DNA of 64,000 nucleotides from Acidovorax temperans (GTDB lineage Bacteria > Pseudomonadota > Gammaproteobacteria > Burkholderiales > Burkholderiaceae_C). A program made the position numbers and the translations under genes. The notes beneath the pieces are model-generated. The model saw only the letters and a program-made list of their open reading frames with translations, was not told the origin of the DNA and did no database searches. Every line of letters begins with the position of its first letter. Positions within the stretch are counted from its first letter, which is position 1. Location: positions 248,001 through 312,000 of the forward strand of contig NZ_VFPV01000004.1 of NCBI RefSeq assembly GCF_006716905.1, written 5' to 3'. This document shows, piece by piece, positions 1 to 64,000 of this stretch.

Positions 1-740
1 TGGCGTGCGAGGAGGCTCTGTATGACAGTGCCAGTCTGCGCCGCTTTGTGGGGATTGACCTGGGTCGTGAACGCGTGCCCGATGCCACCACGCTGCTGAA
101 GTTTCGCAAACTGCTCCATGAGCACAAACTGGGCGAAGCCCTGTTTGCCAAGGTAGGCCAGCAATTGCAGGAGCGCGGCTTGAAGGTCAATACCGGCACC
201 ATCGTGGATGCCACCATCATCGCCGCGCCCAGTTCTACCAAGAACGCCGACAAGGCGCGCGACCCCGACATGCACCAGACCCGCAAAGGCCAGCAATGGT
301 ATTTCGGCATGAAGCTGCACATTGGCGTGGACAGCCAAAGCGGGCTGGCGCACAGCGCCGTGGTGACGGCGGCCAACGTGCACGACAAACACCCACTGCC
401 CGATCTGCTGCATGGCAATGAGCGACGCGTGTACGGCGACTCGGCCTATGCCAGCCAGAAAACACTGATAGCGAGCAAAGCCCCCAGGGCCAAGGACTTC
501 ACCAACCAGCGCACCCGCCGTGCGGGCGAGGTGGACGAAGTTCAGCGGGCCAAGAACCGCAACAAGTCACGGGTGCGCGCTCGGGTCGAGCATGTCTTTG
601 CGGTGGTAAAGCGCCTGTGGGGATTCACCAAGGTGCGCTATCGCGGGCTGCAAAAGAACGCCACGCGTGCGTTCACGGCCTTGGCGCTGGCCAACATCTA
701 CCTTGCCCGAGGGCGCCTGCAGGGACAGGTGCGCCCGTAA
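1..740 (+). CDS. IS5-family DDE transposase, 5'-truncated by window edge
   Basis: This transposase catalyses cut-and-paste or copy-out movement of its element. The reading frame is open from base 3, upstream of the first GTG at 48, with an EEALYDS-type sequence typical of IS5 transposases before the VGIDLGRE motif, so the true start lies outside the window. DDE catalytic residues are visible: Asp in VDATIIAAPSS, Asp in YGDSAYAS, and Glu in ARVEHVFAVVKR. The C terminus looks complete (ANIYLARGRL) and no frameshift is seen, so it may be functional. It lies left of the phosphite cassette and points towards it. Confidence 0.9.
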   Translation, partial: ACEEALYDSASLRRFVGIDLGRERVPDATTLLKFRKLLHEHKLGEALFAKVGQQLQERGLKVNTGTIVDATIIAAPSSTKNADKARDPDMHQTRKGQQWYFGMKLHIGVDSQSGLAHSAVVTAANVHDKHPLPDLLHGNERRVYGDSAYASQKTLIASKAPRAKDFTNQRTRRAGEVDEVQRAKNRNKSRVRARVEHVFAVVKRLWGFTKVRYRGLQKNATRAFTALALANIYLARGRLQGQVRP

Positions 741-868
741 GGGTCCGAAAGGGGCTCAAAGGCTCCCGAAACAGGCCCTGTGGGGCAAAGCACAGTATCT
801 TTGCGGGCCATTTGGCATTCAAATGGCTGTGCGATGGATATGACGTTACTTGTTCAGCATTGCCCTAA
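1..868 (+). mobile_element. IS5-family insertion sequence, left end outside window
   Basis: The element enters from the left edge with its transposase already open. It probably ends at about 865, where a CTTGTTC-containing stretch (849-865) resembles the outer inverted repeat of IS5-type elements (which read inward to GAACAAG). It is followed by CTAA (865-868), which fits the YTAR target preference of the family. The left inverted repeat is not visible, so the right end is inferred from similarity to IS5 and not from pairing of the two ends. Confidence 0.75.
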
Positions 869-1281
869 CGCCTGAAAGTTCGCGTGTTGCGCAACTGGTC
901 ATTGGCCGAGCAGGGTCTCAAGCGACCGCTTTGTTGCTCAGACCGGTCACTCTATTGATGCGAGCCGGGCAAGGTAGCAGGAGCAACTGATCACACCAAG
1001 GATGAATTGGTTCTCCCGACCCGCTGCGGTCGGTGTTGATGTAGGCAACGATCCCAGAAAACCGTCCGAGAAACCGGGGGAATCCCACCCCGGATACTTG
1101 GCGGCACGGCTTATCGGAACCATTGCGAAGAGCATCCGCAGTTGGCCCGCGGGTCCGAAACACGTAGCCAAGGTCTTCTCAAAGAATTAGATCGGCCAGA
1201 ACCATAGAACGTCCAAAAGCATTCTCTGGTGTGGTGACCTCATGGCTGCACCGAGCAGTGCGAAGCTGCCACATGAGCCGC
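869..1281. other. Intergenic region between IS5 end and ptxD, no gene recognised
   Basis: About 410 bases. Short open frames here (for example 1002-1190) have no recognisable family or convincing ribosome binding site. Near 1241-1275 a CTCATG...CATGAG dyad could form a hairpin just after the ptxD stop on the minus strand, but it lacks a T-run, so I do not call a terminator. Confidence 0.4.
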
Positions 1282-2253
1282 TCAGTGCGATGCCTCGTAG
1301 TGTGCAAGCGGCTCATTACCATTTAACGCAACGAGCAAATTTTCAGCAGCCTGCAACTCGATGGCTCGGCGAACCTTCTTCACCGCCGAACCAATGTGGG
1401 GTGTGAAAACCGTGGAGGGGTGTTGCAAGAGTTCCGGATGAATCTGGCGTGGACGGTCTGCCAGCAGCCAGTCTTCCATCTCGTACACATCGGCGGCGTA
1501 GGCACCCAGGCGCTCGTCCTTGAGCGCCCGTGCCACGGCAGCCTCGTCCACAACCGAGCCTCGCCCAATGTTGACCAGGATCTGCCCCCGCCGAACACCT
1601 TCAAGCATGGTGTCATTGACGAGGTGACGCGTTACGTCCAGCAGCGGAACGGCCAGAATGACATAGTCGGATTGCGACAGGGCCTCACCCAGGCTCACCA
1701 TGGTCAGGCGTTCGTCATCACCATGCGGGTCCACGCCCAGCAGTTGAGCGCACCCGAAGCCACAGAGACGGTCCACAATGGCCCGCCCAACGGCGCCAAG
1801 TCCGACGACCGCCACTATCGAGCCGTGCAACCCCATTCCGTACAGCTGGGGACGCCATCCTGCGTAGCTCTTGCGAACACTGACGTCACCTGCCAGCACA
1901 TGGCGCGCGGCGGCGATGGCCAGCCCAATGGCGAGTTCTGCCGTGGGTTCTGTGAGCAGGTCAGGAACGAAGCTCACGCTGACACCGGCTTGCGCACATG
2001 CCTTGAGGTCAAAGTTGTCATACCCCTTCAGGGCGCAAGCGATGGTCTTGAGCCTGGGAGCGTGCAACAGGGTTCGCTGATCTACCCGGTCAGGCATGAA
2101 AGCCATCATTGCGTCGGCATCCTTCAGATGACGGTGGAGCTCGGCCTCGCTCCACGGCTCAGGACCGGGATTCATCACCACTTCACCAACCTGCATAAGA
2201 CGCGCCAGTACCTCTTCATGAATGGGCTGCGTCACCACAATTTTCGGCATCAT
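1282..2253 (-). CDS. ptxD: NAD-dependent phosphite (phosphonate) dehydrogenase
   Basis: PtxD oxidises phosphite to phosphate with reduction of NAD+, giving the cell phosphorus from reduced P. It is a cytoplasmic D-2-hydroxyacid-dehydrogenase fold. At 323 residues it matches the family size, and blocks characteristic of Pseudomonas stutzeri PtxD are present: MMAFMPDRVD, CALKGYDNFD, FVPDLLTEPTAELAIGLA, YEMEDW and FTPHIGSAV. Catalytic equivalents are visible as Met53, Lys76, Arg231, Glu260 and His286, with the Rossmann motif GLGAVG at 151-156 and Asp175 at the NAD-discriminating position. The start is the first of two tandem ATGs (2253 or 2250), preceded by AGGAAGG; an upstream in-frame extension has no support. 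It lies 17 bases after ptxC. Confidence 0.95.
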   Translation of the reverse strand: MMPKIVVTQPIHEEVLARLMQVGEVVMNPGPEPWSEAELHRHLKDADAMMAFMPDRVDQRTLLHAPRLKTIACALKGYDNFDLKACAQAGVSVSFVPDLLTEPTAELAIGLAIAAARHVLAGDVSVRKSYAGWRPQLYGMGLHGSIVAVVGLGAVGRAIVDRLCGFGCAQLLGVDPHGDDERLTMVSLGEALSQSDYVILAVPLLDVTRHLVNDTMLEGVRRGQILVNIGRGSVVDEAAVARALKDERLGAYAADVYEMEDWLLADRPRQIHPELLQHPSTVFTPHIGSAVKKVRRAIELQAAENLLVALNGNEPLAHYEASH

Positions 2254-2270
2254 TACCTTCCTCTCTCTTT

Positions 2271-3071
2271 CTATTTCAGATGTTTGCGAAGCGCCGACCC
2301 AATGCCGTCGACCACGAGCACGCATATGAGGATGGACAGCAAAATGGCGGAGACTTCGTCGTACTTGGTCAGGCGCAGAGCCGCCATGAGTTCAAAGCCA
2401 ATGCCGCCCGCACCCACGATGCCCATCACTGCCGATGCGCGAAAGTGATATTCCCATCGGTAGATGGTGATGTCCGCCAACTGGGGCAAAACCTGCGGTA
2501 ACACAGCATGGGTGATGACCTGAAACCGGCTTGCGCCCGCGGCCTTAGCGGCCTCCAGAGGTTTCGGGTCCACGTGCTCTATGGCTTCGGCGTAGAACTT
2601 GGCCACCATGCCCGTGGAATGCAGGGCCAACGCCAGCACACCAGGCAATGCCCCAAAGCCCACGGCCGCGACGAACAGAATGCCCAGGATGATTTCAGGC
2701 ACAGACCGAAATGCAGCCAAGATGGTTCTGACGATTCGCCCAACCACCGCATTCGGCGCGGTGTTGGGCGCCGCCACCAGGGCCAGCGGCAACGACGCCA
2801 GAACGGTCAGCGCCGTGCCTGCGATCGACATGGCTAAGGTGTCACGCAATGGAATGACCCAGTGCTCCCAGCGCTCGAAATTCGGCGGCACCATCTCAGA
2901 GGCCAACTGCTGAATGGCAGGAGCCCCTTCGATGAAACGCTGCGCGTCAAAGAAACCGGTGACAAACAATGCCAGCGTGCAAACGAGCAGGACTACGCAG
3001 GCTGCGCCCAGCCGTCTGAGTCGCCGCTGTCCGTCAATGGCAATGATGGATTCCAAGGCTACCGATGTCAT
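2271..3071 (-). CDS. ptxC: Phosphite ABC transporter permease
   Basis: Inner-membrane permease of the PhnE family, 266 residues, for import of phosphite (or phosphonate) in a complex with PtxA and PtxB. It has an N-terminal membrane segment near residues 20-45, several further hydrophobic segments, and the EAA loop EAAKAAGASRFQVITHAVLP that contacts the ATPase. Its ATG overlaps the ptxB stop in an ATGA tetranucleotide (3068-3071), indicating translational coupling. Assignment to phosphite over phosphonate rests on the adjacent ptxD. Confidence 0.9.
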   Translation of the reverse strand: MTSVALESIIAIDGQRRLRRLGAACVVLLVCTLALFVTGFFDAQRFIEGAPAIQQLASEMVPPNFERWEHWVIPLRDTLAMSIAGTALTVLASLPLALVAAPNTAPNAVVGRIVRTILAAFRSVPEIILGILFVAAVGFGALPGVLALALHSTGMVAKFYAEAIEHVDPKPLEAAKAAGASRFQVITHAVLPQVLPQLADITIYRWEYHFRASAVMGIVGAGGIGFELMAALRLTKYDEVSAILLSILICVLVVDGIGSALRKHLK

Positions 3072-3943
3072 TTCATGCGTCCCAGATCAAGCTTGAGAAT
3101 TTGTGCGGTGTCACGCAGAACGTCGTAGGCCTTGTCATCGGTCGCGGCAAAGGCCTGCACACGGAATAACTTGAGAATCTCGGCGTCCTTCATCTGAAGA
3201 AAGGCGGCTCGGATGGCTTCCTTGAGCTCCGGCGTGAGATTACCTTGCATCGCAATGGGATAGTTCGGAATGGGTGCCGACAGTTCAAGTTGCACAATCT
3301 TGTTGGCATCCACCATGCCCTTTGCGATGAGGTTGTCCAGAATGGTTTTTGACAGAGCGCCGGCGGGAACCTGCCCTGCCTGAACAGCTCGGGCCACGGC
3401 ATCGTGCGTGCCCAGGTGAACGGGGCGGTAGTCAGTCTCGCCGTTCAGTTGGTGGTTTTTAAGCAAGTGCGCGCGCGGTACAAGGTGACCGGACGTCGAA
3501 GCCTGATCGCCAAAGCCAAAAGGCTTTCCACGAACGTCAGCCAGGGTCTTGACCGGGCCGCCCGCCGTGGCAATGAGAACCGACTGGTAGGTCGGAGAGC
3601 CGCGCTCCACGCCAACGGCAAAAGGCTCAATGTTGGGCGCCTTGGACTTGGCCAGCACGTAAGAGAACGGTCCAAAGTAGGCCACCTCGATGCGGCCAAA
3701 GCGCATGGCTTCAATCATCGACGAGTAGTCCGTAGTCACCGTAATCTCTATTTCCTTCTTCAGGGTCTGTTCCAGGTACCGCTTCAGAGGCTGTGCGTTC
3801 TGAATGATGGTGGCGGCGTTTTCGTCCGGCAACAGTGCAACGCGAAGCTTGGAAGGATTTTTGCCCTCGGCATGGGCGCCAAGTGGCAACAGGGCGGCCA
3901 AAGTGGCGGCAGCGATAAATTGGAAACGGCGGCGATTCAGCAC
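3068..3943 (-). CDS. ptxB: Phosphite-binding periplasmic protein of ABC transporter
   Basis: PhnD-like solute-binding protein, 291 residues, that captures phosphite in the periplasm for PtxC. The N terminus MLNRRRFQFIAAATLAALLP with cleavage near AHA-EG is an export signal. Ligand-site hallmarks of the PhnD/PtxB family are present: TTDYSSMIEAM, AYFGPFSYV and the DQASTSGHLVPR anion-binding loop. It lies between ptxA (56-base gap) and ptxC (4-base overlap) in one minus-strand operon. PhnD-type specificity for other phosphonates cannot be excluded from sequence alone. Confidence 0.9.
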   Translation of the reverse strand: MLNRRRFQFIAAATLAALLPLGAHAEGKNPSKLRVALLPDENAATIIQNAQPLKRYLEQTLKKEIEITVTTDYSSMIEAMRFGRIEVAYFGPFSYVLAKSKAPNIEPFAVGVERGSPTYQSVLIATAGGPVKTLADVRGKPFGFGDQASTSGHLVPRAHLLKNHQLNGETDYRPVHLGTHDAVARAVQAGQVPAGALSKTILDNLIAKGMVDANKIVQLELSAPIPNYPIAMQGNLTPELKEAIRAAFLQMKDAEILKLFRVQAFAATDDKAYDVLRDTAQILKLDLGRMK

Positions 3944-3999
3944 GGTAAAAACTCCTTGGATTGAGAGGGGGAATCAAATTGACTGCCCATGTTGGCAGG

Positions 4000-4785
4000 T
4001 TAGGAAGAACGGGACGGTTCGACAGGTGACGACTTCGCGTACAGGGCAGACTGGGCTTCTTCCGTCAACTGCGCTGCTGTCCCGTCGAACACCACCTGGC
4101 CCTGGCGAAGGCCCACAATGCGGTCGGCGAACATGCGCGCGAGGTTGACTTGATGCAGACTCACGATGGCCGTGAGTCGGTCTTTCTTGCAGATGTCGTG
4201 AAGCAGGGGCAACACACTCTGCGCGGTCGCCGGGTCGAGGCTGGCCACCGGCTCATCGGCCAGCAGCAGGCGGGGCTTTTGCACCAAGGCACGCGCAATG
4301 CCAATGCGTTGTTGTTGCCCACCAGACAAGGTGTCTGCCCGTGCTAGGGCTTTCTCAAGCAGGCCTACGCGGTCAATGGCCGCCAGCGCCTCCAGCTTGT
4401 CAGCCTTGCTCCAAGGCCACAACGACGCCAGAGATCCGCGGGTGGCGAGCTTGCCCATCAACACATTGGCCAGCACGCTTTGCCGCCCGATCAGGTGGTG
4501 CTGCTGGAACACCATGCCGCAGTGGCGCCGATGCTCAAGAAGGTTGCGTTTTGAGACGGTGCCGCCCGGCAGATCGGCCACCGACACCTCTCCGTCTGTG
4601 GGGCTAACCAAGCCATTGATGCTGCGCAGCAGCGTTGACTTTCCCGCGCCCGACGCGCCCAGCAGCACAAGGAACCCGCCATGCTGTACCTCCAGCGAGG
4701 TGGGCGCAAGCGCTGTGTGACCATCGGCATAGGTCACCGTGATACCCCGCAAGCTCAGATGGCTCTCGCGAATTGCAGTTTTCAT
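4000..4785 (-). CDS. ptxA: Phosphite ABC transporter ATP-binding protein
   Basis: Cytoplasmic ATPase (PhnC/PtxA family, 261 residues) energising phosphite uptake by PtxBC. Walker A is GASGAGKST, the Q-loop lies in VFQQHHLIG, the ABC signature is LSGGQQQR and Walker B ends LLLADEP, followed by a switch His in SLHQV. It is the first gene of the minus-strand ptxABCD operon, transcribed away from ptxE. The ATG at 4785 is the first plausible start, with an expression signal expected in the 189-base divergent region. Confidence 0.92.
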   Translation of the reverse strand: MKTAIRESHLSLRGITVTYADGHTALAPTSLEVQHGGFLVLLGASGAGKSTLLRSINGLVSPTDGEVSVADLPGGTVSKRNLLEHRRHCGMVFQQHHLIGRQSVLANVLMGKLATRGSLASLWPWSKADKLEALAAIDRVGLLEKALARADTLSGGQQQRIGIARALVQKPRLLLADEPVASLDPATAQSVLPLLHDICKKDRLTAIVSLHQVNLARMFADRIVGLRQGQVVFDGTAAQLTEEAQSALYAKSSPVEPSRSS

Positions 4786-4928
4786 AGCTCGGTTTCATTT
4801 GTTGTGGTGCGCTAGACGCACACCAGGACTCAAGTGGTCAGAAGTATCTCTCGGGAAAGAGGAGGTTCTGGAAGAAACAGCTTCAGTGGAAGCACAGCTC
4901 AAGTCTGGGTGACCAAGATGTCATGAAT

Positions 4929-4941
4929 ATGAAACTTTCAT
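4929..4941. promoter_or_regulatory. Perfect dyad in ptxA-ptxE divergent region, candidate LysR operator
   Basis: ATGAAA-C-TTTCAT is a perfect 6+6 palindrome about 34 bases upstream of the ptxE ATG and within the only promoter region of ptxABCD. LysR regulators usually bind such dyads in divergent promoters, so this is a candidate PtxE site. It is not a good PhoB box, because the two TCAT-containing half sites are not 11 bases apart in direct orientation. Confidence 0.35.
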
Positions 4942-4974
4942 CCCTAAAAATGAGGGCACCCATAGATCACATCA

Positions 4975-5862
4975 ATGTCTGGACTCAGCCTCCTCGCAGC
5001 CTTGAAGGCCTTTGACGCAACGGCCCGAGCCGGCAGCATGACCGCTGCCGCGAGAGTGCTCGCTATTCAACAACCGACTGTTTCTTCACACATACAGCGC
5101 CTGGAGGTCGACTTCGGCGTGGAGCTTTTTCATCGGCGCGGGCGGCGGCTTGAACTCACGTCCTTTGGACGCACTCTGTTGAACTACACCCGGCGTACCT
5201 TCAGTGGCGAGGAAGATGCGCACGCACTGCTCGCTGCTGCGAAAAATCAATACGTAGGGCGACTGGTCATCCATGCCATCGGGCCGCACAACGTGCTGCC
5301 CGTGTTGAAGCTGTTCATGAAACAGTTCCCCCAGGTCAACGTGGCTGTTGGCGTAGGCGACTCGCGAACCATCACCGAAAAGATTCTTGACTACCAGGGA
5401 GACGTGGGCATGGTGCTCAATCACGTCGCTCACCCAGATCTATTTGGCGCGGCTTACCGTACCCAGCGATTGGTGATATTCGGCAACACCCAACACCCAC
5501 TCGCGCAACGGGCCACTCTCAAACTGCGTGATCTGCAGGGTCAGAGGTTCGTCATCCGAGAGGAAGGATCGACGACCAGACGCGTGTTTGAACAAGAACT
5601 AAAGGAGCGAGGCGTCGAGGTGCAGGTGGCTCTGGAGATGGGCAGCCGCGAGTCCGTTCGAGAGGCGGTGGCGGAGGGGCTGGGCCTAGGCGTCGTGGCG
5701 GAAACAGCCTACAGGCCAGATCCTCGCCTTGTTAAGTTAACTATTTCAGACACCAGCATGGCGACACAGGTGCACTTCATCTGTAGAAAGGAGCGGCATC
5801 AAGCTCCTCTGATCTCGATCTTCCTGGGTTTGGCGCATAGCGTAAGTCAGAAAATTGCCTAG
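4975..5862 (+). CDS. ptxE: LysR-family regulator of the phosphite operon
   Basis: 295-residue LysR-type transcription factor. The N-terminal winged helix-turn-helix is at residues 1-60 (LKAFDATARAGSMTAAARVLAIQQPTVSSHIQRL, quoted in parts), followed by a periplasmic-binding-like effector domain. In P. stutzeri, ptxE closes the ptxABCDE cluster in the same direction; here the gene stands divergently upstream of ptxA, the usual layout for LysR regulators that control the neighbouring operon. The effector is unknown. No strong Shine-Dalgarno precedes the ATG. The name rests on linkage to ptxABCD more than on diagnostic residues. Confidence 0.8.
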   Translation: MSGLSLLAALKAFDATARAGSMTAAARVLAIQQPTVSSHIQRLEVDFGVELFHRRGRRLELTSFGRTLLNYTRRTFSGEEDAHALLAAAKNQYVGRLVIHAIGPHNVLPVLKLFMKQFPQVNVAVGVGDSRTITEKILDYQGDVGMVLNHVAHPDLFGAAYRTQRLVIFGNTQHPLAQRATLKLRDLQGQRFVIREEGSTTRRVFEQELKERGVEVQVALEMGSRESVREAVAEGLGLGVVAETAYRPDPRLVKLTISDTSMATQVHFICRKERHQAPLISIFLGLAHSVSQKIA

Positions 5863-5957
5863 GTATGGAACTTGGATTCCATGCAGCCGTGGGGCATGGG
5901 ACCGAGGGGCAACTGTTCGCCTGTAGGCCGACTTAAGTTAAGGGTTGTAGGACGCCC

Positions 5958-6128
5958 GTAATCGCGCGGCGATCCCATCTTGACTGCGGGGCGCGGTCGT
6001 GTATCTGAATATGCGCTGTCAGGCTGACTGCCAGCGGTATGGCAGCAGCTCGCCGATCTGGGTGGCGGGCTGCATGGGCAGGCGTGCCATGACATCGCGC
6101 AGGTAGGCGTAGGGTCGTGCCCGTTCAT
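5958..6128 (-). pseudogene. IS66-family transposase 3' relic with right terminal repeat, frameshifted
   Basis: On the minus strand 6019-6118 encodes PYAYLRDVMARLP...IGELLPYRWQ, the C-terminal signature of IS66 TnpC. The preceding NGHDP, at 6114-6128, is in a different frame, so one base has been lost inside the expected NGHDPYAYL. Downstream, GTAATCGCGCGGCGATCCC beginning at 5958 resembles an IS66 right end (elements start GTAAGCG). Only about 170 bases remain, so this is a dead fragment. With the IS5 element it brackets the ptx cassette. Confidence 0.75.
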
Positions 6129-6511
6129 GGGGAGACGTGTGCTAGACCATGACTGCAGCTCCCTCGATACCGGTCATCGATGCTGCCGCGCTGCTGGGTG
6201 AGCCAATGACAGCTTTGTGCCAGGCACCGTGAACTCAGGTCACGGCCGCGACCGACAGCAACCGCTGCATGAGCGACCTTCAAGCTGCTTTAACCAATAT
6301 CGTCTCCCGACCCATCGGGGTCACCCGCCAAATACCACGCCTTTTTGAGAGAGCTGCAACAGGCTGACGCGACCTGGTCGCAGTTGTGACGGCTCTCTTG
6401 TCAAATCGCACCGCCATGTCGCGTTGGCGCAGTGGATGTTTTGAATCTGTATTCCTGCAGAGCCGCTGCGTTGGAGCAAAATCACCCGCGATAACCAACC
6501 GAGCATGACCC
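6129..6511. other. Intergenic region, no gene recognised
   Basis: About 380 bases between the IS66 relic and the small monooxygenase gene. No family or stable repeat was recognised. The composition is uneven, as expected for debris next to an insertion sequence. The promoter of the following gene should lie at its right end, where ACCCATGATC leads into the start. Confidence 0.3.
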
Positions 6512-6811
6512 ATGATCACAGAAATCGCTGAATTCAAGATCCGCCCCGAGGACCGCACGGCTTTCCTGGAGGCCATCAACCGGGCTGCTGTGGCCTTTCT
6601 GGCCAAGTCAGAGGGCTACCTGGGCCACTCGATCTACGCCAGCCAGGAAAGCCCTGGCCGCGTGGTGCTGCAGGTGCGATGGGCATCTTTGGAAGCCCAC
6701 ACCGTGGGCTTTCGCCAGTCGCCCGCGTTTGCCCAGTGGCGCGAAGTCATTGGCCCGTTTTTCCAGTCGCCGCCCAATGTTGAGCACTTCGACGACGTGA
6801 CAGCTCCGTAA
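6512..6811 (+). CDS. Antibiotic biosynthesis monooxygenase (ABM)-domain protein
   Basis: 99-residue single-domain protein of the dimeric alpha-beta-barrel ABM/quinol monooxygenase group. The family pattern is visible: N-terminal strand ITEIAEFKIRPEDRTAFLEAI, then GYLGHSIYASQESPGRVVLQVRW, the SLEAHTVGFRQSPAFAQWR helix and a C-terminal EHFDDV strand. Members oxidise quinols or degrade haem, but many have unknown substrates, and no metal or haem ligand can be inferred here. It stands alone and faces the terminator at 6879-6915. Confidence 0.8.
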   Translation: MITEIAEFKIRPEDRTAFLEAINRAAVAFLAKSEGYLGHSIYASQESPGRVVLQVRWASLEAHTVGFRQSPAFAQWREVIGPFFQSPPNVEHFDDVTAP

Positions 6812-6878
6812 GCTGGCCTGTCCATCGTCGTTGTGTGAGTTCTGCCAGCCGCTGGCTTCAGGCTGCAGGGCATCAATG

Positions 6879-6915
6879 AAAAAAGCCCCTGCCGGTGCAC
6901 ACCGGCAGGGGCTTT
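6879..6915 (-). terminator. Intrinsic terminator for the binding-protein operon, possibly bidirectional
   Basis: AGCCCCTGCCGGTG...CACCGGCAGGGGCT (6886-6915) forms a very stable stem. On the minus strand it is followed by a run of six T, right after the stop at 6944. It may also stop transcripts of the plus-strand ABM gene. Confidence 0.85.
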
Positions 6916-6943
6916 GACTTTTGGGCCCTGAACGCGTGGGCGA

Positions 6944-8068
6944 TCAGAGGCTCTTGAGCGGCACGACGTCCTTGCCCTTGAAGGTGTAGACCGTGACGGC
7001 CGACGACTTCAGGTCGTGCTTGGCGTCGTACGAGAACTCGCCCGTCACGCCAGCGTACTTGCCGTTGGCGATGGCCTGCACAACCTTCTTGGTGTCGGTC
7101 GATTGGGTGGACTCGATGGCGGCAGCCAGCATGTGCATGCCGTCGTAGAAAGCGGCGGCGTAGGTCAGTGGGTCGCGCTTGTACTCGGCGCGGTAGCGCT
7201 GTGCAAACTTCTGGCCCTTGTCACTGCGGTCCAGCATCGAGCCACCCTGCGTGCAGAAGGTGTTCAGGTCACCAGAGATTTGCGACAGGTTGGCTGTTTC
7301 GGAAGAGCAGATGCCGTCACCGCCCAGCAGTGGGCCGGAGATGCCCAGTGCGCGCATTTGCTTGAGCAGCGGGCCGCCCTGGGGCGAGTAGCCACCGTAG
7401 AACACGGCATCGGCCTTCGATGCGCGGATGTTGGTCAGGATGGAGCTGAAGTCTGTGGCCTTGTCGGTGGTGAATTCAGAGGCCACCACTTTCACGCCCA
7501 GGCGCTTGGCTTGTTCGGTGAACTCGCGCGCCACGCCCTGGCCGTAGGCGGTGCGGTCATCGATCACGGCCACGGTCTTGATCTTCAGGTCCTGGGCGGC
7601 GTAGGTCGCCATCTTGGTGCCCAGCTGGTTATCGCTGGCGCCGATGCGGAACAGGTTGTTGTAGCCCATCTCTGTGATCTTGGGGTTCGAGGCCACGGTC
7701 AGCACCACGATGTCCGAGTCGTTCAGCACGCGGGCTGCGGGCATGGTCACGCCCGAGTTGTAGGGGCCCATGACGAACTTGATCTTCTTGTCGGACAGAG
7801 ACTGGGCAATCTGCACGCCTTGCTTGGGGTCTGCGCCGTCGTCGTTGATGTCCAGTTCAAACACCACGGGCTTGCCGCCAATCTTCACGCCCTTGGCGTT
7901 GATTTCCTTGATGGCCAGCAGCACGCCGTCGCGGTTGTCCACGCCGTTGGCGGCCTGGGGGCCGGTCACGGGGCTCATGAAGCCGACGCGGATACGTTCT
8001 TGTGCCTGGACCGTCATGGCGGCCAGGCCCAATGCCAGGGCGGTCAAGCTGAATGCAATTTTTTTCAT
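6944..8068 (-). CDS. Branched-chain/other amino-acid ABC transporter periplasmic binding protein (LivJ type)
   Basis: 374-residue type I periplasmic binding protein of the LivJ/HAAT family. The signal peptide is MKKIAFSLTALALGLAAMTVQA. The mature protein begins RIRVGFMSPVTGPQAANG, with the family pattern GDGICSSE and ADAVFYGGYSPQGGPLLKQ. No permease or ATPase genes of the Liv type are adjacent, so it must work with a transporter encoded elsewhere. It is 88 bases downstream of the hydroxyproline dehydratase gene on the same strand, so its ligand may be a proline derivative; that is inference. Confidence 0.88.
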   Translation of the reverse strand: MKKIAFSLTALALGLAAMTVQAQERIRVGFMSPVTGPQAANGVDNRDGVLLAIKEINAKGVKIGGKPVVFELDINDDGADPKQGVQIAQSLSDKKIKFVMGPYNSGVTMPAARVLNDSDIVVLTVASNPKITEMGYNNLFRIGASDNQLGTKMATYAAQDLKIKTVAVIDDRTAYGQGVAREFTEQAKRLGVKVVASEFTTDKATDFSSILTNIRASKADAVFYGGYSPQGGPLLKQMRALGISGPLLGGDGICSSETANLSQISGDLNTFCTQGGSMLDRSDKGQKFAQRYRAEYKRDPLTYAAAFYDGMHMLAAAIESTQSTDTKKVVQAIANGKYAGVTGEFSYDAKHDLKSSAVTVYTFKGKDVVPLKSL

Positions 8069-8156
8069 GGTGATGTCCTAAAGAATGAGGAGAGATGGGG
8101 CACGAAGATCAAATGCACCTGGTGCCCCGTCAGGCGTTGGAGTTGGGTGGCTGGCG

Positions 8157-9164
8157 TCAGCGCACAAGAAAACCGTTTCTCAGCGGGTCTCGGGCGTCCA
8201 GTACCCAGTTGCAAAACCCTGCAATGTAGGCGGTGCCTGAGATTTCAGGGATGACCGCATCAAAGTCGCCCACTTGGGTTTCGTGCATCACGCGGCCTTT
8301 GAACACGGTTCCGATCACGGATTCATTGACCAGCACATCGTCCTTACCCAGCAGGCCGCGCAGGTAAAGCTGTGCCACGCGCCCGCCCGTGCCCGAGCCG
8401 GTGGGGGAACGGTCTACCTCCCGGTCTGCAAACACGCAGCAGTTGGCCTGTGTGGAGCCTGGATGGCGCGGGGCTCCATCAATGATGGTGCCGTAGATGT
8501 GGTTGATTTCCGGGATGTGCGGGTGCACCACCGGGAAGGCGGCGTTGGCGGCGGCTTTCACCTCAGCGCCAAACTGCTTCAGCGTGTCGATGGAAGACTC
8601 GCGGATTGCCAGACCATGGGGCTGAGCGCTGGTGTAGAAGTAGAAGGCGCCGCCATAGGCAATGTCACCCGTCACCTCTCCAAAACTGGGCGTGGTGACT
8701 GTGACGTCGCGCCGGTAAATGAACGAGGGCACGTTGACGAAGCGCACGCCGTTGGCATGGGCTCCATCCCACTGCACAAAGGCTTCGATGAAGCCGCAGG
8801 GCGCATCGATGCCCACCCGTGTCTCGGGCTCGGTGCGTTGCACCCAGCCCAGCTCGACCGCCGCGGTGGCCAGGGCGATCACGCCATGCCCGCAGTGGTC
8901 GCTGTATCCCTCGTTGTGCAAGAAGATGACGCCAAAGTCTGCTGTGGGGGAGACGGGTGGCGTGAGGTAACCGCCGTACATGTCGGCGTGCCCACGGGGC
9001 TCGAACATCAGCGCCTGGCCGATGTCATCGGCATGCTCCAGCAGCCACGCGCGGCGTTCCACGATGGAGTGGCCGGGCAGCTTGGGCAGGCCCGAGGTGA
9101 CGATGCGAAACGGCTCTCCGCCGGTGTGCACTTCTACAGTGCTGATAGTGCGTGTGATCTGCAT
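8157..9164 (-). CDS. Probable trans-3-hydroxy-L-proline dehydratase (proline racemase family)
   Basis: 335-residue enzyme of the proline racemase superfamily. Two acid/base residues define subfamilies: racemases and 4-hydroxyproline epimerases have Cys/Cys, whereas trans-3-hydroxy-L-proline dehydratases have Cys/Thr. Here the first is Cys91 (SDHCGHG) and the second Thr254 (DRSPTGSGTGG), which points to dehydration of trans-3-hydroxy-L-proline to pyrroline-2-carboxylate. The downstream step fits the adjacent reductase. The start is the ATG at 9164 (MQITRTISTVEVHTGGEP); a longer upstream frame is not family-like. Annotation as 4-hydroxyproline epimerase is the alternative, less likely because of Thr254. 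Confidence 0.85.
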   Translation of the reverse strand: MQITRTISTVEVHTGGEPFRIVTSGLPKLPGHSIVERRAWLLEHADDIGQALMFEPRGHADMYGGYLTPPVSPTADFGVIFLHNEGYSDHCGHGVIALATAAVELGWVQRTEPETRVGIDAPCGFIEAFVQWDGAHANGVRFVNVPSFIYRRDVTVTTPSFGEVTGDIAYGGAFYFYTSAQPHGLAIRESSIDTLKQFGAEVKAAANAAFPVVHPHIPEINHIYGTIIDGAPRHPGSTQANCCVFADREVDRSPTGSGTGGRVAQLYLRGLLGKDDVLVNESVIGTVFKGRVMHETQVGDFDAVIPEISGTAYIAGFCNWVLDARDPLRNGFLVR

Positions 9165-9193
9165 GGTGAGTGTGGGGTAGTGCCGCAGTGATG

Positions 9194-10135
9194 TCAGGCG
9201 ATGCCCAGCGACGCCAGGGCCGCGCGCGCGGCTGCCAAGTCCCATGCCGCGGTGCCTACGCTCTTGAAGACAAACGCCTGCGAGCGGTCGGGATCTTCGC
9301 GCACGAGCTGCGCCAGAGCGTGCACGCGGCTCCACTCCACGCCAGCGCGCAGCAAGTCGCCAGCCTCGTGGCGTGCGCCAGCCGGGTCGTCGGCGTACAG
9401 CACGCTACCGTCCAGCGTGGTTTTGCCGATCTCTGCCATTTCGGGTTTGAAAGCACCTACGCCCACCACGACCCGGCCGGCCTGTGGCGGCTCGTCGTAC
9501 ACCGGTTCAGTGGCTGTGGTCAGGGTGATGACGGCATCAACGCCTTCAGGGATTCCTGCAGGGCAAGCCCGTACCGTGGCGGACCCTGCAAACCCGGCGC
9601 ACAGCGCCTGGGCGGTGGCGACCTGGCGGCTACGGACCCACACGGTGCAGTCGGGGTACAGGTCTTGCAGAGCTTGAATGTGGTGCCTGGCTTGCACGCC
9701 AGTGCCGATGAGCAGAACCTGCCGGGGTGCGTGGCCCAGCAGCCGATGGATGGCGACCATCGATACGGCCGCAGTGCGCCGCCCGGTGACCACGGGGCCG
9801 TCTAGCTGGCACAGCGGTTGGCCGGTGGCGGCTGCGCACACGGTCACGATGCCGTGGATGGTGGGCAGCTTCAATGCAGCGTTACCAGGGTGCACATTGA
9901 CCAGCTTGTGGATGCCAATGTCGTGCGAGGTGGCTGGCATGCTCAGCATCACGCCGCCTTGGCCCATGGGCACCACCATGCGCTCGGGGCTCAGGATCTT
10001 GCCCTCGCGGTATTCCACGGCAGCTGCTTCAATCGCCTTCGCCAGCGCAGCAAAAGGCAGTGCCTGTGCGGTGGCCTTGGCATCGCACACGGGCAAACGG
10101 TGGGTGGGCGAAGCCGTGGAAGTCGAGGCGGTCAT
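9194..10135 (-). CDS. Delta1-pyrroline-2-carboxylate reductase (ornithine cyclodeaminase/mu-crystallin family)
   Basis: 313-residue NAD(P)H-dependent reductase of the ornithine cyclodeaminase/mu-crystallin fold. The nucleotide-binding motif is LLIGTGVQARHHIQAL, and the family blocks GRRTAAVSM, VGAFKPEMAEI and VFKSVGTAAWDLAAA are present. In hydroxyproline pathways this family reduces pyrroline-2-carboxylate to L-proline. Its position 29 bases upstream of the Cys/Thr dehydratase supports that over ornithine deamination. The start is set at the ATG at 10135 (MTASTSTASP); an extension to 10195 is possible but not family-like. Confidence 0.85.
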   Translation of the reverse strand: MTASTSTASPTHRLPVCDAKATAQALPFAALAKAIEAAAVEYREGKILSPERMVVPMGQGGVMLSMPATSHDIGIHKLVNVHPGNAALKLPTIHGIVTVCAAATGQPLCQLDGPVVTGRRTAAVSMVAIHRLLGHAPRQVLLIGTGVQARHHIQALQDLYPDCTVWVRSRQVATAQALCAGFAGSATVRACPAGIPEGVDAVITLTTATEPVYDEPPQAGRVVVGVGAFKPEMAEIGKTTLDGSVLYADDPAGARHEAGDLLRAGVEWSRVHALAQLVREDPDRSQAFVFKSVGTAAWDLAAARAALASLGIA

Positions 10136-10483
10136 GGGTGGATCCGATCTTGGAGGGCGGCGGCAGCTTGAAGTCGTGCCGCGGTGAAGCGTCACAGGGG
10201 CGCTTCAGTGAATCAATGGCAAATTGGTTTTTTAGCACCCACTTGGGTCAGGTCAGCGTTTTACGGCTTGCTGCGCGTCAAAGTGGGTCAATTGCGGCAG
10301 GTTGTGGCGAAGTTCGCTTGAATTTTGGGCAAATTGTCATGATTCGGTGACGAAGCAATCCCTAGGGTTAGTCCCTAAATTAGCGGATGTTTCGCCACAG
10401 TGATGGCGCTACTGCAGAAAATATATTGGTCTGAATGGTGACTTCTTTCTACAATTTTTCAAAGCAGATCGGAAAAATTGGTA
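10136..10483. promoter_or_regulatory. Divergent promoter region with inverted repeat over the fadR-type start
   Basis: This AT-richer stretch separates the hydroxyproline operon (minus) from its presumed regulator (plus). A perfect 9-bp inverted repeat, CAATTTTTC (10452-10460) and GAAAAATTG (10472-10480) with an 11-base spacer, ends four bases before the regulator ATG at 10484 and covers its ribosome-binding region. It could be an autoregulatory operator for the GntR protein or an RNA hairpin limiting translation. Confidence 0.45.
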
Positions 10484-11206
10484 ATGAGTATTGACCATTC
10501 AGCGGATGAATTTCGACCCAGGCAGATTTACGAGCAGGTGGCCGAGCGCATACGCAGTTCGATCTTGAGCGGGGCGTTTTCGGCAGGATCGCGGCTTCCG
10601 TCCGAGCGCGAGCTGGCCCAGCGGCTGGGTGTGAGCCGCCCTGCGGTGCGGGAAGCCATTGGAGCGCTGCAAAACCTGGGTTTGGTGGTCACTCGCCATG
10701 GTTCGGGCACCTATGTGACGGCCCAGGGTGGGCTGGCGGGCGACACGCAGACCCCAGGCGGGCCGTCAGACTTCAGCCCGCTGAGCATTCTGGAAGTGCG
10801 TTTGCTCTTCGAACCTGCCTTGGCGCGGCGTGCAGCCCGCGGCGGAAAGCGAGATGCAGCCGCCGAGGAATATCTGCGCCGCATGGCAGAGGTGCGGGAC
10901 CTGAGCGACCCGCAGCAGCAAGCCTTGTGGTCGGAGTGCGACCGGCTGTTTCACCGGCAGATTGCCCTGATGGGTGGTGACGCACTGTGGGTCAGAATGG
11001 CCGACGAAATCGCCCGCAGCATGGACCAGCCCCTGTGGCGCAGGCTGTGCGGCGACGGCATTTGCGACCCCGAGCGCATTCCCCTGTATGTGGCCGAGCA
11101 CCGGCTGATCTACGAGGCCATCATCACGGGTGACGAGGATGCCGCCGCTTTTCTGGTGGAGCGCCATCTGCAGCGCGTGCGCAAGGACATCTCCACGCGC
11201 GAATAG
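10484..11206 (+). CDS. FadR-subfamily GntR transcriptional regulator
   Basis: 240-residue GntR/FadR regulator. The N-terminal winged helix is typical (IYEQVAERIRSSILSGAFSAGSRLPSERELAQRLGVSRPAVREAI, quoted in parts), and the C-terminal all-helical FCD effector domain runs from about residue 95. It is divergent from the hydroxyproline genes, so it probably represses them until a pathway intermediate binds. The ATG at 10484 is preferred over TTG at 10478; neither has a strong Shine-Dalgarno, and the region forms an inverted repeat. It ends 6 bases before the convergent gspE-like gene. Confidence 0.85.
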   Translation: MSIDHSADEFRPRQIYEQVAERIRSSILSGAFSAGSRLPSERELAQRLGVSRPAVREAIGALQNLGLVVTRHGSGTYVTAQGGLAGDTQTPGGPSDFSPLSILEVRLLFEPALARRAARGGKRDAAAEEYLRRMAEVRDLSDPQQQALWSECDRLFHRQIALMGGDALWVRMADEIARSMDQPLWRRLCGDGICDPERIPLYVAEHRLIYEAIITGDEDAAAFLVERHLQRVRKDISTRE

Positions 11207-11212
11207 GCCGCG

Positions 11213-13168
11213 TCAGAGGTTGCTGGCTGCCAGCACCTCGGACATGTCGGTCAAGCCGTGCAGCACTTTTTCAATGCCGTCCTGGCGCAGGGTCAGCATA
11301 CCGGCCGCCAAGGCGGTCTGGCGAATTTCTGCAGCCGAGGCGCGGCGGCGTATGTGCTGGCGGATGGCTTCGTCGCTGATCATCAATTCATGGATGCCCA
11401 TGCGTCCCCGGTAGCCGTGGCCCTCGCACTCCGGGCAACCCACGCGGCGCCAGAGCTGCAATTCGCCAGAACCCGCACCGTAGTTCTTGCGCCAGCGCTG
11501 AACCAGCGCCGCACGGCCTTCGGGGCTGTTGCCCGAGCCGCTGGGCAGGTACTGCGATGCCATGTCCAGCAGCGTTTCGTCGTCTGCCACCACGGGTTCG
11601 CGGCAAGCCCTGCACAGGCGCCGCACCAGGCGCTGCGCAAGGATGGCGAGCAGCGAATCCGAGAAGTTGAACGGGTCCAGGCCGATCTCCAGCAGCCGCG
11701 CAATGCTCTCGGGTGCCGAATTGGTGTGCAGGGTGGAGAGCACCAGATGCCCTGTGAGCGATGCTTCAATGGCGATGCGCGAGGTCTCCTCGTCGCGCAT
11801 TTCGCCGATCATGATGACGTCGGGGTCCGCACGTAAAAACGTGCGCATGGCGGCCGCGAAGGTCCAGCCGATGCGCGGGTTGACCTGCACCTGGCGCAGA
11901 CCACTCTGGGTGATTTCGATCGGGTCCTCGGCCGTCCAGATCTTGCGGCCAGCGGTGTTGATGTCGCTGATAACCGAGTGCAGCGTGGTGGTCTTGCCGC
12001 AGCCCGTGGGCCCCACCACCAGCACCAGGCCGTAAGGCTTGCGCACCATGTCACGCATGGCCTTCAGGTTGGCCGGTGTGAGCCCGATGGCATCCAGCGG
12101 CAAGGGCTTGGCGCCTGCCAGCAGCCGCAGCACCACATCCTCCAGGCCGCGCGAAGTGGGCACCGTGACGACCCGCAGCTCCACTGGTGGGCCTCCGAAG
12201 CGAGAGAAATCGATCTTGCCATCCTGGGGCTTGCGGTGCTCCGAGATGTCCATGTTGGCCATGATCTTGATGCGGGCCACCAAGGCATAGCGAAAGCGCG
12301 CGGGCAACTCCAGGTGGGGCACCAAGTCACCATCAATGCGCAAGCGAATGCGCACATTCAGGGGCGCAGGCTCGGTTTCGATGTGAATGTCGGAGGCACG
12401 GTGGGCAATGGCTTCGTTGATGACCGAGTTGATCAGCCGCACCAGCGTGTTGTCCGATTCACTCACCACATCGGTATCGGCCGTCTGGCTGTCTGGGGCC
12501 GAGTCGTTCAGGTCCTGTGCCAGTTCTTGCGATGTGGCGCGTGCGGTGGGCGGTGGGCGCACGCCGTCTTTGGTTCCACCAGCGACGATTTTTCCCCGCG
12601 GCGCATCAGAGGCATCGCCTGGGTGAACGCTGTAGGCCTTGGCGATGGCAGGAGCCAAAGTGCCCGGCGCGGCTTTGATCGGAATCAGCCGCCGTTGGGT
12701 CAGAAAGCGCAGCTCGCCGAGCAGCATCCGGTCGTACGGATCGGCCATGAGCAGCGCCAAGGATTCGTCGCGCACCAGCAGGGGTAGCACCGATTCGCGC
12801 TCTGCCACGGTGCGGGGCACCAAGGCCAGGGCATCAGGCTCTGGCTGCAGGTGGGCGGGGTCGACCATGTACTCGCCCAGCCAGGTGGAAATCACTTGCC
12901 GCAATTCGTTCTGGCTCAGGTCATGCTGCTCCACCAGGATCTGGCCAATCGGGCGTGCGTTGCCTTTGTCCCGTTCCTGCTGTTGGGTTTGCAAGCTGCT
13001 GGCCAGCGCGGTCGGCGTGATCAGCCCGGCATGCAGCAGCGCCTCCCCCAAATGGCGGGCCTTGCCAATGGCCGGGTGCGGCGTGGAAAGCAGCATCCAC
13101 AAGGCATCGGTGCTTGGTGGCTGGATGCATTGGGGCAGTGAGTCCTCAGTGTCTTTGGGGTAGGGCAT
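11213..13168 (-). CDS. GspE/PulE/PilB-family secretion or pilus ATPase
   Basis: 651-residue hexameric traffic ATPase. The N-terminal MshEN-like domain (residues about 40-190) is followed by the AAA core: Walker A GPTGCGKTTT, Asp box ADPDVIMIGEMRDEET, and His box GHLVLSTLHTNSA. A zinc-binding site follows (CRACREP with CPECEGHGYRGR). Such ATPases power type II secretion or type IV pilus assembly. No pilin, inner-membrane platform or secretin gene adjoins it, so it is an orphan whose partner machine lies elsewhere. It runs convergent to the GntR gene and 9 bases downstream of xthA on the same strand. Confidence 0.9.
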   Translation of the reverse strand: MPYPKDTEDSLPQCIQPPSTDALWMLLSTPHPAIGKARHLGEALLHAGLITPTALASSLQTQQQERDKGNARPIGQILVEQHDLSQNELRQVISTWLGEYMVDPAHLQPEPDALALVPRTVAERESVLPLLVRDESLALLMADPYDRMLLGELRFLTQRRLIPIKAAPGTLAPAIAKAYSVHPGDASDAPRGKIVAGGTKDGVRPPPTARATSQELAQDLNDSAPDSQTADTDVVSESDNTLVRLINSVINEAIAHRASDIHIETEPAPLNVRIRLRIDGDLVPHLELPARFRYALVARIKIMANMDISEHRKPQDGKIDFSRFGGPPVELRVVTVPTSRGLEDVVLRLLAGAKPLPLDAIGLTPANLKAMRDMVRKPYGLVLVVGPTGCGKTTTLHSVISDINTAGRKIWTAEDPIEITQSGLRQVQVNPRIGWTFAAAMRTFLRADPDVIMIGEMRDEETSRIAIEASLTGHLVLSTLHTNSAPESIARLLEIGLDPFNFSDSLLAILAQRLVRRLCRACREPVVADDETLLDMASQYLPSGSGNSPEGRAALVQRWRKNYGAGSGELQLWRRVGCPECEGHGYRGRMGIHELMISDEAIRQHIRRRASAAEIRQTALAAGMLTLRQDGIEKVLHGLTDMSEVLAASNL

Positions 13169-13177
13169 GGCAGAGGG

Positions 13178-13981
13178 TCAGAGCGCGAACTCGTATTCCA
13201 CAGTGATGGGCGCGTGGTCTGAAAACTTCTCGCCCTTGTAAATGGACTCTGTGCGCGCCAGCGCCGCCATGGCGGGTGTGGCCAAGTGGTAATCCAGCCG
13301 CCAACCCACGTTTTTGGCATACGCCTGGCCCCGGTTGCTCCACCATGTGTAGGCCGTGTCGGTGGTCGCAGGTTGTAACTGACGGTAAACGTCCACCAAT
13401 CCGCCGCCTTCGCCACTTGTGTCTAACAGTTTTGTCATCCAGGCACGCTCTTCTGGCAGGAAACCGCTGTTTTTCTGGTTACTGCGCCAGTTTTTCAGAT
13501 CGATGTTCTGGTGGGCAATGTTCACGTCGCCGCACAAGATGAACTCTCGCTGTGCCTTCAGTTGTAACAGATGGGGGTAAAACTCGGCCAGGAAGCGGAA
13601 CTTGGCCTGCTGGCGTTCCTCGCCGGAGGAGCCGCTGGGGAAATAGGCGCTCACGATCGACATCTTTCTCGATGGCGTGTCAAAGCGCAGCTCTACATAC
13701 CGGCCCTCGGCGTCGAATTCGGGCGAGTTGTAGCCCACCACCACCTCCGAAGGTTCGTGGCGCGTGTAGATACCCACGCCCGAATAACCCTTCTTCTGCG
13801 CAAAATGAAAGTGGCCTTTCAGCCCCGCCAGCACTTCGAAACGGGTGGCAATATCTGCAGCCTGGGCTTTGACCTCCTGCACACAAATACAATCCGGCCG
13901 CGTGGTGGCGATCCAGCTCTCCACGCCTTTGCTGGTGGCGGACCGAATGCCATTGAGGTTGAGGCTGGTTAATTTGAACAA
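13178..13981 (-). CDS. xthA: Exodeoxyribonuclease III
   Basis: 267-residue AP endonuclease/3'-5' exonuclease for base-excision repair. The family order of motifs is complete: [18 protein letters not shown] (catalytic Glu), [28 protein letters not shown] (Asp/Asn) and the C-terminal [12 protein letters not shown] (His). The start is placed at TTG 13981, giving a family-like N terminus and a GGGAAA Shine-Dalgarno. An in-frame ATG at 13993 would share bases with the divergent pyrE start codon and lacks a binding site. Confidence 0.9.
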
Positions 13982-13991
13982 GGAATTTCCC

Positions 13992-14690
13992 ATGGTGGAT
14001 GTTGGCGTGCAGGCCCCGAACGACGGCGTTTTGGCGCAGGATTTCGTACGTTTCGCCGTTGAATCGGGCGTTTTGCGGTTCGGGGAGTTCAAGACCAAGG
14101 CAGGTCGGATGAGCCCGTATTTCTTCAATGCGGGCCTGTTTGACGACGGAGCCAAGCTGGGCCGTCTCGCAGAATTCTATGCAAAAGCCCTGTTGGCCAG
14201 CGGAATCGAATTCGACATGATTTTTGGCCCCGCCTACAAGGGGATTCCGCTGGCCGCCACGGTGGCTGTAGAGCTGGCCCGCCTGGGGCGCAATGTGCCC
14301 TTTGCCTACAACCGCAAGGAAGCCAAGGACCACGGCGAAGGCGGCACGCTGGTGGGCGCGCCCCTCAAGGGCCGGGTGTTGATCGTGGACGATGTGATGT
14401 CGGCAGGCACTGCCGCGCGGGAGTCCATCGCCCTGATCAAGGCCGCCGGGGCCACACCGCACGCCGTGGCCATTGCGCTGGACCGCCAGGAGAAAGCCAC
14501 CGAGAACGGGGTGGACGTGGAGCACAGCGCGGTGCAGTACGTGCGCAACCAGCTGGGCATGCAGGTGTGTGCCATTGCCAAGCTGGCAGATTTATTGCTT
14601 TATCTCTCTAAAAATGGGGGGGCGGAGATGCGCGTCCATCACGAGCGGGTCTTTGCATATCGCCAAAAATATGGCGTGACTGAAGGATAA
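13992..14690 (+). CDS. pyrE: Orotate phosphoribosyltransferase
   Basis: 232-residue enzyme that converts orotate and PRPP to orotidine 5'-phosphate in pyrimidine synthesis. The PRPP-binding motif [17 protein letters not shown] is present, as are [19 protein letters not shown] at the N terminus and [11 protein letters not shown] in the core. AAGGAATTTCC places the start at the ATG at 13992. It is divergent from xthA with overlapping or almost touching starts, so the promoter must lie inside xthA coding sequence. A DUF4124 gene follows after 5 bases. Confidence 0.95.
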
Positions 14691-14695
14691 GGAAC

Positions 14696-15394
14696 TTGAA
14701 ACAATGGGCTGCAAGTGCAGGGGGCGTAGCGCTGTGGGCAGGGCTCACTGCGTTTGCCTTTGCACAGGCGCCTGCCGCAGGGCAGGGTATCTACACCTGC
14801 GTTGACAAGCATGGGCGCCGCATCACGGCGGACCGGCCCATCCAGGAATGTCTCGACCGCGAGCAGCGGGAGTTGAGTCCTTCGGGGATCACCCGTCGCC
14901 AGATTGGTCCTTCGCTGTCCGACACCGAGCGTGCGGCCCTTGAAGCCCAGCAGCGCAAAGAGGCTGAAGAGCGCGTGCGGGCCATCGAAGAAAAGCGCCG
15001 CGAGCGCGCGCTGGTGGCACGCTATCCCGACAAGGTCACCCACGACATCGAGCGCAATGCCGCCTTGCTGATCGTGGACGAAGTGACGGCCACTGCCGAG
15101 AAGCGCATTGTTGAGCTGCGTGAGCAGCGCAAGAAGCTGGACGTGGAGATGGAGTTCTACAAAAAGGACCCCAACAAGGCGCCCATGTCCTTGCGTCGCC
15201 AGATCGGTGAGAACGAAGACGGCGTTGCCGAGCTGCAGCGCTTCATCGCCGGCCAGGAACAGGAAAAGCGCAAGGTGCACCAGAAGTTCGATACCGAACT
15301 GGCCAAGCTCAAAGTGCTGTGGGAAATCCACAAACCCGTCACCCTGCCCGCAGCCTCTGGCGTGCAATCTGGCGCGGCTTCCACCGTTCGCTGA
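14696..15394 (+). CDS. DUF4124 domain-containing exported protein
   Basis: 232-residue protein with a signal peptide (ALWAGLTAFAFAQ), then the DUF4124 motif GIYTCVDKHGRRITADRPIQECL. The rest is a long charged, probably coiled-coil region (residues about 75-220, rich in Glu, Arg and Lys). The function of DUF4124 is unknown; its members are often periplasmic. Translation starts at TTG 14696 after an AAGGA; no in-frame ATG precedes the signal peptide. It is co-transcribed with pyrE (5-base gap) and ends at a strong terminator. Confidence 0.8.
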   Translation: MKQWAASAGGVALWAGLTAFAFAQAPAAGQGIYTCVDKHGRRITADRPIQECLDREQRELSPSGITRRQIGPSLSDTERAALEAQQRKEAEERVRAIEEKRRERALVARYPDKVTHDIERNAALLIVDEVTATAEKRIVELREQRKKLDVEMEFYKKDPNKAPMSLRRQIGENEDGVAELQRFIAGQEQEKRKVHQKFDTELAKLKVLWEIHKPVTLPAASGVQSGAASTVR

Positions 15395-15410
15395 TTGCGC
15401 ACAGCCCAAC

Positions 15411-15447
15411 AAAAAGCCCCTCTGGGCTGGGACCCGAGGGGCTTTTT
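15411..15447. terminator. Bidirectional intrinsic terminator between the pyrE operon and gatB
   Basis: AAAAAGCCCCTC (15411-15422) pairs perfectly with GAGGGGCTTTTT (15436-15447). The A-run and T-run on either side let it end both the plus-strand DUF4124 transcript and the convergent gatCAB transcript. Confidence 0.9.
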
Positions 15448-15500
15448 CAATGGTGCGGCGAGGCCAGGGCTCGGTTGTGCCCCAACCCTATGCACGGCAC

Positions 15501-16949
15501 TCAGGCCGACAGCTTGGCCCGCAGCAAATCGTTGACCTGCTGAGGGTTCGCCTTGCCCTTGCTGGCCTTCATGATCTGGCCCACCAGTGCGTTGAATGCC
15601 TTGTCCTTGCCTGCGCGGAACTGGGCCACGTTGTCGGCGTTGGCGGCAATCACCTCGTCGATGATCTTCTCCAGCGCGCCGGAGTCGTTCATCTGCTTGA
15701 GGCCCTTGGCTTCGATGATGGCGTCCACATCGGCCGACTCGCCCGTCCACAGCGCATCAAACACCTGCTTGGCTGCGTTGTTGGAGATGGTGCCGTCGGC
15801 AATGCGCGCAATCATGGCGGCGAGCTGAGCGGCAGTCACTGGCGCTGACTCAATGCTGGTTTCGCCCGCATTCAAGCGGCGAGACAGCTCGCCCATGATC
15901 CAGTTGCTGGCCAGCTTGGCCTGGCCGCAGGCCTTGGCTGTGGCTTCAAAGTAGGCCGCCATGGCCTTGCTCTGCGTGAGCGTGGTCGCGTCGTACTCGG
16001 GCAGCCCGTAGTCGGCCACAAAGCGGGCCGCCATGCTGCGGGGCAGCTCGGCCATCTGGGCGCGCTGCTCGTCGATCCAGGCTTGCGAGATCTGCAGTGG
16101 TGGCAGGTCTGGGTCGGGGAAGTAGCGGTAATCGGCCGCATCTTCCTTCGTGCGCATGGCGCGGGTCTCGCCCGTGTCGGGGTCGAACAGCACGGTGGCC
16201 TGCTGGATGGCGTGGCCGTCTTCGATCTGCTCGATTTGCCAGCGGATTTCGTAGTCAATCGCCTGCTGCATGAACTTGAACGAGTTCAGGTTCTTGATCT
16301 CGCGGCGGGTGCCCAGCGGTGCCCCAGGCTTGCGCACCGACACGTTGGCGTCGCAGCGGAAGCTGCCTTCCTGCATGTTGCCGTCGCAGATGCCGATCCA
16401 GGTCACGATCTTGTGCAGCTCTTTGGCGTACGCCACGGCTTCTTCGCTGCTGCGGATGTCGGGCTCGGTCACGATCTCTAGCAGCGGCGTGCCCGCGCGG
16501 TTCAGGTCGATGCCGCTTTGGCCAATGAAGTCTTCGTGCAGCGACTTGCCCGCGTCTTCTTCCAGGTGGGCGCGCACCAGGCGCACGGTCTTCTTCTCGT
16601 CACCCAGGAAGAACGACACCTCGCCGCCTTGCACCACCGGGATTTCAAACTGGCTGATCTGGTAACCCTTGGGCAGGTCGGGATAGAAGTAATTTTTGCG
16701 GGCAAAAATGCTTTCTGGCGCAATGTGGGAGCCGAGGGCCAGTCCTAATTTGATAGCGCACTCGACGGCCTTGCGGTTCATCACCGGCAGGGTGCCGGGC
16801 AATGCCAGGTCCACTGGGCTGGCCTGGGTGTTGGGCTCGGCGCCAAAAGCGGTGGGCGAGCGGCTGAAAATCTTGCTCTGCGTGGCCAGTTGGGCGTGGG
16901 TTTCAAAGCCGATGACGACTTCGTAACCGTGGATCAGTTTGGCAGACAT
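15501..16949 (-). CDS. gatB: Aspartyl/glutamyl-tRNA amidotransferase subunit B
   Basis: 482-residue GatB, which activates misacylated Glu-tRNA(Gln) or Asp-tRNA(Asn) for amidation using ammonia from GatA. Typical blocks: [58 protein letters not shown] and RCDANVSVR; the C-terminal YqeY-like domain is present. It is the last gene of the order gatC-gatA-gatB on the minus strand, separated from gatA by a 109-base gap filled by an intergenic repeat. Confidence 0.97.
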
Positions 16950-16960
16950 GGATCTGTCCT

Positions 16961-17058
16961 TGCTATTAATAAGAGAGCTGTCTGCGCTTATCGTTTGCCG
17001 GGTTGAAGGACATTTGTACCTAAAACCTATTCAAACCAAGCGCAGGCAGCTATGAATT

Positions 17059-17060
<2 letters not shown>
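16961..17060. repeat. Intergenic palindromic repeat, two inverted half-copies between gatA and gatB
   Basis: TGCTATTAATAAGAGAGCTG with TGCGCTTA on the left, and AAGCGCAGGCAGCTATGAATTTCA on the right, are inverted versions of the repeat core seen about eleven times in the window. They bracket about 45 unique bases. The right half runs to the gatA stop codon. Confidence 0.75.
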
Positions 17061-18552
<1,492 letters not shown>

Positions 18553-18560
18553 GGCGGGGC

Positions 18561-18860
18561 TCACTCGATCACTTTGGGCACCAGGAACAGGCCGCGCTCT
18601 ACAGCGGGGGCGCTCTTCTGGTTGGCTTCGCGGTTGTTGGGCTCGCTGGCGATGTCATCGCGCAGGCGCAAGGCCACCGGCTGGATGGCTGCCACGGGGT
18701 GGGCCAACGGCTCAATCCCTTGGGTATCCACAGCCCGCATTTGCTCCACCACGTCGAAAAAACCGTTCAATTGCGTGAGCATGCGCTCACTTTCTTGAGG
18801 GGTAAGCTCCAGTCGCGCCAAATTGGCGATGCGACCAATGTCCTGAGGGGTCAGTGCCAT
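18561..18860 (-). CDS. gatC: Aspartyl/glutamyl-tRNA amidotransferase subunit C
   Basis: 99-residue stabilising subunit of GatCAB, wrapping around GatA. Family features: [34 protein letters not shown] at the N terminus, then the proline-containing loop GIEPLAHP and the C-terminal LFLVPKVIE. First gene of the minus-strand gat operon; it is divergent from mreB across a 216-base region that must hold both promoters. Confidence 0.93.
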
Positions 18861-19076
18861 AAGGAAAGTATTTGTCGGGATACCAGATGTAAAGCTGTGA
18901 TCCGGGTCATGCCGGAAGGAGTTATTCACAGGGGATGGGGTATTATCCCGGCTTTGCCGCATTACCCTTTTTTCAGCCGGTCATTGCGCGAAAAAAGCTA
19001 TATTTGCCCCCCCCACTCCCTGACACACCCGGCGACGGCAGGCCGACGCGCATGCCGTGCCTGAGAGGATTTTTGA

Positions 19077-20120
<1,044 letters not shown>

Positions 20121-20250
20121 TTTCTCAGTGCCAGGGCCGCCCCGGTGGGGGCGCTCTGGTCAATACGGCATGATCGCTGATGCTTCAATGCTTTGTGAAT
20201 CCACTGCAGTGATTCAACCCCTACGCGACCATTCCTGAGCACTGCCCTCT

Positions 20251-21168
20251 ATGCCCCTGGGAACCTTAGAGCGCAGTGCGCCCCCGTTGTTCAAGCAAGG
20301 CCCTTCGGCCTTGTCGCGTTTGGCCGCCTTCAGCGCCCTGGCCTTGTTCCTTATGGTGGCCGACACCCGTTTCCAGATCACCGGGCCGGTGCGCCAGGCG
20401 ATTGGCACGGTGCTGTACCCCGTGCAATGGCTCATGCTGCAGCCAGTGGAATGGTCTCGGCATGGCTCTGGTTACTTCCAGTCGCTGCAGTCGGCCCAGG
20501 CCGCGGCCGATGCTGCCGCCCAGAAACTTGTCGTGGTGTCGCAGCAAGCCCACCAGGCGGAGCAACTGGCCCAGGAAAACATACGACTGCGCAAACTGCT
20601 GGAACTGCGTGACCGCCTGGACACGCCAGCGCAGGCCGCCCAGGTGATTTACGACACTGCAGACGCGTTCACCCGCCGCGTGGTCATCGACCAGGGGCAG
20701 GTGCATGGTGTGGAGCAGGGGGTGCCCGTCATGGACGAAGGCGGTGTGCTTGGGCAGGTCACGCGCGTCTTTCCGCTGGTGAGCGAAGTGACGCTGCTGG
20801 TAGACCGTGACCAGGCCATTCCCGTCCTCAACCTGCGCACGGGTGTGCGAGCGGTGGCTTATGGCGACCCTACGGCCGAGCATGGCGGCGGGATCGAGTT
20901 GCGGTTCATTCAGGCCAATGCCGATGTGCGAGAAGGCGATTTGCTCACTACCAGTGGTGTGGACGGCGTCTACCCACCGGGCCTGCCCGTGGCGCGGGTG
21001 ACCCATGTGGAGCGGCGTGCCGACTCTGCATTCGCCCGCATCTATTGCCAGCCCCTGGCCCAGGTGCAGGGGGTTCGCCACGTCGTGGTGCTCAAACCGC
21101 TGACCGACCACCTGCCACCGCGCCCCCAGCCCGCGCAGGCAGAGCACGGCAAGAGGGCGCGCAAATGA
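20251..21168 (+). CDS. mreC: Rod shape-determining protein MreC
   Basis: 305-residue bitopic protein with one membrane segment (FSALALFLMVADTRF, about residues 29-45), a periplasmic coiled coil (about 75-125) and the two-barrel MreC domain (DEGGVLGQVTRVFPLVSEVTLLVD in parts, then GDLLTTSGVDGVYPPGLPVARV). It links MreB to periplasmic wall synthases. A 130-base gap separates it from mreB. Confidence 0.95.
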   Translation: MPLGTLERSAPPLFKQGPSALSRLAAFSALALFLMVADTRFQITGPVRQAIGTVLYPVQWLMLQPVEWSRHGSGYFQSLQSAQAAADAAAQKLVVVSQQAHQAEQLAQENIRLRKLLELRDRLDTPAQAAQVIYDTADAFTRRVVIDQGQVHGVEQGVPVMDEGGVLGQVTRVFPLVSEVTLLVDRDQAIPVLNLRTGVRAVAYGDPTAEHGGGIELRFIQANADVREGDLLTTSGVDGVYPPGLPVARVTHVERRADSAFARIYCQPLAQVQGVRHVVVLKPLTDHLPPRPQPAQAEHGKRARK

Positions 21169-21223
21169 TGCCGTGCTGTCAGCCATCGCTTTGCGTGCGC
21201 CCGGCCAGCGCAGGGGAGTCCGC

Positions 21224-21742
21224 ATGATCATGCCGCGTGGGCAGCAACTGCTGCTGCCAGTCAACCCCGCGTTCATTGCCTTCAGCCTGCTGATCGGCCT
21301 GGCCATCAATCTGGTGCCACTGGGGCGCTGGGTGTGGATGCCAGATTTGTTGATGGTGCTGATCGTCTTCTGGGGCGTGCACCAGCCCCTGCGCACGGGC
21401 ATGGGCGTGGCGTTTGCCTTGGGGCTTTGCATGGACGTAGGGCAGTCGGCCCTGCTGGGGCAGCATGCCCTGGTGTACACCGTGCTTTCGTACAGCGCGA
21501 TTGCCATGCACCGCCGCCTGCTGTGGTTCAGCGGGCCAGAGCAGGCGCTGCAGGTGTTTCCGCTGTTTGCCTTGGCGCATGGCATCGAGGTGGTGCTGCG
21601 CTTGCTGGCCGGTGGCACGTTTCCGGGGTTTTGGGTTTTGCTGGCTCCGGTGCTCGAAGTGGCCCTGTGGCCGCTGGCCAGCTGGGTGCTGCTGGCGCCC
21701 CAGCGCCGCCCTCCGGACCGCGACGAGAACCGCCCTCTGTGA
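21224..21742 (+). CDS. mreD: Rod shape-determining protein MreD
   Basis: 172-residue integral membrane protein with about five hydrophobic segments, including FIAFSLLIGLAINLVPL and WMPDLLMVLIVFWGV. It completes the elongasome scaffold with MreC. The ATG at 21224 is preceded by AGGGGAG at good spacing; an upstream in-frame start at 21173 would add a basic, unrelated leader. Standard location between mreC and mrdA. Confidence 0.92.
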   Translation: MIMPRGQQLLLPVNPAFIAFSLLIGLAINLVPLGRWVWMPDLLMVLIVFWGVHQPLRTGMGVAFALGLCMDVGQSALLGQHALVYTVLSYSAIAMHRRLLWFSGPEQALQVFPLFALAHGIEVVLRLLAGGTFPGFWVLLAPVLEVALWPLASWVLLAPQRRPPDRDENRPL

Positions 21743-21845
21743 CCATGGCGAGTGCAGGCCAGCCACGACTGCCGTGCCCCGGACTGTGCACCGGTGCGGC
21801 CCCTGTTGCGCCCGTGCGGCGTGACCACGCCGGAGCGCGCCAGCC

Positions 21846-23786
21846 ATGACCGAAATTCGCAACGTGGCGGCCGATGCCTCGCGCCTGCGCCTGCGGGTGC
21901 TGGCGGTGGGGCTGGTGGTGTTCCTGGCGTTCTGCCTGATCGTGGCGCGCCTGGTGTTTTTGCAGGTGGTGCGCCACGAAGACCTGGCGGCGCAGGCTGA
22001 GAGCAACCGCACGGCCGTGGTGCCCATCGTGCCCAACCGCGGGCTGATCCTGGACCGCAACGGCGTGGTGCTGGCCACCAACTACGCGGCCTACACGCTG
22101 GAGATCACCCCTTCGCGCGCCGCACCGCTCGAAGAAACCATTGACCAGCTCTCCAAGGTGGTGGACATCCACCAGCGCGACCGCCGCCGCTTCAAGCGGC
22201 TGCTGGAAGAGTCGCGCAACTTTGAATCGCTGCCCATCCGCACCCGGCTGACCGATGAGGAAGTGGCGCGCTTTGCCGCGCAGCAGTACCGCTTCCCTGG
22301 CGTGGAGATCAAGGCCCGGCTGTTCCGCAACTACCCCCTGGGCGAAATCGGCAGCCACGCGATTGGCTACATCGGCCGCATCAACCAGAACGAGAAGCAG
22401 CGCATTCAGGACGCAGACGACGAGGCCAACTACCGGGGCACCGAATACATCGGCAAGCTGGGCGTGGAGCAAAGCTTTGAAACCGCCCTGCACGGCATCA
22501 CCGGCGTGGAGCAGATGGAGACATCGGCCGGCGGGCGCGCCGTGCGCAAGCTGGCCAGCCGCCCCGCCACGCCCGGCAAGAGCGTGATGATCTCGCTGGA
22601 CATCAAACTCCAGAAGATGGTGGAAGACCTGTTTGGCGACCGCCGAGGCGCTCTCGTGGCCATTGACCCGCGCAACGGCGAAGTGCTGGCGCTGGTGAGC
22701 AAGCCCACGTTCGACCCCAACCTGTTTGTCGAAGGCATCGACGTGGAGAACTGGACCGCGCTCAACGAGTCCATCGACAAACCCTTGCTCAACCGCGCCC
22801 TGCGGGGTCTTTACCCACCCGGCTCCACCTACAAGCCCTTCATGGCGCTGGCCGCGCTGGAGCTGAACAAGCGCTCGCCCAGCATGATCGTGAGCGACCC
22901 CGGCTACTACAACTTTGGCGGCCGCACCTTCCGCAGCCACGAAGGCGGCCTGGGCGCGCTCGACATGCACCGCGCCATCCAGTTCTCCAGCAACACCTAC
23001 TTTTACTCGCTGGCCGTGGAGATGGGCGTGGACGCCATCCACGATTTCATGAAGCCCCTGACCTTCGGGCAGACCACGGGCATTGATCTCAACGGCGAGG
23101 TGCGCGGCACCCTGCCCAGCACCGAATGGAAGCGCAACACCTACAAGCGGCCTGAGATGAAGCGCTGGTTTCCTGGCGAAACCGTCTCGCTCGGCATTGG
23201 CCAGGGTTACAACAATTTCACTATGCTGCAACTGGCCGTGGCCCAGGCCACCCTGGCCAACGGTGGCACGCGCTACACGCCCCACCTCATCAAGGCCGTG
23301 AAAGATACGGTGACGGGCGAGCTGAGCCCCGTGCCCCAGCCGCCAGGCCAAGACCTGGGCTACAAGCCCAAGAACGTGGAGATCGTGCGCAACGCCCTGA
23401 TTGCGGTGAACAAGGGCGGCACGGGCACCCGGGTGTTTGCGGGCGCGCCCTATTCCTCTGCCGGCAAGACCGGTACCGCGCAGGCCGTGAGCCTGGGCCA
23501 GAACGTGAAGTACAACGCCAAGCTGCTGGAAGAACACCAGCGCGACCACTCGCTCTATGCCGCGTTTGCCCCTGCCGAGGCGCCCGAAATTGCAGTGGCG
23601 GTGATTGTGGAAAACGCGGGCTTTGGTGCCGCCCACGCGGCCCCTATCGCGCGGCGCGTGTTCGACTACTGGCTGCTGGGCGACTACCCCAGCGAAGAAG
23701 ACATCGCGGCCGTGCGCAAGGGCCAGGCGTCTGCCCCGCTGGGCAAGCCGCGCAAGGCGGCAGACATTGTGCTGCCCACGCCCTGA
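21846..23786 (+). CDS. mrdA: Penicillin-binding protein 2, elongation transpeptidase
   Basis: 646-residue class B PBP cross-linking lateral peptidoglycan. N-terminal membrane anchor at about residues 17-40, then the pedestal (PNRGLILDRNGVVLATN) and the transpeptidase domain with Ser327-Thr-Tyr-Lys (PPGSTYKP), the SSN triad (FSSNTYFYS) and KTGTAQ. It lies last in the mre operon, 103 bases after mreD. rodA, which often follows, is not here; an intergenic repeat and an opposite-strand gene come next. Confidence 0.96.
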   Translation: MTEIRNVAADASRLRLRVLAVGLVVFLAFCLIVARLVFLQVVRHEDLAAQAESNRTAVVPIVPNRGLILDRNGVVLATNYAAYTLEITPSRAAPLEETIDQLSKVVDIHQRDRRRFKRLLEESRNFESLPIRTRLTDEEVARFAAQQYRFPGVEIKARLFRNYPLGEIGSHAIGYIGRINQNEKQRIQDADDEANYRGTEYIGKLGVEQSFETALHGITGVEQMETSAGGRAVRKLASRPATPGKSVMISLDIKLQKMVEDLFGDRRGALVAIDPRNGEVLALVSKPTFDPNLFVEGIDVENWTALNESIDKPLLNRALRGLYPPGSTYKPFMALAALELNKRSPSMIVSDPGYYNFGGRTFRSHEGGLGALDMHRAIQFSSNTYFYSLAVEMGVDAIHDFMKPLTFGQTTGIDLNGEVRGTLPSTEWKRNTYKRPEMKRWFPGETVSLGIGQGYNNFTMLQLAVAQATLANGGTRYTPHLIKAVKDTVTGELSPVPQPPGQDLGYKPKNVEIVRNALIAVNKGGTGTRVFAGAPYSSAGKTGTAQAVSLGQNVKYNAKLLEEHQRDHSLYAAFAPAEAPEIAVAVIVENAGFGAAHAAPIARRVFDYWLLGDYPSEEDIAAVRKGQASAPLGKPRKAADIVLPTP

Positions 23787-23790
23787 GTTT

Positions 23791-23853
23791 TGCTATCAAA
23801 TTAAGAGCTGGTTGCGCTTGTGGAATAAGCGCTAGGGCCACTTTTGGTATGAA
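23791..23853 (+). repeat. Intergenic palindromic repeat copy
   Basis: TGCTATCAAATTAAGAGCTG, GTTGCGCTTG, GAATAAGCGCTAG and then a T-rich tail match the repeat family of the window. It begins four bases after the mrdA stop and may act as the 3' end of that transcript. Confidence 0.8.
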
Positions 23854-23975
23854 GTCTGGTTCAGTGCCTGTGGCTGTGCAGGCCTCTGTGGCGTAGCCTG
23901 CTGCTCGCATCTCCCAGCCTGCGCCACAGTATCAGCGCGCATTGGCGCAGCCGCCAGCGCTCTCGCTCAAGCCTT

Positions 23976-24875
23976 CTATGGCTGGGCTGGCGGGGTGGCG
24001 GCCGCACTGGCAGGTTGCAACTGGCTCACCACCAGCGCGGTCACGATCAGGGCCGCCCCTCCCACGCCCGCCCAGCCCAGGCTTTCACCCAGCAGGAACC
24101 AGGCCGTCAGCGACGCAAACACAGGCTCCAGACCAAACACAATCGCGCTGCGCATGGCGTCCACGCGCTGCTGGCCCCAGGCCTGCAGGATCACCACGAC
24201 CACGCTGGCCAGCAGGCCCAGGTACAGCAGCGCCAGCCAGGCGGTGCTCTCCAGCCGGGTGAGGCCGGGCAGCCAGTCCATGTGACCATCGCGCCCCCAC
24301 AGCAGGGCTGTGGAGGCCACGCACATCACCAGCGCCTGCGCGGCTGCCATGCGGGTGGCGCGCAGCGGTGCGGCGCTGGTGCGGCGCGAGCATTCTTCCA
24401 GCGCCAGGATGTACAGCGCGTAGAACACCGTGCTGGCCAGGGTGAGCGTATCGCCCAGGTTCCACGGCTCGTTTTCATGGAACATCAGCGCCATGCCCGC
24501 AAACGCCATGGCGCACGCGGCCCACAGTTGCCAGCCGTAGCGGCGGCCCAGCGCCAGCATGGCAATCAAGGGCACCACCAGCACGTTCAGCCCGGTCACA
24601 AACGCGTTGCGGTTGCTGCTGGTGCGCGCCAGCCCTTCAATCTGCAGCCAGAACGCGAGGAACAGCAACAGACCCAGCGCCGTGCCCCAGCGCCGTTCAT
24701 TGCGGTGCATGCCCAGCCACAGGGGCAGCAACACCACCAGCGCAATCGCAAAGCGCAGCCAGATGATCTGCAGCGCATCGAGCTGCGCTGACAGCAGCTT
24801 CATGGCGGGGAAGGTGGTGCCCCACACTACGGTGACGATGAGCAGGGCGATCAGGCCCGAGCGTTCAGTGCGCAT
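23976..24875 (-). CDS. EamA-family (DMT) transporter
   Basis: 299-residue inner-membrane protein with about ten hydrophobic segments arranged as two EamA repeats (residues about 8-140 and 155-290). Family hallmarks: VVWGTTFPAMKLL near the N terminus, FVTGLNVLVVPLIAML, and GLEPVFASLTAWFLLGESLGWAGVGGA in the second repeat (quoted in parts). DMT exporters move amino acids or metabolites outward; the substrate is unknown. It is a single gene on the minus strand. Confidence 0.88.
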   Translation of the reverse strand: MRTERSGLIALLIVTVVWGTTFPAMKLLSAQLDALQIIWLRFAIALVVLLPLWLGMHRNERRWGTALGLLLFLAFWLQIEGLARTSSNRNAFVTGLNVLVVPLIAMLALGRRYGWQLWAACAMAFAGMALMFHENEPWNLGDTLTLASTVFYALYILALEECSRRTSAAPLRATRMAAAQALVMCVASTALLWGRDGHMDWLPGLTRLESTAWLALLYLGLLASVVVVILQAWGQQRVDAMRSAIVFGLEPVFASLTAWFLLGESLGWAGVGGAALIVTALVVSQLQPASAAATPPAQP

Positions 24876-24896
24876 GGCTAACGACTCCAGAACAAA

Positions 24897-24937
24897 ACCA
24901 AAAAAAAGAAAAAGGCCCCCGGTTGCCCGGCGGCCTT
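24897..24937 (-). terminator. Intrinsic terminator of the amino-acid ABC operon
   Basis: On the minus strand AAGGCC...GGCCTT (24932-24937 with 24912-24917, GC-rich loop between) is followed by a long T-rich run (complement of 24897-24913). It lies 24 bases after the stop of the ATPase gene. Confidence 0.85.
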
Positions 24938-24960
24938 GCGGCTGATGCGCGGGCTAAGGG

Positions 24961-25713
24961 CTAGTGGCTGACCTGACCGAGGAATGCTCGGATGCGGTCG
25001 TTGGCCGGGTTGCTGAAGAACTCCTTGGGTGGCGCGTCGTGCGCGATGCGGCCCTGGTCGAAGAACATCACGCGATCGGCCACCTCGCGGGCAAAACCCA
25101 TTTCGTGGGTCACGACGATCATCGTCATGCCGCCGCGCGCCAGGCTGCGCATCACGTCCAGCACTTCCTTGACCATTTCGGGGTCGAGTGCCGAGGTGGG
25201 CTCGTCAAACAGCATCACTTTGGGCTGCATGGCCAGGGCGCGGGCAATGGCCACCCGCTGCTGCTGTCCGCCCGACAGTTGCCAGGGATACTTGTGGGCG
25301 TGGTCTTGCATGCCCACGCGGCGCAGCAACTGCACGGCCTCTTCGTTGGCTTGCGCGCGCGGCGTGTGGCGAATGCGGCGGGGCGCCAGCGTCACGTTGT
25401 CCAGCACGCTCATGTGGCCGAACAGGTTGAACTGCTGAAACACCATGCCCACTTCGCAACGCTGGCGCTGCAGCGTGGCCAGGTCGTCGCACACATCGAC
25501 GCCATCGATCGTGATGCGCCCGCTGTCATGGGGCTCCAGCCGGTTGATCGCGCGCAGCAGCGTACTCTTGCCGGAGCCGGAGGCGCCGATGATGACCGTG
25601 ACCTCGCCCGTGTGGAACACGGTGGACACGTCCTTGAGCACCTGGTGTGTGCCAAACGACTTGCACACGCGCTCGGCCACGATGTAGGGCTTGGGTTGAG
25701 CGTTGGAGTTCAT
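24961..25713 (-). CDS. Polar amino-acid ABC transporter ATP-binding protein (GlnQ/HisP type)
   Basis: 250-residue ATPase for uptake of a polar amino acid. Walker [11 protein letters not shown]-loop [16 protein letters not shown], signature LSGGQQQR, Walker [15 protein letters not shown] and switch His in [15 protein letters not shown] are all typical of the GlnQ group. It overlaps the permease stop by an ATGA (25710-25713) and ends at a strong terminator. Substrate is not predictable from the ATPase. Confidence 0.93.
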
Positions 25714-26492
25714 TGGTTGCGGCCCTCCACGTCAAAGCGGTACTCGACCGCGTTCGAAATCTGCGTGACCAGCGTGGTGAGCAGCAGGTATGTGACGGCC
25801 ACCGTGGTCAGCGTGGCAATGGGCTGGAAGGTGGCCGACTGGATGCGGTTGCCCACATTGGTCAGCTCCACCACGCCGATGGCGTAGGCCAGCGAAGAAT
25901 CCTTGAGCAGCGCCACAAAGTTGCTGACCAGCGGCGGCAGCGAGATCTTGAACGCCTGGGGGAACACCACGTCCAGGAACACATGCGTGCGGCCCAGGCC
26001 CAGGGCTTTGGCGGCCTCGGTCTGGCCGCGTGGCACAGCCAGCAGGCCAGCGCGCAGGGCTTCGGCGTTGTAGGCGCCTACGTTCAGACCCAGGGCCACT
26101 ACGGCGGCGGCGAAGTCGGGCAGGTTCAGGCCCGGCACCAGCACCGGCAGGGCAAAGTACACGAACAGGATCTGCACCAGCAGCGGCGTGCCGCGGATGG
26201 CCCAGATGTAGAAGCTGGCAACCCAGCGCACAGCCACCCAGCGGGCAGTGCGGGCCAGAGCCGCCACGGTGCCCAGCACCAGGCCGACTGCGCCACTGAC
26301 GAGCGTGAGCCACAGGGTGGTGCGGGCGCCATCAGAGAAGGCTTGGGCGTTGGAGCCAATGGGCTCGGGAAGGAACGAGAGCACCTGGCCCAGGAGCGAC
26401 AGGGCCAGCACCATGAGCACCAGCGCGGCGACAAGGGTGGCATTGCTGCGCTGCTGGCGGGACCAGGTTTGCGGCCAGAGGGCGATAAGCAT
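25710..26492 (-). CDS. Polar amino-acid ABC transporter permease (HisM/GlnP type)
   Basis: 260-residue permease with an N-terminal membrane segment ([17 protein letters not shown]), a core of hydrophobic helices, and the EAA loop [23 protein letters not shown] single permease gene is present, so it may act as a homodimer. It is translationally coupled to the ATPase downstream and separated from the binding-protein gene by 195 bases holding a strong inverted repeat. Confidence 0.92.
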
Positions 26493-26571
26493 GAATGAAA
26501 TGACCGTTCGGTCTCAGTTCTGGATCAGTTCAGCGGCAGGCTCTGCGCACCGAAGGTGCCGAGTGTGCCAG

Positions 26572-26612
26572 CAAAAACAAAAGGTGCGCAGGGGGCAAGC
26601 CCCCTGCGCACC
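26572..26612 (-). terminator. Strong hairpin with T-run between binding protein and permease genes (attenuator-like)
   Basis: GGTGCGCAGGGGGC (26583-26596) and GCCCCCTGCGCACC (26599-26612) are perfect 14-bp arms. On the minus strand they are followed by TTTTGTTTTT. Placed 75 bases after the binding-protein stop and about 90 before the permease start, it should stop most transcripts, yielding excess binding protein over membrane components. Confidence 0.8.
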
Positions 26613-26687
26613 TCGGGGTGTCTGCCAGTGAAGGACAGCGTGTGCGCCACGCCAGCCCCTCATCCGGCAGCCCCTTGTGCTTGCAGA

Positions 26688-27449
26688 TCAGTTGCAGCGC
26701 ACGTCTTCGTTGAAGTACTTCTTGGACACGGTGGCGTAGCTGCCATCAGCCAGCACTTCGGCGAAGGCCTTGTTCCAGGCTTCGGTCAGGCTGGTGTTGC
26801 CCAGGGCCATGGCGGGGGCAATGCGCTCGATGAACAGCATGTCGCCCAGCTTGAAGCCGGCCTTGGCGTTCTTGGCAGCGGCTTCCTTGGCCACGAACTT
26901 GTCGCTCACCCAGGCGTCCACGCGCTTGGAGATCAGGGCGCGCTGGGCGTCGGTGTCTTGGGGGAAGTTCTTCACTTCCTTCACGCCCGCGAGCTTTTGC
27001 ACGTTCGTGAGGTAGCTGGTGCCGGTTTGCACGGCCACCACCTTGCCAGTCAGGTCCGCAGCGGTGCGGATCTTGGCGTCCATCGCCACGATCATGCCGC
27101 CCGAGCAGTAGTGGGGGTTGGCAAAAGTCACGGCCTTGGCGCGCTCTTCCGTCACGCCGTGCGAGGCGATCACGACATCCCAGCGGTTTTGGGCCAGGCC
27201 GGTCAGCAGGGCGTCAAAGCCCAGGGTCTTCCACTCCAGCTTCAGGCCCATCTTCTTGACGACCAGCTCCGCCACTTCGACTTCGAAGCCCGTCAGCTGG
27301 GTGCCCTTGAAGTAGTTGAAGGGAGCGAACTGGCCTTCGGTGGCGACGATGATCTTGCCGTCTTTCTTGACTTCGTCGAGCGTGCGGGCTTGGGCGACGA
27401 AGGCGGCGCACAGCGCCACAGCGGTAACAACGGTCTTCAACAGTTTCAT
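26688..27449 (-). CDS. Amino-acid ABC transporter periplasmic binding protein
   Basis: 253-residue type II solute-binding protein (SBP family 3, HisJ/GlnH group). Signal peptide MKLLKTVVTAVALCAAFVAQA. Family pattern includes GKIIVATEGQFAPFNYF, GFEVEVAELVVKKMGL, VVIASHGVTEERA (ligand-contacting) and VAVQTGTSYL. The start at the ATG at 27449 gives the signal peptide directly; upstream in-frame sequence is not part of it. First gene of the ABC operon, with the hairpin downstream tuning stoichiometry. Confidence 0.93.
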   Translation of the reverse strand: MKLLKTVVTAVALCAAFVAQARTLDEVKKDGKIIVATEGQFAPFNYFKGTQLTGFEVEVAELVVKKMGLKLEWKTLGFDALLTGLAQNRWDVVIASHGVTEERAKAVTFANPHYCSGGMIVAMDAKIRTAADLTGKVVAVQTGTSYLTNVQKLAGVKEVKNFPQDTDAQRALISKRVDAWVSDKFVAKEAAAKNAKAGFKLGDMLFIERIAPAMALGNTSLTEAWNKAFAEVLADGSYATVSKKYFNEDVRCN

Positions 27450-27665
27450 GGCAAGGTCCTGCAGGGGTAGTTTCAGGTACAAAAAAATCCGACATGCAGG
27501 TGGGCAAGCCGGAAGCGGAAAACACAACCATCGCCAGGGGCGATGGGCCTGTTCATCAAATAGAAATAAATATAGGACGCCCGTTCTTTTGAAGAACACG
27601 CAGGACAACCCTAGTGTTGCGCGGGCGTCCAGCGGTTTTTTGACTGGCGTCAGCCCACCGCTTGT

Positions 27666-28424
27666 TCAGCGCAGGAACGCGTCGTAGCCCGTCTTCAGGA
27701 TCAGGCTGCTCACCACCACGATGAAAATGCCGCGCACAAAACCGGTGCCATGCTTGAGTGCCATGTGCGTGCCGGCCATGCTGCCCACCACATTGGCGAT
27801 GGCCAGCGTCACCGCATAGTGCCACCAGACATGGCCCTTGAAGGCAAACAGCGAGATGGCCGCGATGTTGGTGGCGCAGTTGAGCAGCTTGGCCGAGGCG
27901 GAAGCGTTCAGGAAGTCGTAGCCCAGCAGCCGCACGAACAGGAAGACGAAGAAACTGCCGGTGCCCGGGCCAAAGAAGCCGTCGTAAAAACCAATGCCCA
28001 GGCCCACCAGGCTGGCCACCCACACCTCGGCATTGCCGCTGAAGCGGGGCGCATGGTGGCGGCCCAGGTCTTTCTTGGCCAGGGTGTAAGCCAGCACGGC
28101 CAGCAGCACCAGCGGCAGCACCTTGCGCAAAAAGTCGGGCGACAGCGCCGTGACCGTCCAGGCCCCTGCAAAGGCGCCGGCAAAACCCGCTGCCGCAGCG
28201 GGCAGCAGGGCGGCCCAGCGCATTTCCACGCGGCGGCTGTACTGCCAGGTGGCCATGGCGGTGCCCCACACCGCCCCGGCCTTGTTGGTGCCAAACAGCG
28301 TGGCCGGTGCTGCCCCTGGGAAGGCGGCAAACAGGGCTGGGGTCAGGATCAACCCGCCGCCGCCCACAATCGCATCAATGAAGCCTGCCAGGAGCGAGGC
28401 GAAGGTGATAAAAATCCATTCCAT
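27666..28424 (-). CDS. TSUP-family (TauE/SafE) membrane transporter
   Basis: 252-residue integral membrane protein of the TSUP family, proposed to move sulfonates, sulfite or other organic anions. About eight hydrophobic segments, with the repeated family motifs FIDAIVGGGGLILTPAL near the N terminus and GFYDGFFGPGTGSFFVF in the middle. Substrate unknown. It is a single minus-strand gene. Confidence 0.88.
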   Translation of the reverse strand: MEWIFITFASLLAGFIDAIVGGGGLILTPALFAAFPGAAPATLFGTNKAGAVWGTAMATWQYSRRVEMRWAALLPAAAAGFAGAFAGAWTVTALSPDFLRKVLPLVLLAVLAYTLAKKDLGRHHAPRFSGNAEVWVASLVGLGIGFYDGFFGPGTGSFFVFLFVRLLGYDFLNASASAKLLNCATNIAAISLFAFKGHVWWHYAVTLAIANVVGSMAGTHMALKHGTGFVRGIFIVVVSSLILKTGYDAFLR

Positions 28425-28764
28425 CGCCCGATTTTCGCACCCCTGCTGCTATGACCTTGGTAGCAACGCGCTGGAACTGGCGACAGCGCTGCGCAGGTGC
28501 AGACGAAAAAAAAAAGCGCTGGGATCGCCAGCGCTTCGAAAACTTTGCGCACCTCGTTGGGTGCTTATCTTGGTAGTTGGTTTAAGGGTTGTCTCCTCGA
28601 TCCCCTCATCTGGGACGCCTTGGAGCCCCGTGAGTGGTTGCACTGTAACCCCTGCACTTGCGTGGTGCATTGGGAGTTTCCCGAGGGATGGTGCAGTGCA
28701 CCAAACGGGGCGTAGCGCTGGCACGCCTTGTGCAACCCCCCGAAAGCAACGGAGGTAGCAACAG
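28425..28764. other. Intergenic region with degenerate repeat, orphan minus-strand terminator and a palindrome
   Basis: No convincing protein gene. It contains TGCTATGACCTTGGTAGCAA followed by CGCGCTGG (28448-28475), a degraded copy of the intergenic repeat; the hairpin and T-run at 28505-28540; and TGGTGCAGTGCACCA (28689-28703), a perfect palindrome (7-bp arms) 62 bases upstream of the next gene and a possible operator. Confidence 0.5.
28505..28540 (-). terminator. Orphan intrinsic terminator on the minus strand, possible end of a small RNA
   Basis: AAGCGCTGG and CCAGCGCTT arms (within 28516-28538) form a short-loop stem. On the minus strand it is followed by a run of about ten T. No minus-strand gene lies directly upstream; the next 220 bases to the divergent gene at 28765 are gene-free and include a second small stem (GCACC/GGTGC, 28548-28563). 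This suggests a short transcript of roughly 100-200 nt, unproven. Confidence 0.45.
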
Positions 28765-29109
28765 ATGAACCACAGCGAGAAACTCGCCATCGCCGCGCAC
28801 CTGCATGTGCTGCTGCGGCGCAAGACGGGCCGCGTGACAGACACCGAATGGATGGCCAGCAACGGCAGCTATGCCCGCGAGATCGCCCGCTTTGCCCGCG
28901 AACGCGCCGTGTTGGACCAGGCCCCTGAACTGATCGAGTGGGCCGACCGCCTGGATCACTGCATGCAAGACACCTTGGCGGCCGAGTTGCGCCGCAGTGC
29001 CCGCGAGGCCGAGGCCGCCCGTGCAGCAGAGCGGGCTGCCGCACCGTCGGCGCACACTGCGGCCACGGGGCATTCGCAGGCGCGGCGTTATGTGGGTGGC
29101 ATTCGCTGA
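28765..29109 (+). CDS. Hypothetical protein, 114 residues
   Basis: No family recognised. The protein is helical and charged, with an arginine- and alanine-rich second half (LRRSAREAEAARAAERAAAPS) and a short ending RRYVGGIR. It has no signal peptide or membrane segment, so it is probably cytoplasmic. GGAGG sits about nine bases before the ATG, and codon use resembles neighbouring genes, supporting a real gene. A GCGGGGC/GCCCCGC hairpin after the stop (29116-29135) may end both this and the convergent GMC transcript. Confidence 0.65.
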   Translation: MNHSEKLAIAAHLHVLLRRKTGRVTDTEWMASNGSYAREIARFARERAVLDQAPELIEWADRLDHCMQDTLAAELRRSAREAEAARAAERAAAPSAHTAATGHSQARRYVGGIR

Positions 29110-29214
29110 TCTGGCGCGGGGCTGAGCCGCCCCGCCGTGGGCAGGCTGCCCTGCCATGGCGCATTGCCCATCGCCTTGTGTATGCGTTTGGACTGACGAG
29201 TGCGCGAGGCTGTG

Positions 29215-30894
29215 TCAGCCGCCCGCACGTTGCGCCTCCACCATCCACTGCGCGGCCCGCTCGGCCATCATCAGCGTGGGCGAGTTGGTGTTGCCGCTGG
29301 TGATGGTGGGCATGGCCCCTGCATCCACCACGCGCAGGCCTTGGATGCCGCGCACACGCATCTGACTGTCCAGCACCGCCATGGGGTCCTGGTCGTGCCC
29401 CATTTTGGTGGTGCCCACGGGGTGGAAGATGGTGGTGGCGATGTCGCCCGCCAGCCGCGCCAGGTCTTCGTCCGTCTGGTACTGGGTGCCGGGCTTCCAT
29501 TCTTCAGGCTGGTACTTGGCCAGCGCGGGCTGGGCCACGATGCGGCGGGTGACGCGCAGGCTGTCGGCGGCCACCTTGCGGTCTTCGGGGGTGCTCAGGT
29601 AGTTGGGGGTAATGGCGGGCGCAGTGCGGAAGTCGGCGTTCTTGATCTGCACTGTGCCCCGGCTGGTGGGGTTGAGGTTGCACACGCTGGCCGTGAAGGC
29701 CGGGAAGCTGTGCAGCGGCTCGCCAAACGCATCCAGCGACAAGGGCTGCACGTGGTACTGGATGTTGGGGTACACATGCTCGTCGCTGCTGCGCGTGAAG
29801 GCGCCCAGTTGCGACGGTGCCATGCTCATGGGGCCGCTGCGTTTGAGCACGTATTCGAGCCCGATCTTGGCCTTGCCCACCAGCGAGTTGGCCATGGTGT
29901 TGAGTGTGGGCACACCCTGCACCTTGTAGACCGAGCGGATCTGCAAATGGTCTTGCAAATTGGCACCCACGCCGGGCAAATCTTGCACCACGTCAATGCC
30001 ATGCTGGCGCAGCAGCGCTGCGGGCCCGATGCCCGAGAGCTGCAGCAGCTGCGGCGAGTTCACGGCGCCTGCGCTCAGCACCACCTCGCGGGCGGCGTGG
30101 GCGGTCACCATCTCGTGGCCGTCCCACACCTTCACACCGGTGCAGCGGCGGCTGCCATCGGGCTGGGTTTCAATGATGAGCTGCGCCGCCTGCGCGCTGG
30201 TCCACATTTCAAAGTTGGGCCGCCCATAGCAGGTGGGGCGCAGGAAGGCCTTGGCCGTGTTCCAGCGCCAGCCGCTTTTCTGGTTCACCTCAAAGTAACC
30301 CACGCCCTCGTTGGTGCCCCGGTTGAAGTCGTCGGTGGCGGCAATGCCGGCTTCCTGGGCGGCTTGCGCAAAGGCGTCCAGCACATCCCAGCGCAGGCGC
30401 TGCTTTTCCACGCGCCATTCGCCGGTGCTGCCGGTGGCTTTGTTGCCGTGCAGGCGTTTGAAGTTTTCATTGACGCCCTCGGGCTGGTCCAGCCGCCAGT
30501 GGTCTTCGTGGCGACGGAAGTGGGGCAGCACGTTGTCCCAGCGCCAGCTGTCATCGCCCGTCAGCTGGGCCCACTGGTCGTAGTCGCGCGACTGGCCGCG
30601 CATGTAGATCATGCCGTTAATGCTGCTGCAGCCGCCCAGCGTCTTGCCGCGCGGGTAGCGCAGGGTGCGGCCGTTCAGGCCTGCGTCGGGCTCGGTGTGG
30701 TAAAGCCAGTCGGTGCGGGGGTTGCCAATGCAGTACAGGTAGCCCACAGGGATGTGGATCCAGTGGTAGTCGTCTTTTCGCCCCGCTTCCAACAGCAGCA
30801 CGCGGTAGCGGCCACTGGCGCTCAGGCGGTTGCAGAGCAACGCGCCTGCAGTGCCGCCGCCAATGATGATGTAGTCAAACTGGGTGTCGCTCAT
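29215..30894 (-). CDS. GMC-family FAD-dependent alcohol/choline dehydrogenase
   Basis: 559-residue flavoprotein of the glucose-methanol-choline oxidoreductase family. Dinucleotide-binding motif DYIIIGGGTAGALLCNRLS at the N terminus; GMC signature 1 in RYPRGKTLGGCSSINGMIYMRG; signature 2 near VVLSAGAVNSPQLLQLSGIGP; C-terminal active-site His in IFHPVGTTKMG. It oxidises a primary alcohol; the substrate is not predictable, and the lack of a neighbouring betB makes choline uncertain. Start at ATG 30894 fits the family N terminus; an extension to 30945 is unsupported. Confidence 0.9.
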   Translation of the reverse strand: MSDTQFDYIIIGGGTAGALLCNRLSASGRYRVLLLEAGRKDDYHWIHIPVGYLYCIGNPRTDWLYHTEPDAGLNGRTLRYPRGKTLGGCSSINGMIYMRGQSRDYDQWAQLTGDDSWRWDNVLPHFRRHEDHWRLDQPEGVNENFKRLHGNKATGSTGEWRVEKQRLRWDVLDAFAQAAQEAGIAATDDFNRGTNEGVGYFEVNQKSGWRWNTAKAFLRPTCYGRPNFEMWTSAQAAQLIIETQPDGSRRCTGVKVWDGHEMVTAHAAREVVLSAGAVNSPQLLQLSGIGPAALLRQHGIDVVQDLPGVGANLQDHLQIRSVYKVQGVPTLNTMANSLVGKAKIGLEYVLKRSGPMSMAPSQLGAFTRSSDEHVYPNIQYHVQPLSLDAFGEPLHSFPAFTASVCNLNPTSRGTVQIKNADFRTAPAITPNYLSTPEDRKVAADSLRVTRRIVAQPALAKYQPEEWKPGTQYQTDEDLARLAGDIATTIFHPVGTTKMGHDQDPMAVLDSQMRVRGIQGLRVVDAGAMPTITSGNTNSPTLMMAERAAQWMVEAQRAGG

Positions 30895-30970
30895 GGATGG
30901 GTCGAAAACGGATTGGTAACCCGCCCCATTGTGCTGAGCGCCCACCGTCTGTCGATGGGGTAAATGCTTG

Positions 30971-31034
30971 TTGCTATCAAATAAATAGCTGATTGCGCTT
31001 GTTTAATAAGCGCTGGAGGGTGTTTTGATAAAAA
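30971..31034 (+). repeat. Intergenic palindromic repeat copy
   Basis: TTGCTATCAAATAAATAGCTG, GATTGCGCTTG, TTTAATAAGCGCTGGAGG and TTTTGATAAAAAT match the family, between the divergent GMC and mlaE genes. Confidence 0.85.
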
Positions 31035-31145
31035 TTACATCTGCCCGCTGGAAGAATGTGCCAAGCGCTTCACGCGGCTCCGCTACCATGCTTGACTCTG
31101 TCGTTCACCCTCATTGCCCGCCCGGCGGCCCGCACCGCCCTCACC

Positions 31146-32279
31146 ATGACCATTGACAGCGTTGCCCCCCGCATCGTCCGCACCGACACGCCCGATGGGC
31201 CGTGCGCGCAGCCGCAAGGGCGCTGGGGCGCGGCCGAACTGGGCACGCGGGCGCAGTGGAAGCTGCTGCGCCGCCAGCTGCAAGACAACGCCCCCGCCGC
31301 CACTTTGGGGTGGGATTTGCGCAGCCTGCAGTGGCTGGACCATGTGGGCGCCCAGCTGCTGTGGAACCACTGGGGCCACGCCTGGCCCGCGCGCCTTGAG
31401 TTGACGGACGTGCAGCGCACCCTGCTGGAGCGCGTGGCAGAGCTCACCATCACCAATCCGCCCGCACCTGCGCCCTGGCGCCTGTTTGACGAGGTGGACC
31501 GCCTGGGTGCGCTGGTGCTGCACGGGCTGGACCACGCCCGCCATATCGTGCAGATGGTGGGCCAGCTGGTGCTGGATTTGCTGCGCCTGGCGCGCAACCC
31601 CCGGCGCGGCCCGTGGCGCGATGTGTCGGGCCACCTCTACCGCATGGGTGCCACGGCCCTGCCCATCACCGCGCTGGTGGGCTTTTTGATTGGCGTGGTG
31701 CTGGCCTATCTGATGAGCCTGCAGCTGCGCCAGTTCGGGGCCGAATCATTCATCGTCAACATCCTGGGCATCTCGCTCATTCGCGAGTTGGGGCCCATGC
31801 TGGCGGCCATTTTGGTGGCGGGGCGCTCGGGCTCGTCCATCACTGCGCAGATTGGTGTGATGCGCGTGACCGAAGAGCTGGACGCCATGCGCGTCATGGG
31901 CATTCCGCACGGTTTTCGGCTGGTGATGCCGCGCACGCTGGCGCTGGCGCTGGCCATGCCGCTCATCAGCGTGTGGACCACGCTGGCCGCGCTGGCCGGG
32001 GGCATGCTGGCGGCCGACATCACACTGGGCATCTCGCCTTCCTACTTTGTGCAGGCCCTGCCCGCCGCAGTGAAGGTGGGCAACCTCGGGCTGGCGGTGG
32101 CCAAGTCGGTGGTGTTTGGGGCGTTCATTGCCCTCATCGGCTGCCACTGGGGCCTGCGCGTCAAGCCCAACACCCAGAGCCTGGGCGAGGGCACCACGGC
32201 CTCGGTGGTCACGTCCATCACCATGGTCATCATCGTGGATGCGGTCTTTGCCGTGGCCTTCCGCAACGTGGGGATCTGA
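31146..32279 (+). CDS. mlaE: Phospholipid ABC transporter permease, MlaE family with N-terminal STAS-like domain
   Basis: 377-residue permease of the Mla/MCE lipid transport system, moving phospholipids between the inner and outer membranes. The first roughly 130 residues are soluble and STAS-like (LGWDLRSLQWLDHVGAQLLW). The membrane domain carries the family blocks LYRMGATALPITALVGFLIGVVLAYL and ELGPMLAAILVAGRSGSSITAQIGVMRVTEELDAMRVMG (quoted in parts). The ATG at 31146 is preferred. The ATPase gene follows after 3 bases. Confidence 0.92.
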   Translation: MTIDSVAPRIVRTDTPDGPCAQPQGRWGAAELGTRAQWKLLRRQLQDNAPAATLGWDLRSLQWLDHVGAQLLWNHWGHAWPARLELTDVQRTLLERVAELTITNPPAPAPWRLFDEVDRLGALVLHGLDHARHIVQMVGQLVLDLLRLARNPRRGPWRDVSGHLYRMGATALPITALVGFLIGVVLAYLMSLQLRQFGAESFIVNILGISLIRELGPMLAAILVAGRSGSSITAQIGVMRVTEELDAMRVMGIPHGFRLVMPRTLALALAMPLISVWTTLAALAGGMLAADITLGISPSYFVQALPAAVKVGNLGLAVAKSVVFGAFIALIGCHWGLRVKPNTQSLGEGTTASVVTSITMVIIVDAVFAVAFRNVGI

Positions 32280-32282
32280 GCC

Positions 32283-33161
32283 ATGGCCACCACGCACCCG
32301 CCCCTGTTTGCCACCCCCGACGCCATCGCCGTGGCGGCGCATGAGCCGCCCATCGTCGAAGCCAAAGGGCTGTGGACGGTGTTTGGCAAAGGCACCGAAG
32401 CCTTCGCCGTGCACCAGGACCTGGAGTTCGTTGTGCAGCGCGGTGAAATGCTGTCCCTCGTGGGGGGCTCGGGCACGGGCAAAACCGTGCTGCTGCGGCA
32501 GATTCTGGGGCTGGCCCAGCCCACGCGCGGCACCGTCACCGTGCTGGGTCGCCCGGCGTCTGAAATGGGGCGCGAAGGCGCTGCCAGCCGCGTGGGCATG
32601 CTGTTCCAGCACGGCGCGCTGTTCTCGGCCTTCAACGTGCTTGACAACGTGGCCTTTGCCCTGCGCGAGCAAGGCACCCTGCCTGAAGAGCTGGTGCGCG
32701 CCGCCGCCCTGGTCAAGCTGCAGATGGTGGGCCTCAAGCCCGAGCACGCCACCCGCATGCCCGCCGACTTGTCGGGCGGCATGGTCAAGCGCGTGGCCCT
32801 GGCCCGCGCCCTCATCATGGACCCGCCCCTGCTGCTGCTCGACGAGCCCACTGCCGGGCTGGACCCCAGCAGCTCCGACGACTTCTGTGCCCTGGTGCGC
32901 GAGTTGCGCGCTGCCCTGGGGCTCACCGTCATCATGGTCACGCACGACCTGGACACCCTGTTTGCGCTCAGCACCCGCGTGGCCGTGCTGGCCGATAAAA
33001 AAGTCATCGTCACCGGCCCACCGCACGAGGTGGCGCATTTCAAGCACCCGTTCATCGAACACTTCTTCATGGGCGAACGCGGCCAGCGCGCCATGGCGCC
33101 GTTGCAATCCAGCACCGCCAATGGCGCAGCGCCCGCACCCGCGACCCACAAGGACCACTGA
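32283..33161 (+). CDS. mlaF: Phospholipid ABC transporter ATP-binding protein, MlaF family
   Basis: 292-residue ATPase for the MlaE permease. Walker A GGSGTGKTVL, Q-loop LFQHGALFSAFNVLDN, signature LSGGMVKRVALARAL, Walker B LLLLDEPTAGLDP and switch His VTHDLDTLF are intact; the MlaF-type variant signature LSGGM is typical. About 30 extra N-terminal residues precede the core. Its stop overlaps the mlaD start by one base (TGATG at 33159-33163). Confidence 0.93.
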   Translation: MATTHPPLFATPDAIAVAAHEPPIVEAKGLWTVFGKGTEAFAVHQDLEFVVQRGEMLSLVGGSGTGKTVLLRQILGLAQPTRGTVTVLGRPASEMGREGAASRVGMLFQHGALFSAFNVLDNVAFALREQGTLPEELVRAAALVKLQMVGLKPEHATRMPADLSGGMVKRVALARALIMDPPLLLLDEPTAGLDPSSSDDFCALVRELRAALGLTVIMVTHDLDTLFALSTRVAVLADKKVIVTGPPHEVAHFKHPFIEHFFMGERGQRAMAPLQSSTANGAAPAPATHKDH

Positions 33162-34138
33162 TGGAAAACAAATCACACGCCCTAGCCGCCGGCACCTTTG
33201 TCATCCTCGTGGCCGCCTTGCTGGCCGGCCTGGCCATCTGGCTCACCCGCGACAACGCCAACTACGACCTGTACGAACTCACCACCCGCGATGGAGTCAG
33301 CGGGCTGCAGCCCCAGGCCGCCGTGCGCTACAAAGGCGTGGCCGTGGGCAAGGTGCAGCGCATCGGGTTTGATCCGCAGGTCAGCGGCAACGTGCTCATC
33401 CGTATCGCCGTGAACCATGACGCCCCCGTCAGCCCCACCACCTTTGCCACCCTGGGCTACCAGGGTGTCACGGGCCTGGCGCATGTGCTGCTGGACGACG
33501 CCACCCAGCCCTTGCCCCAGTTGCCCCCGGGCCCCAGCGGCCTGCCGCGCCTCACGCTCAAGCCCTCGCCCTTTGGGCGCATTGCCGAGCAAGCCCCCAA
33601 CATCCTGGCCCAGGTCGAGGAAGCCACCCGCCGCATCAACAAGCTGCTGGGCGACGAAAACCAGGAACGCGTGACCCAGGCGCTGGGCCAAATCGCCCAG
33701 GCAGCGGGCAGCGTCAACACCCTCACGCAGCGCGTAGACAACGTGGTGCAAACCCGCCTGGACCCCGCCCTGGCCGCGCTGCCGCCGCTGGCCGAGGATG
33801 CGCGCCACACGCTGAAATCGCTGCAGCAGGCGGGCATCAGTGTGACGGCCATGGCCAACGACATCCGCACCACCACCCAGCGCCTGAGCGCCGAAGGCGG
33901 TGCCATCGACCAGCTCAGCCACGGCGCGCAGGTGATGGCGGCAGCGGCCGACAACTTCAGCCGTTCCACGCTGCCCAGCATCAACCGCGCCGCCGACGAA
34001 ACCGGCCGCGCCGTGCGCCAGATGGGCCTGGCCGCCAGCGCCGTCAGCGACAACCCGCAACTCTTCATCTACGGCAGCGGCCGCCTGCCGCCCGGCCCGG
34101 GCGAGCCCGGCTTTGCCCCGCCCCTGGCCCACCCCTGA
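33161..34138 (+). CDS. mlaD: MCE-domain lipid-binding protein, MlaD family
   Basis: 325-residue protein with one N-terminal membrane anchor (GTFVILVAALLAGLAIWL) and a periplasmic MCE domain (residues about 38-115: YELTTRDGVSGLQPQAAVRYKGVAVGKVQRI in parts), followed by a long alpha-helical region. MCE hexamers form the lipid conduit of Mla systems. Length and helical tail resemble the larger members in Comamonadaceae. Coupled by TGATG overlap with mlaF. Confidence 0.92.
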   Translation: MENKSHALAAGTFVILVAALLAGLAIWLTRDNANYDLYELTTRDGVSGLQPQAAVRYKGVAVGKVQRIGFDPQVSGNVLIRIAVNHDAPVSPTTFATLGYQGVTGLAHVLLDDATQPLPQLPPGPSGLPRLTLKPSPFGRIAEQAPNILAQVEEATRRINKLLGDENQERVTQALGQIAQAAGSVNTLTQRVDNVVQTRLDPALAALPPLAEDARHTLKSLQQAGISVTAMANDIRTTTQRLSAEGGAIDQLSHGAQVMAAAADNFSRSTLPSINRAADETGRAVRQMGLAASAVSDNPQLFIYGSGRLPPGPGEPGFAPPLAHP

Positions 34139-34156
34139 CCGACAAAGGCACGCGCC

Positions 34157-34861
34157 ATGCACACACCCTTCGCACGTTCTGCCATGAATGCTATTGAAAA
34201 CATAGCTGCTAGCGCTTGCTGCAAAAGCGCTGTAGCCACTTTTTGCCTTGTATTGCTGGTGGGCTGCAGCGCCTTGCCAACGCCGCCCAACCGCCCTGTC
34301 TCGTACGACTTCGGCCCGGGGCTGACCAGCCTGCCCGCCGCCGACCGCCGCGCCAGCCTGCCGCCCATCGCCCTGGCCGACGTGGAGGCCACGGGCCTGT
34401 CAGAAAGCAGCACCGCCGTGCTGTACCGCCTGAACTACGCCGACGCCCAACAGCTGCGCCCCTACACCCTGGCCCGCTGGACCCAGCCGCCCGTGCAACT
34501 GGTGCAGCAAGCCCTGCGCGCCCAGCTGGGCCTGCGCCGCCCCGTGCTGCAAGACGCCGATGCCGCCGCCCAGGCGCGCGACACCGCACGCGGCGGCAAA
34601 CTGCCCGCCGTGCTGCGCATTGAGCTGGAAGAATTCAGCCACCTCTTCACCAGCCCTGCCGAAAGCACCGGCCTGCTGCGCTTGCGCGCCACCCTGGTAG
34701 ACCCCACCCCGGCGGGCGAAACCCTGCTGGGCCAGCGCGTGTTTATCGTGCAAAAGCCCGCGCCTACCCCTGACGCCGCGGGCGGCACCCGCGCCCTGGC
34801 GGCCGCTGCGCGGCAGGTGGCGGTGGAGATTGATGAATGGGTGGCGCAGGGCGTGAAGTAA
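34157..34861 (+). CDS. ABC-type transport auxiliary lipoprotein (PqiC-like)
   Basis: 234-residue outer-membrane lipoprotein associated with the preceding Mla-type operon. Its signal peptide ends in the lipobox LLVGC-S, with the lipidated Cys at about residue 37. The mature domain follows the auxiliary-lipoprotein pattern (RPVSYDFGP, VLYRLNYADAQQLRPYTLARWTQPP, RIELEEFSHLF in parts). The N-terminal part of the signal peptide (from [15 protein letters not shown]) is encoded by an intergenic repeat copy. The ATG at 34157 has AAAGG upstream; the ATG at 34184, within the repeat edge, is an alternative. Confidence 0.85.
   Translation: MHTPFARSAMNAIENIAASACCKSAVATFCLVLLVGCSALPTPPNRPVSYDFGPGLTSLPAADRRASLPPIALADVEATGLSESSTAVLYRLNYADAQQLRPYTLARWTQPPVQLVQQALRAQLGLRRPVLQDADAAAQARDTARGGKLPAVLRIELEEFSHLFTSPAESTGLLRLRATLVDPTPAGETLLGQRVFIVQKPAPTPDAAGGTRALAAAARQVAVEIDEWVAQGVK
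34189..34246 (+). repeat. Intergenic palindromic repeat copy inside a signal-peptide coding region
   Basis: TGCTATTGAAAACATAGCTG, CTAGCGCTTG, CAAAAGCGCTGTAGCC and ACTTTTTGCC match the repeat family but lie in frame within the auxiliary lipoprotein gene, encoding roughly residues 11-30. Confidence 0.85.
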
Positions 34862-34897
34862 GCGGCGCCCTTTGCCTGGGCTGGGCGCACCCAGCGT

Positions 34898-35538
34898 TCA
34901 GGCGGCCATGAAGCCCAGGTCGGTGGGGTAGTCCGCCCCGCCAAAGTGGCTCAGGTTGGGCAGCACGCCCGCCAGCTCGGTGTTGGCCACGCCGAACCAT
35001 TTGGCGAGGGTGGCCGCGTACTGGTCTACCGAGGTGCTGGGCAGCAGGCGGCCCTGGCCCACGTGCCATTGGTCGTTGGCGTCGGCGGTGTTGGTGATGC
35101 TCACTGGTGGCGCCTTGCCATAGAAGCCCGGCCTTTGACGGCGCCGCCCACCATGAAGTGGTGGCTGCCCCATCCGTGGTCTGATCCGTCGCCGTTGGAG
35201 CTGAGGGTGCGGCCAAAGTCGGATGCGGTGAACGCCGTCACCTTGTCGGCCACGCCCAGCTCCACCGTGGCGTCGTAGAAGGCGGTCATGGCTTCGCTCA
35301 CGCGCCGCATCAGGTTGGGCTGCTGTGCGACGAGGTTGTCGTGCAGGTCCGCCCCGCCCGATCCGCCTCCGCAGGCCGCCAATGCGGTGCTGGCCAGCGC
35401 GGCTGCCAGGGGGGCCAGCGGTGGGATGGGTTGCGTGCCGGATGCAGTGCCCACGGCAGCGCTCGCTGCCGTGGGTCCGCTCCCCTCCTCTTCCTTTGCC
35501 GCCAGTGCGCGCAAAGGCTCCTCGTGGGTATTTGTCAT
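34898..35538 (-). pseudogene. Deletion relic: N terminus of a DUF1800-like protein joined to the C terminus of a DUF1501 protein
   Basis: From ATG 35538 the first 60 or so residues look like the exported start of a DUF1800 protein (PLAAALASTALAACGGGSGG). They then run directly into DLHDNLVAQQPNLMRRVSEAMTAFY, TASDFGRTLSSNGDGSDHGWGSHHF and, after a one-base frameshift near 35135, FYGKAPPVSITN and SVDQYAATLAKWFGV, the C-terminal third of a DUF1501 protein. DUF1800 and DUF1501 genes are commonly adjacent, so a deletion of some kilobases that removed the end of one and start of the next explains the join. The identification of the N-terminal part as DUF1800 is less certain than the DUF1501 part. 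Confidence 0.75.
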
Positions 35539-35875
35539 GTTGTGAGCAACCGTGGAAATGCGCTCGAAAGTGTAAGAAGCACCTTCGTCTTCTCTTGGCG
35601 CAATTTGTGAGCAATCGATACGGTCGTTACAGGGTCGCGCCCATTCCCCTGCGCTGCCCGGGCCCCTGTGTTGCAAAGAGGTGCCTCACTGTCGCGCTGC
35701 GCCTACAGCCGGGGGCTCGCGTCCTGCACCGCTGTAGGCCAGAGCCGACGGGGCCTGCCTTGCGCGGACTACGCCGGCCACGCGGCTTGTTTTCTACAGT
35801 GACTCCATCGCCACAGCATGTATCTCACGCATTTCGGGTGGGTGGCTGGGGTGAGTTGAATTGAGGATGCGAACC
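35539..35875. other. Intergenic region upstream of csbD, no gene recognised
   Basis: About 335 bases between the DUF1800/DUF1501 relic and the CsbD gene. It should hold the former promoter of the relic (minus) and the csbD promoter (plus). No dyad, repeat or protein family was recognised. Confidence 0.35.
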
Positions 35876-36094
35876 ATGAATGAAGACACCATCAAGGGCA
35901 ACTGGAAGCAATTCAAGGGCAACCTGAAAGAGCAGTGGGGCAAGCTCACTGACGATGACTTCGACGTGATCGACGGCCGCCGCGAACAGCTGCTGGGCAA
36001 GCTGCAAGAACGCCAGGGCCTGGCCCGCGAAGCGGCTGAAAAGCAGATCAGCGACTGGCAAGCCCGCCACCCAGCCTTCCGTTTCAACGACTGA
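35876..36094 (+). CDS. CsbD family stress-response protein
   Basis: 72-residue CsbD-like protein, small and hydrophilic, with the family start MNEDTIKGNWKQFKGNLKEQWGKLTDDD and the VIDGRREQLLGKLQERQG repeat-like segment (in parts). CsbD proteins accumulate under general stress; their molecular role is unknown. GAGGA precedes the ATG at 35876. Together with the following envelope protein and hemerythrin it makes a stress-like neighbourhood. Confidence 0.9.
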   Translation: MNEDTIKGNWKQFKGNLKEQWGKLTDDDFDVIDGRREQLLGKLQERQGLAREAAEKQISDWQARHPAFRFND

Positions 36095-36166
36095 CCTGTT
36101 CAGTTCTTCGGGCTGCGCGCTTGCCGCCCTTGTTCACCACACCTATTGAATATTGAGGAGAAGACC

Positions 36167-36748
36167 ATGAAATTCACACGCACACTGATCGCCCTGTCCG
36201 CTGCAACGTTGATGGCCACCTCGGCCATGGCCATGGAGCCCGCCGAATACAAGGCAGCAAAGGACCAGATTTCTGCCGACTACAAGGCCAACAAGCAAAA
36301 ATGTGACGCCCTGCAGGGCAACGCGAAGGATGTCTGCCAGAAGGAAGCCAAGGGCGCTGAAAAGGTGGCCAAGGCCGAGCTGGACGCCCGCTACAAGCCC
36401 AGCGACAAGGCTGCTTACAAGGCACGCGTAGCCAAGGCCGATGCCGACTATGAAGTCGCCAAGGAGAAGTGCGATGACCTGAGCGGTAACGCCAAGGACG
36501 TGTGCGTGAAGGATGCCAAGGCCGCCCATGTGAGCGCCAAGGAAAACGCCAAGGTGGCCCGCGCCGCTGCCAAGCCCGCTGACAACACTGCAGCCAAGCA
36601 GGCTGACGTGGCAGAGGCCCGCAAGGACGCTGCCGCCGAAAAGAACGAAGCCAACTACAAGGCCGCCAAGGAACGCTGCGATGCCCTGAGCGGTGACGTC
36701 AAGTCCAAGTGCGTGGACGACGCCAAGCGCGTGCACGGCCAAAACTGA
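36167..36748 (+). CDS. Exported Lys/Ala-rich protein with three Cys-pair repeats
   Basis: 193-residue protein with signal peptide MKFTRTLIALSAATLMATSAMA. The mature part has three imperfect repeats, each ending in a pattern C-[DE]-x-L-x-G-[NDx]-x-K-x-x-C: CDALQGNAKDVC, CDDLSGNAKDVC and CDALSGDVKSKC, separated by Lys/Ala-rich helices. The paired cysteines could form a disulfide per repeat in the periplasm. No named family is recalled; similar proteins are known in Comamonadaceae as hypothetical. GAGGAGA precedes the ATG. Confidence 0.75.
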   Translation: MKFTRTLIALSAATLMATSAMAMEPAEYKAAKDQISADYKANKQKCDALQGNAKDVCQKEAKGAEKVAKAELDARYKPSDKAAYKARVAKADADYEVAKEKCDDLSGNAKDVCVKDAKAAHVSAKENAKVARAAAKPADNTAAKQADVAEARKDAAAEKNEANYKAAKERCDALSGDVKSKCVDDAKRVHGQN

Positions 36749-36821
36749 ACGCGCCACTGACCGTGGGGCAGGTGGCCGCAGCGCTGCCTGCCCGCCCCAG
36801 CCACCGGGGTGAAATGGTTAC

Positions 36822-36846
36822 GGGGGCCTGCCAACGGCAGGCCCCC
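36822..36846. terminator. Stable hairpin after the Cys-repeat protein gene
   Basis: GGGGGCCTGCC (36822-36832), AAC loop, GGCAGGCCCCC (36836-36846): perfect 11-bp arms. There is no T-run, so termination would be inefficient or Rho-assisted. Confidence 0.4.
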
Positions 36847-36916
36847 TGATGTGCGTCAAAACCCCAGCCCGTGTTCTGCCTAAGCTGCCGCCTTTTGTCA
36901 CCAACGAGGAAGAACA

Positions 36917-37423
36917 ATGGCTGCACTGGAATGGTCTGACGCGCTGGCGCTGGATTTGCCCCTGATGGACGACACCCACCGCGAATTCGTGGATCTGCTG
37001 GCCCAGGTGGAGCAGGCCGACGACGCCACCGTGGTGCAACGCTGGCAGGAACTGGTGGACCACACCGAGCACCACTTCGGCCAGGAAGACGCCTGGATGG
37101 TGGCCACCCGCTTTGCCTCCGGCAACTGCCACACCACGCAGCACAAGGTGGTGCTGCAGGTGATGCGCGAAGGCATCGTGCGGGCCGAGCAGGGCGACCT
37201 GCAGCCCATCCGTATCATGACGGGCGAGCTGGCCCAGTGGTTCCCCCAGCATGCGCAGATGATGGACGCCTCGCTGGCCCTGCACCTGCGCCGCGTGGGT
37301 TTTGACCCCGCCACCGGCGTGGTGCACGCCCCCGATGCATTGCCCGCCGAACTCATCCAGGGCTGCGGCAGCACCCACAGCTGCGTAGACCACCCCGAAA
37401 AAGAGCCTGCTGAGGCCGCCTGA
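36917..37423 (+). CDS. Bacteriohemerythrin
   Basis: 168-residue hemerythrin-domain protein binding O2 at a di-iron site. The full ligand set is visible: His21 (DTHREF), His53 and Glu57 (HHFGQED), His73 and His77 (CHTTQHK), His113 and Asp118 (QHAQMMD). The C-terminal tail carries GCGSTHSC, two cysteines five residues apart, unusual for the domain. Cytoplasmic; may store or sense oxygen. Single gene, followed by an intergenic repeat. ACGAGGAAG precedes the ATG. Confidence 0.93.
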   Translation: MAALEWSDALALDLPLMDDTHREFVDLLAQVEQADDATVVQRWQELVDHTEHHFGQEDAWMVATRFASGNCHTTQHKVVLQVMREGIVRAEQGDLQPIRIMTGELAQWFPQHAQMMDASLALHLRRVGFDPATGVVHAPDALPAELIQGCGSTHSCVDHPEKEPAEAA

Positions 37424-37433
37424 GGCTCTTTGG

Positions 37434-37490
37434 TTGCTATCAAAGGTATAGCTGCTGGCGCTTATTGGATAAGCGCTGCAGCCCTAAAAC
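37434..37490 (+). repeat. Intergenic palindromic repeat copy
   Basis: TTGCTATCAAAGGTATAGCTG, CTGGCGCTTA, GGATAAGCGCTGCAGCC: close match to the family, 11 bases after the hemerythrin stop. Confidence 0.85.
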
Positions 37491-37504
37491 ACCTCTAAGC
37501 GCTT

Positions 37505-37759
37505 TCAGCGCCTGAGTGGCAGCAGCATGGCCGCCATCCACCACGACAGATCGCGCAGCGCCCGCCGCAAGGGAGCCGTGGCGGGGCGGCGGTAAGCGCT
37601 GCGCAGCAAGGCCTGCTTGGCGGTGTGCAGCGCCCGCCGGTCTTGGGCTTGCAGCGCGTGCAGCAGCCGCTGGCGGTGGCGCTCCAGCCGCTGTGCCTCG
37701 GTTTCCGTCAGACCCGCCCAGGCTGGTGCGGGCGGGGCCAGGCTAGCGGCTTTGTTCAT
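37505..37759 (-). CDS. Hypothetical protein, 84 residues, coupled to creD
   Basis: Its ATG (37759) overlaps the creD stop in an ATGA, so it is translationally coupled. The product is highly basic and helical (ETEAQRLERHRQRLLHALQAQD, in parts) with a short hydrophobic C-terminal patch (LSWWMAAMLLPLRR). No family recognised; a role with CreD at the membrane is only a guess. Confidence 0.55.
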   Translation of the reverse strand: MNKAASLAPPAPAWAGLTETEAQRLERHRQRLLHALQAQDRRALHTAKQALLRSAYRRPATAPLRRALRDLSWWMAAMLLPLRR

Positions 37760-39264
37760 GGCGCGTCCTTGGGCGCGGCAGCGGGCATGGCCGGGGGCGT
37801 GCTGCGCTGTGCAGGCGTCAGCCCATACCAGTTCACCTTGCGGGTCAGCACCATCACCGCCGTCAGCACCAGGAACAGCGCCACCGAGCCCACGGCCAGC
37901 GCCGTTTGCTCCAGCTGCAGCAGCACGTACAGCAGGCCATACAGCAGTGCAATGCCCAAGCCCAGCGGCAGCCCCCGCGCCAGCCCGCCCAGCATGTGGC
38001 TGGCGTAGTAGCCCAACAGCAGCACACAGGCCGTGGCCGCAGCCAGGTACGACCAGCCAAAGGGCAGGTGCTCGGACAAGCTCACCAGCAGCAGGAAGAA
38101 GCTGCACAGCGCCGCGCCCACCAGCAGGTACTGCACCGGGTGCACGCGCAGCCTTTTTGTCGCCGGGCCGCCCCAAGACGAAAAAGCGGCCCCCTCGGGG
38201 GGCAGCGACCCGCGCAGCGGTGGAGCGTGGGGGCCATTTCCCATCAGCTCAAACAGACCCACGGCCACAAAGGTCAGGGCAATGAAAAGCAAACCGTATT
38301 TGGTGGCGCGGTCTGCCAGGGTGTAGGGGTTCACCGGGTCCACAAAGGCCACGCCAAAGCTGTCGGCGCAGTCGCGCGGTGTGGTGCCTGTGGGGGCGTA
38401 TTCGGTGGGCGCATCGTCGTACCTGCCAGCGCAAATGCGGCGGCCGGCCTGCACATCCTGCTGCGCCGTGGTGGCCAGCGATGACAGGCGCCACTGGGCC
38501 GTGAAGCCCTCGGGCCCCCAGGTGCGCTCTGACGGCAGGAACCGCCCGTTGAACGAGGGGTGGGGCCAGCTGCCCGTCATCTTCACATCGGTGTTGCCGC
38601 CCAGGGGCACGATGGACAGGCGCTCGGTGCCCACCAATTCCAGGTCCAGCGCCAGCGTCAGGGGCTCGGCCTGGCCGCGCACGCCTTCAGGCAGCACCGC
38701 GTGCAGCCCCCGGCTGTAGGTGGGGTGGAAGGTGCCGGGCTTGAGGGCCAGGGCCTGTTCGCCCAGCGACACCTGCGCCGTGCGAATCCCCCGTGCATCG
38801 CCCACCGCCACCATCACGATGGGCGCGCCGCACTGCAGGCGCGAGCCTTTGACGGTGCTGTGCGCCTGCAGGCTGGCCAGCCCGGCCCACTGCGCGGTGA
38901 GGTGCGTCTTGAGGTTGAAGGTGTTGACCTTGTGCAGGCCCCGGGCGCGCTCTTCCATGCCCACGCTGGATCGCACCTGCAGCTGCTCGGGCATGGCGGT
39001 GAGCAGAAATTCGCGCCGCTGCTCGGTGGTGCGGCGCTCCTCGCCCTTGCCGGTCTCTGCATCCCAGCTTTCCACGCAGGCGCTGTGGATCATCGGGCCC
39101 ATCAGCGTTTGCGGGCCGGCCAGGCTGTCGGCCACGCTTTGGGCCGTGAGTGTGCGGTAGCGCTGGCGGTCGCGCACCACCTCTTCAATCTGCGCCAGGC
39201 CGATGAGCAGCAGCACGAACACGGCGCCCAGCGCGGCCAGTTTGGTGATCAGCGGGTGTTTCAA
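37756..39264 (-). CDS. creD: Inner membrane protein CreD, with repeat-encoded insertion
   Basis: 502-residue CreD, the membrane output protein of the CreBC regulon. N-terminal membrane segment (LITKLAALGAVFVLLLIGL), a large periplasmic domain and a C-terminal block of about five membrane helices (VHPVQYLLVGAALCSFFLLLVSLSEHLPF in parts). Translation starts at TTG 39264 with AAGGAGG seven bases upstream. Between FELM and RVHPVQY, where relatives are continuous, about 32 residues (NGPHAPPLRGSLPPEGAAF and following) are encoded by an intergenic-type repeat at 38146-38241. A perfect cre-tag lies 67 bases upstream. Confidence 0.92.
   Translation of the reverse strand: MKHPLITKLAALGAVFVLLLIGLAQIEEVVRDRQRYRTLTAQSVADSLAGPQTLMGPMIHSACVESWDAETGKGEERRTTEQRREFLLTAMPEQLQVRSSVGMEERARGLHKVNTFNLKTHLTAQWAGLASLQAHSTVKGSRLQCGAPIVMVAVGDARGIRTAQVSLGEQALALKPGTFHPTYSRGLHAVLPEGVRGQAEPLTLALDLELVGTERLSIVPLGGNTDVKMTGSWPHPSFNGRFLPSERTWGPEGFTAQWRLSSLATTAQQDVQAGRRICAGRYDDAPTEYAPTGTTPRDCADSFGVAFVDPVNPYTLADRATKYGLLFIALTFVAVGLFELMGNGPHAPPLRGSLPPEGAAFSSWGGPATKRLRVHPVQYLLVGAALCSFFLLLVSLSEHLPFGWSYLAAATACVLLLGYYASHMLGGLARGLPLGLGIALLYGLLYVLLQLEQTALAVGSVALFLVLTAVMVLTRKVNWYGLTPAQRSTPPAMPAAAPKDAP
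38146..38241. repeat. Second repeat family: GCCCCCTCGGGGGGC-type palindromic element in frame within creD
   Basis: Around a perfect hairpin (GCCCCC-TCG-GGGGGC, about 38190-38204) lie the flanks GGGCCGCCCCAAG on the left and GCAGCGACCCGCGCAGCGG, GAGCGTGGGGGCC on the right. I recall this arrangement as a common intergenic repeat of Acidovorax-like genomes. Here it is about 96 bases, a multiple of three, and stays open in the creD frame. Confidence 0.65.
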
Positions 39265-39330
39265 AAGACTCCTCCTTGGGTTGAATGTGGAGCGAGTTTT
39301 TGGCCCGTGCGTGAGGTGCCCATGAAGTTT

Positions 39331-39346
39331 GTGAAGCGGGCGTGAA
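39331..39346 (-). promoter_or_regulatory. Perfect CreB-binding site (cre tag) upstream of creD
   Basis: On the minus strand TTCAC-GCCCGC-TTCAC matches the cre-tag TTCAC-N6-TTCAC defined for CreB in E. coli. A further TTCAC follows at 39350-39354. It lies 67 bases before the creD start codon, a usual activator distance, and creB is encoded 2 kb away. Confidence 0.8.
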
Positions 39347-39491
39347 GTGGTGAAAGCACGTGGTTCGGCCACGGCAGCACGCGCTGTGTGCAGCGGTGTT
39401 GGCCTACGGCCCGCCGTGGCAGTGGCTGACGCCAAACCGTCATACAGCCGCGATAGCCTTCGCTGGCAACCAACCACGCCAAAGGCGCCCC

Positions 39492-39641
39492 ATGTTTTCC
39501 AAACTGTTCGGCTGGACCCATTTGCTTGACGCTCTGCTGGATGACCTGTTCGACGAGCGTCGATGGGGGCTCGACCTGCCCGGGCAAGACTGCCTGGGCA
39601 CCGAGGAGTGCCTCGCCCTGGCCGCGCAAGACGGCGTTTGA
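39492..39641 (+). CDS. Possible small protein, 49 residues
   Basis: Begins MFSKLFGWTHLLDALLDDLF and ends CLGTEECLALAAQDGV. It is acidic and amphipathic, has AAAGGCG before the ATG, and fills the gap between creC and creD on the opposite strand. It faces away from the cre-tag, so it could share that site. No family recognised; may be chance. Confidence 0.35.
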   Translation: MFSKLFGWTHLLDALLDDLFDERRWGLDLPGQDCLGTEECLALAAQDGV

Positions 39642-39675
39642 GCCCAGCGCCTGAGTGGGCGCGCAGCTGCGGCGC

Positions 39676-41121
39676 TCAGCGCCCCAGGTTCAGCGTGACG
39701 CGCAGGCCCGGCGCCGTGTTGCGCACCTGCATCTGCCCGCCGTGCAGCACCATCACCCGCTGCACAATCGCCAGCCCCAGGCCGGAGCCACTGCGCTCAC
39801 CGCCCGGCCGCGCGGTGGTGAAGAAGCGCTCGCCCAGGCGCGGCAGCGCGTAGTCGGGCACGCCGGGGCCTGCGTCCTGCACGGCCACCGTGGCCCCTTC
39901 CAGCTCCACCCGCACCGTGCTGCCTGCGGGTGCAAAGTCAATTGCGTTGTCCAGCAGGTTGCCAATCGCCAGGGTGATCAGTTCTGCCTCCCACGGCCCG
40001 CTGTGGCCCTGGCCCGATATTTCCAAGGCCACCCCGCGCTGCGCCGCGCGGCCCTGCGTGTGGGCGATGGCGGCGGCGGCGCAGTCGTGCAGCGCCACGG
40101 GGGCGTTGCCCTCGGCGTGCTGGCGCTGCTCCAGCTTGCTCAGCTCCAGCAGCCGGTCAATCAGCCGCTGCAGGCGTTCGCTTTGCTGAACCACCTGCGT
40201 GGCAAATTCCGCGCGGTCTGCGGCGGGCAGCTCGTCCTGCAGCAACTCGCCTGCGCCGCGAATGGCGGCCACGGGGCTTTTGAGCTCGTGCGTGAGGGCG
40301 CGCACATAGCCTTCGATGTAGTCGCGCCCTTCCAGCCGCACGCGCATGCGGTCCATGGCGCGTGCCAGGTCGCCCAGTTCGCCGGGCACCTGGGGCACGG
40401 CCAGGGGCTGGGCGGGCAGGGTGCCGTGTTCGCTGTCGGCCGGGCCTTGCACGCTCAGGGCGTAGTCGCGCAGGCGGCGCACGTTCCACACCATCCACAG
40501 CGTCACGCCCACGCCCACGGCGGCCGACAAGGCCAGCAGCAGCAGCCCGCCCATGAACACCTTGCGCTCGGCCCGGTCGATAAAGCGCTGCACCGTGCGC
40601 GTGGGCTTGGCCACCGTCAGCACCCCGGCAATGCGCTGGTCCACGTAGATGGGCGCGGCCACATGCATTACGCCACTGGTGTCGTCGCCCGCCACCTCGC
40701 GGGTGGAGCGGGCCCCGTACTCGCCGCGCAGCGTGCGCGCCACATCGCGCCACTGCGAGTAGTCGGCGCCCACGGCCTGGTTTTCGGAATCGAACAGCAC
40801 GCGGCCCTGGTGGTCGGTCACGTACACGCGAAAGTCGAGCGACTGTTTGGAAAACCCCCAGATGCCCGCATCAATCGGCCGCGTGGCGTAGTGCCGCACC
40901 CGCTGGGCAAAGCGGCTTTGGCTGGCATCGCGCGCCAGCTGCCCGCTGGCCAGGTCGTCGCTGGCCACCTCGGCCAGCAGGTTGGCCGTGTCCACCATCA
41001 TGTCTTCCATCACCTCGCGCACGCTGGGCTTGATCTCGGCCATGAACACGCGCAGCACGAAGAACGCGGCAATGCCGTTGATGAGGAAGAAGGCGAACAG
41101 CAGGCGGATGCCCAGGCGCAT
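39676..41121 (-). CDS. creC: Sensor histidine kinase CreC
   Basis: 481-residue two-component sensor. First membrane segment at the N terminus (LGIRLLFAFFLINGIAAFFVL), a periplasmic CreC-type domain (residues about 35-170), second membrane segment (VFMGGLLLLALSAAVGVGV), HAMP linker, phospho-accepting His in VRALTHELKSPVAAI, and catalytic boxes NLLDNAIDFA, DAGPGVP, GSGLGLAIV. It phosphorylates CreB in response to an unresolved metabolic signal. The ATG at 41121 is used; a TTG at 41139 lies in the upstream repeat. The gene is separated from creB by a repeat copy. Confidence 0.93.
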   Translation of the reverse strand: MRLGIRLLFAFFLINGIAAFFVLRVFMAEIKPSVREVMEDMMVDTANLLAEVASDDLASGQLARDASQSRFAQRVRHYATRPIDAGIWGFSKQSLDFRVYVTDHQGRVLFDSENQAVGADYSQWRDVARTLRGEYGARSTREVAGDDTSGVMHVAAPIYVDQRIAGVLTVAKPTRTVQRFIDRAERKVFMGGLLLLALSAAVGVGVTLWMVWNVRRLRDYALSVQGPADSEHGTLPAQPLAVPQVPGELGDLARAMDRMRVRLEGRDYIEGYVRALTHELKSPVAAIRGAGELLQDELPAADRAEFATQVVQQSERLQRLIDRLLELSKLEQRQHAEGNAPVALHDCAAAAIAHTQGRAAQRGVALEISGQGHSGPWEAELITLAIGNLLDNAIDFAPAGSTVRVELEGATVAVQDAGPGVPDYALPRLGERFFTTARPGGERSGSGLGLAIVQRVMVLHGGQMQVRNTAPGLRVTLNLGR

Positions 41122-41136
41122 GGGGGTGCAGCCCTT

Positions 41137-41194
41137 CAATCAAAAATGATAGCTGCTGGCGCTTGCTGAATAGGCGCTGGCGGCTGATTTGGAT
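41137..41194. repeat. Intergenic palindromic repeat copy between creB and creC
   Basis: CAATCAAAAATGATAGCTG, CTGGCGCTTG, GAATAGGCGCTGGCGGC match the family. The copy spans from the creB stop codon almost to the creC start and could adjust expression within the operon. Confidence 0.85.
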
Positions 41195-41895
41195 TAAACA
41201 TCAAGGCAGTAGCCCATGCCCCGGTGCGTGCTGATGTACTCGCGCCCGGCATCCACCTCGCGCAGCTTGGCGCGCAGGGTTTTGATGTGCGTGTCCACCG
41301 TGCGGTCGGTGCTTTCACTGTCGTCGCCCCAAGCGGCGGCCAGCAGGGCGTCGCGCGCGTGGATGCGGCCTGCGCCGCGCAGCAGGTGCGACAGCAGACG
41401 GTATTCGCGGCGCGTGAGCGGCAGGGCCTGGCCGTGGAGCGTGATGCGCTGGCCGCTTTCGTCATCCACAAAAGGCGTGGGCGCCGCAGCGGCGGGCGCG
41501 GGCATGGCGGCGCGGCGCAGCAGGGCCTTGATGCGGGCGGCCAGCTCGCGCGGGCTGAAGGGCTTGGCCAGGTAGTCGTCGGCGCCCAGCTCCAGGCCCA
41601 GCACGCGGTCCAGCTCCTCGCCCCGGGCGCTGAGCATCAGCACCGGCGTGGCCTGGCGCAGCCGCAGGGCCGCAGCGGCTTGCCCGTGGCGCACGTCGCG
41701 CAGCAGGTCCAGTCCATTGCCATCGGGCAGGCCCACGTCCAGCACCAGCAAGTCAAACGGGTGGCGCTGCATTTGCTGGCGTGCGTCCTGCACCAGCAGG
41801 CAGTGCGTCACCTGCAGGCCGTCGCGCTCCAGCGCATAGGCCACGGTGCGGGCGATGGCGGGGTCGTCTTCGAGCAGCAGCAGGCGGGTGGACAT
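41194..41895 (-). CDS. creB: Response regulator CreB
   Basis: 233-residue OmpR-class response regulator. Receiver domain (LLLLEDDPAIARTVAYAL, phospho-acceptor Asp in LLVLDVGLPDGNGLDLL, Lys in YLAKPFSPREL), then a winged-helix effector (LTRREYRLLSHLLR, RTVDTHIKTLRAKLREVD, HRGMGYCLDV). Partner of CreC; expected to bind the cre-tag upstream of creD. It starts 6 bases after the marC stop, so marC-creB-creC is one operon. Confidence 0.93.
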   Translation of the reverse strand: MSTRLLLLEDDPAIARTVAYALERDGLQVTHCLLVQDARQQMQRHPFDLLVLDVGLPDGNGLDLLRDVRHGQAAAALRLRQATPVLMLSARGEELDRVLGLELGADDYLAKPFSPRELAARIKALLRRAAMPAPAAAAPTPFVDDESGQRITLHGQALPLTRREYRLLSHLLRGAGRIHARDALLAAAWGDDSESTDRTVDTHIKTLRAKLREVDAGREYISTHRGMGYCLDV

Positions 41896-41901
41896 GGGCG
41901 A

Positions 41902-42540
41902 TCAGCGCGCAATGAGGACCGGGAAAATCTTGCCCAGCCCGTCCGTCATCACCTCCACCGCCAGTGCGGCCAGGATCAGGCCCATCAGCCGCGTCATCAC
42001 GTTGATGCCGGTCTTGCCCAGCACGCGGGCGATGGGGTCGGCCAGCGAGAAGCACACGGCCGTGGCCAGGGCAATGACCACGCCGTAGCCCACCAGCGCG
42101 GCGTGCTGCCAGAAGGTCTGGGCGCGGTCGGCATAAATCACCACGGTGGACATGCTGGCCGGGCCGGTGAGCAGCGGAATGGTGAGCGGCACCACCGCAA
42201 TGCTGCTGCCTGCGGCGGCTTTTTCGGCGCCTTCTTCGTATTCATTGGTGCTGGGCTTAGCCTCGGCGGGCTGGGCGTTGAGCATGTTCATCGCGCTGAT
42301 GAGCAGCAGCATGCCGCCGCCCACCTGAAAGCTCTGCAGCGAGATGTTGAAGAACTCCAGAATCTGCAACCCCAGCAGCGCACAGGCCGCAATCACGCAG
42401 AACGACGCAAACGCCGCCGTGCGGATGGTGCTGCGCCGCTGCGCCGCCGAAAAGCCCTGGGTGTAGTGGATGAAGAACGGCACGATGGCCAGCGGGTTGA
42501 CGATGGCCAGCAGGGTGATGAGCGGTTTGAGATCCATCAT
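41902..42540 (-). CDS. MarC family integral membrane protein
   Basis: 212-residue MarC/UPF0056 protein with six hydrophobic segments (PLITLLAIVNPLAIVPFFI, then QVGGGMLLLISAMNML, VVPLTIPLLTGPASMSTVV and others). Function unknown; despite the name it is not needed for multidrug resistance in E. coli. GGAG precedes the first of two tandem ATGs (42540 and 42537). First gene of the operon with creBC, an association that suggests a membrane or envelope role. Confidence 0.9.
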   Translation of the reverse strand: MMDLKPLITLLAIVNPLAIVPFFIHYTQGFSAAQRRSTIRTAAFASFCVIAACALLGLQILEFFNISLQSFQVGGGMLLLISAMNMLNAQPAEAKPSTNEYEEGAEKAAAGSSIAVVPLTIPLLTGPASMSTVVIYADRAQTFWQHAALVGYGVVIALATAVCFSLADPIARVLGKTGINVMTRLMGLILAALAVEVMTDGLGKIFPVLIAR

Positions 42541-42704
42541 CGGTCTCCGAAAAAAAAAAGGATGAAAGCAAAGGGCGGCAGCGCAGGGTGACAGCATGCA
42601 CCGTGCCAAGGCCGAGCCCGGTGCTGGTGTTTACGCCAAGGCGGCCCATGAAACGCCGTCTGCTGCAAGAATGGCGCATTGGAACAGTTTTCAGGAGCAA
42701 ACAC

Positions 42705-43394
42705 ATGGGTCAATTTGTCGATTTGAAATCTGCCGACGGTTTTGTGCTGCCCGCCTGGGTGGCGGAGCCCGACACCACGCCCCGGGGCGCGGTGGTGGTG
42801 CTGCAAGAGATTTTCGGGGTGAATTCCCACATCCGCGCGGTGGCCGACCGCTTTGCCGCGCGCGGCTACCTGGCCGTGGCGCCCGCCACGTTCCACCGCG
42901 TCAAGCCCGGTGTGGAGCTGGGCTACACCGCCGACGACATGCAGGCTGGCATGGAGCTGAAAGCCGCGGTGGAGGCACTGCCCGCCCCCGGCGTGATGCC
43001 CGACATCCAGGCCGCCATTGACTACGCCGCCCAGCGCAGCGGCCGCAAGGTGGGCATTGTGGGTTTTTGCTGGGGTGGGCTGCTGACATGGCGCGCTGCG
43101 TGCACGCTCACCGGCCTGTCGGCGGCCGTGCCTTACTACGGCGGCGGTATGACAACCCCTGAGGAAGCCGCCCGCCAGCCCAAGGTGCCCGTGCTGGCCC
43201 ACTTTGGTGAGCGCGACCACTGGATTCCGCTGGATAGCGTGCAGGCCTTTGACCGCGCCCAGCCCGGCGTGGAAGTGCATGTGTACCAGGCTGACCACGG
43301 CTTCAACTGTGACCAGCGCGGCAGCTACGACGAGGCTGCCGCCCTGGCTGCCCGCGACCGCACGCTGGCGTTCTTCGACAAGCACCTGGGCTGA
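42705..43394 (+). CDS. Dienelactone hydrolase family protein
   Basis: 229-residue alpha/beta hydrolase of the dienelactone hydrolase family. The catalytic triad is the cysteine type: Cys122 (GFCWGG), Asp171 (GERDHW) and His198 (ADHGF). Start at ATG 42705 with CAGGAG upstream. It is divergent from marC and not in a catechol operon, so carboxymethylenebutenolidase activity is possible but its substrate is open. Confidence 0.9.
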   Translation: MGQFVDLKSADGFVLPAWVAEPDTTPRGAVVVLQEIFGVNSHIRAVADRFAARGYLAVAPATFHRVKPGVELGYTADDMQAGMELKAAVEALPAPGVMPDIQAAIDYAAQRSGRKVGIVGFCWGGLLTWRAACTLTGLSAAVPYYGGGMTTPEEAARQPKVPVLAHFGERDHWIPLDSVQAFDRAQPGVEVHVYQADHGFNCDQRGSYDEAAALAARDRTLAFFDKHLG

Positions 43395-43481
43395 TCGCCC
43401 GTAGCATGGCCCGCAGCCTCCGCGCTGCGTGGCTGTGCGGGTTGGTGCAGGGTGGGGCATCGCATTCAACTGGGGAAAGCC

Positions 43482-43734
43482 ATGGCCAGCTGCATTGCAA
43501 AATTCAAGCCTTTTAGGCCTCTGGCGCTTTTACAACAAGCGCTGGCAGCTATTGATTTGATAGCGATTGCCAGCGTAGCCCAGGCGGCCGACTACACAGG
43601 CCCCCTGTTCGACGCCCACCTGCACTACAACGAAGAAGCCTGGAACGGCACCGCAGGCCCCCATCCGCCCGCCGATGTGCTGGCGCGTGGCCTGGGGCAA
43701 TGCGGCGGCTTTGCTGGGGGTGGGTGGGCGCTGA
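43482..43734 (+). pseudogene. Amidohydrolase relic with internal deletion and repeat-derived signal peptide
   Basis: From ATG 43482 a signal-peptide-like stretch leads to [20 protein letters not shown], the N terminus of a metal-dependent amidohydrolase (DAHLH holds the first metal ligands). The match stops near residue 67 (PADVLAR). In the +1 frame, GCC TGG GGC AAT begins [14 protein letters not shown] and a stop at 43732-43734, typical of an amidohydrolase C terminus. So the middle of the gene is gone and the ends are joined out of frame. The frame left open continues to 43763 as nonsense. Confidence 0.7.
43498..43566 (-). repeat. Intergenic palindromic repeat copy, inverse orientation, in the relic's signal peptide
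   Basis: AAATTCAAGCCTTTTAGGCC, TCTGGCGCTTTT, CAAGCGCTGGCAGCTATTG, then GATAGCGA: reverse-oriented family copy that encodes the leader [22 protein letters not shown] of the amidohydrolase relic. Confidence 0.8.
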
Positions 43735-43847
43735 GCGGTGGGCAACCCGCAATTCCGCACTAGGGTGAATCTGTAGGGCTGGCGCAAGGCCGTGGCCCTA
43801 CCATTTTCTGGTGGGCCCACGCTGTGGTTGGACGCGGAGATTTTCGT

Positions 43848-44459
43848 TTGAACCCTTTTCACTTTTCTACGCGGCCCCGCGCTGGCGCCCTGCGGCTGCA
43901 CGCCGTGGCCGGGCTGGCGCTGGTAGCTGCGCTGGCTCTGGTGCAGCCAGGCTCCGGGCATGCGGCCACAGCGTTTGAGCCTGCGCAGACGGTGCAGGGC
44001 ACGCCGCTGGTGCTCAATGGCTCGGGCACGCGCTACCGCGCGGTGTTCAAGGTGTACGACATGGCCCTGTACACGCCCCGCAAGGTCAAGGCGCTGGAGG
44101 AACTGCTGGCGCTGCAGGGGCCGGTGCGCCTGAACTTTGTGGCCCAGCGCGACATCCCCGGCACGGACTTGGGAGTGTCCTTCATCAAGGGCCTGGCCAA
44201 CAACTCGTCGGCCGAGCAGATTCGCCGCTACACGCCCGCCAGCAACCGGTTGATCGAGATCTTCTCGGGCCGCCCCAAGCTGTCGCCCGGCGAGACCTTT
44301 GCCATGGAATACCTGCCAGGCAAGGGCACCACGTTCTACATTGAGGGCCAGCCCCAGGGCGCACCGCTGGGCGATGCCGAGTACTTTGGCATGGTGTTGC
44401 GCATCTGGCTGGGGTCGGTGCCGGTGGACCACCAGCTCAAGGAAGCGCTGCTTCGGTGA
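43848..44459 (+). CDS. Chalcone isomerase-like domain exported protein
   Basis: 203-residue protein with a signal peptide (LHAVAGLALVAALALVQPGSGHA) and a chalcone-isomerase-like fold domain (NGSGTRYRAVFKVYDMALYTPRKV, RDIPGTDLGVSFIKGLANNSS in parts). Bacterial members probably bind fatty acids or other lipids; isomerase activity is not expected. Start at TTG 43848 chosen for GGAGA at proper spacing; GTG 43824 is an alternative. Convergent with the chemoreceptor gene across a hairpin. Confidence 0.8.
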   Translation: MNPFHFSTRPRAGALRLHAVAGLALVAALALVQPGSGHAATAFEPAQTVQGTPLVLNGSGTRYRAVFKVYDMALYTPRKVKALEELLALQGPVRLNFVAQRDIPGTDLGVSFIKGLANNSSAEQIRRYTPASNRLIEIFSGRPKLSPGETFAMEYLPGKGTTFYIEGQPQGAPLGDAEYFGMVLRIWLGSVPVDHQLKEALLR

Positions 44460-44461
44460 GG

Positions 44462-44487
44462 CAGCAGCCCCGGGGCAGGGGCTGCTG
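44462..44487. terminator. Hairpin between convergent genes
   Basis: CAGCAGCCCC (44462-44471) pairs with GGGGCTGCTG (44478-44487). It lies just after the stop of the chalcone-isomerase-like gene and before the stop of the convergent chemoreceptor; weak T-run. Confidence 0.5.
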
Positions 44488-44495
44488 TTGGCGGG

Positions 44496-46061
44496 TCAGG
44501 CCAACTGGAAGCGGTTCACGCTTTCGGATAGCGCCATGGCCTGCTCGCGCAGGTTTTCTGCGGCGGCGGCGGATTCTTCCACCAGCGACGCGTTTTGCTG
44601 CGTCATCCGGTCCAGCTCACTCACAGCGGTGTTGACCTGGGCAATGCCGCCGCTTTGTTCGGTGGTGGCGGTGGTGATTTCCTGTATCAGGTGGTGCACT
44701 TCCTGCACCGACGCCACGACCTGCTCCATGGTGGCGCCTGCGGTGCGCACCTGGCTGGCACCGGCGTCCACCTGCTCCACGCTGGCCTGGATCAGGCTCT
44801 TGATTTCCTTGGCGGCTTCGGCGCTGCGCTGGGCCAGGCTGCGCACTTCACCGGCCACCACGGCAAAACCGCGGCCTTGTTCGCCCGCGCGGGCGGCTTC
44901 CACCGCAGCATTCAGCGCCAGGATGTTGGTCTGGAAGGCGATGCCGTCGATCACGCCGATGATGTCGGAGATGCGGTGTGACGAGGCCGAGATGCCGTTC
45001 ATGGTGTTCACCACCTGGGCCACGGCCTCTCCACCTTTGGCGGCCACGCCGCTGGCGGTCGTGGCGCACTCCGCGGCGCGGCGCGCGGCCTGGGCGTTTT
45101 GGGTGACGGAACCGGTCAGCTCTTCCATGCTGGCGGCGGTCTGTTCCAGGTTGGCGGCCGTGGCTTCGGTGCGGCTGCTCAGGTCCAGGTTGCCGCTGGC
45201 GATTTGCTGGCTGGCACCGGCGAGCTGGTCGGTGGCTTCGCGCACGGTGTGCAGGGTGTCGCGCAGGTCGTGCGTCATGGTGCGCATGGCCTGCAGCAGT
45301 TGCCCCACCTCATCCTGGCTGGTGACGTGGATGGGCGTGGTCAGGTTGCGCTGGGAGATGGCCTTGGCCACTGCAATGGCCTGCCCCAGGCCCCGCACAA
45401 TGCCCCGGCGAATGTTGGCTATGAACAACAGGTTGATCACAATCGCCAGCCCAATGATCACCGTGGTGCGCCCCAGGCTGGCCAGGAAGGACTTGCGCAG
45501 GTCATCGACGTACACCCCCGAGCCCACCACCCAGCCCCAGGGCTGAAACAGCTTCACATGGGCGAACTTGGGCACCGGTTGTTCCTGCCCTTGGCGCGGC
45601 CATTGGTATTCCACCAGGCCGCCGCCGTCTGCCTGACGGGCGCGTTGGGCGAACATGGTGAAGATGGGCTTGCCGTCCGGGTCTTTCATGCTGGAGCCGT
45701 CCTTGCCATTGAGGTCGGGGCGGAAGGGGTGCATGACCACCTGGGCATCCACGGTTTGCAGCCAGAAGTATTCGTTGCCCGCGTAGCGCGCGTTCTCTAG
45801 GGCCTTGTGGGCCAGTGCCTGGGCTTGTTCACGGGTGTGGGAGCCGCTGGTTTCCAGCTTGTGCGCCCATTCGAGGATCGAATGGCCGATCTCGACCGTC
45901 TGGCGCACGGCAGTTTGGCGGGCGGTGCGGTTGATCTGGTATTCCTCGGCCAGCAGGTAGCCGGAGAGGGCAATGAGCACGAGGGTGCTGATGGCTGCCA
46001 TCAGGCGCAGTTTGGTGGCAATCGTCAGGTTACCCAACCACATGGAAAAAGACTGAGGCAT
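44496..46061 (-). CDS. Methyl-accepting chemotaxis protein with single Cache domain
   Basis: 521-residue chemoreceptor. First membrane segment ([23 protein letters not shown]), periplasmic sCache_2-like domain ([41 protein letters not shown] in parts), second membrane segment ([19 protein letters not shown]), HAMP, and cytoplasmic signalling tip [35 protein letters not shown] (in parts). Methylation helices flank the tip. Cache domains often sense carboxylates or amino acids. A perfect FNR-type box is 80 bases upstream, so oxygen limitation probably controls it. Confidence 0.93.
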
Positions 46062-46369
46062 GGAGAAAACGCCTGCAGGGCGCGCGAGTTGATATGCGTA
46101 TTGGAATTACGCATTGAAACAATTTGTATCCCAGTACGGGTTGATCAATATCAAGCCGCGTGAGACTGGTGAGTGAGGACTGGCGTCGGAGATCCAACGC
46201 CTAAGGGAGGCGAGGCCTCAAGGGCACTTGAGAGGAGGGGATAGGAGGGCGGGACGATAGCCGCTGGATTGCGGCGCAGACACAGAAGGCATGACGGCGA
46301 TAAAAGCTACGTGTGCTGACAATCTAGCAGCAGTTAACCCTTTTCATATCAAGGGTAAACCCCTTGATG
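46062..46369. other. Intergenic region with chemoreceptor promoter
   Basis: Contains the FNR-type box (46141-46154) and an ATGCGTA...TACGCAT inverted repeat (within 46094-46114) just upstream of the chemoreceptor start. The right two thirds (to corA) hold no gene or motif recognised. Near 46336-46375 CTTTTCATATCAAGGG and CCCCTTGATG form an imperfect dyad downstream of the corA stop. Confidence 0.5.
46141..46154 (-). promoter_or_regulatory. Perfect FNR/Anr-type box upstream of the chemoreceptor
   Basis: TTGAT-CAAT-ATCAA is an exact match to the FNR consensus TTGAT-N4-ATCAA. Its centre is 86.5 bases before the start codon; with FNR at -41.5 the transcription start would be near 46106, and TTCAAT (minus strand, about 46112-46117) sits at the -10 position. 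Confidence 0.75.
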
Positions 46370-47560
46370 TTAGCGCGTACTTGTGCGGGCGAGGTAACGT
46401 TTTCGCCAGAAGAGTAGCACCAGTGCCACAGCAATCACCGACATGGCGCCGGTGGCCCACCAGAAGCCGTCCTGCTTATGGATGAGCGGAACGAACTCGA
46501 AATTCATGCCGAAGATGCCGGCGATCAGGTTCAGCGGCAGGAACACGGCGGTGAGCGCCGTGAGGGTGCGCATGATGTCGTTGGTGCGGTTGCTTTGCAC
46601 CGAGAAATGCATCTGCACCGCCGTTTCGGTGCTTTGCTCCAGGCGGCGCACGTGGTGCACCACGCGTTCGATGTGCTCCAGCACGTCGCGGCTGCGCACC
46701 TTGAGCAGGTCCAGCTCGCGCGCACCGGCGGGTGTATCGGGCGGGGCCCAGGTTTCCAGCGTGTCGATCCAGTCCTGAATGGCACTGCGCTGGTCTTCGC
46801 AGATTTCGTCCAGGTTGTGTAGGGCCATGCGGGCATCGAGCAGCGAACTCCAGTTCACAAACCGGGCGCGCGGCTTGAGCAGCTCGGTCTGCCAGTGGTC
46901 GAGCTGCCGGGTCAGGTCCCGCCGCAAGTCCAGGTAGCCGTCCACCATGGTGTTCACCAGCCGCAGCATCAGGTCGGCCGGGTTGGCGGGCACGCGCGCG
47001 CCCGGCGTGGGCATGCGGCCTTCGCGCGGGTCTGCCGGCGCGGCAGCCAGCAGCCGTGCCGCATAGGCCTCCCGCACGGCACAGTCGGCCGGGTGCACGG
47101 TCAGCAGCACTTGGTCCAGCAGCGCAAAGCCAACGGGGTTGGTGTCGATTCGGCGCAGCACCAGCGGGCCAGACCGCTTGGCCGGGTGGGTGGCGTCGGC
47201 GGGCGATGGCTCGTCAGGGGGGGCTGCGTGCGGGGTGGTGGCCAGGCGCCTGAACACCAGCAGGTCGTACTGCGAGGTGTAGTCGTAGCGCGAGGGCAGC
47301 TGTGCGTTGAGCAGGTCCGACACATGCAGATCCACCAGCTGCATGCCGGCGAGCTGTTGCAAGGCGGCCTGCAGGGTGGGCAGCTGTTCCTGGAAGGCGG
47401 CACGCGCGCAGGCCAGCCACAGAAAGCCGCTGGCGGGCGGCGCCTCGGGAAGCTCCGACAGTTCGGCCACCCCCGTGGGCTGGATGTGGAAGATGCGCAG
47501 CGGCCGTGCGCCCGCTGCGCTGCTGGGTGAAACGGGCGGTTGCCGCTGTTCCTGCTTCAC
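46370..47560 (-). CDS. corA: CorA-family divalent cation transporter
   Basis: 396-residue CorA/ZntB-type channel for Mg2+ or other divalent cations. A long cytoplasmic domain ends in the stalk helix; two C-terminal membrane segments (ALTAVFLPLNLIAGIFGMNFEF and TGAMSVIAVALVLLFWRKR, in parts) bracket the GMN selectivity motif (GMNFEF). The start is uncertain: GTG at 47560 is preferred, whereas the open frame reaches a TTG at 47605 inside hemB. It lies directly downstream of hemB on the same strand, overlapping the repeat remnant. Confidence 0.85.
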   Translation of the reverse strand: MKQEQRQPPVSPSSAAGARPLRIFHIQPTGVAELSELPEAPPASGFLWLACARAAFQEQLPTLQAALQQLAGMQLVDLHVSDLLNAQLPSRYDYTSQYDLLVFRRLATTPHAAPPDEPSPADATHPAKRSGPLVLRRIDTNPVGFALLDQVLLTVHPADCAVREAYAARLLAAAPADPREGRMPTPGARVPANPADLMLRLVNTMVDGYLDLRRDLTRQLDHWQTELLKPRARFVNWSSLLDARMALHNLDEICEDQRSAIQDWIDTLETWAPPDTPAGARELDLLKVRSRDVLEHIERVVHHVRRLEQSTETAVQMHFSVQSNRTNDIMRTLTALTAVFLPLNLIAGIFGMNFEFVPLIHKQDGFWWATGAMSVIAVALVLLFWRKRYLARTSTR

Positions 47561-47563
47561 AGA

Positions 47564-48593
<1,030 letters not shown>

Positions 48594-48660
48594 CTATCTG
48601 CCGGGCAAGGGCCTGATCTGGATCTGCAAGCGCGAAATAGGCGCGCAGAAAGCCCCTTGG

Positions 48661-48825
48661 TTTGATGCAACTAATTGCGAGGGCTTGTAACTTTTTGTAC
48701 TTAATGCTAAGTTTGATTCCAGGCAGCCCCCTGCCTCCCGCTTTTTCCTCCCTGAGCGGGGCCTACTGGATGCTCCACGCATTCAGAGGCTTCTCAGCCC
48801 GGCCTTTGTGCCGGGCTTTTTTTTT
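48661..48825 (+). ncRNA. Candidate structured small RNA with anti-Shine-Dalgarno loop
   Basis: Between the divergent hemB and hemJ there is no protein gene, yet four stems follow one another on the plus strand: GGCAG/CTGCC (48722-48735), CCCGCT/AGCGGG (48737-48760) with loop containing TCCTCCC (48746-48752), TGGATGC/GCATTCA (48767-48785), and the terminator stem (48796-48817) with nine T. The second loop is complementary to ribosome-binding sites. A start near 48700-48715 is inferred; TTGTAA with a TAAGTT at 17 bases, just upstream, is a weak promoter candidate. Confidence 0.6.
48796..48825 (+). terminator. Strong intrinsic terminator with no upstream protein gene
   Basis: AGCCCGGC (48796-48803), loop CTTTGT, GCCGGGCT (48810-48817), then nine T. 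Plus-strand only; the previous plus-strand protein gene ends more than 4 kb earlier, so it marks a separate small transcript. Confidence 0.9.
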
Positions 48826-48901
48826 GTCCCGGCGGCTTTGAAAAAAGGGGCAAAACGCCACCCTGCCGCCGGGCGGCGAGCGGGGCGCTTAAACTGCCCG
48901 C

Positions 48902-49333
48902 ATGCTCTGGGTAAAAGCCTTTCACATCGTCTTCGTGGCCAGCTGGTTTGCCGGTCTGTTCTATCTGCCACGCATCTTTGTCAATTTAGCCATGGTGGCA
49001 CCCGATTCGGGGGCAGAGCGTGAGCGCTTGCTCCTGATGGCGCGCAAGCTGCTGCGGTTCACCACCATTCTGGCGGTGCCCGCCTTGGCGCTGGGGTTGT
49101 GGCTGTGGCTGGGGTACGGCATTGGCCTGCAAGGCCCGGGCAATGGGTGGATGCACGCCAAACTCACCATCGTTTTGCTGGTTGTGGGCTACCACCACGC
49201 CTGCGGCGTGCTGCTGCGCAAGCTGGCCAACGGCCAAAGCCAGCGCAGCCATGTGTGGTTTCGCTGGTTCAACGAAGCGCCTGTGGTGCTGCTGCTGATT
49301 GCGGTGGTGCTGGTGGTCGTCAAACCCTTCTGA
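48902..49333 (+). CDS. hemJ: Protoporphyrinogen IX oxidase, HemJ family
   Basis: 143-residue membrane protein with four hydrophobic helices. Family start MLWVKAFHIVFVASWFAGLFYLPRIFV (in parts, with conserved His8), WMHAKLTIVLLVVGYHHACG, and end WFNEAPVVLLLIAVVLVVVKPF match HemJ, which oxidises protoporphyrinogen IX to protoporphyrin IX. Some databases label the family CopD-like or UPF0093. Location beside hemB supports a haem role. Confidence 0.9.
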   Translation: MLWVKAFHIVFVASWFAGLFYLPRIFVNLAMVAPDSGAERERLLLMARKLLRFTTILAVPALALGLWLWLGYGIGLQGPGNGWMHAKLTIVLLVVGYHHACGVLLRKLANGQSQRSHVWFRWFNEAPVVLLLIAVVLVVVKPF

Positions 49334-49354
49334 CAGGGACGGAGGCCTGCGCCG

Positions 49355-50452
49355 TTGCACAAGACCTCAGCCTGGCCTTTGGCGGCTATTTATGCCGTTT
49401 TGATCGTTTTTGCCAGTCTGTTCCCTTTTTCAGGCTGGCGCGCCCAGGGGCTGGAGCCCTGGATGTTCCTCGCGGCCCCGCTGCCCCCGCCGTATTGGAC
49501 GGGCTTTGATGTCACGTCCAACCTGATCGGATACGCCCCTCTGGGCTTCTTGCTGGCCCTGGCCTTGCTGCGCACGGGCTGGACGCGCGGCGCCGTGTGG
49601 TGGGCCGCGCTGGCGGGTTCGCTGCTGTCGCTGGCCATGGAGTTTTTACAGATCTACCTGCCGCGGCGTGTCCCTTCCAATCTCGATCTGGTGCTGAATG
49701 CTGCGGGCACATGGCTGGGCGCCTTGCTGGCGGCGCTGTTGGAGCGCTGGGGGGCCATCGACCGTTGGAGTCTGTTCCGGGGCCGCTGGTTTGTGCCGGA
49801 TGCGCGCGGGGCGCTGGTGCTGATGGCCTTGTGGCCTGCTGCGTTGTTGTTCCCCGCTGCCGTGCCGTTTGGCCTGGGGCAGGTGCTGGAGCGGCTGGAG
49901 GCGGCGATTGAGCAGGCGCTGCAAGACACCCCCTTCATCGACTGGATGCCCATGCGCGAGACCGTGCTGGAGCCGCTGTCGCCCGGCGGTGAAGCGCTGT
50001 GCGTGATGCTGGGCTTGCTGGTGCCCAGCCTGCTGGGCTATTGCGTCATCCGCCATGTGGGGCGGCGGGCGGTGTTTGCCACGGGGGTGCTGGTGATCGG
50101 GGTGGCGGTGACGGCACTGTCTGCGGCGCTGAGCTGGGGCCCCGCGCACGCCTGGGGCTGGCTGGACGAGCCCGTGCGCGTGGGTGTGTGGGCTGCCGCG
50201 GGCATGGCGGTGCTGTTGCTCATGCTGCCGCGCCGGGCCAGCGCGGCCGTGCTGCTGGTGGCACTGGTGTGGCACCTGGCCTTGCTGAACCAGGCGCCGA
50301 CCAACGTTTATTTTGCGCAGACCCTGATGCAATGGGAGCAGGGGCGCTTCATCCGTTTCTATGGCCTGGGCCAGTGGCTGGGGTGGCTCTGGCCTTATGC
50401 GGCGCTGCTGTATGTGCTGGTGCGCGTCTCGCGCAAAGACGCCCATCCCTAA
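49355..50452 (+). CDS. VanZ-family membrane protein
   Basis: 365-residue integral membrane protein; the VanZ-like domain occupies residues about 10-125 (IYAVLIVFASLFPFSGW, NLIGYAPLGFLLAL, LAMEFLQIYLPRRVPSNLDLVLNAAGTWLGA in parts) and further helices follow. VanZ-like domains are linked to teicoplanin tolerance in Gram-positives, but here the role is unknown. Start at TTG 49355 with GGAGG about ten bases upstream. A ferredoxin gene follows after 9 bases. Confidence 0.85.
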   Translation: MHKTSAWPLAAIYAVLIVFASLFPFSGWRAQGLEPWMFLAAPLPPPYWTGFDVTSNLIGYAPLGFLLALALLRTGWTRGAVWWAALAGSLLSLAMEFLQIYLPRRVPSNLDLVLNAAGTWLGALLAALLERWGAIDRWSLFRGRWFVPDARGALVLMALWPAALLFPAAVPFGLGQVLERLEAAIEQALQDTPFIDWMPMRETVLEPLSPGGEALCVMLGLLVPSLLGYCVIRHVGRRAVFATGVLVIGVAVTALSAALSWGPAHAWGWLDEPVRVGVWAAAGMAVLLLMLPRRASAAVLLVALVWHLALLNQAPTNVYFAQTLMQWEQGRFIRFYGLGQWLGWLWPYAALLYVLVRVSRKDAHP

Positions 50453-50461
50453 AATACCCCC

Positions 50462-50821
50462 ATGAGCGAACCCACCCAACCCACTTCCGCCGCGCCGGGC
50501 TACTACCAGCGCCACATCTTCTTCTGCCTGAACGAGCGCACCAACGGCGAAGACAGCTGTGCCCACCACAACGCCCAGGTCGGTTTTGACCATTGCAAGG
50601 CGAAGGTGAAAGCCGCCGGCCTGGCGGGCACCGGCAAAGTGCGTGTGAACAAGGCGGGTTGCCTGGACCGCTGCGCCGCAGGCCCCGTGGCCGTGGTCTA
50701 CCCCGAAGGCACCTGGTACACCTTTGTGGACACCAGCGACATCGACGAGATCGTGGAATCGCACCTGAAAAACGGCCAGGTGGTGGAACGCCTGCTGGTG
50801 CCGCCTGATCTGGGGCGCTGA
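50462..50821 (+). CDS. Thioredoxin-like (2Fe-2S) ferredoxin
   Basis: 119-residue protein of the thioredoxin-like ferredoxin group. Four cluster ligands fit the spacing C-x10-C-x33-C-x3-C: Cys22, Cys33, Cys67 and Cys71 (AGCLDRCAAGP). A fifth cysteine, Cys45, is extra. Function in electron transfer is likely, partner unknown. Short gap from the VanZ gene suggests co-transcription; a repeat copy follows. Confidence 0.9.
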   Translation: MSEPTQPTSAAPGYYQRHIFFCLNERTNGEDSCAHHNAQVGFDHCKAKVKAAGLAGTGKVRVNKAGCLDRCAAGPVAVVYPEGTWYTFVDTSDIDEIVESHLKNGQVVERLLVPPDLGR

Positions 50822-50830
50822 TTGGTTTTT

Positions 50831-50891
50831 TTGATAAAAATGGCCTCTGGCGCTTGATGAATAAGCGCGAGTAGCTATTAAAAATATAGCA
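50831..50891 (-). repeat. Intergenic palindromic repeat copy, inverse orientation
   Basis: TTGATAAAAATGGCC, TCTGGCGCTTG, GAATAAGCGCGAGTAGCTATT and AAAATATAGCAA match the family; it reaches the GTG start of the following hydrolase gene. Confidence 0.85.
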
Positions 50892-50894
50892 AAC

Positions 50895-51548
50895 GTGAAT
50901 TCACAGACAGAACGACTGACGCTGCAAGGCCCTGCCGGTGCCATTGAAGTCGCCCGCGACGCAGCCAGCGCGCCCGACGGCGGCGCGCCTCGGGGGGTGG
51001 CGGTGATTGCCCACCCCCACCCCCTGTTCGGCGGCACCATGGACAACAAGGTGGTGCAAACCTTGGCCCGTGCCTTTGTGCAATGCGGCTGGACGGCGGT
51101 GCGCTTCAACTTTCGCGGCGTGGGTGCCACCCAGGGCGTGCACGACGAAGGCCGGGGCGAGCTGCAAGACCTGCTGGCCGTGGTAGAGCAGGTGGCCCCC
51201 GCGGGCGAAGGCGCGCAACCGCTGGCCCTGGCGGGTTTCTCGTTTGGGGCGTTCGTCACCAGCCACGCGCTGGCCACGCTGTGGCCCCAGCGGCACATTG
51301 ACCGCGCCGTGCTGGTGGGCACGGCCGCCAGCCGCTTCACGGTGGCGCCCGTGCCGCCCGAAGCCCATCTGCGCACGCTGGTGGTGCATGGCGAGCAAGA
51401 CGACACCGTGGCCTTGTCCGCGGTGATGGACTGGGCGCGCCCCCAGACACTCCCTGTGACAGTCGTGCCCGGAGGCGGGCATTTCTTTCACGGACAATTG
51501 CCGCTGCTCAAAAACTTGGTGGTCAGGCACCTGCAGTCGGCCCTCTAA
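50895..51548 (+). CDS. Alpha/beta hydrolase
   Basis: 217-residue protein with the alpha/beta-hydrolase blocks VAVIAHPHPLFGGTMDNKVVQ, VRFNFRGVGATQG, nucleophile elbow GFSFGAF, VHGEQDDTV (acid) and GGHFFHGQL (His). It resembles small dienelactone-hydrolase-like or carboxylesterase-type proteins; substrate unknown. Start at GTG 50895; the repeat just upstream leaves no room for a strong ribosome site. Confidence 0.88.
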   Translation: MNSQTERLTLQGPAGAIEVARDAASAPDGGAPRGVAVIAHPHPLFGGTMDNKVVQTLARAFVQCGWTAVRFNFRGVGATQGVHDEGRGELQDLLAVVEQVAPAGEGAQPLALAGFSFGAFVTSHALATLWPQRHIDRAVLVGTAASRFTVAPVPPEAHLRTLVVHGEQDDTVALSAVMDWARPQTLPVTVVPGGGHFFHGQLPLLKNLVVRHLQSAL

Positions 51549-51682
51549 AAAGAGATCGGCCGCGCTGGCGGAACCTCCGTGCGCCGGCTGACTCTGCCCA
51601 AAACCTTTTGCAGCAGCGCGTGCTGCTGCATGGGTTCTACTTCTCCATCCTCTCAGCCGCTGGCTGCATCTTTGAACGCTCC

Positions 51683-52855
51683 ATGAAACGAATCCTGCCC
51701 GCCCTGCGATCCCTGGCCCTTTTTGCTGCTGTTGCCCCCGCCGCTTTTGGTGCCCTGGCGCAGCAGGTGCCCCAACCCCCGGAAATCGCAGCCCGTACTT
51801 ACATGCTGGTGGATGTGACCGCCAACCAGGTGCTGGCGGCCAAGGACATCGACGCGCCGGTGGAGCAGGCATCGCTGACCAAGCTGATGACGGGCTACTT
51901 GGTGTTTGACGCCCTGCGCGCCAAGAAGGTCACGCTAGACCAGAAGCTGCCCGTGAGTGTGCGCGCCTGGAAGATGCCCGGCTCGCGCATGTTCATCGAC
52001 CCCAAGATGCAGGTGTCGGTGGACGACCTGCTCAAGGGCATGATCGTCCAGTCGGGCAACGACGCCACCGTGGCGCTGGCCGAAGGCGTGGGCGGCACGT
52101 ATGAAAACTTCGTCAAGCTGATGAACGACCAGGCCAAGGCCCTGGGCATGAATGGCACCAGCTACAAAAACCCCGAAGGCCTGACCGAGCCCGGCCACGT
52201 CACCACCGCGCGCGACCTGAGCGTGCTGGCCAGCCGGTTGATGAAAGACTTCCCGGAGTACATGCACTACTACTCCACCAAGCAGTACAGCTACCCCGGC
52301 ACGCCTCCCTCGAACGGCACCAACCGCAACATGCTGCTCTTCCGTGATCCGACGGTGGACGGCCTCAAGACGGGTCACACCGCAGCGGCTGGCTACTGCC
52401 TGGTCGCCACCGCCAAGCGCGATTTCCCCAACGTGGGCCAGCGCCGCCTGCTGTCCATCGTTCTGGGCACGGCCAGCGAGAATGCGCGCGCCAACGAAAG
52501 CCAGAAGCTGTTGAACTGGGGCTACACCGCCTTCGATGCCGTCAAACTCTTTGAAGCCAACACCCCCGTGGCCACGCCAGCCCTCTGGAAGGGCGCTGAG
52601 AACGTTCTGAAGATCGGCCGTCCCGAAGCCATCGTGGTGACGGTGCCCTCGGGCAGTGCTGGCAAGATCAAGACAGAAATCTCGCGCCCAGACCCCCTGG
52701 TGGCTCCATACACCAAGGGCCAGGCTGTTGGCTCTTTGAAGGTGGCGCTGGGTGAGCAGACCTTGGCCGAAGTGCCTCTGGTTGCGCTGGAGGGGGTCGA
52801 GCAGGCAGGCTTCCTGGGCCGCGCCTGGGACGCCATCCGTCTGTGGATCAAGTGA
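51683..52855 (+). CDS. dacC: D-alanyl-D-alanine carboxypeptidase, DacC/PBP5-6 family
   Basis: 390-residue periplasmic carboxypeptidase that trims peptidoglycan pentapeptides. Signal peptide MKRILPALRSLALFAAVAPAAFGALAQ (in parts). Active-site motifs: Ser64-Leu-Thr-Lys67, Ser124-Gly-Asn126 and Lys229-Thr-Gly231; a PBP5-type C-terminal beta domain and an amphipathic end (FLGRAWDAIRLWIK) that anchors to the membrane. The choice of dacC over dacA is by convention in this group. Confidence 0.92.
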   Translation: MKRILPALRSLALFAAVAPAAFGALAQQVPQPPEIAARTYMLVDVTANQVLAAKDIDAPVEQASLTKLMTGYLVFDALRAKKVTLDQKLPVSVRAWKMPGSRMFIDPKMQVSVDDLLKGMIVQSGNDATVALAEGVGGTYENFVKLMNDQAKALGMNGTSYKNPEGLTEPGHVTTARDLSVLASRLMKDFPEYMHYYSTKQYSYPGTPPSNGTNRNMLLFRDPTVDGLKTGHTAAAGYCLVATAKRDFPNVGQRRLLSIVLGTASENARANESQKLLNWGYTAFDAVKLFEANTPVATPALWKGAENVLKIGRPEAIVVTVPSGSAGKIKTEISRPDPLVAPYTKGQAVGSLKVALGEQTLAEVPLVALEGVEQAGFLGRAWDAIRLWIK

Positions 52856-52915
52856 CCCCACAGTCGCATTGGCCAAGGAGCAAGCGCATGGCGCAGCGCC
52901 CAAACTGCGTCGCAC

Positions 52916-52944
52916 TTGCCTCTTGTGCGCTAGCCTGATACATT
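52916..52944 (+). promoter_or_regulatory. Sigma-70 type promoter for rpsL
   Basis: TTGCCT (52916-52921), 17-base spacer, TACATT (52939-52944), about 78 bases before the rpsL ATG. A TTCGGAA-T-TTCCGAA dyad lies in the leader just downstream. Confidence 0.6.
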
Positions 52945-53021
52945 AGAAGGCTTTTCGGAATTTCCGAAGGGATTCACGTTTTCGCTTTCACGAAGCAAAT
53001 TCACGTTTAGGGACGTATTTC

Positions 53022-53399
53022 ATGCCAACCATTAATCAATTGGTCCGTCAGGGGCGCGAGGTCGAAAAGACCAAGTCCAAGAGCCCTGCGATGGAAAACT
53101 CTCCACAGCGCCGTGGCGTGTGCACTCGCGTGTACACCACGACGCCTAAGAAGCCTAACTCCGCTCTGCGTAAGGTCGCCAAGGTGCGCCTGACCAACGG
53201 TTTTGAGGTGATCTCCTACATCGGCGGTGAAGGCCACAACCTGCAAGAACACAGCGTGGTGCTTGTTCGCGGCGGTCGTGTCAAGGACTTGCCAGGTGTG
53301 CGTTACCACATCGTGCGTGGTTCGCTGGACTTGCAAGGCGTGAAAGACCGCAAGCAAGCCCGCTCCAAGTACGGTGCGAAGAAGCCAAAGGCCAAGTAA
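53022..53399 (+). CDS. rpsL: 30S ribosomal protein S12
   Basis: 125-residue S12, which sits at the decoding centre and sets accuracy. [13 protein letters not shown] start and the loops [17 protein letters not shown] and [26 protein letters not shown] (in parts) are canonical; both streptomycin-critical lysines are present in TTPKKPNS and GRVKDLPG, so no resistance change is seen. Heads the str operon. rpoC, its usual neighbour, is absent; dacC precedes it. Confidence 0.98.
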
Positions 53400-53573
53400 G
53401 CCCTGGCCCTTTCGGTCTGAAGAATTTTCGGTGCTGTTTTTCCGCGTGGCGCGGAGGTGCAGCGTAGTGACCCCAAACGCAGGTGTTCTGCGCGGGTCGA
53501 GTAAGTGGGAGTCCTTCATTGGCTCTCGCGGTGTCTGAAAAGATGCCAACTGAAGCAAAGATAGAGGTAAAAA

Positions 53574-54047
53574 ATGCCACGTCGTCGCGAAGTCCCCAAA
53601 CGTGAAATCCTGCCGGATCCAAAGTTCGGTAATGTTGAGCTGTCCAAATTCATGAACGTGATCATGGAAGGCGGCAAAAAGGCGGTTGCAGAGCGCATCA
53701 TTTACGGTGCCCTCGAACTGATCGAGAAGAAGCACCCCGATAAGGATCCTCTGGAAGCCTTCACCGTTGCCATCAACAACGTGAAGCCCATGGTGGAAGT
53801 GAAGTCCCGCCGCGTCGGCGGTGCCAACTACCAGGTGCCTGTGGAAGTGCGCCCTGTCCGTCGTCTGGCTCTGTCCATGCGCTGGATCAAGGAAGCCGCT
53901 CGCAAGCGCGGTGAAAAGTCGATGGCCCAACGCCTGGCCAACGAACTGCTCGAGGCCACCGAAGGCCGTGGCGGTGCCATGAAGAAGCGTGACGAAGTGC
54001 ACCGCATGGCCGAAGCCAACAAGGCATTCAGCCACTTCCGCTTCTAA
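53574..54047 (+). CDS. rpsG: 30S ribosomal protein S7
   Basis: 157-residue S7, which nucleates assembly of the 30S head. Canonical start [20 protein letters not shown], and [21 protein letters not shown] in the centre. Standard position between rpsL and fusA; 174-base gap before it contains no gene. No distinct regulatory element was recognised. Confidence 0.98.
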
Positions 54048-54195
54048 AAAGCGGATTTGTCCTGGATTTAAACCCAAGGCTGCCGGCGTTTCGCCTGCAG
54101 CCTTGTGTTGATTCAGGCAGTCACAAAATTGACGGGCATTTTTGCCAGTATGGCTGCCCGATTCCCTCTCAAAAACGACCCATCAAGGATCTACC

Positions 54196-56298
54196 ATGGC
54201 TCGCAAGACTCCCATCGAGCGCTACCGCAATATCGGTATCTCGGCCCACATTGACGCTGGCAAGACCACGACCACCGAACGTATTCTGTTTTACACGGGC
54301 GTGACCCACAAGCTGGGCGAAGTGCACGATGGCGCTGCGACCACGGACTGGATGGAGCAAGAGCAAGAGCGCGGCATCACGATCACCTCGGCTGCCGTGA
54401 CCTGCTTCTGGAAGGGCATGGACATGTCCTACCCAGAGCACCGTTTCAACATCATCGACACCCCCGGCCACGTGGACTTCACGATTGAAGTGGAGCGTTC
54501 CATGCGCGTGCTGGACGGCGCCTGCATGGTGTACTGCGCCGTGGGTGGCGTGCAGCCCCAGTCGGAAACCGTCTGGCGCCAGGCCAACAAGTACAAGGTG
54601 CCCCGTCTGGCCTTCGTGAACAAGATGGACCGCACCGGCGCCAACTTCTTCAAGGTCTATGACCAGATGAAGCTGCGCCTGAAGGCCAACCCCGTGCCCG
54701 TGGTGATTCCGATCGGCGCCGAGGAAAACTTCAAGGGCGTCGTGGACCTGATGAAGATGAAGGCCATCATCTGGGACGAGGCTTCCCAGGGCATGAAGTT
54801 CACCTACGAGGACATCCCCGCCGATCTGGTCGAGTCCGCCAAGGAATGGCGCGAGAAGATGGTGGAAGCCGCTGCCGAGGCCTCCGAAGAGCTGATGAAC
54901 AAGTACCTCGAAGAGGGTGATCTCAGCGAAGCGGAAATCAAGCAGGGCCTGCGCCAGCGCACCATTGCCACCGAAATCCACCCGATGCTGTGCGGCACCG
55001 CCTTCAAGAACAAGGGCGTGCAGCGCATGCTGGATGCCGTGATCGACTATCTGCCCGCACCGACCGACATTCCAGATGTGGCTGGTACCGACGAAGATGG
55101 GAAGGAAGTGACGCGCAAGGCCGACGACAACGAAAAGTTCTCGGCTCTGGCCTTCAAGCTGATGACCGACCCCTTCGTGGGCCAGCTGACCTTCGTGCGT
55201 GTGTACTCTGGTGTGCTCACCAAGGGCGACACCGTATACAACTCGGTCAAGGGCAAAAAAGAGCGTATCGGCCGTATCGTGCAGATGATGGCGAATGATC
55301 GCGTGGAAGTGGACGAAATCCGCGCCGGTGACATCGCTGCCTGCGTGGGTCTGAAGGAAGTGACCACCGGCGAAACGCTGTGCGATGTCGCATCGCCCAT
55401 CGTGCTGGAGCGCATGGTGTTCCCTGAGCCCGTGATTTCGCAGGCTGTGGAACCCAAGACCAAGGCCGACCAGGAAAAGATGGGTATCGCTCTGGGCCGT
55501 CTGGCTGCAGAAGATCCTTCCTTCCGCGTGCGTACGGACGAAGAGTCTGGCCAGACCATCATTTCCGGCATGGGCGAGTTGCACCTGGAAATTATTGTGG
55601 ACCGCATGAAGCGCGAGTTCGGCGTGGAGGCCAACGTGGGCAAGCCTCAAGTGGCTTACCGCGAAACCATCCGCAAGACGGTGGAAGAAGCCGAAGGCAA
55701 GTTTGTGCGCCAGTCCGGTGGTAAGGGTCAGTACGGTCACGTCGTGCTCAAGATCGAACCCAACGAAGCCGGCAAGGGCATCGAGTTCGTCGACGCGATC
55801 AAGGGCGGTGTGGTTCCTCGCGAATTCATTCCAGCGGTGGAAAAGGGTATCAACGAAGCCGTGACACAAGGTGTGCTGGCTGGCTACCCTGTGGTGGACG
55901 TCAAGGTCACGCTGCACTTCGGTTCGTACCACGATGTGGACTCGAACGAACTGGCGTTCAAGATGGCCGCTATCTTCGGCTTCAAGGAAGGCTGCAAGAA
56001 GGCCGGTCCAGTCATCCTGGAACCCATGATGTCTGTTGAAGTGGAAACGCCTGAAGACTATGCTGGCAACGTGATGGGCGATTTGTCCAGCCGCCGCGGC
56101 ATGGTGCAGGGTATGGACGACATCCCGGGCGGTGGCAAGGCCATCCGCGCTGAAGTTCCTCTGTCGGAAATGTTCGGCTACTCGACTACGCTGCGCTCGG
56201 CCACACAAGGTCGTGCTACTTACACGATGGAGTTCAAGCACTACTCTGAAGCTCCTCGCAATGTGTCGGAAGCCATCATGGCTTCCCGCGCCAAGTAA
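54196..56298 (+). CDS. fusA: Elongation factor G
   Basis: 700-residue GTPase translocating tRNA and mRNA. G1 AHIDAGKTT, switch 2 [12 protein letters not shown]; domains II-V complete (ending EAIMASRAK). Start ATG at 54196 with AAGGATC upstream; an upstream in-frame ATG at 54142 would add 18 unrelated residues. Followed by a repeat with perfect arms and then tuf. Confidence 0.98.
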
Positions 56299-56323
56299 TG
56301 GCGTCTTTGGTCTAACAGCCAAA

Positions 56324-56375
56324 CTGGCTGCTAGCGCTTGTGCTGCAAGCGCTAGCAGCTATCAAATTCATAGTA
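56324..56375. repeat. Intergenic repeat with perfect arms between fusA and tuf
   Basis: GCTGCTAGCGCTTG (56327-56340), loop TGCTG, CAAGCGCTAGCAGC (56346-56359), then TATCAAATTCATAG. The two arms are perfect complements. Long stem in the fusA-tuf transcript; no T-run. Confidence 0.85.
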
Positions 56376-56474
56376 TGTCTGCGATGCGGTGCCGCCCTGT
56401 GGCCGGTGCGGGTCGAATCAGCAACCGCATGCAGACGTTAAACCCGGCACCGGCATAGCTCTTTGGAGAAAAAA

Positions 56475-57665
56475 ATGGCAAAAGGTAAGTTTGAACGCAC
56501 CAAGCCCCACGTCAACGTGGGCACGATCGGTCACGTGGACCATGGCAAGACGACCCTGACGGCTGCTATCGCAACCGTGCTGTCTGCCAAGTTCGGCGGC
56601 GAAGCCAAGAAGTACGATGAAATCGACGCAGCGCCCGAAGAAAAGGCACGCGGCATTACCATCAACACTGCCCACGTTGAATACGAAACCGCTAACCGCC
56701 ACTACGCTCACGTGGACTGCCCCGGCCACGCTGACTATGTGAAGAACATGATCACTGGCGCCGCTCAAATGGACGGCGCCATCCTGGTGTGCTCCGCTGC
56801 TGACGGCCCAATGCCCCAGACCCGTGAACACATCCTGCTGGCTCGCCAAGTGGGCGTGCCTTACATCATCGTGTTCCTGAACAAGTGCGACATGGTGGAT
56901 GACGAAGAACTGCTCGAACTCGTCGAAATGGAAGTGCGTGAACTCCTGGACAAGTACGACTTCCCAGGCGACGACACCCCCATCATCCGCGGTTCGGCCA
57001 AGATGGCCCTCGAAGGCGACAAGGGCAAGCTGGGTGAAGAAGCCATCATGAAGCTGGCTGAAGCCCTGGACACCTACATCCCCACGCCCGAGCGTGCGGT
57101 GGACGGCGCCTTCCTGATGCCCGTGGAAGACGTGTTCTCCATCTCCGGTCGCGGTACCGTGGTGACCGGTCGCGTTGAGCGCGGCATCATCAAGGTCGGC
57201 GAAGAAATCGAAATCGTGGGTATCCGCGACACGCAAAAGACCACCTGCACCGGCGTGGAAATGTTCCGCAAGCTGCTGGACCAAGGTCAAGCTGGCGACA
57301 ACGTCGGTTTGCTGTTGCGCGGCACCAAGCGCGAAGACGTGGAGCGCGGCCAAGTGCTGTGCAAGCCCGGCTCGATCAAGCCTCACACCCACTTCACCGC
57401 TGAAGTGTATGTGTTGAGCAAGGACGAAGGCGGCCGCCACACTCCCTTCTTCAACAACTACCGTCCTCAGTTCTACTTCCGTACGACTGACGTGACTGGC
57501 GCCATTGAGCTGCCAGCCGACAAGGAAATGGTGATGCCTGGTGACAACGTGTCGATCACTGTGAAGCTGATCAACCCCATCGCCATGGAAGAAGGTCTGC
57601 GCTTCGCTATCCGTGAAGGCGGCCGTACCGTGGGCGCTGGCGTGGTTGCCAAGATCATTGCTTAA
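56475..57665 (+). CDS. tuf: Elongation factor Tu
   Basis: 396-residue GTPase delivering aminoacyl-t[29 protein letters not shown] motifs; domain III end [13 protein letters not shown]. Start ATG 56475 after GGAGA. Second copies of tuf are usual elsewhere. rpsJ follows 25 bases on. Confidence 0.98.
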
Positions 57666-57690
57666 TTTTTAAGCAAATCAAGGAAACACC

Positions 57691-58002
57691 ATGTCCAAGC
57701 AAAAAATCCGCATCCGCCTGAAGGCGTTCGATTACAAGCTGATCGACCAGTCTGCTGCCGAGATCGTTGACACTGCCAAGCGCACTGGCGCCATTGTCAA
57801 GGGCCCCGTGCCCCTGCCAACACGCATGAAGCGTTTCGACATTCTGCGTTCGCCTCACGTCAACAAGAGCAGCCGCGACCAGCTCGAAATCCGTACGCAC
57901 CAGCGTCTGATGGACATCGTGGACCCCACAGACAAGACTGTGGACGCCCTGATGAAGCTCGACCTGCCTGCCGGCGTCGACGTCGAAATCAAGCTGCAGT
58001 AA
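57691..58002 (+). CDS. rpsJ: 30S ribosomal protein S10
   Basis: 103-residue S10 (start [19 protein letters not shown]), head-domain protein and NusB partner in antitermination. It follows tuf by 25 bases and is separated from rplC by 201 bases containing a promoter, so it belongs transcriptionally with tuf more than with the S10 set. Confidence 0.98.
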
Positions 58003-58053
58003 TCCCCTGAAGGTGGGCTCGCCAGGGCCCGCCTGATGGTTTGTAACGCGGAC

Positions 58054-58082
58054 TTGCTTGAAAAAGCAGTCCGCGTTATACT
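58054..58082 (+). promoter_or_regulatory. Internal sigma-70 promoter and overlapping dyad upstream of rplC
   Basis: TTGCTT (58054-58059), 17-base spacer, TATACT (58077-58082). The region is overlapped by a dyad AACGCGGACT (58045-58054) and AGTCCGCGTT (58068-58077). Leader of about 115 bases to rplC. Confidence 0.65.
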
Positions 58083-58203
58083 TTAGGGCTTCGCCTTCTT
58101 TGCGCATGCAGAGGGGCGAAGTTTTATTAACCTTCTTTCACGCGCTGGCGCGCAAACGCTGAGGCCAATTGAAGTCACAGCGGTGAGAGTTTTGGAGAAA
58201 CAA

Positions 58204-58878
58204 ATGAGTCTGAGCAACTCCCTGGGGTTGCTGGGTCGCAAGGTGGGCATGATGCGTCTGTTCACTGATGATGGGGACGCAGTGCCTGTCACAGTGGTGG
58301 ATGTTTCTAACAACCGCGTTACCCAGGTCAAAACCCAAGAGAACGATGGCTACGTGGCCCTGCAGGTCACGTTCGGTTCGCGCAAAGCTTCGCGTGTGAC
58401 CAAGCCAGAAGCCGGCCACCTTGCCAAGGCAGGTGTGGAAGCCGGTGAAATCATCCAAGAATTCCGCGTGACTGCTGAAACTGCTGGCAAGTACGCCGCA
58501 GGTGCTGCTGTGCCCGTGGCGGACGTGTTTGCTGTGGGCCAAAAGGTCGACGTGCAAGGCACTTCGATCGGTAAAGGCTACGCCGGTACCATCAAGCGCC
58601 ACAACATGGCTTCGCAACGTGCGTCGCACGGTAACAGCCGTTCGCACAACGTGCCTGGCTCGATCGGTATGGCACAAGACCCAGGTCGCGTGTTCCCCGG
58701 CAAGCGCATGACAGGTCACCTCGGTGATGTCACCAAGACCACGCAAAACCTCGATGTCATTCGCATCGACGAAGCGCGTCAACTGCTCTTGATCAAGGGC
58801 GCTATTCCTGGTTCCAAGGGTGGGTTCGTGACTGTGCGTCCCGCTGTCAAGGCCAAACCTGCCAAAGGAGCGAACTAA
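58204..58878 (+). CDS. rplC: 50S ribosomal protein L3
   Basis: 224-residue L3 (start [20 protein letters not shown]). The conserved loop [21 protein letters not shown] is present with a Gln that is usually methylated. ATG at 58204 with GGAG upstream; stop overlaps the rplD start by one base (TAATG). Confidence 0.98.
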
Positions 58879-59498
58879 TGCAGCTCGAACTCCTGAATGA
58901 CCAAGGTCAGGCTGCTTCGAAGTTCGAAGCACCAGAAACCGTGTTCGGTCGTGAATACAACGAAGATCTGGTTCACCAGATCGTGGTGGCCTACCAGGCC
59001 AACGCCCGTCAAGGCACTCGCGCTCAGAAAGACCGCGAACAAGTCCGTCACTCCACCAAGAAGCCTTTCAAGCAAAAGGGTACGGGTAACGCACGTGCTG
59101 GTATGACTTCCTCGCCTCTGTGGCGTGGGGGTGGTCGGATTTTCCCGAACATGCCTGACGAAAACTTCACACAGAAGATCAACAAGAAGATGTACCGCGC
59201 TGGCATGTCTGCGATTTTGTCGCAGCTGGCCCGTGAAGGCCGTCTGGCGGTGGTCGACTCGCTGAAGCTGGATTCTCCCAAGACCAAGGTCCTGGCTGAC
59301 AAGTTCAAGGCGATGAACCTGCAATCGGTGATGGTGATTGCCGATGAAGTGGACGAAAACCTGTACCTGGCTTCGCGCAATCTGGTAAACGTGCTCGTCG
59401 TTGAGCCGCGTTATGCAGACCCCGTGTCGCTGGTGCGTTTCAAGAAAGTGCTCGTCACCAAGGGTGCAATCGACAAACTCAAGGAGATGTTCGCATGA
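58878..59498 (+). CDS. rplD: 50S ribosomal protein L4
   Basis: 206-residue L4 with the tunnel loop [32 protein letters not shown] (in parts). In E. coli L4 also represses its own S10 operon through the leader. Start overlaps rplC stop; end overlaps rplW by 4 bases. Confidence 0.98.
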
Positions 59499-59809
59499 GC
59501 ACACTCAAGTTTGACGAAGGTCGTCTGATGCAAGTGCTGGTCGCTCCCATCGTGTCCGAAAAGGCCACCATGGTTGCTGAAAAGTCCAACGCTGTGACAT
59601 TCAAGGTGCTGCAGAACGCTACCAAGCCTGAGATCAAGGCAGCTGTTGAACTGCTGTTCAAGGTCGAGGTGAAGGGTGTTTCCGTGGTGAACACCAAGGG
59701 CAAGACCAAGCGCTTTGGCAAGACTGTGGGCCGTCGCGACAACGTGCGCAAGGCTTATGTCCGACTGAAGGAAGGTCAAGAGCTGAACCTGTCCGGGGAG
59801 GCTGCGTAA
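59495..59809 (+). CDS. rplW: 50S ribosomal protein L23
   Basis: 104-residue L23 at the tunnel exit, docking site for trigger factor and SRP. Family pattern [28 protein letters not shown] (in parts). ATGA overlap with rplD; rplB begins 2 bases after. Confidence 0.98.
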
Positions 59810-59811
59810 TC

Positions 59812-60636
59812 ATGGCCGTTATCAAGATGAAACCTACCTCGCCCGGCCAACGTGCTGTGGTGAAGGTTACCCGTGACCACCTGTACAAGGGTGAAGCTTA
59901 CGCGCCTCTGCTGGAGCCTCAGTTCCAGAAAGCTGGCCGTAACAACAACGGTCACATCACGACACGCCACAAGGGCGGTGGTCACAAGCACCACTACCGC
60001 GTCGTGGACTTCAAGCGCAACAAGGACGGCATCGCCGCCAAGGTTGAGCGCATTGAATACGATCCAAACCGTACGGCCCACATCGCTCTGGTGTGCTACG
60101 CCGACGGCGAGCGTCGTTACATCATCGCTCCCCGTGGCCTGGAAGTCGGCGCAACCCTGCACTCTGGTTCGGAAGCCCCGATCCGTGCTGGCAACACGCT
60201 GCCTATCCGCAACATTCCTGTGGGTTCGACCATCCACTGCATCGAGCTCAAGCCCGGTGCTGGTGCTCAGATCGCCCGCTCGGCAGGTGCTTCGGCTACG
60301 CTGCTGGCCCGTGAAGGCATCTACGCCCAAGTGCGTATGCGTTCCGGCGAAGTGCGCAAGATCCACATCGAATGCCGCGCCACCATTGGTGAAGTCGCCA
60401 ACGAAGAACACAGCCTGCGCCAACTGGGCAAGGCCGGTGTGAAGCGCTGGATGGGTATTCGTCCTACGGTTCGTGGCGTGGCCATGAACCCTGTGGATCA
60501 CCCTCACGGTGGTGGCGAAGGCCGCACCGGCGAAGGCCGCCATGCAGTCGATCCTTGGGGCAATCTGACCAAGGGTTATCGCACCCGTAACAACAAGCGC
60601 ACACAAGTCATGATTGTGTCGCGTCGCAAGAAGTAA
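59812..60636 (+). CDS. rplB: 50S ribosomal protein L2
   Basis: 274-residue L2, needed for peptidyl-transferase assembly. Start [19 protein letters not shown]; conserved [19 protein letters not shown] with the essential His. Standard length and site. Confidence 0.98.
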
Positions 60637-60646
60637 GGGGTAACAG

Positions 60647-60925
60647 ATGACTCGCTCTCTCAAAAAGGGTCCATTTGTTGACCATCACTTGCTGGCCAAG
60701 GTCGAAAAGGCCGTCGCCACCAAGGATAAGAAGCCAGTGAAGACCTGGTCGCGTCGCTCCATGGTTTTGCCCGAGTTCATCGGTCTGACCATTGCCGTGC
60801 ACAACGGCAAGCAGCACGTACCTGTCTACGTCACCGACCAGATGGTGGGCCACAAGCTGGGCGAATTCGCCCTGACGCGCACCTTCAAGGGTCACCCCGC
60901 GGACAAAAAAGTCCAGAAGAAGTAA
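60647..60925 (+). CDS. rpsS: 30S ribosomal protein S19
   Basis: 92-residue S19 ([16 protein letters not shown]), head-domain protein that forms a complex with S13. Ten bases after rplB and nine before rplV; AGGGGTAACAG gives its ribosome site. Confidence 0.98.
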
Positions 60926-60934
60926 GGAACGACC

Positions 60935-61267
60935 ATGTCTGAAACACGTGCAGTCCTCCGGGGCGTCCGTCTGTCGGTCGACAAAGGCCGTCTGGTTGCG
61001 GACCTGATCCGCGGCAAGAAGGTGGACCAGGCTCTGAACATCCTGACATTCACGCAGAAAAAAGCTGCTGGCATCGTCAAGAAGGTTCTGGAATCGGCAA
61101 TCGCCAATGCAGAACACAACGATGGCGCTGACATCGACGAATTGAAGGTCAAGACCATCTACGTCGAACAAGGCACCACGCTCAAGCGCTTCACCGCGCG
61201 CGCCAAAGGCCGCGGCAATCGCATCAGCAAGCCCACGTGCCATGTGTACGTGACGGTTGGTAACTGA
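60935..61267 (+). CDS. rplV: 50S ribosomal protein L22
   Basis: 110-residue L22, exit-tunnel constriction protein. Start [21 protein letters not shown]; beta-hairpin tip with [20 protein letters not shown] (macrolide-contacting) is intact with no deletion. Confidence 0.98.
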
Positions 61268-61281
61268 GGCCAAGGAAGACT

Positions 61282-62163
61282 ATGGGACAGAAAATCCATC
61301 CTACCGGCTTCCGCCTCTCGGTTAGCCGTAACTGGGCCAGCCGCTGGTATGCCAGCAACCGTGACTTCGCCGGCATGCTGGCTGAAGACATCAAGGTGCG
61401 TGAGTACCTGAAGGCCAAGCTGAAGAACGCCGCCGTCTCGCGCATCCTGATCGAGCGTCCTGCCAAGAACGCCCGCATCACCATTTACTCGGCTCGTCCT
61501 GGTGTGGTGATCGGCAAGAAGGGTGAAGACATCGAGAACCTGAAGAAGGAACTCGCTACTCGCCTGGGCGTGCCTGTCGCAGTGAACATCGAAGAAGTGC
61601 GCAAGCCTGAAATCGATGCCAAGCTGATCGCCGACAGCATCACGCAACAGTTGGAAAAGCGGATCATGTTCCGCCGTGCCATGAAGCGCGCCATGCAAAA
61701 CGCCATGCGTCTGGGTGCCCAAGGCATCAAGATCATGTCGTCTGGCCGTCTGAACGGTATCGAAATCGCCCGTACCGAGTGGTACCGCGAAGGCCGTGTG
61801 CCACTGCACACCCTGCGCGCTGACATCGACTACGGCACCTCTGAAGCCAAGACCACCTACGGTGTGATCGGCGTCAAGGTCTGGGTCTACAAGGGTGACA
61901 CTCTGGGCCGCAACGATCTTCCAGCCGTGGAAACTCCACGTCCGGAAGAAGAACGTCGCCCACGTGGCCCACGCCGTGATGGCCGCCCAGGTGGCGACCG
62001 TGCCGGTGCAGGCCGTGGTCCCCGTCGTCCAGTAGGCGCCAATGTGGCTCCCGCTGACGGTAGCGACAAGCCCGCCGGTGCCGGTGGCGCTGATGCAACC
62101 GCCGTTAAGCGCGTTCGCAAGACTGACGCGCCCGCTACAGCAGCGGACGGCAAAGGAGAATAA
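61282..62163 (+). CDS. rpsC: 30S ribosomal protein S3, C-terminally extended
   Basis: 293-residue S3, mRNA-entry helicase protein; KH domain ([15 protein letters not shown]) and the core are standard. E. coli S3 is about 233 residues. Here about 60 more follow after VYKGD, rich in Arg, Gly, Pro and Ala ([30 protein letters not shown]), a probably disordered tail seen in betaproteobacteria. Confidence 0.97.
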
Positions 62164-62165
62164 AG

Positions 62166-62582
62166 ATGCTGCAACCTGCTCGCCGCAAATACCGCAAGGA
62201 GCAAAAAGGCCGTAACACCGGCGTCGCAACACGAGGTGCCTCGGTTGCGTTCGGTGATTTCGGTCTGAAGTGCACCGATCGTGGCCGTCTGACGGCCCGC
62301 CAGATCGAAGCTGCACGCCGTGCGATTTCTCGTCACGTCAAGCGTGGCGGCCGTATCTGGATCCGCGTGTTCCCGGACAAGCCAATCTCTACCAAGCCCG
62401 CAGAAGTGCGTATGGGTAACGGTAAGGGCAACCCCGAGTACTACGTGGCCGAAATCCAGCCCGGCAAGATCGTGTTCGAAATCGTTGGTGTGCCTGAAGA
62501 ACTGGCCCGCGAAGCGTTCCGCCTGGCTGCTGCCAAGCTGCCGCTGCGCACCACGTTCGTCAGCCGTCACATTGGCTCGTAA
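62166..62582 (+). CDS. rplP: 50S ribosomal protein L16
   Basis: 138-residue L16 ([17 protein letters not shown]), near the A-site; conserved [23 protein letters not shown] with the arginine that is hydroxylated in E. coli. Two bases after rpsC. Confidence 0.98.
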
Positions 62583-62598
62583 TTCAGGAGAACAAGCA

Positions 62599-62793
62599 AT
62601 GAAGACTACTGAACTGCGCCAAAAAGACGTTGCCGGTATCGAAGCCGAAATCAAGTCCTTGCAAAAGGCCCATTTCGGTCTGCGTATGCAAAAGGCTACC
62701 CAGCAGTTGGCTAACACCAACACGCTGCGTACCACCCGCCGCGCCATCGCCCGTGCAAAGACCATTCTTGCTGAAAAGCAAGCCGCCAAGTAA
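62599..62793 (+). CDS. rpmC: 50S ribosomal protein L29
   Basis: 64-residue L29, start [21 protein letters not shown] with AGGAG upstream. Helical hairpin near the tunnel exit. Nine bases before rpsQ. Confidence 0.97.
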
Positions 62794-62802
62794 GGAGCCG
62801 AC

Positions 62803-63072
62803 ATGACGGAAGCTAAAAAATCCCTCAAGCGCACCTTGATTGGCAAGGTGGTCAGCGACAAGCGTCAAAAGACTGTGACCGTGCTGGTCGAGCGTCGTGT
62901 GAAGCACGAGCTCTACGGCAAGATCGTTGCGAAGTCGAGCAAGTACCACGCCCATGATGAAAATGGCGAGTACAAGCTGGGCGACGTGATCGAAATTACC
63001 GAAAGCCGTCCTCTGTCCAAGACCAAGAACTGGGTTGCTACGCGCCTGGTGCAAAAGGCCAGCCTGGTTTAA
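62803..63072 (+). CDS. rpsQ: 30S ribosomal protein S17
   Basis: 89-residue S17 with the OB-fold pattern [28 protein letters not shown] (in parts). Last ribosomal gene in the window; the terminator that follows ends the S10 operon here. Confidence 0.98.
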
Positions 63073-63103
63073 GCCTTAATGGCTTGAGGCAGCTAAGCCC
63101 TTT

Positions 63104-63132
63104 CAAAACGGCCCACAATGTGGGCCGTTTTG
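63104..63132 (+). terminator. Intrinsic terminator of the S10 operon
   Basis: CAAAACGGCCCACA (63104-63117) and TGTGGGCCGTTTTG (63119-63132) are perfect 14-bp arms with a single central base; the T-run is inside the stem end. Confidence 0.85.
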
Positions 63133-63184
63133 CTTTGTGGGGCCGCTTTCGATGCCCCGGCGATTCGCTCAAGGAGAAGATGCA

Positions 63185-63691
63185 ATGATCAAGATTGGTG
63201 ACAGCCTGCCCGCAACCACGCTGATGGAGTACTCGGAAGTCGAAGGCGAAGGCTGCAGCATTGGCCCGAACCCCGTGCCGGTAGACAAAGCCACTGCTGG
63301 CAAGACCATTGCCCTGTTTGCACTCCCTGGAGCGTTTACGCCGACCTGCTCGGCCAAGCATGTGCCTGGCTATCTGGAGAAAGCCGCCGAGTTCAAGGCT
63401 GCGGGTGTGGATGAAATCTGGTGCGTCAGCGTGAACGACGCCTTCGTGATGGGGGCCTGGGCGCGCGACCAGAAGACCGAAGGCAAGGTGCGCATGCTCG
63501 CCGACGGCGATGCAGCATTTGCCAAGGCGACGGGCCTGACCCTGGACCTGACTGGCAAGGGCCTGGGCCTGCGCAGCAACCGCTATTCGATGCTGGTGCG
63601 CGACGGCAAGGTGGTGACCCTGAACGTCGAAGCCCCTGGCAAGTTCGAGGTGAGCGACGCTGCCACGTTGCTGGCCCAAGCCAAGGCTTGA
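63185..63691 (+). CDS. Peroxiredoxin (Prx5/AhpE-like, redoxin family)
   Basis: 168-residue thiol peroxidase of the Prx5 type. Peroxidatic Cys55 in LPGAFTPTCSAKH, Arg in LGLRSNRYSMLV, family start IKIGDSLPATTLMEY. A second cysteine (Cys76, IWCVSV) may resolve. AAGGAGA precedes the ATG at 63185. It sits directly after the S10 operon terminator. Confidence 0.93.
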   Translation: MIKIGDSLPATTLMEYSEVEGEGCSIGPNPVPVDKATAGKTIALFALPGAFTPTCSAKHVPGYLEKAAEFKAAGVDEIWCVSVNDAFVMGAWARDQKTEGKVRMLADGDAAFAKATGLTLDLTGKGLGLRSNRYSMLVRDGKVVTLNVEAPGKFEVSDAATLLAQAKA

Positions 63692-63754
63692 GCGTTGAGC
63701 AAAGGCGCTCCACGATGCGTGGGGCGTGGAAGAGGGAAAAGGTGGCTCAGGCCC

Positions 63755-63789
63755 AATGCCAGTCAGTTAAGAGCTGACTGGCATTTTTT
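63755..63789 (+). terminator. Terminator of the peroxiredoxin gene, overlapping the IS4 end
   Basis: AATGCCAGTCAG (63755-63766), 7-base loop, CTGACTGGCATT (63774-63785), then T-run. The minus-strand transposase stop (63763-63765) lies within the stem, so the palindrome may be part of the insertion sequence inverted repeat. Confidence 0.75.
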
Positions 63790-64000
63790 CGTTGGGAATT
63801 TGGAAGCGCGTTTTTTGACGACCCTTGGGAAGCGGCGCCCAGTGCGGCGTGGCGGCAGCACGAAGTGTCGCGATTGCGCCAACAGGGCTGCCAACTGCTT
63901 GGGCAAGGTGCCGGCAGAGTCCAGGCTGGGGACCGCCAGCAAGTTCACGATGGCGTAGCTGGCTGTGTGGAAGCTGATGCGCTGGGGCTCGACCTGGACG
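63763..64000 (-). CDS. IS4-family transposase, C-terminal part (continues beyond window)
   Basis: The open frame on the minus strand enters from the right edge and ends at a TGA at 63763. The visible 78 residues (NLLAVPSLDSAGTLPKQL, LPPRRTGRRFPRVVKKRAS) match the C-terminal tail of IS4-type transposases, with the basic LPP-RRTGR-FPR ending. No catalytic residue is in view. Its end overlaps the peroxiredoxin terminator stem. Confidence 0.7.
   Translation of the reverse strand, partial: VQVEPQRISFHTASYAIVNLLAVPSLDSAGTLPKQLAALLAQSRHFVLPPRRTGRRFPRVVKKRASKFPTKKCQSALN

Follow-up and report, generated by a model that had tools for sequence, protein, structure and literature searches.

Locus organization and identity of the hemB-hemJ intergenic RNA

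The window analysed here, a 64,000 nt stretch of the Acidovorax temperans genome, harbors a small RNA gene between hemB and hemJ (Table 1). A sequence-only reading of this DNA had reported an unannotated structured RNA at 48661-48825 with divergent haem genes as its neighbours, and these neighbours are borne out, with HemB encoded on the minus and HemJ on the plus strand. The element within this span is real, but the first ~59 bases lie upstream of the transcript, the 5′ end of which is inferred from the promoter. Folding of 48720-48825 reproduces the three hairpins and the terminator claimed for the plus strand, with TCCTCCC exactly where it had been placed (48746-48752), in the second loop, and with a T-run of nine residues at 48817-48825. 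A simple scan assigns eight pairs to the terminator stem (48796-48817). At -62.6 kcal/mol, the fold of 48661-48825 is more stable than that of every one of 200 dinucleotide shuffles (mean: -46.6; sd: 3.75; z: -4.27).

Table 1. Features of the hemB-hemJ intergenic region (window positions)
Feature	Position	Strand	Remarks
hemB, divergent neighbour	47571..48578	-	Porphobilinogen synthase PRK09283, 517.3 bits, over cut-off
-35 element TTGTAA, proposed sRNA promoter	48685..48690	+	Conserved in 28 distinct genus loci
-10 element TAAGTT, 17 nt after -35	48708..48713	+	Genus consensus TAAATT after TGC
Anti-hemB sRNA, ~105 nt	48720..48825	+	5′ end inferred from promoter, 3′ end from terminator; RF02837 match
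H1, 5′ hairpin AGGCAG-CCCC-CTGCCT	48721..48736	+	Beyond the Rfam model; compensatory changes
H2, hairpin with anti-Shine-Dalgarno loop	48737..48760	+	Fold from 48720
UCCUCCC loop, proposed seed	48746..48752	+	Conserved string
H3, differs between genera	48761..48790	+	Fold from 48720
Intrinsic terminator, nine T	48796..48825	+	Terminator scan and sequence
hemJ, downstream neighbour, 76 nt after the RNA	48902..49333	+	Pfam UPF0093, 146.2 bits, over cut-off; NCBIfam TIGR00701, 115.2 bits, below cut-off (138.05)

A search of the Rfam covariance models, proposed as a check in the sequence-only reading, showed that the element is not unannotated: positions 48734-48824 of the plus strand match the anti-hemB family (RF02837) at 53.9 bits (gathering score: 49.5). 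This is the sole gathering-level match returned by cmscan in the whole 64,000 nt, and RF02837 exceeds its cut-off only once in the A. temperans genome. The element is a real sRNA gene of this known family, carrying a CCUCCC loop on a CCCGC/GCGGG stem followed by a terminator, and having the divergent hemB neighbour that characterizes anti-hemB. The other families score poorly, with RF02278 reaching 26.3 bits on the element (gathering score: 50) and ncS025 matching it weakly, below its cut-off. No match to RF01719 or RF02232 (gathering score of both: 50) was found in the A. temperans genome at E<=0.001, nor on 48560-48920 at E<=1, and Spot 42 (RF00021; gathering score: 80) was absent at E<=0.001 from all 274 genomes searched, A. 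temperans included, while the E. coli control was detected.

RF02837 corresponds to the Bc7/ncS04 RNA of Burkholderia, which the window element resembles in its sequence and fold, scoring above gathering level, and also in its divergent hemB, its length of ~105 nt and its CU-rich loop. It differs in the downstream gene, which is hemJ and not engB, and in its longer third loop, which also exceeds that of the RF02837 model; it furthermore lacks ACTCCCCTTT, found in 4/19 loci from other families of the order. In B. cenocepacia, ncS04 is reported as 105 nt long by RACE and Northern analysis (PMC5688073) and as co-purifying with Hfq (PMC4603805), while an anti-hemB homologue has been predicted in B. 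pseudomallei (PMC3521395). The accession RF02837 was not found in the literature searched, where the term anti-hemB is also used for an antibody. Because H1 and the promoter could be placed together with the Rfam match, a transcript of ~105 nt is predicted, the length reported for ncS04.

The double-hairpin "toxic" sRNAs (RF02278, e.g. ncS27) share a CU-rich anti-Shine-Dalgarno loop and a terminator with the element, but have two hairpins and occupy another locus. One such RNA, a second anti-Shine-Dalgarno sRNA, is present in A. temperans (L157 1501-1562; G000:C1:1365654-1365715; 71.6 bits, over cut-off). The next two matches in this genome to R1, a covariance model of our own (L148; E: 2.0e-5 and L149; E: 0.007), lie behind coding frames and end in terminators but lack CCUCCC, and were rejected as paralogues.

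Conservation, covariation and promoter in relatives

Matches to RF02837 at E<=0.001 occur in 50/60 genomes, A. temperans included, of which 42 exceed the cut-off. Within the genus of the window the family is present in 30 of the 36 genomes, two of them weakly (G031 and G033), and has no match in the other six. Scores among the relatives reach 79.9 bits, compared to 53.9 in the window. Among the 80 named loci anchored on hemJ, 66 had an R1 match at E<=0.001, although 29 of the 80 were themselves in the model; of the 14 loci without such a match, five retain both hemB and hemJ (L085, L093, L100, L122 and L125). As the bare CCTCCC motif is too short to be counted in whole loci, the ten-base string CCTCCCTGAG was counted instead. 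It occurs once in the window and is kept in 28/28 genus loci, in 64/66 named loci with a model match, in 16/19 loci of other families of the order (hereafter order-level loci) and in 18/25 class-level loci. Loss of the stems and loop in relatives, by which the sequence-only reading was to stand or fall, was thus not seen, and its description of a structured, terminator-ended RNA gene with an anti-Shine-Dalgarno loop is supported.

The compensatory base changes which that reading had proposed to look for were found in an alignment (A1) of 46 sequences drawn from 107 extracted loci, in which the window sequence is joined by a further 16 loci from the genus and by 29 named loci. Truncated extractions, near-duplicates and most Polaromonas- and Hydrogenophaga-type loci were excluded and the order-level loci were aligned separately (A2), while H3, which MAFFT does not align correctly from one genus to another, was omitted from the pair counts. 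In these 46 sequences, four of the six H1 pairs and three of the seven terminator pairs are changed on both sides, with 95.3% of the H1 cells paired, and six of the seven H2 pairs are invariant. Overall, 97.3% of cells are paired (shuffles: 91.3%; slid partners: 40-66%), 71 cells are changed on both sides (shuffles: 19.6) and the covariation score is 0.270 (shuffles: 0.159; slid partners: 0.039-0.130). The two other measures of the five are close to the shuffles, namely pairs changed on both sides (7 versus 4.9) and pair types (17 versus 16.5).

Hairpin H1 is not covered by the 81-position Rfam match. When assessed without an alignment, the best stem ends at a constant distance before H2 in 97/107 loci, and 79/107 loci reach 0.05 against simple shuffles; the ungapped stem rule of this test gives L069, L070, L082 and L104 a score of zero. 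In more distant members the H2 stem varies while the loop is kept, as in L017 (CTCGC/GCGAG) and in L054, where an entirely different stem surrounds CTCCTCCCTGAG (alignment A2). The latter (L054 1959-2069; G059:C16) is a second match with an unchanged loop and neither HemB nor YihA nearby, in a genome that also has a copy beside hemB and engB. Loop lengths differ by single bases between relatives. A further string, TGTGTGACAGC, is found in 51/66 named loci with a match (L059-L138), in the middle hairpin of those that were aligned, and in none of the 28 genus loci, including the window, and possibly represents an additional seed that the genus has lost.

The proposed promoter is conserved at one register (TTGTAA-17-TAAATT) in 23 of the 28 distinct genus loci. 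Over the 28 loci the -35 element carries 1.1-1.8 and the -10 consensus 1.3-2.0 bits per position, and no position between -120 and -59 reaches 0.9 bits. The window is one of three loci in which the promoter is shifted by one base, its -35 element lying one base further upstream than in the commonest register. With 7/12 consensus matches, a -10 element weaker than the consensus and no entry in the promoter-scan list, the window copy of this putative conserved promoter is weak. The promoter is looser in the named loci, and unrecognizable at the same place in other families of the order. To the anti-hemB family the window gene contributes a securely anchored member, a 5′ hairpin that the Rfam model does not include, and a proposed promoter.

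Genomic neighbours and putative mode of action

All 28 strongly matching genus loci have a divergent hemB upstream of the RNA, and 27 of them have hemJ on the downstream side. Among the 19 order-level loci, which represent the genomes with RF02837 over cut-off out of 24 searched, hemB is upstream in 15, while the GTPase gene engB (yihA/ysxC) adjoins the RNA in all 19, being convergent downstream in 16 and upstream on the same strand in three; nine of nine EngB proteins checked pass the NCBIfam YsxC cut-off. None of the 19 has an adjacent hemJ, from which it follows that the RNA does not belong to this gene. In five mostly Hydrogenophaga loci (L059, L069, L070, L074 and L104) the sRNA is still next to hemJ and hemB is located ~1.5 kb away, implying an insertion between hemB and the sRNA, with the Hydrogenophaga locus L082 as an exception to this gap. 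Directly after its start codon, hemB carries CACCTCCCT (window 48567-48575, minus strand), in the sense of the sRNA loop itself and not of its complement.

We consider it likely that the element is a trans-acting anti-hemB regulatory RNA with its own promoter, the loop of which masks Shine-Dalgarno or other G-rich sites. The RNA would be transcribed from a σ70-type promoter, divergent from hemB, and would end at the strong intrinsic terminator, presenting UUUUUCCUCCCU in an apical loop. This loop may pair close to the start codons of several mRNAs, at Shine-Dalgarno sequences or other G-rich motifs, and such pairing would block ribosome binding, probably with Hfq. Repression at G-rich sites is proposed because the exposed and conserved CCUCCC is the complement of the Shine-Dalgarno core and because the C-rich loops of sX13 are reported to act in the repression of mRNAs that carry G-rich motifs (PMC3771888); for the A. 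temperans RNA, both this mode of action and the multiplicity of targets are thus putative. The 13-base complement of the loop occurs, with at most one mismatch, at eight places in the A. temperans genome, one of which is the sRNA gene itself. Only one of the other seven (L145) is followed within 18 nt by the start of a long frame, and no strong target was recognized among them. The near-invariant H2 stem in the family of the window is more than is needed by a simple model with a seed in a loop.

The name of the family suggests a regulator specific to hemB, acting in antisense or in trans, which would be compatible with the preferred reading. The divergent adjacent hemB in the genus and in most order-level loci, and the mention of hemB as a predicted target of Bc7 (PMC6321483), speak for it. 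However, pairing of the RNA with the start regions of hemB and hemJ is no better than with shuffles (hemB versus dinucleotide shuffles: z of +0.79 for the whole RNA and of +1.47 for the loop), the hemB start lacks a GGAGG ahead of it, and hemB turned up next to none of the 46 class-level loci, so that a role confined to this gene is unlikely and hemB is probably not a target via the UCCUCCC loop. A broader link with haem or iron, raised in the sequence-only reading, likewise finds no support and was rejected: neither hemB nor hemJ shows pairing above that of shuffles, hemJ is adjacent only in the family of the window, and in the qPCR table for ncS04 no significant change is given in the seven conditions, low iron included (PMC5688073). 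The generic fit of the loop to the Shine-Dalgarno sequence could also point to a decoy which titrates Hfq or ribosomal sites at large and not chosen mRNAs, but the near-invariant stem and loop flanks suggest more specificity than a decoy needs, rendering this quite unlikely.

The location of the RNA on the same strand as hemJ, 76 nt before it and with a terminator in between, as well as the presence of hemJ downstream in nearly all genus loci, could be explained by a cis-acting leader or attenuator operating as a terminator switch. The RNA is, however, conserved in the 19 order-level loci where hemJ is not adjacent and where engB is mostly convergent, and ncS04 of B. cenocepacia is shown flanked in the orientation <- -> <- (PMC4603805); with the neighbours differing outside the family of the window, a hemJ leader is very improbable and was rejected. 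Chance hairpins, or a small protein gene in the 59-codon open frame that crosses the element (48662-48841), can be given almost no credence in light of the folding z-score of -4.27, the compensatory changes, the single-base differences in loop length and the Rfam match.

Relationship to the sRNAs of the polA-engB locus

At the level of the class, RF02837 matches 124 of 274 genomes at E<=0.001, 14 of them over cut-off; part of the 124 may represent chance matches, since three of 14 control genomes (E. coli, Caulobacter and Deinobacterium) also match below the cut-off. Neighbours were surveyed for 46 distinct loci outside the family of the window, 28 taken from among the best matches and 18 picked from weaker or tandem matches (of 20 such picks, two repeated earlier elements). 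In 37/46 of these class-level loci polA is located upstream on the same strand and/or engB is adjacent, a count that was not itself selected for. The engB gene adjoins 29/46, convergent in all but one, and polA adjoins 28/46, while neither gene is found beside any of 25 unrelated loci of the A. temperans genome. Neither polA nor engB occurs in the 64-kb window, which thus does not show the polA-sRNA-engB arrangement.

For a second covariance model, R2, we used 26 RNAs from the class-level loci, all located beside polA and/or engB and none of them from the order of the window. Its members had been found with RF02837, such that sequence likeness was selected for, and only those with polA or engB neighbours were taken; L221 entered via RF01719, but on an element also matched by RF02837. 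R2 has a single match at E<=1 in the window (48715-48824; E: 2e-8) and at E<=0.001 picks out a single place in each of 30 genomes, out of 40 searched from the order, A. temperans included, every one coinciding with the RF02837 place. It misses three genus genomes which are RF02837-positive over or near the cut-off (G008, G011 and G016). It is very probable that anti-hemB belongs to a single family with the polA-engB RNAs of other orders.

Several known sRNAs share this location. As in the class-level relatives, sX13 of the Xanthomonadaceae (RF02232) follows polA and has C-rich apical loops, but it has three such loops and is described by its authors as Hfq-independent (PMC3771888). ErsA/Pseudomon-1 (RF01719) is a polA-engB intergenic sRNA (PMC8575079) with a weak model likeness to anti-hemB through intermediates, but is AlgU-dependent according to a review (PMC8395346). 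Spot 42 is encoded between polA and yihA (engB) in E. coli K-12, where the order of polA, spf and a reversed yihA is that of the class-level loci, but no sequence or model likeness to anti-hemB was found, and R2 has no match at E<=1 on the E. coli Spot 42 locus. R2 matches ErsA (L217; E: 7.6e-4) and sX13 (two matches; E: 9.8e-4 and 2.8e-3), scores which provide no clear step, given that the A. temperans RF02278 RNA, from another locus, scores nearly as well (E: 3.4e-3). RF01719 is matched at E<=0.001 in ten genomes, in six of them on the same element as RF02837 and below the RF01719 cut-off (G114, G123, G203, G215, G230 and G326), and RF02232 in 12, with three on the same element as RF02837 (G141, G230 and G293). 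Seven more RF02232 loci scoring below the cut-off were inspected, and in five of these both polA and engB are absent from the vicinity. Kinship of sX13 and ErsA with anti-hemB is therefore suggested but weak, and that of Spot 42 is positional only. Rfam places RF02837, RF01719, RF02232 and RF00021 in no clan.

On balance, we lean towards the view that a single ancient sRNA gene at the polA-engB locus gave rise to anti-hemB as its betaproteobacterial branch, and that sX13, ErsA and perhaps Spot 42 may descend from it as well. The ancestor would have had a 5′ hairpin, a hairpin with a CCUCCCUGAG loop, and C-rich loops both in the middle and in the terminator, with hemB subsequently replacing polA upstream in the order of the window and hemJ replacing engB in its family; under such replacement the "hem" neighbours would be accidental. 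The authors of the sX13 study noted that Spot 42 and the alpha-r7 RNAs have the polA locus in common with sX13, and raised the question of similar RNAs in other bacteria; anti-hemB is unnamed in that discussion (PMC3771888). While anti-hemB itself was already described, the class-wide locus connection looks new, not having been met in the literature searched for anti-hemB and, separately, for polA, Spot 42 and ErsA. If the locus argument holds true, what is learned from sX13, ErsA and Spot 42 would translate directly into predictions for anti-hemB throughout the order, and the sRNAs beside polA would become a testable case of common descent.

Tandem anti-hemB-like RNAs are furthermore observed downstream of polA in two class-level loci, with five R2 matches in one (L212 1956-2701; G322:C3) and four RF02837 matches in the other (L213 2049-2787; G230:C33).
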